Assembly (NCBI GenBank): GCA_002838945.1
Contig: PGXB01000030.1
Location: forward strand, 1-46,359
DNA: 46,359 nucleotides
DNA from: a candidate division Zixibacteria bacterium HGW-Zixibacteria-1
GTDB lineage: Bacteria; Zixibacteria; MSB-5A5; GN15; PGXB01
Reading direction: 5' to 3'
The notes under the pieces are model-generated. The model was given only the letters and a program-made list of their open reading frames with translations. It searched no databases and had not been told where the DNA came from. Of the stretch, positions 1 to 46,359 are shown piece after piece. The translations under genes were made by a program, and so were the position numbers. The stretch's first letter is position 1; each line of letters opens with the position of its first letter.

Positions 1-204
1 AAAAACCTGAGGGAAGGAACAGTTTCATCCCGGTCCGCTTTAATATATCAATTCCTTTGAGAATAAGATACAAGGGAAGGAGTCTCCGGACTCCTGCCAA
101 TTGAATTAACCGTGTTCTGTCAACGCAATTTCCTGTTGGCAAATGGAATCAAATGACTTATTTATTATAACTCAAACAGCAAACATAACAGGATTGTCGA
201 TGAT

Positions 205-1266
205 ATGAATATCAATGCCATAAATCTTAAGAACGGCGGGGGCGCAAGAAACATCGGCAATATCAAAACCGAAGTGCTCGCCGGCGCCACCACTTTCCTG
301 ACCATGGCCTATATTATGTTTGTCAATCCGGATATTTTGTCGGTGACCGGGATGAACAAAGAAGCGCTGATCGCCGTAACCTGTCTTGCGGCTGGCATCG
401 CCAGTATTGCGACCGGGCTGATTTCCAACACGCCGATTGCCATGGCGCCGGGAATGGGGCTCAATGCCTATTTCGCCTACTCGATTGTGCTGGGCCAAAA
501 AGTGGCCTGGCCGACCGCACTCGGAATTGTCTTTCTGGCCGGTGTTCTCTTCTTCCTGCTGACTTTGACCGGCCTCCGGCAGCGGCTGGTCGAAGCCATC
601 CCGCGTTCGCTGATTTACGCCATCTCGGTCGGCATCGGGCTCTTTATCACCTTCATGGGGCTGACCAAGGTCGGATTGGTAGTCGATAATCCCGCCACCC
701 TGGTTTCGGCAGGGGAGATGAGCCCGACCGTGCTGATCGGGCTGGCCGGCTTGCTGACCATGATTGTCCTGGAATATCTCAATGTGCGCGGATCGCTGCT
801 TCTGGGCATATTCCTGGCCACGATTCTGGCGCTTATTTTGGGCTATACGGAGCTGCCCTCAAGATGGGCAACTCTGGAGATCGACATCACGCCGACCCTG
901 TTCAAGCTGGATATTATCGGGGCGCTCAAGGGCAGCCTGATCGGTTCGATTTTCGCGCTTATGTTTATCGATATGTTCGACAGTATCGGGACGGTCGTGG
1001 CCTGCGCCCACAAGGCGGGCATTGTCGACGAAAAAGGTCATATTAAGAAAATCGATCAGCTTCTGGGAATCGATGCCGCGGCGACCGTGATGGGATCGGT
1101 TCTGGGAACCTCGCCGGTGACCGCCTATATCGAATCGGGCGCCGGGATCGAGCAGGGCGGGCGGACCGGTAAAACCTCGATTGTGACAGGCGTGCTGTTT
1201 CTGCTCAGTGTCATTTTTATTCCGGTGATCGGAATCGTCCCCGGCTATGCGACCGGCCGGCGCTGA
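205..1266 (+). CDS. NCS2/AzgA-type purine permease, N-terminal part (frameshifted)
   Basis: Inner-membrane purine (probably guanine/hypoxanthine) transporter of the NCS2 family, AzgA branch. The 353-residue product is almost entirely hydrophobic helices and carries the branch signatures MAPGMGLNAYFAY (about residue 90), GIGLFITFMGL (about 145) and the late SPVTAYIESGAG ... GGRTG segment (about 305-325). Family members are usually about 430-450 residues. This frame stops early with GYATGRR right where the family continues GYAT-x-PAL. The continuation is present one frame away in the next entry, and together they give a normal-length permease. A single missing base near 1255-1256 explains the break. 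It is either a recent mutation or a sequencing error. Purine permeases often have a purine riboswitch, but I see none in the 204 bases upstream. Confidence 0.85.
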   Translation: MNINAINLKNGGGARNIGNIKTEVLAGATTFLTMAYIMFVNPDILSVTGMNKEALIAVTCLAAGIASIATGLISNTPIAMAPGMGLNAYFAYSIVLGQKVAWPTALGIVFLAGVLFFLLTLTGLRQRLVEAIPRSLIYAISVGIGLFITFMGLTKVGLVVDNPATLVSAGEMSPTVLIGLAGLLTMIVLEYLNVRGSLLLGIFLATILALILGYTELPSRWATLEIDITPTLFKLDIIGALKGSLIGSIFALMFIDMFDSIGTVVACAHKAGIVDEKGHIKKIDQLLGIDAAATVMGSVLGTSPVTAYIESGAGIEQGGRTGKTSIVTGVLFLLSVIFIPVIGIVPGYATGRR

Positions 1267-1268
1267 TC

Positions 1269-1505
1269 ATGGTCGGTTTGTACATGATGCGCGAAGTGGC
1301 GAAAATAGATTTCTCGCGAATGGATGAGGCTTTTCCCAGTTTTATAATAGTGGTGATGATTGCGCTCAGCTACAGTATCAGCGTGGGACTGGCCTTCGGA
1401 TTCATCTCGTTTACGATTCTCAAGCTGGTGGCGGGGAAGGTGCGGGAGATCAAAGCGGCCATGTGGGTGATATTTGTATTGTCGGTGATATTTTTCATTG
1501 TTTGA
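1269..1505 (+). CDS. NCS2/AzgA-type purine permease, C-terminal part (out of frame)
   Basis: This is the last about 80 residues of the preceding permease in a shifted frame. Reading back from the ATG at 1269, codons from 1257 spell P-A-L-I before M-V-G-L-Y-M-M, exactly the sequence expected after GYAT in AzgA-type permeases. The segment then has R-E-V-A-K-I-D-F, two hydrophobic helices and a short cytoplasmic tail, matching the family C-terminus. It has no separate ribosome binding site and would not form a transporter alone. I regard it as part of one gene spanning 205-1505 that carries a one-base deletion, not an independent gene. Confidence 0.75.
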   Translation: MVGLYMMREVAKIDFSRMDEAFPSFIIVVMIALSYSISVGLAFGFISFTILKLVAGKVREIKAAMWVIFVLSVIFFIV

Positions 1506-1567
1506 AGCCGCCCGAAGAGGCTGAACAAAATTGTTGCGATCGGACAAGTTTAATTTTACAAAACCTG

Positions 1568-1595
1568 TTGACAAAACGTCATATTATTGCTTAAT
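1568..1595 (+). promoter_or_regulatory. Possible sigma-70-type promoter for the barrel protein gene
   Basis: A perfect TTGACA at 1568-1573 is followed 16 bases later by CTTAAT (1590-1595), a 4/6 match to a -10 box. It would give a leader of roughly 95 bases before the gene at 1698. The -10 is weak, so this is a moderate call. Confidence 0.4.
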
Positions 1596-1697
1596 TCAAA
1601 ACTTGTTTTAGTGGATTGGCTTCTTTTCGGTTATGTCGGAAGAAGTTAAGGAGTATGGGAAACAATAGGGCTGAAATAAAATATTGAGGGAATATCA

Positions 1698-2336
1698 ATG
1701 AAATCGTTTAGACTGCTCTTGACCCTGATAGTATTGTCAGTAATCGCTTTAAGCGCGTATGCACAGGATGATGGAAAATGGCGTAATTTCGAAGTCGGCC
1801 TTCATTGCGGCCTGGCCATACCAAGCGGCGACCTGAGTGACTGGAATGATTCATTGGGGGCGAAAACCGGTCTTAGTGTCAGCCTGTCGGGTGGTTACTA
1901 TTTCACCAATAATATTTGTGCGGGAATTTATTTCGATTTTAATTCATTCGGCATGGAAGGCAACTGGGGCCTGAACTATCGTCTTTATAATACCGGTGTT
2001 TATGCCAAGTACGCCCTGGCCGGCGAATCGAATTTCGAGCCGTATGTCAAGCTGACCGGCGGCATTACCTGGCCCAAATTCCCGACCTGGATAACGGTTG
2101 ACCGGAATGTTCTCAGAGAGCAGTCCTACGACCCGGCCCTTGGTTTCGGGGGATACCTCGGGATCATTTGGTATACGGCCGAATTCGGCGGGCTTTATCT
2201 GGAAGCCGGCTATCAGAATATTATGTCCAAGGACACCGAAGCCGACTGGCACGGCCAGATATATAAAATGCCGGGCAATATCAGTTATCTGCAGATCAGA
2301 TCCGGCGTTACCGTCTTCTTCGGCGGCGAAGAATAA
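1698..2336 (+). CDS. Outer-membrane beta-barrel protein
   Basis: Predicted small outer-membrane barrel of 212 residues. It starts with a clear signal peptide (charged MKSFR, hydrophobic core, cleavage after A-Y-A at about residue 22). The mature part is rich in alternating polar/aromatic strands with many Gly and Tyr residues, including SLSGGYYFTNN, LYNTGVYAKYAL and LYLEAGYQN, and ends in a strand followed by FFGGEE. The pattern fits the generic OMP beta-barrel (OmpW/OmpX-like) families. No substrate can be read from it. The start is supported by GAGGGAA upstream of the ATG. The gene has its own possible promoter and a strong terminator, so it is probably transcribed alone. Confidence 0.8.
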   Translation: MKSFRLLLTLIVLSVIALSAYAQDDGKWRNFEVGLHCGLAIPSGDLSDWNDSLGAKTGLSVSLSGGYYFTNNICAGIYFDFNSFGMEGNWGLNYRLYNTGVYAKYALAGESNFEPYVKLTGGITWPKFPTWITVDRNVLREQSYDPALGFGGYLGIIWYTAEFGGLYLEAGYQNIMSKDTEADWHGQIYKMPGNISYLQIRSGVTVFFGGEE

Positions 2337-2360
2337 ATAGAAAAGATATTAAGATTTCAA

Positions 2361-2390
2361 AAACCCCTTCTTTCGGGAAGGGGTTTTTTT
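2361..2390 (+). terminator. Rho-independent terminator after the barrel protein gene
   Basis: A ten-base stem AAACCCCTTC / GAAGGGGTTT (2361-2370 with 2377-2386) closes a six-base loop and is followed by a run of T to 2390. It lies 25 bases after the barrel gene stop and immediately before the regulator gene. Confidence 0.9.
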
Positions 2391-2427
2391 ATTGGAAAAT
2401 AATGTTGCAATCGATATTTTAGAGGTG

Positions 2428-3774
2428 ATGAAAAAAACAAAGTTACTTCTGGTTGATGATGAAGCCGGACAGCGCCAGATGCTGGCCGGGTATCTTGAGA
2501 AGAACGGGTACACCATCGAGCAGGCCTCATCGGGCGAGGAGGCCCTTGAGCTGTACTCGTCATTTTTCTCCCCGGTGGCCGTCGTCGATATGAAAATGCC
2601 CGGCATGAGCGGGATCGAATTGATCGGACGGCTGCGGGCCATCAATCCATTCATACAGATAATTGTGCTGACCGCGTTCGGATCGGTCGAGACGGCTGTC
2701 GAAGCGATGAAAAAAGGCGCCTTTCATTATCAGACGAAACCGGTCGAATTGGAAGAGCTGCTTTTAAACCTGAATAAAGCGGCCGACCAGCATCGCCTGG
2801 TGGTGGAACATAAACTCCTGAATGATACGGTTCGGGAAACATTCGGCAGCGGTGAGATGATCGGCGAGTCGCCGGCGATCAAAAAAAGTCTGGAATTGAT
2901 AAACTTGTCGGCGCCGGGCGACACAACCGTCTTAATTACCGGCCCGTCTGGGACCGGCAAGGAACTGGCCGCGCGGGCGATTCATTCGCTGTCGCCGCGA
3001 AAGGATAACCGCTTTGTCCCGGTCAACTGCGCCGCCATACCGGAAAATCTTCTCGAGTCGGAACTTTTCGGTTTCGAAAAAGGTGCCTTCACCGGGGCCG
3101 ATCGGCGGAAGCCGGGCAAATTCGAACTGGCCGACGGCGGCACGATTTTTCTCGATGAGATCGGGGATATGCCGCTGACCATGCAAGCCAAACTGCTGCG
3201 CGTGCTGGAGGATCATAAAGTCGAACGACTGGGCAGTGATGAAAGTCTCAGTCTGGATTTTCGTCTCATCGCCGCCACCAATAAGGACCTGGGCGAGATG
3301 ATAAAAGAGAGAAAATTCCGGGATGATTTATATTACCGTTTAAGTGTGGTCATCATATCCCTGCCGACATTAGTCGAACGACAGGGAGATATTTTGCTTC
3401 TGGCGGATAAATTTTTGAAGGACTTTTCCAAAAAGCTTGGCAAGGAAATCGATGGATTTGATTCCTCGGCGGCATCAGCATTGGTTGCTTACAATTGGCC
3501 GGGAAATGTCCGTGAACTGCAGAATGTTGTCGAACGCGCGGTAGTTTTGTCGCGGGGAGACGTGATCTCGATCCGGGAATTGCCGGGATTGAAGGCGACC
3601 GAAGAATTTTCGCTGGATAATATCGAAAAAATCGCCGATCTCGAGAAGGCACATATTCTAAAAATTTTGACCCGTCTTGACTGGAATCTGGGGAAAACGG
3701 CTGAAGTTCTTGGAATTCATCGCAATACGCTTCGCACCAAAATTAAGGAGTACGATCTCTCTAAAGCTGATTAA
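2428..3774 (+). CDS. NtrC-family sigma-54-dependent response regulator
   Basis: Two-component response regulator that would activate sigma-54 promoters when phosphorylated. From the ATG at 2428 it is 448 residues. It has a receiver domain (about 4-118) with acidic pair D10/D11 and phosphoacceptor D54 in VVDMKMPG, an AAA+ domain with Walker A GPSGTGKE, the sigma-54 contact loop GAFTGAD and Walker B TIFLDEIG, and a C-terminal Fis-type helix-turn-helix (KTAEVLGIHRNTLRTKIKEY). All catalytic motifs are intact. An upstream TTG at 2392 would add 12 residues, but it lies in the terminator run. The ATG at 2428 matches the domain start, although AGAGG is unusually close to it. No kinase is adjacent. 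The PAS kinase at 14.1 kb is a possible partner, which would be a PilS/PilR-like arrangement given the pilus operon. Confidence 0.93.
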   Translation: MKKTKLLLVDDEAGQRQMLAGYLEKNGYTIEQASSGEEALELYSSFFSPVAVVDMKMPGMSGIELIGRLRAINPFIQIIVLTAFGSVETAVEAMKKGAFHYQTKPVELEELLLNLNKAADQHRLVVEHKLLNDTVRETFGSGEMIGESPAIKKSLELINLSAPGDTTVLITGPSGTGKELAARAIHSLSPRKDNRFVPVNCAAIPENLLESELFGFEKGAFTGADRRKPGKFELADGGTIFLDEIGDMPLTMQAKLLRVLEDHKVERLGSDESLSLDFRLIAATNKDLGEMIKERKFRDDLYYRLSVVIISLPTLVERQGDILLLADKFLKDFSKKLGKEIDGFDSSAASALVAYNWPGNVRELQNVVERAVVLSRGDVISIRELPGLKATEEFSLDNIEKIADLEKAHILKILTRLDWNLGKTAEVLGIHRNTLRTKIKEYDLSKAD

Positions 3775-3821
3775 TATGGTGCATTGCCCCGGCATAATGA
3801 ACATTTTTTGTGCCTCAATCG

Positions 3822-3850
3822 TTGTAATAATTTTCCGAAATAAATATAAT
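3822..3850 (+). promoter_or_regulatory. Sigma-70-type promoter for the lipoprotein gene
   Basis: TTGTAA (3822-3827) and a perfect TATAAT (3845-3850) are separated by 17 bases. Transcription would start near 3857 and run into the FnIII lipoprotein gene at 3929. The wholly noncoding sequence around it supports the call. Confidence 0.6.
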
Positions 3851-3928
3851 AGATTGCCTGACAAGCGGTTGCGTTGTTTGGCATGGGGTTTGTATTCTAA
3901 TCTGCTGGATAAAACAAAGGAGAAAATA

Positions 3929-4759
3929 ATGCGAGCATTGATTATCACAGGAATAGCGCTTCTGGCCCTCATAATGACGGGCTGCGAAAAGGAAACGACT
4001 CGGTATATAGAAGTTCCGGTCACCGTTGACAAAGCCCCGGCGGTGCCGCAGGGGGTTTATTCGATAACCGGCGATCAGGCGGTTTATATTTACTGGCTGC
4101 CGGTTCAGGATGACGACCTGGCCTATTACAGGGTCTGGTGGAGTCCTGATGACGACCTTTATGAATTGATGGGGACGACGACCGATGAATACTATATCGA
4201 CAACGACGTCGATAACGGCGTGACCTATTTTTACGCGGTCTCGGCGGTGGATGATGCCGGCAACGAATCGGCTCTGTCATATGAGACCGTTTTCGATACC
4301 CCCCGGCCGGATGGGGTTACTCTTTTGACCGATTTTAATCAGGTGTCGGCGACCTCAGGTTTTGATTTTTCCGCACGGGCAAGAGTACCATATAATAGTA
4401 TCGCCGCCGATATTTATCTTGAGTATGACGATTTTCTGGGAACGTTCTTTATCAACGTCGGCGATATCAACACTGACATCCAGGATATGGGTTTCACTTA
4501 TGATTTTGATGATATCGGCTATTCTCCTGATTCCGGATGGTCGGCGGTGGGATGGTCGGAAGTGATTCCGGATCACACCTATATTATCTGGACCAATAAT
4601 AATCATTTTGCCAAAATAAGAGCGATAAATATCAACGGTACTTCCAGTGTGGAGTTCCAGTGGGCCTATCAGACCGCTATCGGCAATCCCGAACTGGCCC
4701 GCCCGCAGCATGATGAAGATTATTTGAAGAGAACCATTGATGGTATAATTATAAAGTGA
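3929..4759 (+). CDS. Lipoprotein with fibronectin type III domain
   Basis: Predicted lipoprotein of 276 residues. The N-terminus MRALIITGIALLALIMTGC has a lipobox IMTGC, so lipidation at that Cys is expected. Residues about 35-120 form a fibronectin type III-like domain, recognisable by APAVPQGVYS, W-L-P-V, YYRVWW and the VTYFYAVSAVDDAGNES strand. The remaining 150 residues are Asp/Tyr-rich and unrecognised. The frame is open far upstream, but the ATG at 3929 is the correct start because the signal peptide begins there and AAAGGAG precedes it. It probably shares a transcript with the DUF4384 gene 37 bases downstream. A role in cell-surface binding is only an inference. Confidence 0.82.
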   Translation: MRALIITGIALLALIMTGCEKETTRYIEVPVTVDKAPAVPQGVYSITGDQAVYIYWLPVQDDDLAYYRVWWSPDDDLYELMGTTTDEYYIDNDVDNGVTYFYAVSAVDDAGNESALSYETVFDTPRPDGVTLLTDFNQVSATSGFDFSARARVPYNSIAADIYLEYDDFLGTFFINVGDINTDIQDMGFTYDFDDIGYSPDSGWSAVGWSEVIPDHTYIIWTNNNHFAKIRAININGTSSVEFQWAYQTAIGNPELARPQHDEDYLKRTIDGIIIK

Positions 4760-4796
4760 ACTTAACCATAAAATAAAGAATTGTGAGGTAACTAAA

Positions 4797-6233
4797 ATGA
4801 AACGACTAATCTCAAAACAGGTGATGCTGATCGCAGCCTTTATGCTGCTGGCATCGGCGGCCGGGGCGGAGATAATTGTCTATGATCGCGATATCGACTA
4901 CGGCGAATATATTAAGCATGACCGCTTTCTGAGTGCTGAAATCTGGACCGACAACGACGAGTATTATGAAGGGGACAATATCGTAATCTCATTCCAGGCC
5001 GACAAGGATTGTTTTGTCGCTGTTTACAACATTGACACCCGCGGCAACGTCAATCTGATTTATCCGACCGATCCGAGGGACAATGGGTGGATCGAAGGCG
5101 GCCAGACCTATCAGATTCCGTCGCAATACGACGATTATGATCTGACGGTTCGCGGACCGGAAGGGGTGGAATATCTTCAGATTGTGGCTTCGCGGCAGCC
5201 GTTCCGTATTCCGGACTGGTTTAACGGCTCCGATCTGGTTGCCGACAATGACCCATATGATTTTATGGATTTTGTCAATGCCAACTACTTCCAGAGCGAC
5301 CGAAACATGAAACGGGCATTCGATATGACCTCATTTATGGTCAAGGAGTGGAACGACTATTATTTCCGGCCGGTGCATGTTTACCACTCTGACCATCGTC
5401 CTTACTGGGATTGGGACTGGGGATACTATGGATCGGTTTACATTGATTATCCGTGGGGAGCGACGATTTATATCGACGGTGTTTACTGGGGCATAGCGCC
5501 GTTGTTCATGCCGCGCGTTTACTACGGGTGGCACTGGATTACCGTTTATGACCCACACGGGTACTGCTGGGAGGACCGAATCAGTGTGGTCAGACGGAAA
5601 TCAATCGTGCTGGATAGAACCATGATTACCACCCGGCCGGAAATAAAGTCGCGCTTCAAAGAAGTCCAGACCAAAGGGTATCTCAATCCGGCCAAGAACG
5701 GCTACCCCGAATACGATAAACAAATAACGGTAAAGAAGACGCGCACGCCGGTCACGGCAAAATCGGTTGCCGGAGAAAAGTACAAGGTTGCCGAAGAAAG
5801 GCAGGTGACTTCGAGATACACCAAGACGGCCAAGACGAATACCGGAGCGATATCCAAGGATCGAAGCACCAAAGGCGCCGCGAGTTCCGATCGGTATAAG
5901 ACGACCACCAAATCAACTTCGGATGGCAAAGCGACCTATGGAACCGATAAGAAAACCAGCGGCGGCAAGTCGGACAAGAGCTTTGAGAGCGGCAAATCGA
6001 GCAGCGACAGCAATACATCGAAGACTTACAAGTCTCGTAAATCAAGCAGCGGGAAGGCTTCAAAGTCGGGTTCGACCAGCAAGCCTTCCTCATCCGAAAA
6101 GTCGGCCAAGGGCAGCAAGTCGGGTTCTGTAGATAAATCCGACGGTGGTTCATCATCTAAGAGCAGCAGTTCGGAGAAGTCGTCTTCAAAGACGACTTCT
6201 TCCGGCACCACGACCACCAAAAAGGGGCGCTAA
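4797..6233 (+). CDS. Secreted DUF4384-domain protein with Ser/Lys-rich tail
   Basis: Exported 478-residue protein of unknown function. It has a signal peptide ending A-A-G-A at about residue 24, then a DUF4384-like domain (about 40-140) with typical WTDNDEYYEGDNIVISF, DCFVAVYNID and VNLIYPTD motifs. A Tyr/Trp-rich segment (about 200-275) contains TIYIDGVYWGIAP, resembling a PEGA carbohydrate-binding repeat. From about residue 310 the chain becomes low complexity, almost only Ser, Lys, Thr and Gly, very basic, to the C-terminus. DUF4384 proteins are usually envelope associated. The tail might bind wall polymers or other anionic material, but that is inference. GTGAGGTAA lies in front of the ATG. 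The product next door (6293) is also small, basic and secreted. Confidence 0.8.
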   Translation: MKRLISKQVMLIAAFMLLASAAGAEIIVYDRDIDYGEYIKHDRFLSAEIWTDNDEYYEGDNIVISFQADKDCFVAVYNIDTRGNVNLIYPTDPRDNGWIEGGQTYQIPSQYDDYDLTVRGPEGVEYLQIVASRQPFRIPDWFNGSDLVADNDPYDFMDFVNANYFQSDRNMKRAFDMTSFMVKEWNDYYFRPVHVYHSDHRPYWDWDWGYYGSVYIDYPWGATIYIDGVYWGIAPLFMPRVYYGWHWITVYDPHGYCWEDRISVVRRKSIVLDRTMITTRPEIKSRFKEVQTKGYLNPAKNGYPEYDKQITVKKTRTPVTAKSVAGEKYKVAEERQVTSRYTKTAKTNTGAISKDRSTKGAASSDRYKTTTKSTSDGKATYGTDKKTSGGKSDKSFESGKSSSDSNTSKTYKSRKSSSGKASKSGSTSKPSSSEKSAKGSKSGSVDKSDGGSSSKSSSSEKSSSKTTSSGTTTTKKGR

Positions 6234-6292
6234 TTTTTGAGTTGACCGGGCGATTGTTTTTATTATAATTCGGTGCAAGGGGAAGAATTAAT

Positions 6293-6604
6293 ATGAGAAG
6301 AATTTCAATTTATATCCTGGTCCTGATGTTCCTGCTCTTTTCAATGTCATTTGCCATTGACAAGAAAAGCGATAAGAAGCAGCAGCGCAAAAAGGTTGAT
6401 ACACTGACCAATGTTCAGGATTCTCAGGCGCAGGACGTGCAGAAAGACCGGCCCAATTCTTCCGGTTCAAGCGGCGGCAGGGATTACAACGATTTCCTGG
6501 ATAAGAACAATAACGGTATTGACGATCGTTCCGAGGGCTCAAAAAAAGTGACCCCCAAGCAAACCGACAGCACTAAAACCGTGAAGAAGAAAGACTCGAA
6601 GTAA
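6293..6604 (+). CDS. Small secreted protein with one EF-hand-like calcium loop
   Basis: 103 residues with a signal peptide (MRRISIYILVLMFLLFSMSFA). The mature part is very basic at both ends (KKSDKKQQRKK and KTVKKKDSK). In the middle, DKNNNGIDDR fits the D-x-N-x-N-G-x-x-D calcium loop found in EF-hand, dockerin and thrombospondin type-3 repeats. There is only one copy. GGGGAAG precedes the ATG at 6293. It lies 59 bases after the DUF4384 gene and may be cotranscribed. No function can be named. The calcium motif is clear, but a single loop may be structural only. Confidence 0.65.
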   Translation: MRRISIYILVLMFLLFSMSFAIDKKSDKKQQRKKVDTLTNVQDSQAQDVQKDRPNSSGSSGGRDYNDFLDKNNNGIDDRSEGSKKVTPKQTDSTKTVKKKDSK

Positions 6605-6667
6605 AATATAACTTATTACTGCAAGTCGCGGGCCTGAACAATAATCGAATAAAGTTGTTGTATACTG

Positions 6668-6703
6668 GAGATAGTCAGGAGTAAATTATTGCTTGACTAT
6701 CTC
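6668..6703. repeat. Perfect 10-bp inverted repeat upstream of hrcA
   Basis: GAGATAGTCA (6668-6677) and its exact reverse complement TGACTATCTC (6694-6703) are separated by 16 bases. The right arm overlaps a TTGACT box that could be the hrcA -35. It could be an operator or a weak terminator for the gene upstream. There is no T run after it, which argues against a terminator. Confidence 0.6.
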
Positions 6704-6721
6704 TATAAATTTGTGCAATAT
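6693..6721 (+). promoter_or_regulatory. Possible promoter of the hrcA operon
   Basis: TTGACT (6693-6698) and CAATAT (6716-6721) are spaced by 17 bases. The -10 is a weak match. The call rests mainly on position directly before the CIRCE-like operator and the heat-shock genes. Confidence 0.4.
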
Positions 6722-6748
6722 TTAGCACTCTATTGTAGAGATTGCCAA
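6722..6748. promoter_or_regulatory. CIRCE-like operator (HrcA binding site), right arm degenerate
   Basis: The left arm TTAGCACTC (6722-6730) matches the CIRCE consensus exactly, followed by the standard nine-base spacer. The right arm GATTGCCAA (6740-6748) matches GAGTGCTAA at 7 of 9 positions. It sits 38 bases before hrcA, where HrcA autoregulates the heat-shock operon in many bacteria. Confidence 0.75.
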
Positions 6749-6785
6749 AGAATGGCATTAACTTGTTGAATAGTAAAGAAGTAAC

Positions 6786-7841
6786 ATGTCGTTTGAGAAT
6801 TTGTCACAGCGAGAAAAAAAGGTTCTTCAAAACCTTATAAACCATTATATACAAACGGCTGATCCGGTTGGGTCAAGGGTGATTGCCAATAAATTCCGGA
6901 TGGGCCTGTCTCCGGCGACAATCAGGAACACTCTGCAGGATCTCGAGGAAATGGGACTGGTTCGACAGCCGCATACCTCGGCCGGCCGTATACCCACCGA
7001 CTATGGCTATCGCGTTTTTGTCGACATGCTCTTGAAACAGGAGCCGCTCAACGAAGAAGATACCGGCAAAATAAAATCAATGATTCAATCGGGCTCGAAG
7101 GATCTGGAATCGGTTCTCAGCCAGGCCAGTAAAATACTCGGGGAAATCACCAACCAGCTGGGAATCAGCATTGCCCCCAAATTCGAAGAAGGCAAGCTGG
7201 CGCGCCTCGATCTGATTCCGGTCGGTGATGGCAAACTCCTGGTAATCGTCACGGTGGAGTCGGGCCTGGTCAGGTCGATCCTGATGGAGCTTGAATCCAG
7301 CATCGATCAGTCGGAATTGATTCAAATGCAGACGGTTCTTAATGAGCGATTGTCCGGATTGAGCCTGGGGCAGATTAGAAGCAGTATCGACAGGCGCCTC
7401 AAAGATACCAGTTGTTCTCCGAGACTGATCAAGCTGTTTATTAATGCCGATGCCGAAATCTGGTCGATGGAAAGTAGCGAACTGATATTTATCAAAGGGA
7501 CCGATAATATTATCAACCAGCCGGAGTTTGCCGACCGCACCAGGTTGTCGGAGTTTGTAAAGTTTCTGGAAGAAAAAAAGGCTCTCAGGGGGCTGATCGA
7601 GTCCAAATCAATCGGCGAGGGTATCGTTATCACTATCGGCAGCGAGAGCAGTCTTGATCAGATTCAGAACTGCTCTTTGGTAACATCGAAATATCGGGCC
7701 GGCAATCTGTCCGGTTCGATCGGAATAATCGGACCGACGCGAATGCCTTATTCCAAGCTAATCTCCATAGTAGAATACACGGCCAAGTCATTGACCGAGG
7801 CCCTGACCGAATCGAAGAACGAAGATGAAAAAGAAAGCTGA
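6786..7841 (+). CDS. hrcA: Heat-inducible transcription repressor HrcA
   Basis: Repressor of the class I heat-shock genes. It binds CIRCE operators and is kept active by GroEL. The 351-residue length is normal. The N-terminus is the winged-helix DNA-binding domain (REKKVLQNLINHYIQTADPV, then SPATIRNTLQDLEEMGLV and the QPHTSAGRIPTD motif that is diagnostic for HrcA). The C-terminal HrcA domain ends with the conserved SGSIGIIGPTRMPYSKLISI. It is the first gene of the hrcA-grpE-dnaK-dnaJ cluster, and its own CIRCE-like site is just upstream, so autorepression is expected. Confidence 0.96.
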   Translation: MSFENLSQREKKVLQNLINHYIQTADPVGSRVIANKFRMGLSPATIRNTLQDLEEMGLVRQPHTSAGRIPTDYGYRVFVDMLLKQEPLNEEDTGKIKSMIQSGSKDLESVLSQASKILGEITNQLGISIAPKFEEGKLARLDLIPVGDGKLLVIVTVESGLVRSILMELESSIDQSELIQMQTVLNERLSGLSLGQIRSSIDRRLKDTSCSPRLIKLFINADAEIWSMESSELIFIKGTDNIINQPEFADRTRLSEFVKFLEEKKALRGLIESKSIGEGIVITIGSESSLDQIQNCSLVTSKYRAGNLSGSIGIIGPTRMPYSKLISIVEYTAKSLTEALTESKNEDEKES

Positions 7842-7857
7842 CAGGGGAGAATCCGTG

Positions 7858-8448
7858 ATGGACAGAAATGATGACATTCGGCCTGAAGATGAGACTGTAA
7901 AGGAAGTGCCTGACGGTGAAAATGATACCACGGCCTCGGCGGGCGGAAAAAACGGCGAGGAAACAATAAAATCCCCCGAGGATATTATCGAAGAATTCAA
8001 GGCAAAGACGGTTCAGTTTGAGGATCGCTACCTGCGGCTGGCGGCTGAATTTGATAATTATAAAAAGCGGACGAATCGTCAGTTCGAAGAAATATTAAAA
8101 AACTCCAATGAAAATATAATTGTCAATATTCTTGAAGTGATCGACAATTTCGAGCGGGCGCTGACGGCGGGAAAGGAATCAACCGATTTCAAGTCGCTTT
8201 TGACCGGAACCGAATTGATCTATCAAAATCTCTTCAATATCTTAAAGAAAGAGGGCCTGGAGCCGCTTGAATCGGTCGGCCGCGTCTTTGATCCGTCAAT
8301 GCACGAAGCCATAATGCAAATGGAATCGGATGAATATCCCGATGGGATAGTGATACAGGAAATGGTCAGAGGGTACCGGCTCAACGGTAAGGTAATCCGA
8401 TATTCGAAAGTGATAGTGAGTAAAGGCAAACCGCAGGGAGATTCGTAA
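7858..8448 (+). CDS. grpE: GrpE nucleotide exchange factor
   Basis: Cochaperone that releases ADP from DnaK. The first about 45 residues are acidic and disordered, followed by the long coiled coil (YLRLAAEFDNYKKRTNRQFE) and the C-terminal beta domain with FDPSMHEAIMQMES and VRGYRLNGKVIRYSKVIVS, both family signatures. I place the start at 7858 because AGGGGAG lies eight bases before it, giving 196 residues. An in-frame ATG at 7825 would overlap hrcA and add 11 residues. It is in the same operon as hrcA and dnaK. Confidence 0.95.
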   Translation: MDRNDDIRPEDETVKEVPDGENDTTASAGGKNGEETIKSPEDIIEEFKAKTVQFEDRYLRLAAEFDNYKKRTNRQFEEILKNSNENIIVNILEVIDNFERALTAGKESTDFKSLLTGTELIYQNLFNILKKEGLEPLESVGRVFDPSMHEAIMQMESDEYPDGIVIQEMVRGYRLNGKVIRYSKVIVSKGKPQGDS

Positions 8449-8500
8449 TAGAATAACCATAATTTCGTATATAGTTTTATTTGAATAAAGGAGTAAAGCA

Positions 8501-10447
8501 ATGGGCAAGATCATAGGCATTGATTTAGGAACGACCAACTCATGCGTGGCTGTTCTTGAAGGCAAGGATCCTGTTGTCATCCCGAACTCGGAAGGGGGCC
8601 GGACAACCCCATCGATAGTGGCCTTCAGTCGTGACGGCGAAAGGCTGGTAGGCGCGGCGGCCAAGAGACAGGCTGTTACCAACCCGGAATCTACCATATT
8701 TTCCATAAAGCGGTTCATGGGCCGGCATTATAATGAAGTCGGCGAAGAAGAAAAGATCGTGCCATACAAAGTGAAGGCAGATGCCGACGGCAGTGCCGTG
8801 GTCAAAATCGGCAACGATGAATACGCGCCGCCGCAGATTTCGGCCATGATTCTTCAGGCCCTGAAAAAGAGCGCCGAGGATTATCTTGGCGGCGAAGTGA
8901 CGCAGGCGGTTATTACCGTCCCGGCCTATTTCAACGATTCTCAGCGCCAGGCCACCAAGGATGCCGGACGGATCGCCGGCCTGGAGGTGTTACGCATTAT
9001 CAATGAGCCGACTGCGGCCGCCCTGGCCTATGGGCTTCAGAGGGATGTAAACGAAAAGATCGCCGTTTATGATCTTGGCGGCGGAACATTCGATATATCG
9101 ATTCTCGAATTAGGCGAAGGTGTCTTCGAGGTGCGTTCGACCAATGGCGATACGCATCTGGGGGGCGATGATTTCGACCAGCGTATCATAGACTGGATGG
9201 CCGATGAGTTCAAGAAATCTCAGGGGATCGATTTACGGCAGGATCGGATGGCCCTTCAGCGCCTCAAAGAGGCGGCGGAGAAGGCCAAGATCGAGTTGTC
9301 ATCGACCATGCAGACCAATGTCAATCTTCCCTTTATAACAGCCGACCAGAACGGCCCCAAGCATCTTGATCTGACTCTGAGCCGGGCGAAACTCGAACAG
9401 CTCACCGATGATTTGCTGCAAAGGACGATGGGCCCATGCCGCCAGGCCCTGGAAGATGCAAAATTATCGTCATCGGACATCGATCAGGTGATTCTGGTCG
9501 GCGGGCAGACGCGCATGCCGAAAGTTCACCAGATAGTCAGGGACCTGTTCGGGAAAGAGCCGAATAAGGGTGTCAATCCTGATGAGGTAGTGGCGATCGG
9601 GGCGGCGATTCAGGCGGGCGTGCTGGCAGGTGATATGAAAGATGTCGTATTGCTGGATGTAACCCCGCTGTCACTGGGCATCGAAACGCTCGGCGGAGTT
9701 ATGACAACCCTGATCGAGCGCAATACCACGATTCCGACCAAAAAGAGCCAGATCTTTTCCACGGCCAGTGATAATCAGTCGGCGGTAAGCATTCATGTCC
9801 TGCAAGGCGAAAGAAAAATGGCGATCGATAACCGGACCCTGGGGCGTTTCGATCTGGTCGGGATACCGTCCGCGCCCAGAGGAATACCGCAAATCGAGGT
9901 TTCATTTGATATCGACGCCAACGGCATAGTTCATGTTTCGGCAAAGGACTTGGCCACCAGTAAGGAGCAGTCGATCAAAATCCAGTCATCTTCCGGGTTG
10001 TCGGATCAGGAGATTGAAAAGATGGTTAAGGATGCCGAAGCCAATGCGGAGGAAGATAAGAAAAAAGACGAGCTTATCAAGGCCAGGAATGAAGCCGATC
10101 AGTTGATTTATTCCACCGAAAAGACATTGAAAGATTACGGCGACAAGGTTTCGGAAGAAGAGAAGAAGATCATCAACGAAAAACTGGAAAAACTCCGGGC
10201 GGCACTGGGCACATCAACGGTCGAGCCGATCAACGAGGCCAAAGAGGAATTGATCAAGGCATCACATAAGCTGGCCGAGGAAATGTATAAAGCCACAGCC
10301 GGGCAGCAACAGGGACAGGCCGGCGGCGGCCCGCAGCCCGAAGATTTTGCCAAAGAGCAGGCCGACTCGACTGGGCAGGAATCTCCAAAAGACGATGGTG
10401 CCGTTGACGCCGATTTCGAAGTGGTCGATGATGACAAGGATAAATAA
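8501..10447 (+). CDS. dnaK: Chaperone DnaK (Hsp70)
   Basis: ATP-driven Hsp70 chaperone, 648 residues, a normal length. The nucleotide-binding domain opens with [13 protein letters not shown] and has [45 protein letters not shown] and [12 protein letters not shown]. The interdomain linker is seen as [16 protein letters not shown]. The substrate-binding domain and helical lid follow. The tail is Gln/Gly-rich and ends in [13 protein letters not shown], the typical acidic C-terminus. AAAGGAG precedes the ATG. It is third in the heat-shock cluster and works with GrpE upstream and DnaJ downstream. Confidence 0.98.
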
Positions 10448-10476
10448 TTGTATAGCCGCTGATAATCGGCACAATA

Positions 10477-10491
10477 TAAAGTAATACTTTA
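10477..10491. repeat. 15-bp near-perfect palindrome touching the dnaJ start
   Basis: TAAAGTA and TACTTTA flank a single central A, ending one base before the dnaJ ATG (10492). It occupies the place of a Shine-Dalgarno, and no GGAG-like element is present for dnaJ. It may be chance in AT-rich sequence. Confidence 0.4.
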
Positions 10492-11643
10492 ATGACAAAA
10501 CGTGATTATTATGAAATCCTGGGCGTTCCCAAAGGCGCCTCGGAAACTGATATAAAGTCGGCCTATCGGAAGCTGGCACTCAAATATCATCCTGATCGAA
10601 ATCCCGGAGACAAATCCGCCGAGGATAAATTCAAGGAAGCAACCGAAGCATATGAGATCCTGAAGGATTCTCAGAAGCGACAGATGTATGATCAATATGG
10701 CCATGCCGGTCTTCCCGGCGGCGGTGGCGGTTTTGGCGGCGGATTCGATTTTGGCGGGTTCGACCTGGGCGATGCGCTTCGGGCCTTTATGCGTGACTTC
10801 GGTGGTTTCGGCGGCGGGTTTGAAGATATCTTCGGCGGCCACCGCCAGATGAGAAATCGCGGCGAGGATCTGAAGGCCAAAATTGCGCTGTCGCTCGAGG
10901 AAATTGCAACCGGAGCCCAAAAGAAGCTCAAGGTTCGGCGCTATGCGGAGTGCGGCGAATGCGGCGGTTCCGGTCTGGCTCCCGGGACCACCAGGAACAG
11001 TTGCCCGGATTGCCGGGGGAGCGGACAGATTCGAACCATCAGTAAGACTTTTCTTGGTACGATTCAGCAGGTGAGAACTTGTCCGCGCTGTCGGGGGGCC
11101 GGTGAGGTGATTGCTAATCCATGTCAGGCCTGCGGCGGCGAGGGGCGCGTCAAGGGGGAGTCGACCGTAACGGTCAAAGTCCCGCCGGGTGTTTCTGAAG
11201 GCAATTATATGACAATGGAGAATCAGGGTAATGCCGCCCGAAATCGCGGCGAAACCGGCGACCTGATTGTAGTATTTTATGAAGAAGAGCATGATATCTT
11301 TACCCGGCAGGGCGATAACATAATCTGCCAGGTGCCGATTTCGTTCACGATGGCGGCGCTGGGCGGAGAATTGACGGTTCCGACGCTGGATGGAGATTAT
11401 AGCCTCAAAATCCCCTCAGGGACACAATCGGGGAAAGTCTTCCGGTTGCGAGGTAAAGGCGTTCCCCATTTGAACTCGCATGGGAACGGCGATGAACTGG
11501 TGCAGGTGGCGGTCTGGACCCCGGACAAGTTGTCCTCGGAAGACAGGGAGCTGTTGCAGCGACTGCATGATTCGGAATCATTTACCCCACCCAAATCGAA
11601 TAAATCATTTTTTGAAAAATTAAGAAAATCACTGGGGATATAA
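10492..11643 (+). CDS. dnaJ: Chaperone DnaJ (type I Hsp40)
   Basis: Cochaperone that stimulates DnaK ATPase and delivers clients. 383 residues with complete type I architecture: J domain with YHPDRNPG (HPD at about residue 33), a Gly/Phe-rich stretch (about 75-125), four zinc-finger repeats ([32 protein letters not shown]; about 150-215) and the C-terminal substrate-binding domains ([22 protein letters not shown]). It follows dnaK by 44 bases. No clear ribosome binding site is visible. The start codon abuts a short palindrome. Confidence 0.97.
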
Positions 11644-11644
11644 T

Positions 11645-12529
11645 ATGAAAACCGGCCCCGAAAAAGCAGAGCATTTTATTGAGGCCGGTCTGACTGTCGA
11701 AACGCAGATACATGAAGCGGTCTGCAATTTTATCGTCGAGCGTTTTGCCGGCGGTCTGGTCCTTGATGAAAATGAAAAAGCCGGGCTGGTGGGCATCACC
11801 TTTTATATTGCCGAGGGAGAGCACCCGGATTTTAAGAATTTGCTGGCGGAATATATCCGTCACGGCTGCGGCGATGAGAAATTCAGCGAAGCAGATATCA
11901 GTACTCGAAAAATTGCCAATCTCGAATGGATTCAAGTTTACCGGGATTCGATCAAGCCGGTTGCTATCGACCGCCTTTATATCCATCCGCCCTGGATCGA
12001 AGCTTCCAGGGAGCATGAACTGGATTTGATTATCGAACCGAGGATGGCTTTTGGTACCGGCAATCATGAATCAACCCGGCTATGTATCCGGGAGATTCTC
12101 AAGTATTTTCGCCCGGGCGATGCCTTTTTTGATCTTGGTTGCGGCTCGGGTATCCTGTCAATAGTGGCGGCAAAATTGGGGGCACGGCCTGTCAAGGGGG
12201 TTGATATCGACCCGATTGCGGTCCAGAATGCCATCGAAAATGCGGCATTGAATGAGGTCACCGAAAAAGTGCAGCTTGTCCTGGGCTCGATCGAGAAAGC
12301 TTCCGGCGATCCGCCTTATGATTTGCTGGCGGCGAATATAATCAAATCGACCATAACCGGCTTATTCGAAGGAATATATCATGCCGTGAAACCGGGTGCA
12401 ACAATTGTTCTTTCGGGATTATTGGCGGAGGATAAGGAGTCGGTTCTGGAGTTGTTATCAAAATATAATATGTTAAAGTATAACATTAACTATGACGGCG
12501 AATGGCTTGCCATTACGGCTATTAAGTGA
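11645..12529 (+). CDS. prmA: Ribosomal protein L11 methyltransferase PrmA
   Basis: SAM-dependent methyltransferase that trimethylates ribosomal protein L11 in the cytoplasm. 294 residues, normal length. The SAM site is FFDLGCGSGILSIVAAKLGA (about 158-177) with acidic GVDIDPIAVQNA after it. The catalytic loop is DLLAANI. The MAFGTGNHESTR motif, characteristic of PrmA, lies just before the SAM domain. It starts one base after the dnaJ stop codon region, and its stop overlaps the rsmE start by one base, so translation is probably coupled. prmA-rsmE next to dnaJ is a common arrangement. Confidence 0.94.
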   Translation: MKTGPEKAEHFIEAGLTVETQIHEAVCNFIVERFAGGLVLDENEKAGLVGITFYIAEGEHPDFKNLLAEYIRHGCGDEKFSEADISTRKIANLEWIQVYRDSIKPVAIDRLYIHPPWIEASREHELDLIIEPRMAFGTGNHESTRLCIREILKYFRPGDAFFDLGCGSGILSIVAAKLGARPVKGVDIDPIAVQNAIENAALNEVTEKVQLVLGSIEKASGDPPYDLLAANIIKSTITGLFEGIYHAVKPGATIVLSGLLAEDKESVLELLSKYNMLKYNINYDGEWLAITAIK

Positions 12530-13272
12530 TGAGTGTTATATATTATACAATTCCGGATAATATTATTGAGGAATGGTTGTACCTCAAGGGCGAAGAAGCG
12601 CACCATGCCCGAAATGTGATGCGCCTGAAAAAAGGAGATACTTTAATTGCCGTCGATGGTGTCGGCAATGCCTACAACTGCGTCATTGAGAAATCATCGG
12701 CCGGTGAGGTCAGATGCAAAATTATCTCGCGCATCAGAAACTTCGGCGAATCAATGTGCCGGGTGACGGTGGCGGCCGGGTTATCGACCGGATACAAGTT
12801 CGATGAAGTTATTCAGCGCTGCACCGAATTGGGCGTTTCCCGCTTTATCCCGATGCTGACCGAAAAATCGAAGGTCAAAATGGAAAATGAAAAACGGGTT
12901 AATAACAAGCTTGCCCGCTGGGTAAAAGTTGCAGCTGCATCGATGAAACAGACCCGGCGCGCATTTCTGCCGGTTATCGAAACAATCGTCGATTTCGACC
13001 AGGCGATCGCAATGGTCAAAGATGACGGCCGGAAAATTCTCTTTGATCCGACATACGGCAAAAAAAGCCTTGATAAGGCGTTGTTCAGACAGGATGACAA
13101 GCAGATCAGCCTGTTTATCGGACCGGAGTCGGGATTTTCGCCCGATGAAGCAAAGTTGGCGGAAGAAAATGGGTTCCAATTGGCGACGCTTGGAAGCCGC
13201 GTATTACGCACCGAGAATGCCTCACCGACGGCTGCGGCGATCGTGATGAATTTGATCGGCGAACTCAGATAA
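12529..13272 (+). CDS. rsmE: 16S rRNA (uracil1498-N3)-methyltransferase RsmE
   Basis: SPOUT-class rRNA methyltransferase that modifies U1498 of 16S rRNA. 247 residues from the ATG at 12529, which overlaps the prmA stop in TGATG. An N-terminal PUA-like domain (EAHHARNVMRLKKGD) precedes the trefoil-knot methyltransferase domain with LFIGPESGFSPDE (about 194) and LGSRVLRTENASPTAA (about 222), the family's SAM-binding knot. The usual EQSGR motif is varied here as MKQTRR. A GTG three bases earlier could also start. Confidence 0.94.
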   Translation: MSVIYYTIPDNIIEEWLYLKGEEAHHARNVMRLKKGDTLIAVDGVGNAYNCVIEKSSAGEVRCKIISRIRNFGESMCRVTVAAGLSTGYKFDEVIQRCTELGVSRFIPMLTEKSKVKMENEKRVNNKLARWVKVAAASMKQTRRAFLPVIETIVDFDQAIAMVKDDGRKILFDPTYGKKSLDKALFRQDDKQISLFIGPESGFSPDEAKLAEENGFQLATLGSRVLRTENASPTAAAIVMNLIGELR

Positions 13273-13298
13273 TAAGCGATAATACCGATAATCATGAT

Positions 13299-14081
13299 AT
13301 GGTAAATGAAGCCGGAATCATATTTATATTCGTCATTGGGGCGATTTTTGGTTCATTTTTGAATGTTCTGATTTACCGCCTTCCGCGCAAAATCAAAATC
13401 GGAGCCAGCCGCTCGATTTGCCCCTTATGCAAGAACAAAATCAAATTTTATGATAATATTCCGATTTTGAGTTTTCTCATACTTGGCGGCAAATGCCGTC
13501 AATGCCGCAAAAAAATATCATGGCGGTATCCGCTGGTCGAAATAATGAATGGAGCCGGTTATGCTTTCCTGCTCGGAATGTTCGGGCTCTCGGTGCCGTT
13601 TTTCATCTATGCCTATTTGACTTCGGTTTTAATTGTCATTTTTTTCATCGATTACGATTTCCAGATTATTCCTGATGTCATCAGCATTCCCTCGATGGTG
13701 ATCGGCCTGGGTTTGTCGCTGGCGCCGGGCGGAATCGGTATTGTCAGCTCGGCGGTCGGTTTTGTGGTCGGCGGCGGCATGTTGTATCTGATTGCGGTGC
13801 TGGGTGACTGGCTGTTCAAGAAAGACAGCATGGGCGGCGGCGATATCAAGATGGCGGCGATGCTGGGAGCTTTCCTGGGTTGGCAAAAAGTCATCCTGAT
13901 CTTTTTCGGCAGCGCCGGTATCGGGCTGATCGCCTCGATTATTATCATGCTTTTTTCCAGCAAGCTTCGCTCTTCCCGGGTAATTCCATTCGGGCCGTTT
14001 CTGGCCATCGCAGCCTTCATCGCCATCATCTTCGGTGATAAAATCATCGCTTTTTACATAAATAATTTCTTTCCGGTCTGA
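13299..14081 (+). CDS. Prepilin peptidase (A24 family)
   Basis: Inner-membrane aspartic protease that cleaves type IV prepilins and pseudopilins after Gly and N-methylates the new N-terminus. 260 residues. The N-terminal methylase part has GSFLNVLIYRLPR and the two cysteine pairs C41/C44 and C66/C69 of the zinc motif. Both catalytic aspartate motifs are present: IDYDFQIIPD (about 115-125) and MGGGDIKM (about 183). Multiple hydrophobic helices fill the rest. Its expected substrates are the three pseudopilins at 42.6-44.6 kb, 28 kb away on the opposite strand. It lies between rsmE and a histidine kinase. No clear ribosome binding site was seen. Confidence 0.94.
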   Translation: MVNEAGIIFIFVIGAIFGSFLNVLIYRLPRKIKIGASRSICPLCKNKIKFYDNIPILSFLILGGKCRQCRKKISWRYPLVEIMNGAGYAFLLGMFGLSVPFFIYAYLTSVLIVIFFIDYDFQIIPDVISIPSMVIGLGLSLAPGGIGIVSSAVGFVVGGGMLYLIAVLGDWLFKKDSMGGGDIKMAAMLGAFLGWQKVILIFFGSAGIGLIASIIIMLFSSKLRSSRVIPFGPFLAIAAFIAIIFGDKIIAFYINNFFPV

Positions 14082-14108
14082 GACCCTGATTTCTCGGTGG
14101 CGCCGGTC

Positions 14109-14122
14109 AATCAAATTTGATT
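14109..14122. repeat. 14-bp perfect palindrome upstream of the histidine kinase
   Basis: AATCAAATTTGATT is self-complementary and lies 22 bases before the kinase ATG. It could be an operator, but the AT-rich context makes chance possible. Confidence 0.35.
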
Positions 14123-14144
14123 ATTGTCGATAAAATCAATAAAC

Positions 14145-15989
14145 ATGGTTAATAAACATATAGATTTTCAGCTTGAAATACGTCTGGGACTGACCTTGAT
14201 CGTGCTGGTCCTGCTGACGCTTAATTTTGCCTCGCATTACACCCTCTATCGGGTTAAGCAGTCGCTCGAATTACAGACCAAAGATGAGCTTTATGAGGCG
14301 GGCGTCAAGGCAGCCAATCTCATCCAACGGGAGGGTCGCGACGCCGAACAGACTCGTGCTTTTAATGAAATACAGTTGGATTACGCACTCAGCCGCCTGG
14401 CTGTTCTGGATGTCGATCCGGAATTGATAAAAAATCCCGAGGATCATCTAAGGCTGGACAGTCTCTTGATGGCTATCGACAGCGGCTTGACGGCCGAGGA
14501 ACTTTTACCCCTGTTGATCAATCAGCCGGTTTACTTTCATAAAAGCGGTAATCCCAACAATTTGGTCCTATTTCCGGCCAGATCCGAGAATCGAGGGCAG
14601 GTGGTTGTCGCGGTCAAGTCAAGCGCGCTGCTCAGCTCGCTGGAAAGGGCCGGCCGGATCCTTCTCTATGTCGGCATTCTCGGTATCGTAATCATCATTT
14701 ATGCCACGCTTAAGTTCGCCCGCTATGTGATCATGCCGTTCAAGAGCCTCAAAGAAAAAGCGGTTGATTCGGGACGACTTGATGAAAGCGGGGGAGATGA
14801 TGTTTCGCGCCTGATTCATTCCTATGACGAGATTATATCCGAGCTAAAGCAGAATGAGAAGGAGTTGACGCGACTCAATGAGATGATTACGCGACGGGCC
14901 GATGATCTGGAAGTTTATAATAATTATGTCCTGAAATCGATAAATACCGGGGTTATTACGCTTGATAACGAACGGAGAATTTCGACAATCAATCGCACAG
15001 CGGTTGAGGTTTTTCAAATTGATTCCGGTTCCATCGACAAAGCAGACTATCACATTCTTTTAGCCGGATTCCCCGAACTCCTGAAAGAGATAGACCGCTT
15101 TTTCGAGAACGGCGAGACTGTATCCAACAGGCAAATTGCCATATCCAACTCAGACAATAAAGAGACTGTTTTGAGCATATCGGTATCATTACTTGAAGAC
15201 AGTCAGGGAAGAACAATCGGCACATGGATAATCCTGAATGATCAGACCGAGTTTATCAGCATGCGTGAAGAACTCGACCTGAAGAGCCGGATGGCTACCC
15301 TCGGTGAGATGTCGGGAGGGTTGGCGCATCAGCTTCGTAATTCGATAGCCGCCATTGTCGGCTTTGCGCGGCTGGTTGATAAGAAGAATAGCAATAATCC
15401 CGAGGTAAAACGATATATCAGCCATTTGCTCGGAGAATCGCTGGAAGCCGAACTGCTGGTGGCCCGGTTTCTGGATTTTGCCCGTCCGCTGGTAATTAGC
15501 CCCGAACGTTTCGAATTAGCCAAATTGCTGGAAAATACCGTCTCGTCTGTCTGCGAAAAGCACCCGGAAGTAAATATCAGGATTGAGCAGGCCTCCGAAA
15601 TAAGCGAGGAGGCCCTGGGCGACGCTTTACTTTTGAAGCAGGCTGTCGGCAATATTGTCGATAATGCCTGCCAGGCTGTGAAAGACAAAAATGGGACTGT
15701 CATCATATCCGCCGGTATTGACGGAGACTACCTTGAAATCAGGGTGGCCGATGACGGCTGCGGGATACCGGAAGAATACCATGAAAAGATATTTACCCCG
15801 TTTTTCTCAGGATCGCCGTCCGGGTCAGGTCTGGGGCTGCCATTGGCCAGAAAGATTATAAACCTTCATGAAGGTAAATTAACCTTCGAATCCATACCGG
15901 GTCATGGAACCGTTTTTCATATTCGACTGCCGCAGCGGGTTAAAACGGCAGAAAAAGCCGCACCGGCCAAATCATTAATTAATTCATAA
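14145..15989 (+). CDS. Membrane PAS-domain sensor histidine kinase (NtrB/PilS-like)
   Basis: Two-component sensor kinase of 614 residues from the ATG at 14145 (a TTG at 14124 is the alternative). A first transmembrane helix (about 15-35), an extracytoplasmic loop, a second helix (about 175-195) and a HAMP-like linker lead to a PAS domain (about 265-370, YVLKSINTGVITLDNERRIS). The phosphoacceptor is H395 in GGLAHQLRNSIAAIVG. The ATPase domain has N box NIVDNACQAV, G1 DDGCGIP and G2 GSGLGLP. All catalytic motifs are complete. Its NtrB-like layout and position beside prepilin peptidase suggest it may act on the NtrC-type regulator at 2.4 kb. That pairing is inference. Confidence 0.92.
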   Translation: MVNKHIDFQLEIRLGLTLIVLVLLTLNFASHYTLYRVKQSLELQTKDELYEAGVKAANLIQREGRDAEQTRAFNEIQLDYALSRLAVLDVDPELIKNPEDHLRLDSLLMAIDSGLTAEELLPLLINQPVYFHKSGNPNNLVLFPARSENRGQVVVAVKSSALLSSLERAGRILLYVGILGIVIIIYATLKFARYVIMPFKSLKEKAVDSGRLDESGGDDVSRLIHSYDEIISELKQNEKELTRLNEMITRRADDLEVYNNYVLKSINTGVITLDNERRISTINRTAVEVFQIDSGSIDKADYHILLAGFPELLKEIDRFFENGETVSNRQIAISNSDNKETVLSISVSLLEDSQGRTIGTWIILNDQTEFISMREELDLKSRMATLGEMSGGLAHQLRNSIAAIVGFARLVDKKNSNNPEVKRYISHLLGESLEAELLVARFLDFARPLVISPERFELAKLLENTVSSVCEKHPEVNIRIEQASEISEEALGDALLLKQAVGNIVDNACQAVKDKNGTVIISAGIDGDYLEIRVADDGCGIPEEYHEKIFTPFFSGSPSGSGLGLPLARKIINLHEGKLTFESIPGHGTVFHIRLPQRVKTAEKAAPAKSLINS

Positions 15990-15994
15990 AAATA

Positions 15995-16022
15995 TTGCCT
16001 TTTTCCAAGGATTCTCTATATT
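15995..16022 (+). promoter_or_regulatory. Possible promoter for efp
   Basis: TTGCCT (15995-16000) and TATATT (16017-16022) are spaced by 16 bases, leaving a leader of about 20 bases that holds the efp Shine-Dalgarno GGAGG. Confidence 0.45.
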
Positions 16023-16048
16023 CCGGCCTGAAAATTAATGGAGGTATA

Positions 16049-16609
16049 ATGATTTCCGCCGGCGAACTTAGAAAAGGGACGAAAGTAATGTATGAAGGCA
16101 ACCCTTACAATGTGGTTGACTTCTTGCATGCCAAGATGGGACGGGGCCGACCGCATGTGAAGGCCAAGATGAAACATCTGCTTACGGGAGGGGTCATAGA
16201 AAAGTCATTTCTGACTACCGAATCATTCGACCAGCCCGATCTCGAACACAGGAACATGCAGTATCTGTACTCTCAGGACAATGAATATATTTTCATGGAT
16301 TCCACTACTTATGACCAGATTCAAGTCGACGAAGAGAATCTCGGTGATTCTCACTGGTATTTGATGGAAAATGCGGAATACAGCCTGTTGTTTTTTGAGG
16401 GCAAACCGATTTCAGTCGATCTGCCGGCTTCGGTGATATTGACGGTCACTCAAACCGAACCGGCTGTCAAGGGCGATACTGTCTCGAATGTTATGAAACC
16501 TGCGACAGTCGAGACCGGGTATTCAGTCAAGGTTCCGCTCTTTGTCAAGCAAGGGGACAAGGTCAAAATTGATACCCGAACCGGCGAATATATCGAGCGG
16601 GCCAATTAA
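16049..16609 (+). CDS. efp: Translation elongation factor P, arginine-tip type
   Basis: Binds stalled ribosomes between P and E sites and promotes peptide bond formation at polyproline. 186 residues from the ATG at 16049, which has GGAGG before it. Upstream in-frame codons precede the conserved N-terminus and are rejected. The three domains are recognisable, ending in the family signature GDKVKIDTRTGEYIERAN. The tip loop reads AKMGRGRPHV, putting R32 where many bacteria have a modified lysine. This residue aligns with the rhamnosylated Arg32 of Pseudomonas EF-P. No earP or other modifying gene is in the window. RNase HIII overlaps its 3' end. Confidence 0.95.
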   Translation: MISAGELRKGTKVMYEGNPYNVVDFLHAKMGRGRPHVKAKMKHLLTGGVIEKSFLTTESFDQPDLEHRNMQYLYSQDNEYIFMDSTTYDQIQVDEENLGDSHWYLMENAEYSLLFFEGKPISVDLPASVILTVTQTEPAVKGDTVSNVMKPATVETGYSVKVPLFVKQGDKVKIDTRTGEYIERAN

Positions 16610-17249
16610 TATCGAAGCTCACCATAAAATTCTCGGGATTGACGAGTCCGGTAAGGGTGATTTTTTCGGCCCGCTTGTCATCGCGGGCGTTCTGGCCGAC
16701 GGCCAAGAGGCTGAGGTCATGGTAAAAAAAGGGGTGCGCGATTCCAAAAAAATCTCGGACAACAAAATTCTTGAATTGAGCCGGTGGATAGAAGACACCT
16801 TCACCAGTTCCCTGGTTATCATCGGGCCGGAAAAGTATAATCAGCTTTATGCCCGGATTCGGAACCTGAACAAGCTTCTGGCCTGGGGGCATAGCCGCGT
16901 AATCGAGAATCTGGCCGAGGAGCATGTGATCGACCTGGCCATTTCGGACAAGTTCGGCAAAACCGACTTTATCGAGCAGGCCCTGATGAAAAAGGGGAAA
17001 GATATAAAGCTGGTTCAGCAGGTCCGGGCGGAGGCAATTCCCCAGGTAGCGGCGGCCTCAATCCTGGCCCGGGCAGGGTTTATCAGGTTCATGAAAAAGC
17101 TCTCCGACGCTTACCAGATGACATTGCCCAAAGGGGCCGGCAGCATTGTCGATCAGGCCGGGATTGAAATCGTAAAACGGCAGGGGAGGGAAATTCTTGA
17201 AAAAGTAGCCAAAGTACATTTCAAGAATTATCAGAAAGTAACAGGCTGA
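16542..17249 (+). CDS. Ribonuclease HIII-type enzyme, catalytic domain only
   Basis: Cleaves the RNA strand of RNA-DNA hybrids. The catalytic core opens with GIDESGKGDFFGPLVIAGV, the HIII form of the motif. It continues with GVRDSKKISD, YNQLYARIRNLNKLLAWGH and VAAASILARAGF, and D-x-F-G-K further acidic residues complete the active site. The N-terminal TBP-like substrate-binding domain of typical RNase HIII is absent. The start is unclear. The frame has no ATG before the core. Possible starts are TTG at 16542 or 16569 inside efp, or ATT at 16605 next to the efp stop. Whatever the start, the gene overlaps or abuts efp and is probably translationally coupled. RNase HII is an alternative, but the GKGD motif favours HIII. 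Confidence 0.85.
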   Translation: MSSKGTRSKLIPEPANISSGPINIEAHHKILGIDESGKGDFFGPLVIAGVLADGQEAEVMVKKGVRDSKKISDNKILELSRWIEDTFTSSLVIIGPEKYNQLYARIRNLNKLLAWGHSRVIENLAEEHVIDLAISDKFGKTDFIEQALMKKGKDIKLVQQVRAEAIPQVAAASILARAGFIRFMKKLSDAYQMTLPKGAGSIVDQAGIEIVKRQGREILEKVAKVHFKNYQKVTG

Positions 17250-17290
17250 CGGGGGCGGCCGATTAAAGCCAATAGATTTCCGCAAAATAG

Positions 17291-17323
17291 AAAGCCGGAC
17301 GTGATCGCGCGCCCGGCTTTTTT
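17291..17323. terminator. Bidirectional terminator between convergent genes
   Basis: AAAGCCGG (17291-17298) pairs with CCGGCTTT (17313-17320). T runs follow on both strands, so it can serve the RNase gene from the left and the lipoprotein gene from the right. Confidence 0.85.
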
Positions 17324-17339
17324 GGGTCCTATGGAAAGA

Positions 17340-18131
17340 CTATCTGTTGGACTTGCTTAGGACAATTTGACCCACAATTTCGCCCTCCGGATAGTTTTCG
17401 GAATCGGCGCCGATCGCATATTTGACCAAACCGACGCCGGGCGAATACCAGTAATAATTGATGGAGCCGCCAAGATTGTTTTCAATCCTGAGGCAATCTT
17501 CGAAATTATTACCGTTGTCGAGAGAAATATCTTCAATGGCAGTAATTTTGAAATAATTGGCGCCTAATGTGGGGAAGCATTTGCCGGCTTTGGCCCCGTC
17601 ATTGGAATAGTGATCGCCGCCATCGAAAATGCCTCCCTGAACGCCGTCATCATTATTTTTATCATAAGTATAGTCGGAAAAAATATCGATAAGATTGTCG
17701 TAATCAAGCTGCACCGCCGAAGCATCATATCTCAGCCAGACACTGCCTACTTCAAAGGGTGAAGTCAGTAATTTTTCAGGCGTTTCATAGGGGCTTTCAA
17801 AATAGTAGATGGCCTCATTGTCATAAAAAAGAAAGCCGGTATCAACGAATGTCGGACGCTCGACGATATCATCGATCCACCGGAAAACCTGGCGGCCGCC
17901 GATTATGACCGGATCGCTGATGGTGAACCAGTGGTAGCTGGTGTCATTGACCGACTTGTTGACCTCGACAAACTGCTTACTGGTACCTGCGGTCAGCGGG
18001 AAGTATGTCGAAATTTCGGGGTCGGTTTCAGTAGTCGGGGAGAATGCGGTATCGGAATTTGAGCAACCCACCCATAAGACAATAGTTGAGATAATTAATC
18101 CCACAGCGATGGAAAATATATATTTCCTCAT
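17340..18131 (-). CDS. Hypothetical lipoprotein
   Basis: 263-residue predicted lipoprotein on the minus strand. MRKYIFSIAVGLIISTIVLWVGC forms a signal peptide with lipobox LWVGC. After a short Ser/Thr linker comes STYFPLTAGTSKQF, a start seen in several uncharacterised envelope lipoproteins, then beta-rich sequence with NNFEDCLRIEN and YYWYSPGVGLVKYA near the end. No enzyme motif is visible. A strong GGAGG lies before the start on the minus strand. It stands alone between divergent and convergent neighbours. Function unknown. Confidence 0.75.
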   Translation of the reverse strand: MRKYIFSIAVGLIISTIVLWVGCSNSDTAFSPTTETDPEISTYFPLTAGTSKQFVEVNKSVNDTSYHWFTISDPVIIGGRQVFRWIDDIVERPTFVDTGFLFYDNEAIYYFESPYETPEKLLTSPFEVGSVWLRYDASAVQLDYDNLIDIFSDYTYDKNNDDGVQGGIFDGGDHYSNDGAKAGKCFPTLGANYFKITAIEDISLDNGNNFEDCLRIENNLGGSINYYWYSPGVGLVKYAIGADSENYPEGEIVGQIVLSKSNR

Positions 18132-18424
18132 AAAACCTCCACCTCAAGCAAGGGCATTGTTAGTCATTTTGAGATTGGGATGTCGCAAGCCCGATGCCAA
18201 CGTTGATATCCATGTCGTAAGGTGATGCCTTACAATGAAGTGCGGCGCTTTTATAAAATCTAAAATACATCAGCTTATGCGATTTATATGGGGGGAAAGC
18301 CATAATTATGGGAATTTTTCATTGTTTTACAATACATAGCCGGGCTAATTAAACCGCGGCAAATGCCGAAAATATATATGGCAGCACAAGTGATGATAAA
18401 CCGCTAAACAATAGAGGATTAGCG
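18132..18424. other. Divergent intergenic region without a gene
   Basis: 293 bases between two divergently read genes. It contains the strong ribosome binding site of the lipoprotein, a small hairpin GTAAGG/CCTTAC (18217-18233) and a TACAAT (18328-18333), a possible -10 for the GAF protein with no convincing -35. I see no other element. Confidence 0.5.
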
Positions 18425-20437
18425 ATGTCCCAATTCATACTTGATTTTTTCTTCGCCTTTATTTTTGTAACCCTTACGATTCTTCTGATGCGAATCAAGG
18501 ACCGGGCCTTTGTAGAGAACAAGGAAAGCTACCGTTACGCCGCTTCCGGTATAATCGTCCTGTTTTTAGTCTCTGTCATGCGGCTGTTAAGTCATCAGCA
18601 GGTTTTTGTCGGGATTCCGTTCTTATCCGAGCCGGTATGCCAGGATTTGATCGAGGTGATCGGCATTGTGGCCGGAATGACCCTGATGCTGGCCGGCGTG
18701 TCGATCTGGCTGCCGATAAAGAAACGCCGGACAGGGGAGCTTGAGGCAGAGATACTGAGAAATTCCTCAGTTCAGAAAATTGAGTGGGAAATTAAAAGCG
18801 CCGACAAAATATCACGATTATTCGAAACGGTTCCGGCGCAGATTTGCGATAAATTCGGATTTGTCGGCTCGGCGGTCTTCATGAAACGAAGCGATACCGA
18901 TTACTTCGCCTGCCGCTACACTCACAATACCGAATTTGCCGTTTTCGGTCGCCGGTTTTATCAGTCGGGCAGTGACAACGACTGTGATATTCTTAACCGG
19001 GCGGCAAAAATTCTGAAGGCGGATTATTGTTTTCCATTGCAGATAAATAACAAAATGCGGGCGACTATATTCTTCCGCGGCGAAAAGAATTTCAAGCCGG
19101 AATCTGATGATATCCTGGCGCTGGACAGAATCGGACGGTCGTTTTCCGAACGGCTGAACCGTGAGTATCTTTCGCTGAAACAATCATTTTATGAAAACAA
19201 CTGGCTCTACCTGTCTCAGGTCAAACGATTGATTGCCAGACGGATCGATATCAAAGGCAGTCTGCATGATTTATCCTCGCTCTATAGGCATGCCGTTGGT
19301 GCGGAGTATTTTTCCCTGGCGGTTCTGGATAAATCCCGGCATAACATGCGACGGTACACTTCCGGGATAAATCGTCGTATCCTGCTCGAGGATGGAGTGC
19401 GGCTTCCGATCGAGGGGACGCAAATTGCGACCGTAATCAACTCCCGGCAGAGCATGCTGGTTCGCGATGTAACCCGGTCCGGTAATACGGGGCTGGATTC
19501 ACTCCTTTTGAGTTGCGGGCAGGCCAGCGTGATGGTGGTACCGATAATCAATTACGGAAGGGTCATCGGCTGTCTGACTCTTGGTCACTCCAGGCCGGGG
19601 CATTTTACTCGTCGCGCTTTGCTTCGGACAGAAATGATGGCTGCGGCCATGGCTCCCGCGGTCGAGTCGGCCGTATTGAGAACTTCCATATTCGAAAGGG
19701 ATCGTTATCTTGGCGCCCTTTCCGCTTTCGATACCATAATCGAAAACAGCTCCGATATAAATTCAGTTTTGACCGCCGCCGCGGACCTGCTGATGGATAA
19801 TATCCGCACGACCTTGGTTCGGATTTCGATGATCGACCCCGACCGGGCCCGGCTGCACACAAAAGCTCTCAAGCTGATCCGCCCATTCGATGCGATCAAT
19901 TCGAATACGGTCAATCTTTCGCGCGAGATGACACCATGGCATCATCTGGTGGTGCGCGAAGGGCGGCTTCTGTTGATCAACCAGACGGATCCGGAAACAT
20001 CATTCGATGAGAATGAATCCCGGAACCTTGTGTTTACGGGTGCCAATTCCGCGTTGATTGTACCGATCACGGTAAACGGGATAACCCAGGGACTGATTAC
20101 TTTGGGTGAGATGCGCAACTGGAACCGGTTTTCATATGATTCGACAGTGATTATGTTTGCCCGGCAAATTGCGGCTCGGGTGGCATCGTTTATAAAGCTG
20201 TATCGAATCAGCCGTCTTTTGACCCGCGCAGGCAAGACCCCCGTGGAAGGCCCCGGAGAGCAGGACGAGCGGCATATTCTGGATGAAATAAAATCACCGT
20301 TGACACGATTGCGCGGCTCGCTGGATCTTCTGAGAATACACGAAGGAGCGATGAACAGCGGATCGGATAAAGTTTTCGCGACGATTGAGGAATCGGCCGA
20401 TCAAATCGCGACCCTCCTGAAGGGAGAAGCAAAGTAA
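18425..20437 (+). CDS. Membrane GAF-domain protein with histidine-less DHp-like stub
   Basis: 670 residues, probably a membrane-bound signalling protein. Three hydrophobic helices are at about 5-25, 37-57 and 73-97. A GAF-like region (about 120-245) and two clearer GAF domains (about 275-415 and 430-600, with VMVVPIINYGRVIGCLTLG and ALIVPITVNGITQGLITLG) follow. The C-terminus (about 615-665) resembles the dimerisation helix pair of a histidine kinase: LDEIKSPLTRLRGSLDLL. The phosphoacceptor histidine is replaced by D620, and the chain ends before any ATPase domain. A terminator lies 45 bases after the stop, so no ATPase domain follows. GAGG precedes the ATG. It is likely a sensor, scaffold or regulator of another kinase rather than an active kinase. 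Confidence 0.8.
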   Translation: MSQFILDFFFAFIFVTLTILLMRIKDRAFVENKESYRYAASGIIVLFLVSVMRLLSHQQVFVGIPFLSEPVCQDLIEVIGIVAGMTLMLAGVSIWLPIKKRRTGELEAEILRNSSVQKIEWEIKSADKISRLFETVPAQICDKFGFVGSAVFMKRSDTDYFACRYTHNTEFAVFGRRFYQSGSDNDCDILNRAAKILKADYCFPLQINNKMRATIFFRGEKNFKPESDDILALDRIGRSFSERLNREYLSLKQSFYENNWLYLSQVKRLIARRIDIKGSLHDLSSLYRHAVGAEYFSLAVLDKSRHNMRRYTSGINRRILLEDGVRLPIEGTQIATVINSRQSMLVRDVTRSGNTGLDSLLLSCGQASVMVVPIINYGRVIGCLTLGHSRPGHFTRRALLRTEMMAAAMAPAVESAVLRTSIFERDRYLGALSAFDTIIENSSDINSVLTAAADLLMDNIRTTLVRISMIDPDRARLHTKALKLIRPFDAINSNTVNLSREMTPWHHLVVREGRLLLINQTDPETSFDENESRNLVFTGANSALIVPITVNGITQGLITLGEMRNWNRFSYDSTVIMFARQIAARVASFIKLYRISRLLTRAGKTPVEGPGEQDERHILDEIKSPLTRLRGSLDLLRIHEGAMNSGSDKVFATIEESADQIATLLKGEAK

Positions 20438-20481
20438 GTCGATTCTGGAAATACCTGCGCCAGCTCAACTAAGCATCTATA

Positions 20482-20512
20482 AGAGCCATCTATGATGGCT
20501 CTGCTTTTTTTT
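20482..20512 (+). terminator. Rho-independent terminator after the GAF protein gene
   Basis: AGAGCCATC (20482-20490) pairs perfectly with GATGGCTCT (20494-20502) across a TAT loop, followed by a T run to 20512. Confidence 0.92.
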
Positions 20513-20556
20513 AAGCCCCTGATAAGTCTCATTTTGACAATCATTTAAAATAGTCC

Positions 20557-20584
20557 TTGATTTTGGCGGAGAGATATTTATATT
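20557..20584 (+). promoter_or_regulatory. Promoter of the riboflavin operon
   Basis: TTGATT (20557-20562) and TATATT (20579-20584, 5/6) are spaced by 16 bases. The predicted start near 20591 coincides with the first base of the FMN riboswitch, which supports the call. Confidence 0.6.
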
Positions 20585-20591
20585 GGTAGAA

Positions 20592-20706
20592 ATTCTTCGG
20601 GGCGAGGCGAAATTCCTCGACCGGCGGTAAAGCCCGCGAGCCGCATAACGCGGTTGAATCGGTGAAACTCCGGTGCCGACGGTACAGTCCGGATGGGAGA
20701 AGAGTA
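20592..20706 (+). promoter_or_regulatory. FMN riboswitch aptamer (RFN element)
   Basis: Cis-acting RNA that binds FMN and lowers expression of riboflavin genes. The conserved RFN blocks are present in order: TTCGGGGCGAGGCGAAATTC, ACCGGCGGTAAAGCCCGCGA, GGTGAAACTCCGGTGCCGAC, then GGTACAGTCCGGATGGGAGA. The closing helix P1 forms between ATTCTTC at the 5' end and GAAGAGT at 20699-20705. It directly precedes ribD, the expected target. Confidence 0.97.
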
Positions 20707-20742
20707 AGGATAGGTGTATTCTATCCGGCCTGTAAGCTAATG

Positions 20743-20767
20743 CCCCGATGATAATTGGGGTTTTTTT
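20743..20767 (+). terminator. FMN riboswitch terminator / ribD Shine-Dalgarno sequester
   Basis: CCCCGAT (20743-20749) pairs with ATTGGGG (20754-20760) around loop GATA (one G-T pair), and seven T's lead directly into the ribD ATG. The 5' arm GCCCCGA can instead pair with TCGGGGC at the start of the aptamer, the classic antiterminator. The GGGG of the 3' arm sits seven bases before the ATG and can also act as the Shine-Dalgarno, so the same hairpin could block translation. Confidence 0.85.
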
Positions 20768-21865
20768 ATGGCCGACAAATATGCCGAACGATTTATGGCC
20801 CTGGCCCTGGAACTGGCGCGACAGGGGGGCGGAAAAACTTCACCAAACCCGATGGTTGGGGCGGTGATTGTTAAGAACGGCAGGATTGTCGGACGCGGTT
20901 ATCATAAGAAGGCCGGGACCCCCCACGCCGAAATTCACGCCCTTAACGAAGCCGGGAGCAAGGCCCGCGGCGGTATCCTGTATGTCACTCTTGAACCATG
21001 CTGTCATTACGGCCGCACCAAGCCATGCGCCGATGAAATCATTCGCTCCGGTATCAGCGAAGTTTTTTATTCCATGCTTGATCCTAATCCACTGGTGAGC
21101 GGCAAGGGGGCGGCCAGGTTTAAAAAGGCCGGAATAAAGGTAACATCCGGAATTCTTCGTCACGAAGCCGAGTTGCTTAATGAGGTCTACGTGAAATATA
21201 TCAAAACCGGGATACCCTTTGTAATTCTAAAAACGGCCCAGACCCTTGACGGCCGCATTACGGCCTCGGGCGGCGACTCGAAGTGGATCACCGGAACAAA
21301 GGCGCGGAAGATGGGACATCAGCTTCGCGCCTGGTGCGACGCGGTTGCTGTCGGCGGCGGAACGGCCAGGATCGATAATCCGGAACTGACGGTGCGTTTG
21401 GTCAAGGGGAAGAACCCTTATCGAATCATCCTGACGCACTCGGCCAAATTGCCGAAATCACTAAAATTATTCGGCAATAATAATGATGCCAAAACCATAT
21501 TGGCCACGACGGATCGGAACGGCAATCGGATAAAAGCAAAAAATCTTATTGTCTGGTCGATCAGGGGGAAAGACGGGAAGCTGTCCCTAACCGATTTTCT
21601 GGAAAAGGCGGGACAGTTTGGAATTACTTCGATTCTCATTGAGGGCGGGGCCACCCTTGCGACGGCGTTCCTCAAAGCTGGACTGGTGGACAAGCATTAT
21701 ATATTTATGGCGCCGAAGATAATTGGCCGCGGTATTGAGGCAGTCGGCGATCTAAATATAAAGAAAATAGGCGACGGCATTGGATATAATAATATGTCCG
21801 TGAGGACTGATCTAACCCCGGATATTCTTGTAATTGGTTATCCGAAAAAGAAAATGAGCAAGTGA
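20768..21865 (+). CDS. ribD: Bifunctional pyrimidine deaminase/reductase RibD
   Basis: Second and third steps of riboflavin synthesis from GTP: deamination, then NADPH reduction of the pyrimidine intermediate. 365 residues. The deaminase domain (about 1-145) has zinc ligands H53 (PHAEIHAL), C78 and C87 (EPCCHYGRTKPCADE). The reductase domain (about 150-365) has TLDGRITASGGDSKWITG and ILIEGGATLATAFLKAGLVD. Both domains look complete. It is the first gene of the rib operon, and its expression is set by the FMN riboswitch immediately upstream. Its stop overlaps the ribE start in TGATG. Confidence 0.97.
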   Translation: MADKYAERFMALALELARQGGGKTSPNPMVGAVIVKNGRIVGRGYHKKAGTPHAEIHALNEAGSKARGGILYVTLEPCCHYGRTKPCADEIIRSGISEVFYSMLDPNPLVSGKGAARFKKAGIKVTSGILRHEAELLNEVYVKYIKTGIPFVILKTAQTLDGRITASGGDSKWITGTKARKMGHQLRAWCDAVAVGGGTARIDNPELTVRLVKGKNPYRIILTHSAKLPKSLKLFGNNNDAKTILATTDRNGNRIKAKNLIVWSIRGKDGKLSLTDFLEKAGQFGITSILIEGGATLATAFLKAGLVDKHYIFMAPKIIGRGIEAVGDLNIKKIGDGIGYNNMSVRTDLTPDILVIGYPKKKMSK

Positions 21866-22500
21866 TGTTTACGGGAATTATCGAGACCATCGGCATTATC
21901 GGGAATATAAGCGTCAGGGGCAATTACACCCTGCTGACAGTCAAGCCGGCCCGCACGTTCGAGAATCTGAGTCCGGGCGAATCCATTGCAGTGGATGGTT
22001 GCTGCCTGACTGTAACCGCCTTCGATAACAGGTCCTTTACCGTGGAAGCCTCGCAGGAATCGACGCGCCTGACCATTATCAATAATTACAAAACCGGCGC
22101 CGGTGTCAATCTGGAACGGGCACTGCTTCCGACCGGCCGCCTGGGCGGACATTTTGTATCGGGACATGTCGATTGCAAAGGAAAAATCGCTGCCGAAAAA
22201 AAGATCGGTGATTCCCTGGAATTGACAGTATGGTTCCCGCGGGAATTCGAAGATTACATAGTTGAAAAGGGTTCTGTCGCCCTGAATGGGATAAGTCTCA
22301 CGGTGAACAAAGTAAGCGATGACACGTTTACGGTTAACCTGATTCCTTATTCCCGGACCGAGACAACGGTGAATTCGCTCAAGGCGGGTGATGAAATAAA
22401 TCTTGAATTCGATATCCTCGGCAAATACATCGCCAGGTTTTTGAATAAAGGCAAGAAAAGTAATTTAACCATTGAAAAACTAATAGAGAGTGGTTGGTAA
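21865..22500 (+). CDS. ribE: Riboflavin synthase alpha subunit
   Basis: Last step of the pathway: two 6,7-dimethyl-8-ribityllumazine give riboflavin plus a pyrimidine. 211 residues. It starts with the family signature [10 protein letters not shown] and shows two homologous lumazine-binding barrels, with [13 protein letters not shown] and [10 protein letters not shown] in the first, SGHVDCKG between them, and [13 protein letters not shown] and [11 protein letters not shown] in the second. The start is the ATG at 21865, overlapping the ribD stop by one base. A GTG three bases earlier is an alternative. Also called ribC in some species. Confidence 0.96.
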
Positions 22501-22517
22501 TTAGTCACGGAGAAACA

Positions 22518-23723
22518 ATGAGTACATTTGACAAAATTCCGGACGCAATAGAAGATATTAAAAAAGGACGCCTGGTCATTGTCGTTGACGACGAGGACCG
22601 TGAGAATGAAGGCGACTTTATCATGGCGGCCGAAACGGCCACCCCGGAGACAATCAATTTTATGGCGACGCATGGCCGCGGTCTGATTTGTGTTCCCCTG
22701 AAGGAAGACCGGATCGAGAAACTCAAACTGCATCCGATGGTGGAATCGAACACCGCACTGCATGGGACAAGATTCACCGTTTCGGTCGATGCCCTTCATG
22801 GTGTCAGCACCGGCATCTCGGCGGCCGATCGGGCCAGGACAATTCAGGTGCTGGCTTCGGATGATTCGATCCCCGAGGATCTCTGCCGCCCGGGACATAT
22901 TTTCCCGATCCAGGCGAGGATGGGCGGGGTGCTGTCCAGGGCCGGCCACACCGAAGCGGCTGTCGATCTGGCGCGGATGGCCGGATTCAAGGCCATCGGC
23001 GTCCTGTGCGAGATTATGGATAAGGACGGTTCTATGGCGCGGCTGCCGCGGCTTCAGGAAATGGCCAAAGAATTCGATATGAAATTGATTACCGTCAAGG
23101 ACCTTATAGAATACCGGCGGCATATCGAAAAGCTGGTGCAAAGACTTGTGGAGGTCGATTTCCCGACCAAGTACGGGCATTTCAAGTTAAACCTCTATAA
23201 ATCACAATTCGACGATCATCATCACCTGGCCCTGGTCAAGGGTGATGTCAGCGGAAAGGAAAATGTCCTGGTCCGGGTGCATTCGCAGTGCCTGACCGGT
23301 GACGTCTTCGGCTCCATGCGCTGTGACTGTGGGGACCAGTTGGCCAATGCCATGATGCAGATTGAAAAGGAGGGGCAGGGCGTGCTGCTTTACATGCGCC
23401 AGGAAGGACGCGGCATCGGGTTGGCCAATAAGATCAAAGCTTATAAGTTGCAGGAAGAAGGGCGCGATACGGTCGAGGCCAATAATGATCTCGGCTTCAA
23501 AGCGGACCTGCGCGATTATGGCATCGGTGCCCAAATTCTGGTCGATCTGGGCCTGAGCTCGATTCGACTGATGACCAATAATCCCAAGAAGATAATCGGG
23601 CTGGAAGGATACGGATTGAAGATAACCGACCGGGTCCCGATTCAATTCGAGCCGACCAAGCATAATTTGAAATATCTTGAAACCAAGCGTGATAAACTTG
23701 GACATATATTATCAATTATTTAG
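22518..23723 (+). CDS. ribBA: Bifunctional DHBP synthase / GTP cyclohydrolase II
   Basis: Supplies both precursors of riboflavin. The N-terminal half (about 1-200) makes 3,4-dihydroxy-2-butanone 4-phosphate from ribulose 5-phosphate, seen in [18 protein letters not shown] and [13 protein letters not shown]. The C-terminal half (about 205-400) opens GTP and has [20 protein letters not shown] with the three zinc cysteines and [18 protein letters not shown]. 401 residues from the ATG at 22518, which has GGAG five bases before it. A TTG at 22494 inside ribE is less likely. Third gene in the operon. Confidence 0.97.
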
Positions 23724-23731
23724 GAGTTGAT

Positions 23732-24208
23732 ATGAACTATAAAGAAATTGCCGGGAACCTTAACGCCGCAGGGCTGAAGGTGGGAATAGTCGTGAGCCGG
23801 TTCAACAGTCTGTTGACGGCCAAACTTCTTGATGGCGCCCTGGATTGCCTGAAAAGACATGGGGCCGATGAGACAAAAATTGGTGTTGCCTGGGTACCTG
23901 GTTCATTCGAAATTCCCTATGCCGCATCAAAAATGGCCTCATCCAAAAAATATGATGCGGTCATTTGTCTTGGCGCGGTAATCAAAGGGGATACGCCTCA
24001 TTTTGATTTCATTGCCAGTGAAGCTACCAAAGGTATCGCCAAGACTGCCATGGAGAGCGGCATGCCGGTTATCTATGGCCTTATCACCGCCGATACCCTG
24101 GAGCAGGCCATCGAGCGGGCGGGGACCAAAGCCGGAAACAAGGGCTGGGATGCTGCTCAGGCGGCGATTGAAATGGTGAATCTGTATCGTGAAATCGAGA
24201 AATCATGA
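23732..24208 (+). CDS. ribH: 6,7-dimethyl-8-ribityllumazine synthase
   Basis: Condenses the pyrimidine from RibD with the butanone phosphate from RibB to give lumazine, the substrate of RibE. 158 residues, normal length. Signatures are [52 protein letters not shown] and the C-terminal [19 protein letters not shown]. Usually forms icosahedral or pentameric assemblies. AGGAG precedes the ATG. Its stop overlaps the nusB start by four bases (ATGA). Confidence 0.96.
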
Positions 24209-24609
24209 GTTCCAGACGAGTCGGACGCGAATATGTACTAAAAGCGCTGTATGCTCTTGAGCAGGGGACGCAGACGGTTGATGAAATTAAGGCGACGGTA
24301 TTGGAAGAAGGAAATCTCGATGAAAAGACACTATCGTTCACCCGCCATTTGTTCGACGAAGTGGTAAAGAATCTCGAGACCATTGACAAGCGCATAGTTG
24401 AGGTGGCCCAAAACTGGAAACTCAGCCGAATTGCCATTGTCGATAAGAATATTCTTCGCATGGCCATCTGCGAGATTATGTATTTGCCGGACATACCGAT
24501 GAAGGTGGCCATTAATGAGGCGGTCGAGTTGGCCAAAAAATACAGCACTTTCGAATCGGCCTCGTTTGTCAATGGGATTCTGGACCGGGTTTTTCACGAG
24601 CAGGAATGA
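24205..24609 (+). CDS. nusB: Transcription antitermination factor NusB
   Basis: Binds boxA RNA with S10 and supports rRNA antitermination. 134 residues, all-helical, with [20 protein letters not shown] at the start, [17 protein letters not shown] in the middle and [29 protein letters not shown] at the end broken into the family's two final helices. It is the last gene of the riboflavin operon, a very common position, with a four-base overlap to ribH. A strong terminator follows. Confidence 0.95.
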
Positions 24610-24624
24610 TGGGATACTTAATGG

Positions 24625-24653
24625 AAAGAGCCCCGCATCGGCGGGGCTTTTTC
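24625..24653 (+). terminator. Terminator of the riboflavin-nusB operon
   Basis: AGCCCCGC (24629-24636) pairs with GCGGGGCT (24641-24648) around ATCG, with A's before and T's after that extend the stem. It begins 16 bases after the nusB stop. Confidence 0.93.
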
Positions 24654-24732
24654 TAATGCCATGAAATATTGGCTTATCACATTTTCCGGCTGGACAAATC
24701 GCAAAAAATGGTTATATTCTAAGTCTGTTTTG

Positions 24733-24738
24733 TATAAT
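24733..24738 (+). promoter_or_regulatory. -10 box upstream of the glycan locus
   Basis: A perfect TATAAT, with no convincing -35. Transcription from it would start near 24745, just upstream of the DUF2723 gene, and would make a start at 24746 leaderless. Confidence 0.4.
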
Positions 24739-24769
24739 ATCTTAGGTGGAAATTGATATCGAGGACGAG

Positions 24770-27700
24770 GTGCACAACAAAATATCCGCCGAAAGTGTAA
24801 ATTCTACGTTCGACAGGGCAAACGCAATTATTGCCGGCTTAGTTTTCTTGATTGCCCTGGTGGTCTATTTCCTGACCAAAGCGCCGACCGTCTCATTCTG
24901 GGACTGTGGTGAATTTATCGCCTGCTCTTATATCCTGGGCATACCGCATCCGCCGGGATCACCGCTCTACATAATCTTCGGTCGCATTTTCGCTTTTTTT
25001 CCGATCGCCGCCGATATTTCGGTCCGGGTCAATTTGTTCTCGGTGATCAGTTCGGCCTTTGGCGCCATGTTCGGCTATCTGGTAACGGTGCGGGTAATCA
25101 GGTTCTGGTATGATCGGCGCAGTGATATTTACAACAAAATCATCATTTATATCGGCGGTTTTACCGGGGCGCTTTTTATGGCGTTTTCAATGACTAACTG
25201 GGGCAACTCGGTTGAGGCAGAGGTTTATGCCGCAGCCATAATGGTGATGATGATTATTTATTGGCTGGTCTTGAAATATTTTGAAAACCGCGAAACCGCT
25301 CCCGGCGGAAAGTTTATGCTTCTTGCGGCCTATATGGCGATGCTCGGTGTCGGCATACATCTGACGCTTTATGTTATCGTTCCGGTACTGGCCGTCTATT
25401 TCATCCTGAAAAAAGAGGTTCTCACCAGGCAGTGGGCGATTGTTTCGCTGTTCTTTTTTGTGGAACTATTTTTGATGTTTATGCTGTCGGCAAGGCCGGG
25501 GGAGATCCCGTACTATCTGCCGGTACTCATTATTTTCGTGGTCTTTGTATTTCATTCGGTCATGCTAAATAAGCTGGTTCGTCCAATATTGATTACTATC
25601 ATTTTGTATCTGTTTGCCATATATCCTGTCTATTTTCTGGCGGTCGATACAGTCTCCTCGAGTTTAACGGGATCCGGTTTGGCCGAATCGATATCGGGGC
25701 TGGCGGCAATTCCGATCGGGTGGATAGGATTTATCGCGTTGGTTTTGTGGGGATTATTTTCGGTTTTCAGGCTATATATGCCAGTGGCCGGTGAAGACGC
25801 CGGAGGCGTATGGCTGATAACCGCGGTTTATTCGCTGGCGCCGGTGGTTCTGATCGGCATCGGATATTTATTCAGCGGCTATTATGCTTTTATGGCACTG
25901 ACATTGATAGTCCTGGCGCTGGTGGCGCTGGTACTATGGAAACATATCAACTGGCTGATCCTGATCGGCTTCGGCGCTATTTCGATGGTAATTCTCGGAT
26001 TCTGGTACCTTGTGACCGGCATCGTCGTGGGCGGAACCGCCATAATGCTGTTCGGGATATTATTCAAAGACAAAAGCTGGAAGACGGCGCTGGCCATAAT
26101 TCTACTAGCCGTAATCGGCTATTCGGTCCATTCATATATTCCGATTCGTTCCGCACATAATCCGGCTATCGACGAAAACAATCCGTCACGTTCTTTTACC
26201 GCCCTGGTGGGGTATCTTGAGCGAAAACAGTACGGCACCGAGACAATGACTTCGCGCATGTTCGAAAGAAGGGCCGAATGGGTAAATCAGTTCGGCGATT
26301 ACCGGCATATGGGGTTCTGGGGCTTTTTCAAGGATCAGTATGGATTCGCCGGAGCGCGCTTCTTTATTATCCTGGTGCTCGGGTTGTTTGGTATCTGGGA
26401 GACGATCCGCCGCAAACCCGAGATAGGGCTGCCGCTGCTGACGGTGATACTGGTATGTTCGGTTGGAATTGTCTTATACATGAACTTTGCCGACGGGACA
26501 CGCCTGAATCAGATTACGGGAATGGATTATCTCGAAGTCCGGGACCGGGACTATTTTTTCACGCCGGCCTTTGTATTTTTTGGCCTGGCTATCGGGCTAG
26601 GCATCGCGGCATTTATTGATCTTGTCCGCGACACGGTAAAAAGTCATGGCACTGCGGTTCGAAATGCCGCCTTTGGCGTTACCTCTTTATTGGTCTTTTT
26701 GCCGATCATGCCGCTGACGGGGAATTATTTCTACAATGACCGGTCACGGAATTACATGGCTTTCGATTATGCCGACAATTTCCTGAAAAGCTGTCCGGAA
26801 AACGCCTTGTTTATCACCAGCGGCGATAATGATACTTTCCCGGTCTGGTGTCTTCAGGAAGTTTACGGCATCAGAAAAGATGTCAAGGTGATCAATTTAT
26901 CACTGGGTAACACCGACTGGTACATAAAGCAGTTGCGCGACAAACTCAATGTCCCCATCGTCTGGACGGACAGCCAGATCGATCAACTGCGCCCTTACAA
27001 GGATGAGGAAGGGACAGTGTTTCGCATTCAGGATCAGTTGACCGATCATATTATCACCGTGAACAAATGGAAATACCCGATAGTTTTCACGGTTTCATCA
27101 CAGCCGGAGAGCCGGCGCTTCCGGGGCAAATCGCTCGAAGATAATTTAATAATCGAGGGTTTGGTTTATCGTATGACGCCGAATAAGGGGAAGGACCAGG
27201 TTGATATCGATTTGACGAAAAAATTGTATGAAGGTGAATTCGAATATCGCGGCGTTGCGGATCCGACTGTTTATAAGGACGAAACCAGCCGAAGGCTGAC
27301 GAATAATTATGCCCAGGGTTTCCTGCTGATGGCTGATACGATGAAAGGGCTGGACAATTATGAAGGGGCTTTGGAATATGTACATAAGGGCTTGAAAATT
27401 TTGCCATGGTCATATGATATTTATGCTTATGCCGCCCAGACGCTCGGACAGATGGGTCACCTTGACACCCTTCAGGCCTTTATCGACAATGCACCGGTCG
27501 AGGAAAAATGGAAACTTTACTTTAACTGGGGCATGGCCGCCAGATATGAAGGGCGGGTCGATGACGCCATTAAGGTTTTGGGACAATGCCTGCGGCTTTA
27601 TCCCGGTTACACCGAGTGCTATCGCGGCCTGGTCGGGACCTTATATCAAAACCGGCGGTATGCGGGGTTGCGCCAAGTGGTTAATGGGTGGGTCAAGGAT

Positions 27701-27793
27701 CATCCCGATGATATGGAATCGGTCCAGCTTCTGCAGCAAATCAAGGGAATTGACATTTCACAAGACACTATTCTTGAAGGATCCGGTAAATGA
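24770..27793 (+). CDS. DUF2723 membrane protein with C-terminal TPR region
   Basis: Very large (1007 residues) polytopic protein. The N-terminal DUF2723 signature [20 protein letters not shown] and [12 protein letters not shown] is followed by a dozen or more hydrophobic helices to about residue 650. This fold is related to GT-C glycosyltransferases. A soluble part follows (about 655-840, [21 protein letters not shown]), then TPR-like helices (about 850-990: [40 protein letters not shown]). I start at GTG 24770 because GAGG precedes it by five bases. GTG 24746 is the alternative. It overlaps the GT4 gene by four bases. Probable role: transfer of a sugar from a lipid carrier on the outer face of the membrane, not proven. 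Confidence 0.88.
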   Translation: [1007 protein letters not shown]

Positions 27794-28902
27794 AAATACT
27801 TGCCCTGAACTGGCAGGATCTCACCAACCCGATGGCCGGCGGCGCCGAAGTGCATCTCGAGGAACTTCTTAAAAGGATTGTCAGGAACGGACATGAGGTC
27901 ACCCTGTTTTGTTCCGGTTATGATTCCTGTCTGCCGGAGGAGACAATCGACGGGATCAGGATTATCAGACGGGGTAATCGATACAATTTCAACTGGATAG
28001 CACCGCCGGCTCTGCGTAAGCTGGTCAGGGAAAACCATTTCGATGTAATGATCGAGGATATCAACAAGATTCCGTTTTATACCCCGCTCTATTTAAAAAT
28101 CCCGACGTTGGTCGTCGTGCCGCATCTGTTTTCGACAACAGTATTCAGGGAAATCAACGCCCTTCTGGGATTATATATATATTTATTTGAGAAACCGCTG
28201 GTGCCTGTGTATCGAAAAAGAAAATTCAATGTAATCTCGGAATCAACGGCGAATGATATTGTCAAACGCGGGATTCCTTCGGGCAATGTCTCAGTGGTCC
28301 ATTGCGGGATCGACAATACGGTTTACAATTTCGATGCTTCTCTTCGCAAATTCGAGAAGCCGACCGTCCTGTATCTGGGGCGGATCAAGAAATACAAGTC
28401 GGTTCAGCATCTCATTCTGGCGTTTGAACGGATTCTACGCGATCTGCCCGAAACCGAGTTGAAAATAGTCGGAGCGGGCGATTATGTTCCAAAACTTATG
28501 GCGCTGGCGGGCAGGCTCAAAGTTCGGCATAAAATTGATTTCACCGGCTTCGTCAGCCAGGCGGAGAAAGTGAATTACCTGCGCCGCTCGCATGTGGCGG
28601 TTCTGCCGTCATCCAAAGAGGGCTGGGGTCTGACCAATATCGAGGCCAACGCCTGCGGCACGGCGGTGATTGCGGCCGATTCGCCGGGGTTGCGGGATTC
28701 AGTCCTGAATGATAAAACCGGCTTCCTGTATGAGTTCGGGAATATAAATCAGTTGGCGGAAAAGCTGCTTACTATCCTCCGTGATAACGAGACGCGCACT
28801 CGTTTGGAAAAGGGGGGACTGGAGTGGGTCAGGAAATTCAATTGGGACGACGCCGCAAAAAAGTTTATGGAAATTCTTGAAGGAGTGGCCGCTCAGGGCT
28901 GA
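27790..28902 (+). CDS. Glycosyltransferase family 4 (GT-B fold)
   Basis: Cytoplasmic or membrane-associated glycosyltransferase using a nucleotide sugar. 370 residues. The N-terminal Rossmann half has NPMAGGAEVHLEELLKRI (a glycine-rich acceptor loop), and the C-terminal half has VLYLGRIKKYKSVQHLI, TELKIVGAGDYVPKL and the conserved VLPSSKEGWGLTNIEANACG with the retaining-enzyme E-x7-E motif. The start overlaps the DUF2723 stop (ATGA), so the two are translationally coupled. Sugar specificity cannot be read. Confidence 0.92.
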   Translation: MKILALNWQDLTNPMAGGAEVHLEELLKRIVRNGHEVTLFCSGYDSCLPEETIDGIRIIRRGNRYNFNWIAPPALRKLVRENHFDVMIEDINKIPFYTPLYLKIPTLVVVPHLFSTTVFREINALLGLYIYLFEKPLVPVYRKRKFNVISESTANDIVKRGIPSGNVSVVHCGIDNTVYNFDASLRKFEKPTVLYLGRIKKYKSVQHLILAFERILRDLPETELKIVGAGDYVPKLMALAGRLKVRHKIDFTGFVSQAEKVNYLRRSHVAVLPSSKEGWGLTNIEANACGTAVIAADSPGLRDSVLNDKTGFLYEFGNINQLAEKLLTILRDNETRTRLEKGGLEWVRKFNWDDAAKKFMEILEGVAAQG

Positions 28903-28908
28903 GGCAAT

Positions 28909-29928
28909 ATGGGGAATCGCAAATTCTGGTCAATAATTCTCGGGCTCGTCATTTCGGCCATTTTTCTCTTTCTTATATTTCGTAATGTTGATTTTAAGGA
29001 TTTGGGGACAGCGCTCAAGGGAGCCAATTATTGGTGGCTGATACCCAATATATTTTTCGTGGTGCTGGCGATGTTTCAGCGGGCCGAACGCTGGAAATAT
29101 ATGGTTAAACCGATAGCTGATATAACATATGGTAAGTTACTGTCGGCCACATGTATAGGGTTCATGGCCAATAATGTCCTGCCGTTGCGGCTGGGCGAGT
29201 TCGTTCGCGCCTATGCTCTTGCCCGAAATGAAAAACGAATCACTAAATCAGCGTCCTTGGCGACTATCTTCATCGAACGAATGGTCTTTGACCTGCTGGC
29301 CCTGCTTCTGATATTGTCGGTCATTATGATGATCGTTCCGATTAAGGTCGACAAACAGTTCAAAATTGGAATCGCGCTGTCTCTTCTGGTCGCTTTTGTT
29401 GGGCTGATTTTCGCGGTTGCCGTAGTCATGAAACCGGAGGGATCCGGCCGGCTGCTGACTAAATATCTCTTTTTCCTTCCGGAAAGAATCAGGGGAATTA
29501 TAAGCCAGACGGTGATTAAATTTTCCAAGGGGCTGCTATTTCTAAAAAATCCTAAATATATTGTCTGGGTATCGGGCCACACATTATTTCTCTGGCTCTG
29601 CATGGGCATCTCGAACATTTTTGTTTTCTACGCATTCGGCTTCGATTTACCCATTTACGCGTCATATGTGCTCCTGGTGGTGGTTTCGATATCAATCCTG
29701 ATACCATCATCGCCCGGATTTATCGGCGTCTATCACGGCGGTGTCGTCTGGACCCTGCATTTCTTCGGGATCGGACCGGATGAAGCCGTTTCCTGCGCCA
29801 TTGTCCTCCATGCGGCACAGTTCATTCCGATTACTCTGATGGGATTTGCCTATTTGTATAAAGAAGGGCTCACCCTCAAACAACTTGAAAAAGAAGCGCT
29901 CAAGGAAAATGAAACCGATGCATCATGA
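28909..29928 (+). CDS. Flippase-like integral membrane protein (LPG synthase TM family)
   Basis: 339 residues with about eight hydrophobic helices. The family signature runs from RAERWKYMV through GFMANNVLPLRLGEFVRAYA and IFIERMVFDLLALLL, to ISILIPSSPGFIGVYHGGVV near residue 265. This is the transmembrane domain related to lysylphosphatidylglycerol synthase (UPF0104). Members without the synthase domain often sit in glycan loci and are thought to move lipids or lipid-linked sugars. It starts six bases after the GT4 gene and overlaps the next GT2 gene. Confidence 0.88.
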   Translation: MGNRKFWSIILGLVISAIFLFLIFRNVDFKDLGTALKGANYWWLIPNIFFVVLAMFQRAERWKYMVKPIADITYGKLLSATCIGFMANNVLPLRLGEFVRAYALARNEKRITKSASLATIFIERMVFDLLALLLILSVIMMIVPIKVDKQFKIGIALSLLVAFVGLIFAVAVVMKPEGSGRLLTKYLFFLPERIRGIISQTVIKFSKGLLFLKNPKYIVWVSGHTLFLWLCMGISNIFVFYAFGFDLPIYASYVLLVVVSISILIPSSPGFIGVYHGGVVWTLHFFGIGPDEAVSCAIVLHAAQFIPITLMGFAYLYKEGLTLKQLEKEALKENETDAS

Positions 29929-30640
29929 AAAGATTCTGGCGATTCTTCCCGCCTACAACGAATCCGGCAAAATCGGACGGGTCGTGGAAAAAATCAAAAA
30001 GATCGATCTGGTCGACACAATTCTTACAGTCGATGACTGCTCGGCCGATGACACTTCAGGCGAGGCGGCCGCGGCCGGCTCGCTTGTTATTCGCCATGAA
30101 ATAAATCGAGGGGTTGGGGCGGCGATCAGAACCGGGATAATGTTCGGCCGGGAAAATAAATTCGATATCGGGATGGTTCTATCGGGCGACGACCAGCATG
30201 AGCCGCAGGAAATCGACCGCGTGGTGGCACCGATTCTGGCGGGTGAATATGATTTTATTCAAGGATCGCGACGCATGAAAGGGGGACGGGTGGTTAACGA
30301 TCGTCCCTTTCGGATGGTGACGACCCAATTGTATTCGGTGTTGTTTTCTCTTCTCGTTTTCAGGCGAATTACCGATGCCACCAACGGATTCCGGGCGTTC
30401 AGGATGTCCGTTTTCGATGACCCCTCAATGAACCTTCATCAGGATTGGCTTGACAGGTATGAACTGGAGCCATATATATTATTCAAGGCTGTCACCAGCA
30501 AACAGATTCGGATGAAAGAGGTGCCGATCACTATTTATTATCATGGCGAGAGAAAGCAGTTTACCAAAATGAAGCCGTTTCGTGACTGGTGGCGGCTGGC
30601 CAAACCGATGATTTACCTGGGACTGAGAATTCGGAAATAA
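29909..30640 (+). CDS. Glycosyltransferase family 2 (dolichyl-phosphate mannosyltransferase-like)
   Basis: 243 residues from the ATG at 29909 (29918 also possible), overlapping the flippase-like gene. The GT-A fold is seen in ILAILPAYNESGKIGRVV, VDDCSADDT, HEINRGVGAAIRTGI and the LSGDDQHEPQEID segment at the place of the D-x-D motif. EYDFIQGSRRMKGG and DATNGFRAFRMSVFD follow as in polyprenyl-phosphate sugar synthases. There is no C-terminal membrane domain. The last stretch (PFRDWWRLAKPMIYLGLRIRK, reading through) is nearly repeated in the GT2 at 35559, so the two are paralogs. Expected product is a lipid-phosphate sugar used by the GT-C-like proteins around it. Confidence 0.88.
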   Translation: MKPMHHEKILAILPAYNESGKIGRVVEKIKKIDLVDTILTVDDCSADDTSGEAAAAGSLVIRHEINRGVGAAIRTGIMFGRENKFDIGMVLSGDDQHEPQEIDRVVAPILAGEYDFIQGSRRMKGGRVVNDRPFRMVTTQLYSVLFSLLVFRRITDATNGFRAFRMSVFDDPSMNLHQDWLDRYELEPYILFKAVTSKQIRMKEVPITIYYHGERKQFTKMKPFRDWWRLAKPMIYLGLRIRK

Positions 30641-30652
30641 AGGAAACCCAAA

Positions 30653-31618
30653 ATGATAAAGATCGATTTTACAGGAAACACCGTTCTGATAACCGGAGGG
30701 GCCGGATTTATCGGCTCCAATCTGGTCGGGCGGGTGGTCAGGGCCGGGGGGAAAGCAATCGTTCTGGACGATCTCTTTACCGGCGATCTGAAGAATATTG
30801 ACCCCGACCTGCCGTATGAATTCGTGGAAGGAAGCGTTACCGATTATGAACTGGTTCGTGATCTGATGGCGCGGGCCGATTATGTGGCCCATCTGGCCGC
30901 ACGGAATATTATCATCTCGACCAAAAACCCCCTCGAAGATTATCGGACCAATATCGGCGGGACGTTGAATATTCTTATGGCCGCCCGTGAAACCAAACCA
31001 AAACGGATTGTCTATTCATCATCGGCCTCGATATACGGAAATCCCAAGATTATGCCGATTGTCGAGGATGAAAGCCCCTTGACTTTTTCGCCGTATTCGG
31101 TATCCAAGCTGGCCGGTGAAAATTATTGCTATGCCTTTTATGAAACCTATTTTGTGCCGGTCACGGCGGTGCGTTATTCGAATATTTACGGGCCGAAACA
31201 GAACCCGGCCAATCCATATTGTGGCGTGATTTCCAAGTTTATTGTGTCGATAGACCGGGGCGAATCCCCGCAGGTTCATGGCGACGGGCATCAGACCAGA
31301 GATTTCACCTATGTCGATGATGCCGTCGATGGAACACTGATGGCGCTATTGTCGCCGCGTTCGGAAGGGATGGTATTCAATATCGGCAGCGGCGCCGAGA
31401 CAAGTATTGTCGATTTGGTTCGTACCCTTGGTGAGCTGATGGGCCGGAACGCGGAGTGCTCGCACATTGACCGCCGCGACATTGACAATATTCGGCGGCG
31501 CGTTTTGAATATCGAACGGGCGCGGACCCGTCTGCGGTGGCAGCCGCAGGTGACGCTGCGGGAAGGGCTGCGGCGGACGATTGACTGGTATAATGCCATA
31601 AAGAAAAAGACAGCCTGA
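30653..31618 (+). CDS. NAD-dependent epimerase/dehydratase (extended SDR)
   Basis: Nucleotide-sugar modifying enzyme, 321 residues. The NAD site VLITGGAGFIGSNLVGRVV is at about 10-28, with DDLFTGDLKNI following. The catalytic triad region is SSSASIYG and Y-S-V-S-K (YSPY then YSVSKLAGE). Later, RYSNIYGPKQNP and DFTYVDDAVDG fit UDP-glucose/UDP-GlcNAc 4-epimerases. The product (epimerised or dehydrated sugar) is not certain. AAAGGAA precedes the ATG. It lies 12 bases after the GT2 gene. Confidence 0.9.
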   Translation: MIKIDFTGNTVLITGGAGFIGSNLVGRVVRAGGKAIVLDDLFTGDLKNIDPDLPYEFVEGSVTDYELVRDLMARADYVAHLAARNIIISTKNPLEDYRTNIGGTLNILMAARETKPKRIVYSSSASIYGNPKIMPIVEDESPLTFSPYSVSKLAGENYCYAFYETYFVPVTAVRYSNIYGPKQNPANPYCGVISKFIVSIDRGESPQVHGDGHQTRDFTYVDDAVDGTLMALLSPRSEGMVFNIGSGAETSIVDLVRTLGELMGRNAECSHIDRRDIDNIRRRVLNIERARTRLRWQPQVTLREGLRRTIDWYNAIKKKTA

Positions 31619-31631
31619 GTGCCGATCTTAA

Positions 31632-33863
31632 ATGCTCAAGCATCTTAAATTCAGACAATTACTTTATGCCCTGATCGTAACCTGTTTGCTGGTTCGCTTC
31701 ATATTTATCATGGCGGTTCAGCAAATACCGGTTATGTGGGACGCCCGGATATATTCCTCGGCCGCCCTCGGTTTGATTCATTTTATCAAAGATCCTGACC
31801 GATTTGGCCATCCTGAGATCGACTCACCGGCCGATTCGGCTTTTTACCGCGCGCAGTTTGAATATGAAATGAATGATCTGATCCAGGGGGAGCAGATCAA
31901 CTGGCTGTATTACAAAATTCCGACAGCGACGGAAGCACAGGATTATCTCTTTTTATCGGGCCCGGTTTACCCGGCCTTTCTGGCCGCTTTGTTTTATATC
32001 AGTCCGGCCGGGGATTTTATGCTGGTACGGATATTAAATGTCCTGCTGGATGCCATTAGCCTCCTTTTGTTGATCCTGATTGCCTGCCGTCTTTTTGGGG
32101 AACGCACAGCCATATTGGCCGGTCTGCTTTATATTTTTTATCTTCCGTTTATATTGCTGACCGGCGTCGTGTCGCCCGAACCTTTGACAAAATTGATGAT
32201 TCTGCTGACGACATATTTAATTCTTCTGTGGTATGACCACCAGAAAAGCAAATACCTTATATATTCCGGAGCGATGCTCGGGCTTCTGGCGCTGTTAAAA
32301 CCGACCGCGGTCCTGTTGTTTATTCCATTTGGGGCGGCTGTAATATTTGACTTCCGGAAACAGATTGGAAAAATAGTCCCGCCGCTTATCAAAGCGGCGG
32401 TCCCGTTTATAATAATAATAATACCATGGATTATAATCACCAGCCTTTATTACGGCAAACTTTCGATCCGCGATCCTGATTACTCGGCCGCCAACATAAG
32501 ATCGAGTTCATCGATTGAATATGAAGGCTATGATCTTGACTATACTGATAAGGATTTCTGGGTTTCGCCGGTCATGAATACAATTGCCGAGCAGCCGATT
32601 GGATATGCCGGATTGATGGTAAAGAAATTTATCCGGCTGTGGGGACAGCCGTTTAATGATTTCAGGCAGGCCTTTGTAATCGGGCCGCGGCTATCGTTGC
32701 TGTATCATTTTCTGATAATCATAACCGGGCTTTTTGGAGTTTTTGTTTTTTTGGCGGATTCAAAAAAAGGGCTGATATTGCTGTTTTTATTGCCGTTTTA
32801 CTATACCGGAATTCATGTTATTTTTCATGCCCTGGCGAGGTATAATCTTAATGCCATGCCGTTTGTGATTGTGGCATCAGCAGCGGTTATGCTTAAAATC
32901 TATGATTATTTCAAAGAAAAATTAAGCGTCAATAGGATTTCAACGGCTGCTAAAATGGTCCTTATATTGGCCGGGCTGGCTGCGGTTCTTCTGTTACCGG
33001 GAGGATTGGCGGTTTCGCTTATTGGAAAAAGCGGGGCCGCCGTTACCGCCACAGCAAAAGTGATTATTCTGGTTGCCCTGTTATATTTTGTCTATAAAGA
33101 ATTACGGCCTGTTATCGGCAAAAATGTCGGGGCGATTATGGCCTTTCCGGCCATATTGCTTGTCATCGTGACTTTAGTGCCGGCTTTGTCAGCCGACAGT
33201 TGGGCCGAATGGAAATGCCGGCTTAACAGCCCCAACGGGCAGGCCGGAGTCAGGATATATATTCCGGATGGTTTCAGGCTGGGGCCGGGGGAACCGGCCC
33301 GGATCGGTATCGACATGACTCGTGAAGATGGCCGCGGCCTGAAGGGAAACGTCTTCGGTCTGTCAATCAATGGGCAACGAACGGTTCTTGATCCAAGCCG
33401 ACCGCCCTTTTCCGATTTCTATTACAGAAAGATGACTTACAACGTTTTTCAAAACATTCTGGGTGTCGATTCCATGCAGATGCCGGCTTGGCGGTTTATT
33501 CCACTGAATCCGGAAATTTTCAATCAATTATTGGATCAATACGGATATATCGATATTGTGGTTGATAACGGCGGGAGCGGCTCTCTTGAGCTGCGGGGGG
33601 GATATAATATCGGCCGTACTGCAACATTCAGAATGCCCAGCCTGACGCATTCGTCGATCGAAAGGTATATCCAGAAAGGCGACCCGAGAATCTGGACCGA
33701 TTATAATCTTTCTTCCGATTCGGCGATTAGTTATTATATTGAGAACAGCCGAAACCGTCAGGTCGAATATGAAGATTTGTCGGGATCTTTCGGAAGACAG
33801 GCCGGGCGGTATCGCATTATTCTGGAGATAAAACGGCTCAATGAAGCCAGGTATTATTTTTAG
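31632..33863 (+). CDS. GT39-like membrane glycosyltransferase with exported C-terminal domain
   Basis: 743 residues. The first helix is followed by VMWDARIYSSAALGLI, where the D (about residue 37) matches the catalytic acidic residue of PMT/ArnT-type GT-C enzymes, and YLFLSGPVYPAFLAALFY fits the same family. Around ten to twelve hydrophobic helices reach to about residue 515. The last about 225 residues are soluble, beta-rich and presumably extracytoplasmic (NSPNGQAGVRIYIPDGFRLG). I do not recognise that domain. Expected role is transfer of a sugar from a polyprenyl-phosphate donor. It is between the epimerase and the Gfo/Idh gene. Confidence 0.8.
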   Translation: MLKHLKFRQLLYALIVTCLLVRFIFIMAVQQIPVMWDARIYSSAALGLIHFIKDPDRFGHPEIDSPADSAFYRAQFEYEMNDLIQGEQINWLYYKIPTATEAQDYLFLSGPVYPAFLAALFYISPAGDFMLVRILNVLLDAISLLLLILIACRLFGERTAILAGLLYIFYLPFILLTGVVSPEPLTKLMILLTTYLILLWYDHQKSKYLIYSGAMLGLLALLKPTAVLLFIPFGAAVIFDFRKQIGKIVPPLIKAAVPFIIIIIPWIIITSLYYGKLSIRDPDYSAANIRSSSSIEYEGYDLDYTDKDFWVSPVMNTIAEQPIGYAGLMVKKFIRLWGQPFNDFRQAFVIGPRLSLLYHFLIIITGLFGVFVFLADSKKGLILLFLLPFYYTGIHVIFHALARYNLNAMPFVIVASAAVMLKIYDYFKEKLSVNRISTAAKMVLILAGLAAVLLLPGGLAVSLIGKSGAAVTATAKVIILVALLYFVYKELRPVIGKNVGAIMAFPAILLVIVTLVPALSADSWAEWKCRLNSPNGQAGVRIYIPDGFRLGPGEPARIGIDMTREDGRGLKGNVFGLSINGQRTVLDPSRPPFSDFYYRKMTYNVFQNILGVDSMQMPAWRFIPLNPEIFNQLLDQYGYIDIVVDNGGSGSLELRGGYNIGRTATFRMPSLTHSSIERYIQKGDPRIWTDYNLSSDSAISYYIENSRNRQVEYEDLSGSFGRQAGRYRIILEIKRLNEARYYF

Positions 33864-33871
33864 GAGTGAGC

Positions 33872-34879
33872 ATGAATATCGGGATAATCGGATGTGGCTA
33901 CTGGGGACCGAACCTGGTCAGGAATTTCAATGCGCTCAAGGGCGCCCGGGTGTTCGGGGTTTCGGATCTGAGGCCGGAGCGGCTTGAGTATATATCCAGA
34001 CTGTACCCGAATATCAAAATTGTCACCAATGACTGTAACGATATTCTGCGCAGCAAAGATATCGACGCCGTGGTCATTGCCACGCCGGTATCGACGCATT
34101 TTCCGCTCGGTATGGAAGCGCTTGAAAATGGTAAGCATCTATTAATGGAAAAGCCGATGACGGGCACCACCGAGCAGGCGGAAGTTCTTATTGAAACGGC
34201 CGAGAGAAAGAAATTGACTCTGATGGTGGATCACACTTTTATTTATACGGCGGCCGTCCGGAAAATAAAGGAAATTGTGGTTTCGGGCGAACTGGGGGAG
34301 ATATATTATTTCGACTCGGTGCGGGTTAATCTGGGGCTGTTCCAGAGCGATGTCAACGTTGTCTGGGATCTGGCGCCGCATGATGTTTCGATTATGGATC
34401 ACCTTCTGGATCAGTCACCGAAATCGATATCGGCAACCGGTGTGGCGCATTTCGATAACGGTATTGAAAATATGGCCTACATCTCCGTGTTGTATGAGTC
34501 GGGTTTGATCGGGCATGTGCACGTCAACTGGCTGGCGCCGGTGAAGATTCGCAAAACACTTATTTGCGGATCGAAGAAGATGATTGTTTATGACGATGTC
34601 GAGCCGTCGGAAAAAGTAAAAGTCTACAATAAAGGGGTCGAGTACATAAAAAAACGCGAAGAAGCGTATGATATTCTGGTTCAGTACCGGACCGGCGATA
34701 TGCTGGCTCCAAGACTGGAATTGGTGGAGGCGCTGACCCTGGTATCGCAGGAATTCTACGATTCCATCAATGAGGGCCGAAAGCCGCTAACCGATGGCAT
34801 GACCGGATTGCGGGTGGTGCGGATTCTGGAGGCAGCCAATACCTCGCTCAAGCAGGGCGGAAAGGTGATTGAGTTGTGA
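33872..34879 (+). CDS. Gfo/Idh/MocA oxidoreductase (WbpB-like)
   Basis: NAD(P)-dependent sugar dehydrogenase, 335 residues from the ATG at 33872 with AGGAG before it. The Rossmann start NIGIIGCGYWGPNLVRNF, the HLLMEKPMTG motif and MVDHTFIYTAAVRKI with the catalytic region WDLAPHDVSIMDHLLD are typical of the branch that oxidises C3 of UDP-GlcNAc(A). Its neighbour 34876 is a WbpD-like acyltransferase, as in the diacetamido-sugar pathway of Pseudomonas O-antigen. The aminotransferase (WbpE) that should act between them is not in this window. The stop overlaps the next start by four bases. Confidence 0.87.
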   Translation: MNIGIIGCGYWGPNLVRNFNALKGARVFGVSDLRPERLEYISRLYPNIKIVTNDCNDILRSKDIDAVVIATPVSTHFPLGMEALENGKHLLMEKPMTGTTEQAEVLIETAERKKLTLMVDHTFIYTAAVRKIKEIVVSGELGEIYYFDSVRVNLGLFQSDVNVVWDLAPHDVSIMDHLLDQSPKSISATGVAHFDNGIENMAYISVLYESGLIGHVHVNWLAPVKIRKTLICGSKKMIVYDDVEPSEKVKVYNKGVEYIKKREEAYDILVQYRTGDMLAPRLELVEALTLVSQEFYDSINEGRKPLTDGMTGLRVVRILEAANTSLKQGGKVIEL

Positions 34880-35559
34880 AGAATGTTAAGATAATCGGCG
34901 ATGTCAAAATATATGACAATGTAAAAATTGGCGAGAATTCAATCATTTACGGCCCGGCCGTGCTCGGCCAGCCGCCGCGCGGGAAAGAAGCCGGGGCGCT
35001 GGAGCTGACCATTGGGAAAAACAGCATTGTCAGACCGTTTACCACAATCTATGCCGGCAATATAATCGGCGATTATTTCCAGACCGGGCAGGGAACGTCG
35101 ATCAGGGAAAACAATGTCATCGGCAACAATGTCTCGGTCGGTACCAATGCGGTTCTGGAATTCGAAAATAAGATCGGCGATAACTGCCGGATCCATTCGG
35201 GATGTTTTCTGGAAATGGTGACCCTGGGCGATTTTGTTTTTATCGGCCCCAATACGGTCTTTACCGACGACCCGCATCCGATGAACTGCCCCAAGTATAA
35301 AGATTGCGGCGGCGGCGCCATCGTCGGTGACCTGGTAAAAATAGGCGCCAACTGCACCTTTCTGCCGGCAGTCAAAATCGGGCGGGGTGCCTTGATCGGG
35401 GCCGGCTCGGTGATTATCGGTGATATCCCGGAAATGATGGTGGCGGCGGGCAATCCGGCCAAAGTTATTAAGCCGGTAAATGAGCTCAAGTGCCGAATTA
35501 ATGCGTACGAACGGCCCTATCTCTGGTGGCCGTATATCGATCAGGAAGACAGCCGCTGA
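34876..35559 (+). CDS. Left-handed beta-helix acyltransferase (WbpD-like)
   Basis: 227 residues made largely of hexapeptide repeats of the form [IV]-G-x-N-x-x (IGENSIIYGPAVLG, IGKNSIVRPF, IGDNCRIHSG, VKIGANCTFLPAVKIG, GRGALIGAGSVIIGDI). The FIGPNTVFTDDPHP segment with its histidine is the usual acceptor/catalytic area of sugar N-acetyltransferases. The protein should be a trimer using acetyl-CoA. Start is a GTG at 34876 overlapping the dehydrogenase stop, suggesting coupled translation. N-acylation of an amino sugar is the likely job. O-acetylation is possible. Confidence 0.88.
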   Translation: MKNVKIIGDVKIYDNVKIGENSIIYGPAVLGQPPRGKEAGALELTIGKNSIVRPFTTIYAGNIIGDYFQTGQGTSIRENNVIGNNVSVGTNAVLEFENKIGDNCRIHSGCFLEMVTLGDFVFIGPNTVFTDDPHPMNCPKYKDCGGGAIVGDLVKIGANCTFLPAVKIGRGALIGAGSVIIGDIPEMMVAAGNPAKVIKPVNELKCRINAYERPYLWWPYIDQEDSR

Positions 35560-36275
35560 TGCCGAACTCGGATATCCTGGTGGCCCTCTTTTCCTACAAT
35601 GAGGGCGAAAAACTCAAAAACCTTATAAGCAGTTTTCCCCAAAACAGATTCTATGACCTGTTGTTTGTCGATGATGGCTCCGACGACGGCAGCGCGGAAT
35701 ATATAGAGGAAAAGGGCTTCGAGTTGATTCGTCACAGGACCAACATCGGAATCGGCTGCGGTATCCGGGAGGCGATTCAATACGGCCAAGGGCATGGTTA
35801 CCAACTAATTGTAATCATGGCGGCCAACGGCAAGATGCAGCCGTCCGAAATAGAAAGGCTGACAACACCTCTTCTGAACGATCGCTGCGACTATGTCCAG
35901 GGTTCGCGGTATCTTCCGGGCGGGCAGTCGCCCAATCTGCCTCTTTTCAGAAAAGTCATGGTAAAACTTTTCACGGCCATTGCCTTCATGCTGACCGGCT
36001 TCAGAGGCACTGATGTCACCTGTGGATTTCGCGCCTATAGACTTTCCCTTTTTGATGACAGACGGTTAAATATCGACCAGGTGTGGCTGAATAAATATGA
36101 GATGGAATATTATATTCATTTTCATGTTATTCGCAGGGGTTACCGGGTTTTAGAGGTTCCGGTATCCATGATATATCCAAGGGAGAGGGGCAATTACAGC
36201 AAAATCAGGCCGTTTGTCGGGTGGTGGTCGATGATCAAACCGTGGATCTACCTGATTTTGAAAATCCGAAAATAA
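35559..36275 (+). CDS. Glycosyltransferase family 2, paralog lacking D-x-D
   Basis: 238 residues from the ATG at 35559, which overlaps the acyltransferase stop (TGATG); AGGAAG lies upstream. The fold is seen in ILVALFSYNEGEKLKNLI, FVDDGSDDGS, HRTNIGIGCGIREAI, CDYVQGSRYLPGGQSPNLP and DVTCGFRAYRLSLFDDR. Where the family has a metal-binding D-x-D, this protein reads IMAANGKMQP, with Ala and Asn. The C-terminus PFVGWWSMIKPWIYLILKIR matches the GT2 at 29909. It closes the glycan locus. Activity may be unusual or the branch may use a different metal site. Confidence 0.85.
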   Translation: MPNSDILVALFSYNEGEKLKNLISSFPQNRFYDLLFVDDGSDDGSAEYIEEKGFELIRHRTNIGIGCGIREAIQYGQGHGYQLIVIMAANGKMQPSEIERLTTPLLNDRCDYVQGSRYLPGGQSPNLPLFRKVMVKLFTAIAFMLTGFRGTDVTCGFRAYRLSLFDDRRLNIDQVWLNKYEMEYYIHFHVIRRGYRVLEVPVSMIYPRERGNYSKIRPFVGWWSMIKPWIYLILKIRK

Positions 36276-36311
36276 ATAAACGATTTCCCAAAAAAATCGT
36301 ATAATAATTTG

Positions 36312-36415
36312 CAGGGAGAGAGCAGCATTTCCTGTAATGAGCCGTCAGTGGATTTCGGGGGATATTAATTGACGGCGAATGTATCCCGGCCCATGGATGG
36401 GCCGGGTTTTTTTTT
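36312..36415 (+). ncRNA. Candidate small structured RNA with its own terminator
   Basis: A perfect TATAAT (36300-36305) would start a transcript near 36312. Three successive helices then fit: CAGGGA with TTCCTG (36312-36317 / 36329-36334, one G-T pair), GCCGTCA with TGACGGC (36341-36347 / 36370-36376, exact), and the terminator stem at 36385. No reading frame of note is present. The upstream gene ends at 36275, so read-through is possible. No known RNA family is recognised. Confidence 0.35.
36385..36415 (+). terminator. Strong rho-independent terminator
   Basis: CCCGGCCC (36385-36392) pairs with GGGCCGGG (36399-36406) over a six-base loop, followed by nine T's. It ends the glycan locus or the candidate RNA. 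Confidence 0.95.
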
Positions 36416-36476
36416 ATTAAGGCAGCATTCTTGTTCCATGCATCCAGATATAACCGTAATCCCATAATTTTCAAAC

Positions 36477-36505
36477 TTGACATTGGAAATCGACAAGCCT
36501 ATTTT
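36477..36505 (+). promoter_or_regulatory. Promoter of the coiled-coil protein gene
   Basis: A perfect TTGACA (36477-36482), a 17-base spacer and TATTTT (36500-36505, 4/6). Transcription would start near 36512, about 20 bases before the gene. Confidence 0.65.
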
Positions 36506-36527
36506 CCGTTGCAGGGAGATAGGCTTG
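36494..36527. repeat. Perfect 9-bp inverted repeat over the -10 box
   Basis: CAAGCCTAT (36494-36502) and ATAGGCTTG (36519-36527) are exact complements separated by 16 bases. The left arm overlaps the -10 and the spacer contains the possible Shine-Dalgarno GGGAG. It could be an operator. Confidence 0.6.
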
Positions 36528-36531
36528 GTTT

Positions 36532-37053
36532 ATGAAACGAAACATTATTAAAATTATTGCAGTTTTGGTCCTGATAGCCGGCCTGGTCGGCATATCGGTG
36601 ATCAAGTCGAATTTATCGGCCAGGCGATCTGCCGAGTCATTGCAATCGATAAAGGATGAATATTTCCGTACCCGCGACAGCCTGCTTCTGCAGAAATTTG
36701 ATGATACGACCAGAGTCTATGTTGATTCCATTCAAAATTTAGAGAGATTTTATCTGACCCAGATAGATAGTTTGAATGACTATCATGCCGACCGGGAAAG
36801 CCTGCTGACGGCTGAAATTGAGAAACAAAAGGCCAGGAATACTGCATCCCAAAAAACAACTGTTGCGGAAAAACCGCCGCAGGATACGATCTCGCCAATA
36901 GTTAAAGCGGACTACAATAGTCTTCTAAGTCGTCTCCCGGGCGATTTAACTGATTATGAGAGAAGAGTCTCTACGGATGAGATAATTATTGAGCTGTCAA
37001 AAAAGTATAATCTTTCGCCGGAAAAGATAAAAAAGATTACCGGCTCGACCTGA
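36532..37053 (+). CDS. Membrane-anchored coiled-coil protein, function unknown
   Basis: 173 residues that I do not recognise. A single N-terminal hydrophobic helix (about 5-25) acts as an anchor or uncleaved signal. Residues about 30-105 are rich in heptad-like Leu/Ile with charged residues (SLLLQKFDDTTRV, SLNDYHADRESLL), suggesting a coiled coil outside the membrane. After a Pro-containing linker, the last about 50 residues look like a small helical domain (LPGDLTDYERRVS, IIELSKKYNLSPEKIKKI). It is a single gene with its own promoter and inverted repeat. Confidence 0.7.
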   Translation: MKRNIIKIIAVLVLIAGLVGISVIKSNLSARRSAESLQSIKDEYFRTRDSLLLQKFDDTTRVYVDSIQNLERFYLTQIDSLNDYHADRESLLTAEIEKQKARNTASQKTTVAEKPPQDTISPIVKADYNSLLSRLPGDLTDYERRVSTDEIIIELSKKYNLSPEKIKKITGST

Positions 37054-37106
37054 ATATAATCCTTAATAATTTTATATATTTTCCAGAAAATTGTCATAGA
37101 AAAGCC

Positions 37107-37134
37107 TTGACAACGATTTAACAAATACTATTAT
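37107..37134 (+). promoter_or_regulatory. Promoter of the 69-residue orphan gene
   Basis: A perfect TTGACA (37107-37112) and TATTAT (37129-37134, 5/6) are spaced by 16 bases. The leader to the gene at 37323 is about 180 bases, unusually long. Confidence 0.65.
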
Positions 37135-37228
37135 TATATGTAAATAGTCTACATTCCTTAACCGCCATATACCTGTTTTTTAGCGAAGCACCTTGCGATG
37201 AATTAAAAGACCATATCGCCATACGATT

Positions 37229-37273
37229 TAAGGAGGTGATAAAAAGGCTGATTTAGAGCACCCCCAAATAGCC
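37229..37273 (+). promoter_or_regulatory. Full-length Shine-Dalgarno followed by a hairpin, no frame attached
   Basis: TAAGGAGGTGAT (37229-37240) is complementary to the entire 16S rRNA 3' tail core. No ATG, GTG or TTG lies at suitable distance. Only a CTG-ATT-TAG follows. A hairpin then forms between GGCT-(G)-ATTT (37246-37254) and AAATAGCC (37266-37273). This is within the leader of the orphan gene at 37323. Confidence 0.45.
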
Positions 37274-37322
37274 CTTCATTGATAATGATTCTAAAACCAA
37301 ACGGCTAAGTGGGAGAAACACT

Positions 37323-37508
37323 ATGCCCCCGAGAAAAGAAGCAGAAGAGTTTGCCGCAGTAGGCGTAAAAGACTGCTGGCATCCGTATGGTTTGCAGGAC
37401 CTGAGTCCTGACAAATTCGTCAAAGTAGTCACCAGGATTTTGGCGGGAAAGTTTGAGCTGCTTGATCTGAAATGGGATAAAGGTATTAGAATGGCGCGGG
37501 CCGAGCAA
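37323..37508 (+). CDS. Orphan 69-residue protein (C-terminal end at 37532)
   Basis: Small soluble protein I do not recognise. The frame runs from ATG 37323 to the stop at 37530-37532, 69 residues. It has one Cys in a CWHPYGLQDLSP segment, a helical basic middle (KFVKVVTRILAGKFELL) and ends GGPIIS. No signal peptide or membrane helix. GGGAG seven bases before the ATG is a good ribosome binding site. With its own promoter, a long leader and a strong terminator, it is a monocistronic unit, and such layout suggests meaningful expression. Function unknown. Confidence 0.45.
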
Positions 37509-37532
37509 TATGGCGGGCCCATCATAAGCTGA
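37323..37532 (+). CDS. Small conserved-looking orphan protein, 69 residues
   Basis: This entry gives the full extent of the orphan gene, from ATG 37323 to its stop codon at 37530-37532; use this span. The evidence that it is real is contextual: good TTGACA/TATTAT promoter, GGGAG ribosome binding site, perfect terminator 38 bases after the stop and no competing frame. Composition is balanced, about equal acidic and basic residues. I can assign no family. Confidence 0.65.
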   Translation: MPPRKEAEEFAAVGVKDCWHPYGLQDLSPDKFVKVVTRILAGKFELLDLKWDKGIRMARAEQYGGPIIS

Positions 37533-37569
37533 TTAATAAGGCAGCAGTAGGTTGGAAAATTTGACGATT

Positions 37570-37598
37570 GCGGCCGGTTCCACCGGCCGCTTTTTTTT
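37570..37598 (+). terminator. Terminator of the orphan small gene
   Basis: GCGGCCGG (37570-37577) pairs exactly with CCGGCCGC (37583-37590) across TTCCA, then eight T's. Confidence 0.96.
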
Positions 37599-37639
37599 GC
37601 GCAGAAATTAGTAATATCTCCAATTGAAAATTAAATATA

Positions 37640-37668
37640 TTGACAAATAATTTCGTTTTAGGGATATT
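37640..37668 (+). promoter_or_regulatory. Promoter of the rhodanese-MauE pair
   Basis: A perfect TTGACA (37640-37645), a 17-base spacer and GATATT (37663-37668, 4/6). Start of transcription would be near 37675. Confidence 0.55.
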
Positions 37669-37717
37669 CGCGATAACTTGCGATGAACTTTTAATTGATT
37701 GGATTGTAACAGATTAT

Positions 37718-38230
37718 ATGATAATCAGAATCAAACAGGCAGTGATCATAATTTTATTTTCGGCGGCCCTGGCAGTCATTGTCAACCTCGCATCAGGAAG
37801 CCGAATTCCCTTTGTAGGCGACTGGCCGTCCATATCGGGATCGGATAGCGTTGCGGTTCCGCCATCGGCGGAAGAAGGCGATCCTCCTTTTATTTCGCTT
37901 GATGAAGCCGCCGCTCGATATCAATCGCCGGGGACTCTTTTCATCGATGCCCGCGACCCGGAAGACTATGCCGTGGCCCATGTCCGGAATGCCGTTAATA
38001 TTCCATACGACTATTTGGATGACTATCATGAGCAGTTGATGATGATCCCGGTGGACCGGGAAATTGTCATCTATTGTTCCGGAAGCGAATGTGAATTGTC
38101 GCTGTTTCTTGGTCGCGATATGCAGGACATCGGTTATCAAAGAATATTCATCTTCTACGGGGGTTGGCGTGAGTGGGAAAGAGCAAACCTGCCTGTGGAG
38201 AAGGGAGAAGGAATTGAACGGAACCAATAA
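37718..38230 (+). CDS. Membrane-anchored rhodanese-domain protein
   Basis: Sulfurtransferase-type domain outside or at the membrane. 170 residues from the ATG at 37718, with an N-terminal hydrophobic anchor (about 5-28) and a single rhodanese domain (about 60-165). ISLDEAAARY, FIDARDPEDYAVAHVRNAVN and the active-site loop YCSGSECELS are all visible, with C120 the expected persulfide-bearing residue and C125 nearby. GGWREWERANLP closes the domain. A TTG much further upstream (37640) is in frame, but lies in the promoter. The next gene starts inside its 3' end, so the two are coupled. Confidence 0.85.
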   Translation: MIIRIKQAVIIILFSAALAVIVNLASGSRIPFVGDWPSISGSDSVAVPPSAEEGDPPFISLDEAAARYQSPGTLFIDARDPEDYAVAHVRNAVNIPYDYLDDYHEQLMMIPVDREIVIYCSGSECELSLFLGRDMQDIGYQRIFIFYGGWREWERANLPVEKGEGIERNQ

Positions 38231-38675
38231 ATTTCTCCATAATGATTTTCTCGGGTTGATCGTTCGGCTGTTTATCGGGATAATTTTTATCTATGCTTCT
38301 CTGGATAAGATTCAATCCCCGGCGCAATTCGCAAGGATAATATACAATTATCATATTATGCCGGGCATGTTGATAAACATCCTTGCCCTGCTGTTGCCCT
38401 GGATCGAAATTATCAGTGGAATGTTATTGATTGCCGGTATTTATAAGGAAGGCAGCATTCTTATTATAAATGTAATGGTCCTGGTTTTTATCGTTGCCAT
38501 CGGTGTAAACCTGTATCGCGGCATAAATCTTGAATGCGGATGTTTTTCGGTCAGCTCCAAAGCAAAGGAAAGCGCCGTCGGACTATTATTAAGAGATATC
38601 GGGCTATTGATTTTGGGCGTGTATGTATATTTGAACAGGTCCCGGCGTTTTGATCTTATAAAAACAAAAGCTTAA
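38214..38675 (+). CDS. MauE/DoxX-like membrane protein
   Basis: Four-helix integral membrane protein of 153 residues. The start is probably TTG at 38214 with GGGAG seven bases before it, overlapping the rhodanese gene by 17 bases. GLIVRLFIGIIFIYASLDKI is typical of the DoxX/MauE group, and NLECGCFS carries the C-x-C pair (about residue 107) typical of MauE proteins involved in disulfide chemistry. With the rhodanese upstream, it suggests a periplasmic thiol or sulfur function. The 3' end overlaps the secretin gene on the other strand by four bases. Confidence 0.78.
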   Translation: MNGTNKFLHNDFLGLIVRLFIGIIFIYASLDKIQSPAQFARIIYNYHIMPGMLINILALLLPWIEIISGMLLIAGIYKEGSILIINVMVLVFIVAIGVNLYRGINLECGCFSVSSKAKESAVGLLLRDIGLLILGVYVYLNRSRRFDLIKTKA

Positions 38676-39952
38676 TTATTTAGAATTCGCGGCGTAATCA
38701 TTATCGTCAGATCGGTCTTGGTCGTCTGCACTGATTTATGTTTGAAAAGCCCGCCGATAATCGGAATCGAACCCAGAAAAAAGACCTTCTGTTCGCTTTC
38801 GATTTTATCTTCTTTGAACAACCCGCCCAGCACGGCCGTTTCTTCGTTTTTAACCGTGATTCTGGTATGAATTGACCGCTCCGATGTAATCGGTTTCTGA
38901 TTATCCAGAGGACCGGAGTAGCCGATAATCTCGGCAACAGTCGGATTTACATCGAGGATAATCTGGTTATCTTCGGTTATATGAGGGGTGACATACAGAG
39001 TGATGCCGACTTCCTCATCCTGAAAGGTAACGATATCCTGGACGGCGCCGCCCTCGCTGAAACGATTAATAGTCTGAATAGGCACAACTGTGGCGACCTT
39101 GATTTCGGCCGGGTGGTTGTTGAGAGTAGTAATTTTAGGATTCGAGATAAGCTTGGAATTGCCGCTTTGCTCAAGGAATTCGAGGACCAGATTGAGCTCA
39201 TTAAGAGATAGTTTTCCCCATTCCCATTTTCCATCGGGAAGGTCGATCTGGCCGACCGCTTCATTGGCAGTAGCGAAGGTGGTTGTTCCGCCGGCACCAG
39301 TGGTTACGCCATGGCCGCGGGCGGTGAGGCTGGTGGGCCACTTAAAACCGGCCTGGAGATCGGTGTCGAGGTTGGTTTCAACAATCCTGACTTCGATCGC
39401 CACCTGCGGTTCCGGCCTGTCGGTTTTTCTGATAAAATCGGCGACCAGCCTGGCGGCATCGGGAACATCGATAATGACAATTTGCGACGGTACCGGTATT
39501 CCGGTTTTCGATCCTTTGTATTGCGGATCGGTCACAATATTTATTTTTCCTCTGGCGGACAGAAGCCCTTCGGCGGCACTTACAGCCGCGGCCGGGGAGA
39601 TATAGTCGAGCGCGACGGTCTCGATGACCAGTTCGCCCTGGGCCGGCATTTCGACCGGTTTGACGACGATAATATTGCCGGCCAAATAATAGTTGTAGCC
39701 GTTGGAGGCCAGGATAGCACGAAGGGCATTCTCGAGACTGACATTGTCGAGTTTGATGGATATGCTGCCTTCAATCAGGCCCGACTGAACGAGATTCAGA
39801 TTATATTGCTGTGCAATCATGTTCAGCACCGTGGAGATCGGGACATCATCGTATTGCAGTGATATATCGACGTTCAAATCAGGTGAGCCTGAAGACGCGG
39901 GAGTGTGTAATGCGATAAAGATTAAGGCTATTAATAAGATGCGTGATTTCAT
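38672..39952 (-). CDS. Secretin of a type IV pilus / type II secretion-like system
   Basis: Outer-membrane channel, short for the family at 426 residues. A signal peptide (about 1-21) is followed by an STN-like domain (about 25-100, VPISTVLNMIAQQYNLNLV, KLDNVSLENALRAIL) and one N1-like ring domain (DVPDAARLVADFIRKTD). The secretin core (about 185-425) has QVAIEVRIVETN, KLISNPKITTLNNHPAEIKV, VGITLYVTPHITEDNQI, the VLGGLFKEDK motif, and the end LTIMITPRIL. Its start overlaps the PilP-like gene by four bases. It is the last gene of the pilus operon and is tail-to-tail with the MauE gene. Confidence 0.93.
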   Translation of the reverse strand: MKSRILLIALIFIALHTPASSGSPDLNVDISLQYDDVPISTVLNMIAQQYNLNLVQSGLIEGSISIKLDNVSLENALRAILASNGYNYYLAGNIIVVKPVEMPAQGELVIETVALDYISPAAAVSAAEGLLSARGKINIVTDPQYKGSKTGIPVPSQIVIIDVPDAARLVADFIRKTDRPEPQVAIEVRIVETNLDTDLQAGFKWPTSLTARGHGVTTGAGGTTTFATANEAVGQIDLPDGKWEWGKLSLNELNLVLEFLEQSGNSKLISNPKITTLNNHPAEIKVATVVPIQTINRFSEGGAVQDIVTFQDEEVGITLYVTPHITEDNQIILDVNPTVAEIIGYSGPLDNQKPITSERSIHTRITVKNEETAVLGGLFKEDKIESEQKVFFLGSIPIIGGLFKHKSVQTTKTDLTIMITPRILNN

Positions 39953-40392
39953 GACTTTTCCTTTATAATGGTCAGAGTAAATTGGAGTCCGTCCTTATCA
40001 AGGGTGACCGTTTCCTTATCAACTTGTACTACCCTGGCTCCATTTATTATATCGCCGCCACGAACGATTTTCTTATTGATAATCGCCGATGGGCTGTTAT
40101 TGTCGAAGAGAATTCCGCTCAATGTCCAGACCGGCTGAGTCACCCCGACTGCGGAGAGAATGATGTGTTTGGGGCCGCGGTAAAACGGATCACGTCCCCA
40201 TTCGAGCGCAGAATATTTTTCAATGTTAATACTCTCGGTTTTGATTCCGGTCCGTATAGCGTCTAATTTGGCCACCGGGCGCGGCACGTCAACCTGCGTT
40301 CTGGGTTTATTCCCGGATAGGTTGTAAACACCCCAGATAACCGCGGCGATGAAAATAACGTAAATGATTCGCTGTCGCTTTTTTGTATCCAT
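39949..40392 (-). CDS. PilP/GspC-like inner-membrane linker protein
   Basis: 147 residues. An N-terminal helix (about 8-25) anchors it. Residues about 60-140 form a small beta domain with GRDPFY, VWTLSGILFDNNSPSAIIN and VRGGDIINGARVVQVDKETV, resembling the HR domain of PilP and GspC that connects the inner-membrane complex to the secretin. It lies directly before the secretin and after pilO, as pilP does in pil operons. It overlaps both neighbours (one and four bases). Not a lipoprotein, unlike most PilP. Confidence 0.78.
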   Translation of the reverse strand: MDTKKRQRIIYVIFIAAVIWGVYNLSGNKPRTQVDVPRPVAKLDAIRTGIKTESINIEKYSALEWGRDPFYRGPKHIILSAVGVTQPVWTLSGILFDNNSPSAIINKKIVRGGDIINGARVVQVDKETVTLDKDGLQFTLTIIKEKS

Positions 40393-40952
40393 CAGCTATC
40401 CTTAATAGTTCCCAGAACGGCCCGGAAACCGAGACTTATATCGGACAGGGGCCGTTTTTCGACCGGGTTGCTGATCCGGCAGTGATTGAGCCCCTTGTAA
40501 AAACTTTGTTTCTCAATTTCTTCGATAAATTTGCCAGCATTCGACAAGGTTCCTCGAAATTTGAGGGTCATGTCGAGCATCCGGGGCGAATTCGCATCGG
40601 GTGGTGCGTTATTCAGTTCGAGAAGTTCCTGGAGGGAAGGGGATATCTCGACCAGCTCCAAATCATGTAAATGCGCCTTCCCCGCAAACTCATCAAATAA
40701 CTTTATCAGGTCCTCTTTGGAATATAACCTCGAAATCAGCAAATGCTTTTCTTCAAGCATTTTTTGCCGCATATCGCAATATTCCGGAATCTGTATTATG
40801 ACATTTTTGAGATCGGCCAGCTGCCTCTCCGACTCGTCTACCGAGGACCTCAGTTCCCGGTTTTCCTGTATCTGGGGTGACGTTATAAAAAGATACCATA
40901 CCAGCGCAATGCCGGCGGCCGCAGCTATAGTTATGATTATTTTCTGCTTCAT
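40392..40952 (-). CDS. PilO-like pilus alignment protein
   Basis: 186 residues with an N-terminal membrane helix (about 4-24), a coiled-coil stretch (about 30-75, ELRSSVDESERQLADLKNV) and a ferredoxin-like C-terminal domain (about 85-175, DLELVEISPSLQEL, FRGTLSNAGKFIEEIEKQ). This is the PilO architecture, which pairs with PilN in the inner membrane. The start overlaps the PilM-PilN fusion gene by four bases. Sequence is weakly conserved in this family, so position in the operon carries much of the assignment. Confidence 0.82.
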   Translation of the reverse strand: MKQKIIITIAAAAGIALVWYLFITSPQIQENRELRSSVDESERQLADLKNVIIQIPEYCDMRQKMLEEKHLLISRLYSKEDLIKLFDEFAGKAHLHDLELVEISPSLQELLELNNAPPDANSPRMLDMTLKFRGTLSNAGKFIEEIEKQSFYKGLNHCRISNPVEKRPLSDISLGFRAVLGTIKDS

Positions 40953-42550
40953 ATTGCCGCCCCCATTCCGAGTTGAAAGTCTATGACAAAGCCGTCATCG
41001 GTTACTTTCTTGATATGGCGATTCAGTTTGACATCTTTAAAAAATGGCGAGCCCTGCAGACGGGCGATAAATTCGGCCAGGACGATTTCCGGTGGCGGGT
41101 CCGAGGAAATAGCATGACCCGTCAGAATAATTTTACAGGTATCGCCTTCATTAACCAGATCATAAACATCCAGTTTGATTTTTTCCGGAGCCAGTCTGGA
41201 TAATTCTTTAAGATTGAGATTAAGGAAGGTCGGCTCCTGATTGAGTTTATCCATCAGCATCCGGTCGGCAGCCATCTGACTCTTGATTGAATGATACATT
41301 ACATAAGTCGGAGAGCCGCGAAACATGGCCATCTGATTTTCAGCCGCCGCCAGACGGATATGATCGATGCCGTTTGCAAATTTTAGAGAACCCCAGTAAG
41401 CAACCAGGACCGCCATAACCACTAGTACTGCCGGCACGGCTTGCCTCAGGAAGGCAGCATTGTCCCGTTTTTTCTTTTTTTCGGGAGGGAGAAAATCAAT
41501 CAAGCCGGGACTGTCCAAAGCCAGGGCCACGGTCGCAAGTGAAACCGGGATCTGATCTACAATATCTTCCAACTCCGGCTGAGCCTTCAGTAAGCTCTCG
41601 ATCGGAAAGCGTTTAAACTGAATGCCGAAACGATCGGACAGATTCGCAATCAGCTCATCCGAGTATGACAGGTCACCATAGACAAATACGGTATCGGCGG
41701 TCGTACTGGAAAATTGCCCGACATAATAATCCAGGGAGTTCTGTATTTCGTTAACCAGCGTTTCCGTGAAATATTCGTATTTGATGCTGTTTTCGGGCCC
41801 ACCCGATAATGTCTCCGAACCGACCGAACTGATATGCATGAATTCGAGCCGGGTCCCGCGATAAAAGCTGATTTCGGAACTATTTTTCTTGACGTTTATC
41901 AAAGCATAGGTCACGGCTGGGTCGAAATTCTGTATGTAGGGAAGCATCCGACCGATGGCCTCTAATTCATGGTGTACACTGTGGACATTGGTCCCGATTG
42001 TGTCAAAAAGCTTCAGCCTGTCATATATATCGCTTTGGAGAACCGCCAGCAAGGACGCCGAGACGGTATCGTTCTGGTTGCTTCTTACGTTTTCATTTAT
42101 GTAATGCCCGTAGAAGGCCTTTTCCAGACCATATGGAACTCTTTTATCACCTTCCCAATATATCGCCTCTGCCAATTCACTGCCGGACATCCGGGGAAGA
42201 GTGATAATCCGGAAGGCGGTTTTGGGGCCGCCGATGCCGAGGACATATCTTGTGGAAGATGTCCCGAATCTTTTAATGTATTCTCTAATTTCCTTAATAA
42301 TAAAACTCCGCCGGTCCTCCTCGGTTTTCAGCGAGCGAGGCAGATACTCTTTGGAAATATGAATCAGCTTTGAGTGAAACAGGGTCTGCTGGGCCACGGC
42401 AAATTGCAGGAACGACTGATCGAAATGCACGGCAATTGTGCGTCCGAATCGGCGACGCCCTGTAGTCCTGAGCGAATGCAGAAACAGCTGGAGACGGCTT
42501 TTCAATTCCTCACCGGCGATAGTTTTATTTTCCATCAGCGTGCTTTTCAT
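40949..42550 (-). CDS. PilM-PilN fusion protein
   Basis: 533 residues joining two pilus proteins that are usually separate. Residues about 35-345 are PilM, an actin-like fold (RTIAVHFDQSFLQFAVA, YVLGIGGPKTAFRIITLP, VHHELEAIGRMLP, VYGDLSYSDELIANLSDR). After LIDFLPPEKKKKRD comes one membrane helix (about 368-390) and a PilN-like domain (about 395-530, LSRLAPEKIKLDVYDLVNEG). In typical systems PilM binds the cytoplasmic tail of PilN. The PPEKKKKRD joint corresponds to the LLPP-type motif of PilN's own tail. I start at the second ATG (42550) because AGGA is better placed for it; 42556 is the alternative. Confidence 0.88.
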   Translation of the reverse strand: MKSTLMENKTIAGEELKSRLQLFLHSLRTTGRRRFGRTIAVHFDQSFLQFAVAQQTLFHSKLIHISKEYLPRSLKTEEDRRSFIIKEIREYIKRFGTSSTRYVLGIGGPKTAFRIITLPRMSGSELAEAIYWEGDKRVPYGLEKAFYGHYINENVRSNQNDTVSASLLAVLQSDIYDRLKLFDTIGTNVHSVHHELEAIGRMLPYIQNFDPAVTYALINVKKNSSEISFYRGTRLEFMHISSVGSETLSGGPENSIKYEYFTETLVNEIQNSLDYYVGQFSSTTADTVFVYGDLSYSDELIANLSDRFGIQFKRFPIESLLKAQPELEDIVDQIPVSLATVALALDSPGLIDFLPPEKKKKRDNAAFLRQAVPAVLVVMAVLVAYWGSLKFANGIDHIRLAAAENQMAMFRGSPTYVMYHSIKSQMAADRMLMDKLNQEPTFLNLNLKELSRLAPEKIKLDVYDLVNEGDTCKIILTGHAISSDPPPEIVLAEFIARLQGSPFFKDVKLNRHIKKVTDDGFVIDFQLGMGAAI

Positions 42551-42564
42551 TGCCATTATCCTGT

Positions 42565-43701
42565 CTAAATAGTGAAGGTAATCGACGATCCATCGCTAAA
42601 AGTTATGCTAAAGGCTGTTCCGGCCATATTAGCCGCCGGGCCTCCGCCAGATGGTGAGGTGTTAAAATCCTGTAATTTGATAGTAATGGTCGAACCGTCG
42701 GTTAGCGTTTTCGAACTATTGAAAGTGGCGCGGTCGCCCGATCCGAAACGCGGGCTTGTCTGGTTGGCAACACTGGCGTTGTCCCAGCGGACGCGTTCAT
42801 AATAGGCAGTGGGCGAATGAGTATAAACGGCCTCCAGCCAGTCTATGGTAATGTTTGCGCCGGAATTGTTGGTAATATTGAATTCTACATCACGACCGCC
42901 GTTGGTGGTGGTGGCTGATCCGGCCACATATTCGACACCGCTTCCTCCGCCGGGGCCGCCGCCTCCCGACCACAGGGCATACCCGAATCTGATATTGTTG
43001 ACAACCGAAGATCTGGGTGGGACGGTAACATAAGAGAAGACAGTGTCATTGGTGGTCGTGGACACCACCGTAATGGTATGATTGCCCATCGGCAGGCCGG
43101 CCAGACTGTAATTGCCCGAGGGCGAAGGCTTGACAGTCAACGTTGACATTGAGCCGGCGCCGTCAGGAAATTCGATTATAACATCAACTTCACCGCTGTG
43201 CGTGCCGGGGGGAATGCTCTCGGCATCAAGAATGGTCCCTCGGATTGAATTGGCGGTCAAATCGGTGATATCTGCGGCCAGTTGTTTGGTGAGATTGCTT
43301 CCCGAACCGGATGAGGTTATTGTCAAACTGCCGCCATAGGCGTATTCAACACCCCACCCGTCTTTCTTGAAATCATCGGAAGCTTCGACAAAATTGTTGC
43401 TGATATAAGGTCCATTCCATGTCGAAAATCCCGATGGAGCGGCAACCAGGGCATCCAGATCGGGCGGCAGGGAGCCGACATCGCCGACATAGCCAAAATC
43501 GATGCGGCTGCCGTTGCTCATCAGATCGGGCTTACCGACCATGGCATCGGCCAGAGCCTGCATCTCGGTCCGCGTTGATTCGACGCGCCCGGTTTCGATT
43601 GATGATTCCATCGTTTTCATAGCCACACCGGAAATGATACCGATAATGATTATCACCATTACCAGTTCAATGAGTGTCATGCCTTTTTCTGAACCAAACA
43701 T
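42565..43701 (-). CDS. Large pseudopilin with carboxypeptidase-regulatory-like domain
   Basis: 378 residues, much longer than ordinary pseudopilins. The leader MFGSEKG is short, and cleavage after G7 leaves MTLIELVMVIIIIGIISGV with the conserved E5. A GspG-like middle (GYVGDVGSLPPDLDALVA, STWNGPYISNN, WGVEYAYGGS) is followed by a domain resembling the carboxypeptidase regulatory fold (about 165-250, RGTILDAESIPPGTHSGEV, GNYSLAGLPMGNHTITVV) and a Gly/Ser/Thr-rich beta C-terminus (about 265-378). Probably a minor, tip or adhesive pilin. AGGCGGAT precedes the ATG. Confidence 0.83.
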   Translation of the reverse strand: MFGSEKGMTLIELVMVIIIIGIISGVAMKTMESSIETGRVESTRTEMQALADAMVGKPDLMSNGSRIDFGYVGDVGSLPPDLDALVAAPSGFSTWNGPYISNNFVEASDDFKKDGWGVEYAYGGSLTITSSGSGSNLTKQLAADITDLTANSIRGTILDAESIPPGTHSGEVDVIIEFPDGAGSMSTLTVKPSPSGNYSLAGLPMGNHTITVVSTTTNDTVFSYVTVPPRSSVVNNIRFGYALWSGGGGPGGGSGVEYVAGSATTTNGGRDVEFNITNNSGANITIDWLEAVYTHSPTAYYERVRWDNASVANQTSPRFGSGDRATFNSSKTLTDGSTITIKLQDFNTSPSGGGPAANMAGTAFSITFSDGSSITFTI

Positions 43702-43710
43702 ATTATCCGC

Positions 43711-44184
43711 CTAAAAAGTCACTACAATATCAGGGTCCGCCCCCAGAGAAGTTATTGTCCTGACGGCTGGGTCATAGCCATAGACGCTGTCCCAGGCGTC
43801 ATAAAGATATTTATTCCCAGCGCTGTCCAGATATGGCCCGTTCCAGCCGACACGGCTGAATTTATCATAGGCCGGAATGGAATCCGGTTTTCGCACCAGA
43901 TCGACCAGATTTGAAGGGGGATGGCCGACATCGCCGATAAATCCCCTGTCAATGTATTGTCCCCCTGTTACCAGTTGGGGATTACCAATGATAGCTTCCT
44001 TGATTCGTCGCATTTCCTCCTTGGTAACATTTATTTTGGAGTTTTCCGAAAGCGATCCGAATCGGGGGATAGCCACGGCTGCCACGATACCGAGGACCAC
44101 AATAACTATGACCAGCTCAATAAGTGTGAAGCCATTTTCTTTTTTAATCGGTCGATATACTCTACGGACAAGTGAATAATCCAT
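43711..44184 (-). CDS. GspG-like pseudopilin with long leader
   Basis: 157 residues. The prepilin site is G18 followed by FTLIELVIVIVVLGIVAA, so the leader is 18 residues, longer than usual and basic. The globular part has the GspG pattern with GFIGDVGHPPSNLVDLVRK and VGWNGPYLDSAGNKYLYDAW, almost the same wording as in the neighbouring large pseudopilin, implying local duplication. It is cleaved by the prepilin peptidase at 13.3 kb. No strong ribosome binding site before its ATG. It is seven bases from the adjacent pilin gene. Confidence 0.87.
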   Translation of the reverse strand: MDYSLVRRVYRPIKKENGFTLIELVIVIVVLGIVAAVAIPRFGSLSENSKINVTKEEMRRIKEAIIGNPQLVTGGQYIDRGFIGDVGHPPSNLVDLVRKPDSIPAYDKFSRVGWNGPYLDSAGNKYLYDAWDSVYGYDPAVRTITSLGADPDIVVTF

Positions 44185-44190
44185 TTCGGA

Positions 44191-44628
44191 TTACCAGTTG
44201 TTTTCGCCCGCGGAGTTAGTGTTCGGCCAAATCTCGCCCGTGTTAAAATTATAGGCCCAGCCGCCGCGACCACCGCTGACATTGCCTTTACCAAGGGCAC
44301 TGCCGTCGACAATACTATCCAGAGCCATAGCATCGTCCTGGTACGGGTTTTTGGGAAGGCTCTGTTCCATGACTTCACCGATCAGATTGACAGTATCCAG
44401 GGTCGGCCAGACCGCGGTTCCGGTGGTGACTGCCTTGTTGGCATAATAAATTGAAATGCCCGATCTGAGGGCGCCAAGGGCACCGCGGGCCGAAGCTTCT
44501 TTCGCCTCCGATGAAATATCGGCATACTTGGGAATGGCGACCGCGGCCAAAATGCCAAGAATTACAATAATGATCACCAGTTCAATCAGAGTAAAACCAC
44601 TCTGTTTTGAGAGATTTTTGAAGGCCAT
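44191..44628 (-). CDS. Type IV pilin / major pseudopilin
   Basis: 145 residues, short leader ending at G11 followed by FTLIELVIIIVILGILAAVA, then KYADISSEAKEASARGALGA. The C-terminal half (GWAYNFNTGEIWPN) resembles MSHA and GspG-type pilins. AAGGAG lies ahead of the ATG, the best ribosome binding site among the three pilins, suggesting it is the most abundant subunit. It is the first of three pilin genes in transcription order and follows the platform protein gene. About 80 bases of noncoding sequence precede it. Confidence 0.9.
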   Translation of the reverse strand: MAFKNLSKQSGFTLIELVIIIVILGILAAVAIPKYADISSEAKEASARGALGALRSGISIYYANKAVTTGTAVWPTLDTVNLIGEVMEQSLPKNPYQDDAMALDSIVDGSALGKGNVSGGRGGWAYNFNTGEIWPNTNSAGENNW

Positions 44629-44710
44629 AGCTACTCCTTAGTTGTTTAAAATTGGTGTTGCTAGTTTATAAGATTATTATCGGAAATTAGTCCATTTTCT
44701 TTACTTTTCT

Positions 44711-45925
44711 TCAACCCCGGAATACTTGAATTAAGTTCCACATTGGCAAGAAGATAGCCAAGGCAACTATGAGCACGAAAACACCCAGAACCACGGTCAG
44801 AATCGGCTCCAGGAGCGATGTCAAATGCCGCGATTTATAATCCACTTCTTTGCTATAATGACTGGCCGTTTCATGCAACATCAATTCCATCGAACCGCTT
44901 TCCATTCCGACCTGCATCATGCGAAGCGCCATTTCGGGAAAAAATTCAAGATCTTTTATCAGGGATGTTAATTCCCTTCCTTCACGGAAAGAATCGGCCA
45001 TCTGGTCGATTTCAGATTTTAGCTGAGAATTTTTGATAACATTCGAGAGCATTTCAAGTGAACGCACGATAGGAATGCCGCTGGCCAGCAATATCTGGAA
45101 AATATATGAGAACCGGGCAATGTTGCCTTTTACAATCAGATCGCCGAAGACCGGTAACCGGAGAAAGCCCCTGTCGAAAGACAGCTTCCCCGATGGTGTC
45201 GAGTAGATTTTTCGTATTATAAAAAAGGAGATACCGGCGGCGGCGACGACAATTATCCAATAACCGGTCACAAATTGATTGACCCAGATAAGCAATTTCG
45301 TCGGCAGGGGAAGGGAGGCGCCCATCTTGGAATAAAAGGTCATGAAACGGGGGATGACAAAGGTAATCAGGACCACGAAGGCTCCCATGATGGCTCCCAC
45401 CACCGCCAGCGGATACCTCGTTGATGATTTTATCTGGCGGTTCAGTTCCATATCGCGCTCCAGCATCTCGGCGAGAGAATCCAATATCGTGTCCAACTGC
45501 CCGGAAACTTCTCCGGCGGCAACCGTGGCGCTGTAAATACTGGGGAATATTTGGGGGAATTCTTCCATTGATTCCGAAAGCGAGCGGCCGGCCTGAACCC
45601 GGTCACGAATGTTTTTTAAGGCGGTATTAAAATAGCTTTTGGAATCACCCACCCTGATCATGGCCAGCGCATTTAATATGGGAATACCGGCATGGTACAG
45701 AGTTGACAAGCTTCGTGTAAAAATAATCAGGTCCTCGTAAAGCCGCCCCTTCATGAATCCAAACAGCCCGGGGCGATCGTCTGATTTTTGGGCGGTTATC
45801 CGGGTGGGAACAAGCTGCTGTTCGGCCAGGATGGCCGCAACTCTTCGGGCATCTTCAGCCTGAATGGTTCCGGTCATCAGTTCGCCTGCGGCGGATCTGG
45901 CCTTATATGAAAATGACTTAGACAT
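44711..45925 (-). CDS. GspF/PilC-type inner-membrane platform protein
   Basis: Inner-membrane platform around which the pilus or pseudopilus is assembled. 404 residues from the ATG at 45925; a longer frame to 45973 is open but SKSFSYKARSAAGELMTG is the conserved start. Two T2SSF domains (about 55-180 and 260-380) each hold a membrane helix region. Family motifs are LYHAGIPILNALAMI, VAAGEVSGQLDTILDSLAEML, LLASGIPIVRSLEMLSNV and a final LLEPILTVVLGVFVLIVALA. The start overlaps the ATPase stop by eight bases. Confidence 0.95.
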   Translation of the reverse strand: MSKSFSYKARSAAGELMTGTIQAEDARRVAAILAEQQLVPTRITAQKSDDRPGLFGFMKGRLYEDLIIFTRSLSTLYHAGIPILNALAMIRVGDSKSYFNTALKNIRDRVQAGRSLSESMEEFPQIFPSIYSATVAAGEVSGQLDTILDSLAEMLERDMELNRQIKSSTRYPLAVVGAIMGAFVVLITFVIPRFMTFYSKMGASLPLPTKLLIWVNQFVTGYWIIVVAAAGISFFIIRKIYSTPSGKLSFDRGFLRLPVFGDLIVKGNIARFSYIFQILLASGIPIVRSLEMLSNVIKNSQLKSEIDQMADSFREGRELTSLIKDLEFFPEMALRMMQVGMESGSMELMLHETASHYSKEVDYKSRHLTSLLEPILTVVLGVFVLIVALAIFLPMWNLIQVFRG

Positions 45926-46270
45926 TGATTGCGGTCTCTCGCTCAGTGCCGACAACGGCCTCCCGCTCGACAATCGAAATCACGCGCAGCAATTCCTCGA
46001 GGTTAACTTCACCGCTTCGAACCTTGTCGAGCCCCTCTTGAAACAGCGGCCGATAGCTCTTGCTTGAGGCATAATTCCTGAATTTGACATCCGAAGCATT
46101 GTTTATAATCATTTCCGACATGACATCATCGACGATAACCAGTTCATATATGCCGGTTAATCCTTTGAATCCGGTCATGCGGCAGCGATTACATCCGGTG
46201 CCTTGCCTGAACTTTATTTTATCCGCTTCGGCCTGAAGTCCGGCGATCTTGATCTGGATTCCTAAATTCA
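45918..46270 (-). pseudogene. GspE/PilB-type secretion ATPase, C-terminal remnant cut by an IS element
   Basis: Last about 110 residues of the assembly ATPase. The zinc motif part CNRCRMTGFKGLTGIYELV and the C-terminal ASSKSYRPLFQEGLDKVRSGEVNLEELLRV are typical of GspE/PilB/MshE. Upstream of LGIQIKIAGLQAEADKI the frame no longer resembles the family: the sequence MFVDLSHNN ... CCTSFVN comes from the end of an insertion sequence. Walker motifs and the N-terminal half are not in the window and would lie on the far side of the element, if present. In frame, an ATG at 46325 could give a 135-residue product, without ATPase function. Confidence 0.8.
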
Positions 46271-46281
46271 CAAACGAAGTG

Positions 46282-46302
46282 CAACACCTGTATAAGGTGT
46301 TG
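46282..46302 (+). promoter_or_regulatory. Hairpin just before the IS transposase start
   Basis: CAACACC (46282-46288) pairs exactly with GGTGTTG (46296-46302) around TGTATAA, ending two bases before the ATG. It may hide the transposase start when transcription enters from outside. The loop also resembles a -10 box. Confidence 0.5.
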
Positions 46303-46304
46303 TT

Positions 46305-46359
46305 ATGGGACAAATCTACAAACAACTTACGGTTGAAGAACGGTGCGAAATTGCCCGTT
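46305..46359 (+). CDS. IS30-family transposase, N-terminal fragment at window edge
   Basis: Only 18 codons are visible before the window ends: MGQIYKQLTVEERCEIAR. This matches the start of the helix-turn-helix of IS30 transposases (K-x-L-T-x-E-E-R-x-x-I). The DDE catalytic part is not in view, so completeness cannot be judged. Confidence 0.7.
   Translation, partial: MGQIYKQLTVEERCEIAR

Follow-up and report, generated by a model that had tools for sequence, protein, structure and literature searches.

Transposon interruption of an assembly ATPase gene

At the right edge of the DNA studied here, an operon resembling those of type II secretion and type IV pilus systems (T2SS/T4P-like) runs into a mobile element within the gene for its assembly ATPase. 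A sequence-only reading had proposed that an IS30-like element interrupts this gene. This raises the questions of whether the break is real, whether it is fixed in the population, what it would cost the operon, and why the element landed there. The window is the entire contig C30 (46,359 bp), and its right edge is the contig end, 99 bp into the left end of an IS30-family element. The source genome comprises 3.83 Mb in 82 contigs and is 96.7% complete; its closest named relatives are Candidatus Zixiibacteriota metagenome-assembled genomes, with an ATPase identity of 82% in isolate B117_G9, and it is probably a metagenome bin, as its relatives are. Features of the window are as follows.

38672..42556, minus strand: PilM-PilN fusion, PilO- and PilP-position genes and secretin, open
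42565..44628, minus strand: three pilin-like genes, open
44711..45925, minus strand: pilC/gspF platform protein gene, open
45918..46260, minus strand: C-terminal part of the assembly ATPase gene, codons 464-576 plus stop (from PF00437, the joined frame and orthologs)
46258..46260, no strand: 3-bp target duplication, ATT on the plus strand and AAT on the gene strand, repeated at C52:24901-24903
46261..46359, plus strand: left end of the IS30-family element, truncated where the contig stops (identified from five further copies that lie at contig ends)
46261..46286, plus strand: left terminal inverted repeat CCTAAATTCACAAACGAAGTGCAACA, compared with the right end GGTGGATTCACATTTGAAGTGCAACA
46305..46359, plus strand: start of the transposase frame (MGQIYKQLTVEERCEIAR...), ATG at 46305, cut by the contig end (full relative, L109)

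The remainder of the operon, described as intact in the earlier reading, is so: PilC, the three pilin-like genes, the PilM-PilN fusion, the genes in the PilO and PilP positions and the secretin are all open, with the PilO-position protein giving no match in a family search. The ATPase gene is represented in the window by its C-terminal part alone (coding 45921-46260, minus strand, with the stop codon at 45918-45920), where a profile search of the genome contigs placed PF00437 at 45984-46229 (profile positions 291-370, E=1.5e-10). An N-terminal part flanked by a 2- to 3-base duplication was to be expected elsewhere, and it lies at the end of C52 (23513-24903, 463 codons). There, PF00437 matches 24026-24955 (profile 2-312), stopping 46 bases short of the contig end, with an MshEN domain (PF05157) upstream.

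Both contigs stop inside the same element. Host sequence on C52 runs to 24903 and is followed by the right end GGTGGATTCACATTTGAAGTGCAACA, so that the contig end reads CCGCAGGAAAT and then, across the junction, GGTGGATTCACATTTG; on the gene strand the window reads GTGAATTTAGG and then AATCCAGATC. The proposed boundary near the residues L-G-I-Q was correct to within 4 bases: host sequence runs to 46260 rather than 46264, and the left end of the element, CCTAAATTCACAAACG, begins at 46261, with L-G read from the element and ATC (I) as the first host codon. A transposase start on the opposite strand within 45 bases was also borne out by the ATG at 46305, 44 bases into the element.

When AAT is counted once, the two parts form an open 576-codon frame of the GspE/PilB type, with the break in codon 464. 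The joined frame contains both MshEN and T2SSE domains (PF05157 and PF00437) and a tetracysteine motif, CPYC-X30-CNRC, within the form CXXCX21-40CXXC. Across the comparison set of 14 other genomes of the same family, the ortholog is open in 14 of 14 and 70 to 82% identical, and the joined ATPase aligns with all 14 without a gap at the join. In relatives, the intact gene is flanked by the same neighbors, a 561-aa gene divergent from the ATPase (here on C52) and pilC (on C30). No uninterrupted gene is present at the locus in the assembly, where the element splits it between C52 and C30. Since the assembly contains no complete copy of the element, we infer the contiguity C52-element-C30 from the ends. 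These data make it very probable that an IS30-family insertion with an AAT duplication broke a T2SS/T4P-like assembly ATPase gene in this member of Candidatus Zixiibacteriota. A copy of a multicopy element would have inserted into codon 464 and duplicated 3 bp (AAT), parting the gene into its C52 and C30 portions. For annotators, the two ATPase fragments should be treated as one gene on two contigs.

Age of the insertion

The insertion had been suggested to be recent. Copies of the element ends are 98 to 100% identical to each other. The C-terminal part of the ATPase is 65% identical to that of the nearest relative, compared to 87% for the rest; decay after the insertion was considered as the cause and rejected, as an equal drop occurs between intact orthologs. 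In all comparisons, intact ortholog pairs included, conservation is lower in the C-terminal part than in the N-terminal part, and in three of four comparisons the C-terminal part from the window matches other orthologs at least as closely as the nearest relative's does. Because the C-terminal part has no excess decay, the insertion looks recent, as proposed. A search of a same-genus genome found no copy of the left end, an absence made uncertain by that genome being fragmented and 86% complete.

A recent insertion, in what is probably a metagenome bin, would also fit a mixed population or a reversible switch in which some cells retain an intact ATPase gene. This is unlikely, since an uninterrupted copy is absent from the assembly, and transpositional excision is reported not to reverse IS30 insertions at hot spots (PMC9333248).

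Predicted consequences for the operon

Insertion of the element separates CPYC from CNRC, and the last 113 codons are lost from the frame. The predicted truncated product consists of 463 host codons and a 19-residue tail, MVDSHLKCNNCSKNTSDGV, read through the junction. In EpsE the tetracysteine CXXCX21-40CXXC is required for function, whereas Thermus thermophilus PilF depends on its cysteines only at high temperature (PMC5061722). With the dicysteines of the zinc motif separated and the last 113 codons gone, the truncated ATPase would probably not be a working motor, and loss of function is likely. The inverted repeat of the element, read in the ATPase frame at the end of C52 (L021), happens to encode CNNC, so that the truncated product would contain CPYC-X15-CNNC; this spacing is shorter than the usual 21 to 40.

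Expression of the downstream operon would probably be lower as well, because the element separates it from the sequence upstream of the ATPase. A promoter scan near the junction returned 2 matches versus 1.0 expected, about chance level, and no outward promoter is therefore claimed.

A second pilB, the presence of which bears on whether assembly could continue, is indeed encoded: the PilB of C2 is complete (565 aa) and accompanied by PilT and PilC, and C31 carries a second secretin beside PilM, PilN, PilO and PilP, as read from gene order and sequence. The disrupted machine could thus still work, driven by the C2 PilB. Such substitution is quite improbable: identity between the two ATPases is only about 45% (about 42 to 46% between the two types), nearly all relatives carry both together, and C2 and C31 supply their own platform, PilMNO and secretin, observations that suggest dedicated ATPase use. 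The co-occurrence of the two types in nearly all relatives makes it probable that the C2 PilB belongs to a machine of its own; it may or may not drive the disrupted one.

Disruption of the ATPase gene by insertion is clean but ordinary in kind. Its value is as a clear example, from an uncultured phylum, of a gene lost recently to transposition. A literature search on insertion sequence disruption of pilB gave no paper matching the full combination searched.

Identity and copies of the element

Seventeen ends of the element are known in the source genome (11 right and 6 left), every one at a contig end, because the element is repeated and the assembly stops at its ends. No whole copy is assembled, and the transposase frame is represented by its two ends alone. 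L109, a relative of 1,031 bp from another genome, is full-length, and its 335-aa product is an IS30-family transposase with HTH_38 and rve domains, scoring 250.7 bits against NF033563 (NCBIfam IS30; cut-off, 80). The terminal inverted repeats CCTAAATTCACAAACGAAGTGCAACA and GGTGGATTCACATTTGAAGTGCAACA are of the kind found in this family, as are the short target duplications: AAT in the ATPase gene, GGT at C23/C55 and TTC at L109, with GAA consistent at palindromes. An rve match on C46 was rejected as a copy; it belongs to a different transposase.

Among all combinations of the 11 right and 6 left ends, AAT is common to C52 and C30 only. Among ends with nonpalindromic flanks, the only matching pairs are C52-C30 (AAT) and C23-C55 (GGT), and both restore open frames; the C23-C55 pair thus acts as an internal control for the C52-C30 pairing. 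At the C23 end (L023) and C55 start (L016), the same element interrupts another gene, whose product reads as an NAD(P)-binding protein from its sequence; the empty site is open. An assembly chimera joining an end of the element to an intact ATPase gene, conceivable for a repeat whose ends all lie at contig ends, is very unlikely, as both junctions were assembled independently and would need to be in error at one site with an identical 3-bp duplication, and an intact majority gene should have linked C52 directly to C30.

Target preference for dRS3-like palindromes

The element prefers palindromes resembling the dRS3 repeats of Neisseria and mostly sits in such hairpins. The flanks of 8 of the 11 right ends and 4 of the 6 left ends are those of the palindrome ATTCCC-N8-GGGAAT (contigs C10, C21, C26 [both ends], C40, C50, C68, C69, C31, C42, C43 and C44; L003 to L006 and L024 to L031). 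The empty site of L109, ATTCCCGCCTACGCGGGAAT, with its TTC duplication, has the same pattern, in agreement with the source-genome flanks. The site in the ATPase gene, GCAGGAAATCCA, resembles the right arm GCGGGAATCCA. At the C31 end (L006) and C43 start (L005), about 40 bp of host sequence beside the element is common to both flanks, which places the element there inside a further dispersed repeat. On C67, a right end (L022) without a matching left end retains an ATTCCC in its flank; the distance to the junction, 19 bases, is that seen at the palindromes, and this insertion site may be a half-site target.

Perfect free copies of the commonest form, TCATTCCCGC-N4-GCGGGAATCC, number none in the source genome and nine in the same-genus genome; with a looser pattern, three free palindromes are present in the source genome. 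One possible, though doubtful, explanation is target saturation as a driver of gene loss: the element would have filled every perfect common-form target and then spilled into genes, including the pilus ATPase, while the same-genus genome without the element keeps its nine free.

Comparison with known systems

The target preference is the more useful part of these results, adding an example, outside Neisseria, of an IS30-type element whose hairpin target is defined. REP-type palindromes are known targets of insertion sequences (PMC1525189), and IS30 uses near-palindromic hot spots with 2-bp duplications (PMC9333248). The element resembles the IS30 family (IS30 and IS1655) in its transposase (from L109), terminal inverted repeats, short duplication and palindromic-target preference; it differs from Escherichia coli IS30, which duplicates 2 bp (PMC9333248), in duplicating 3 bp and in preferring the ATTCCC-N8-GGGAAT hairpin. 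The joined ATPase is like GspE/PilB ATPases in its two domains and tetracysteine motif, but it reaches the curated cut-off of neither the PilB nor the GspE equivalog model, and here it is interrupted. The dRS3 repeats of Neisseria follow the pattern ATTCCC-N8-GGGAAT (PMC3898611), equal to that of the palindromes occupied here, a likeness in pattern; almost 700 are present in the meningococcus, compared to few copies per genome here.
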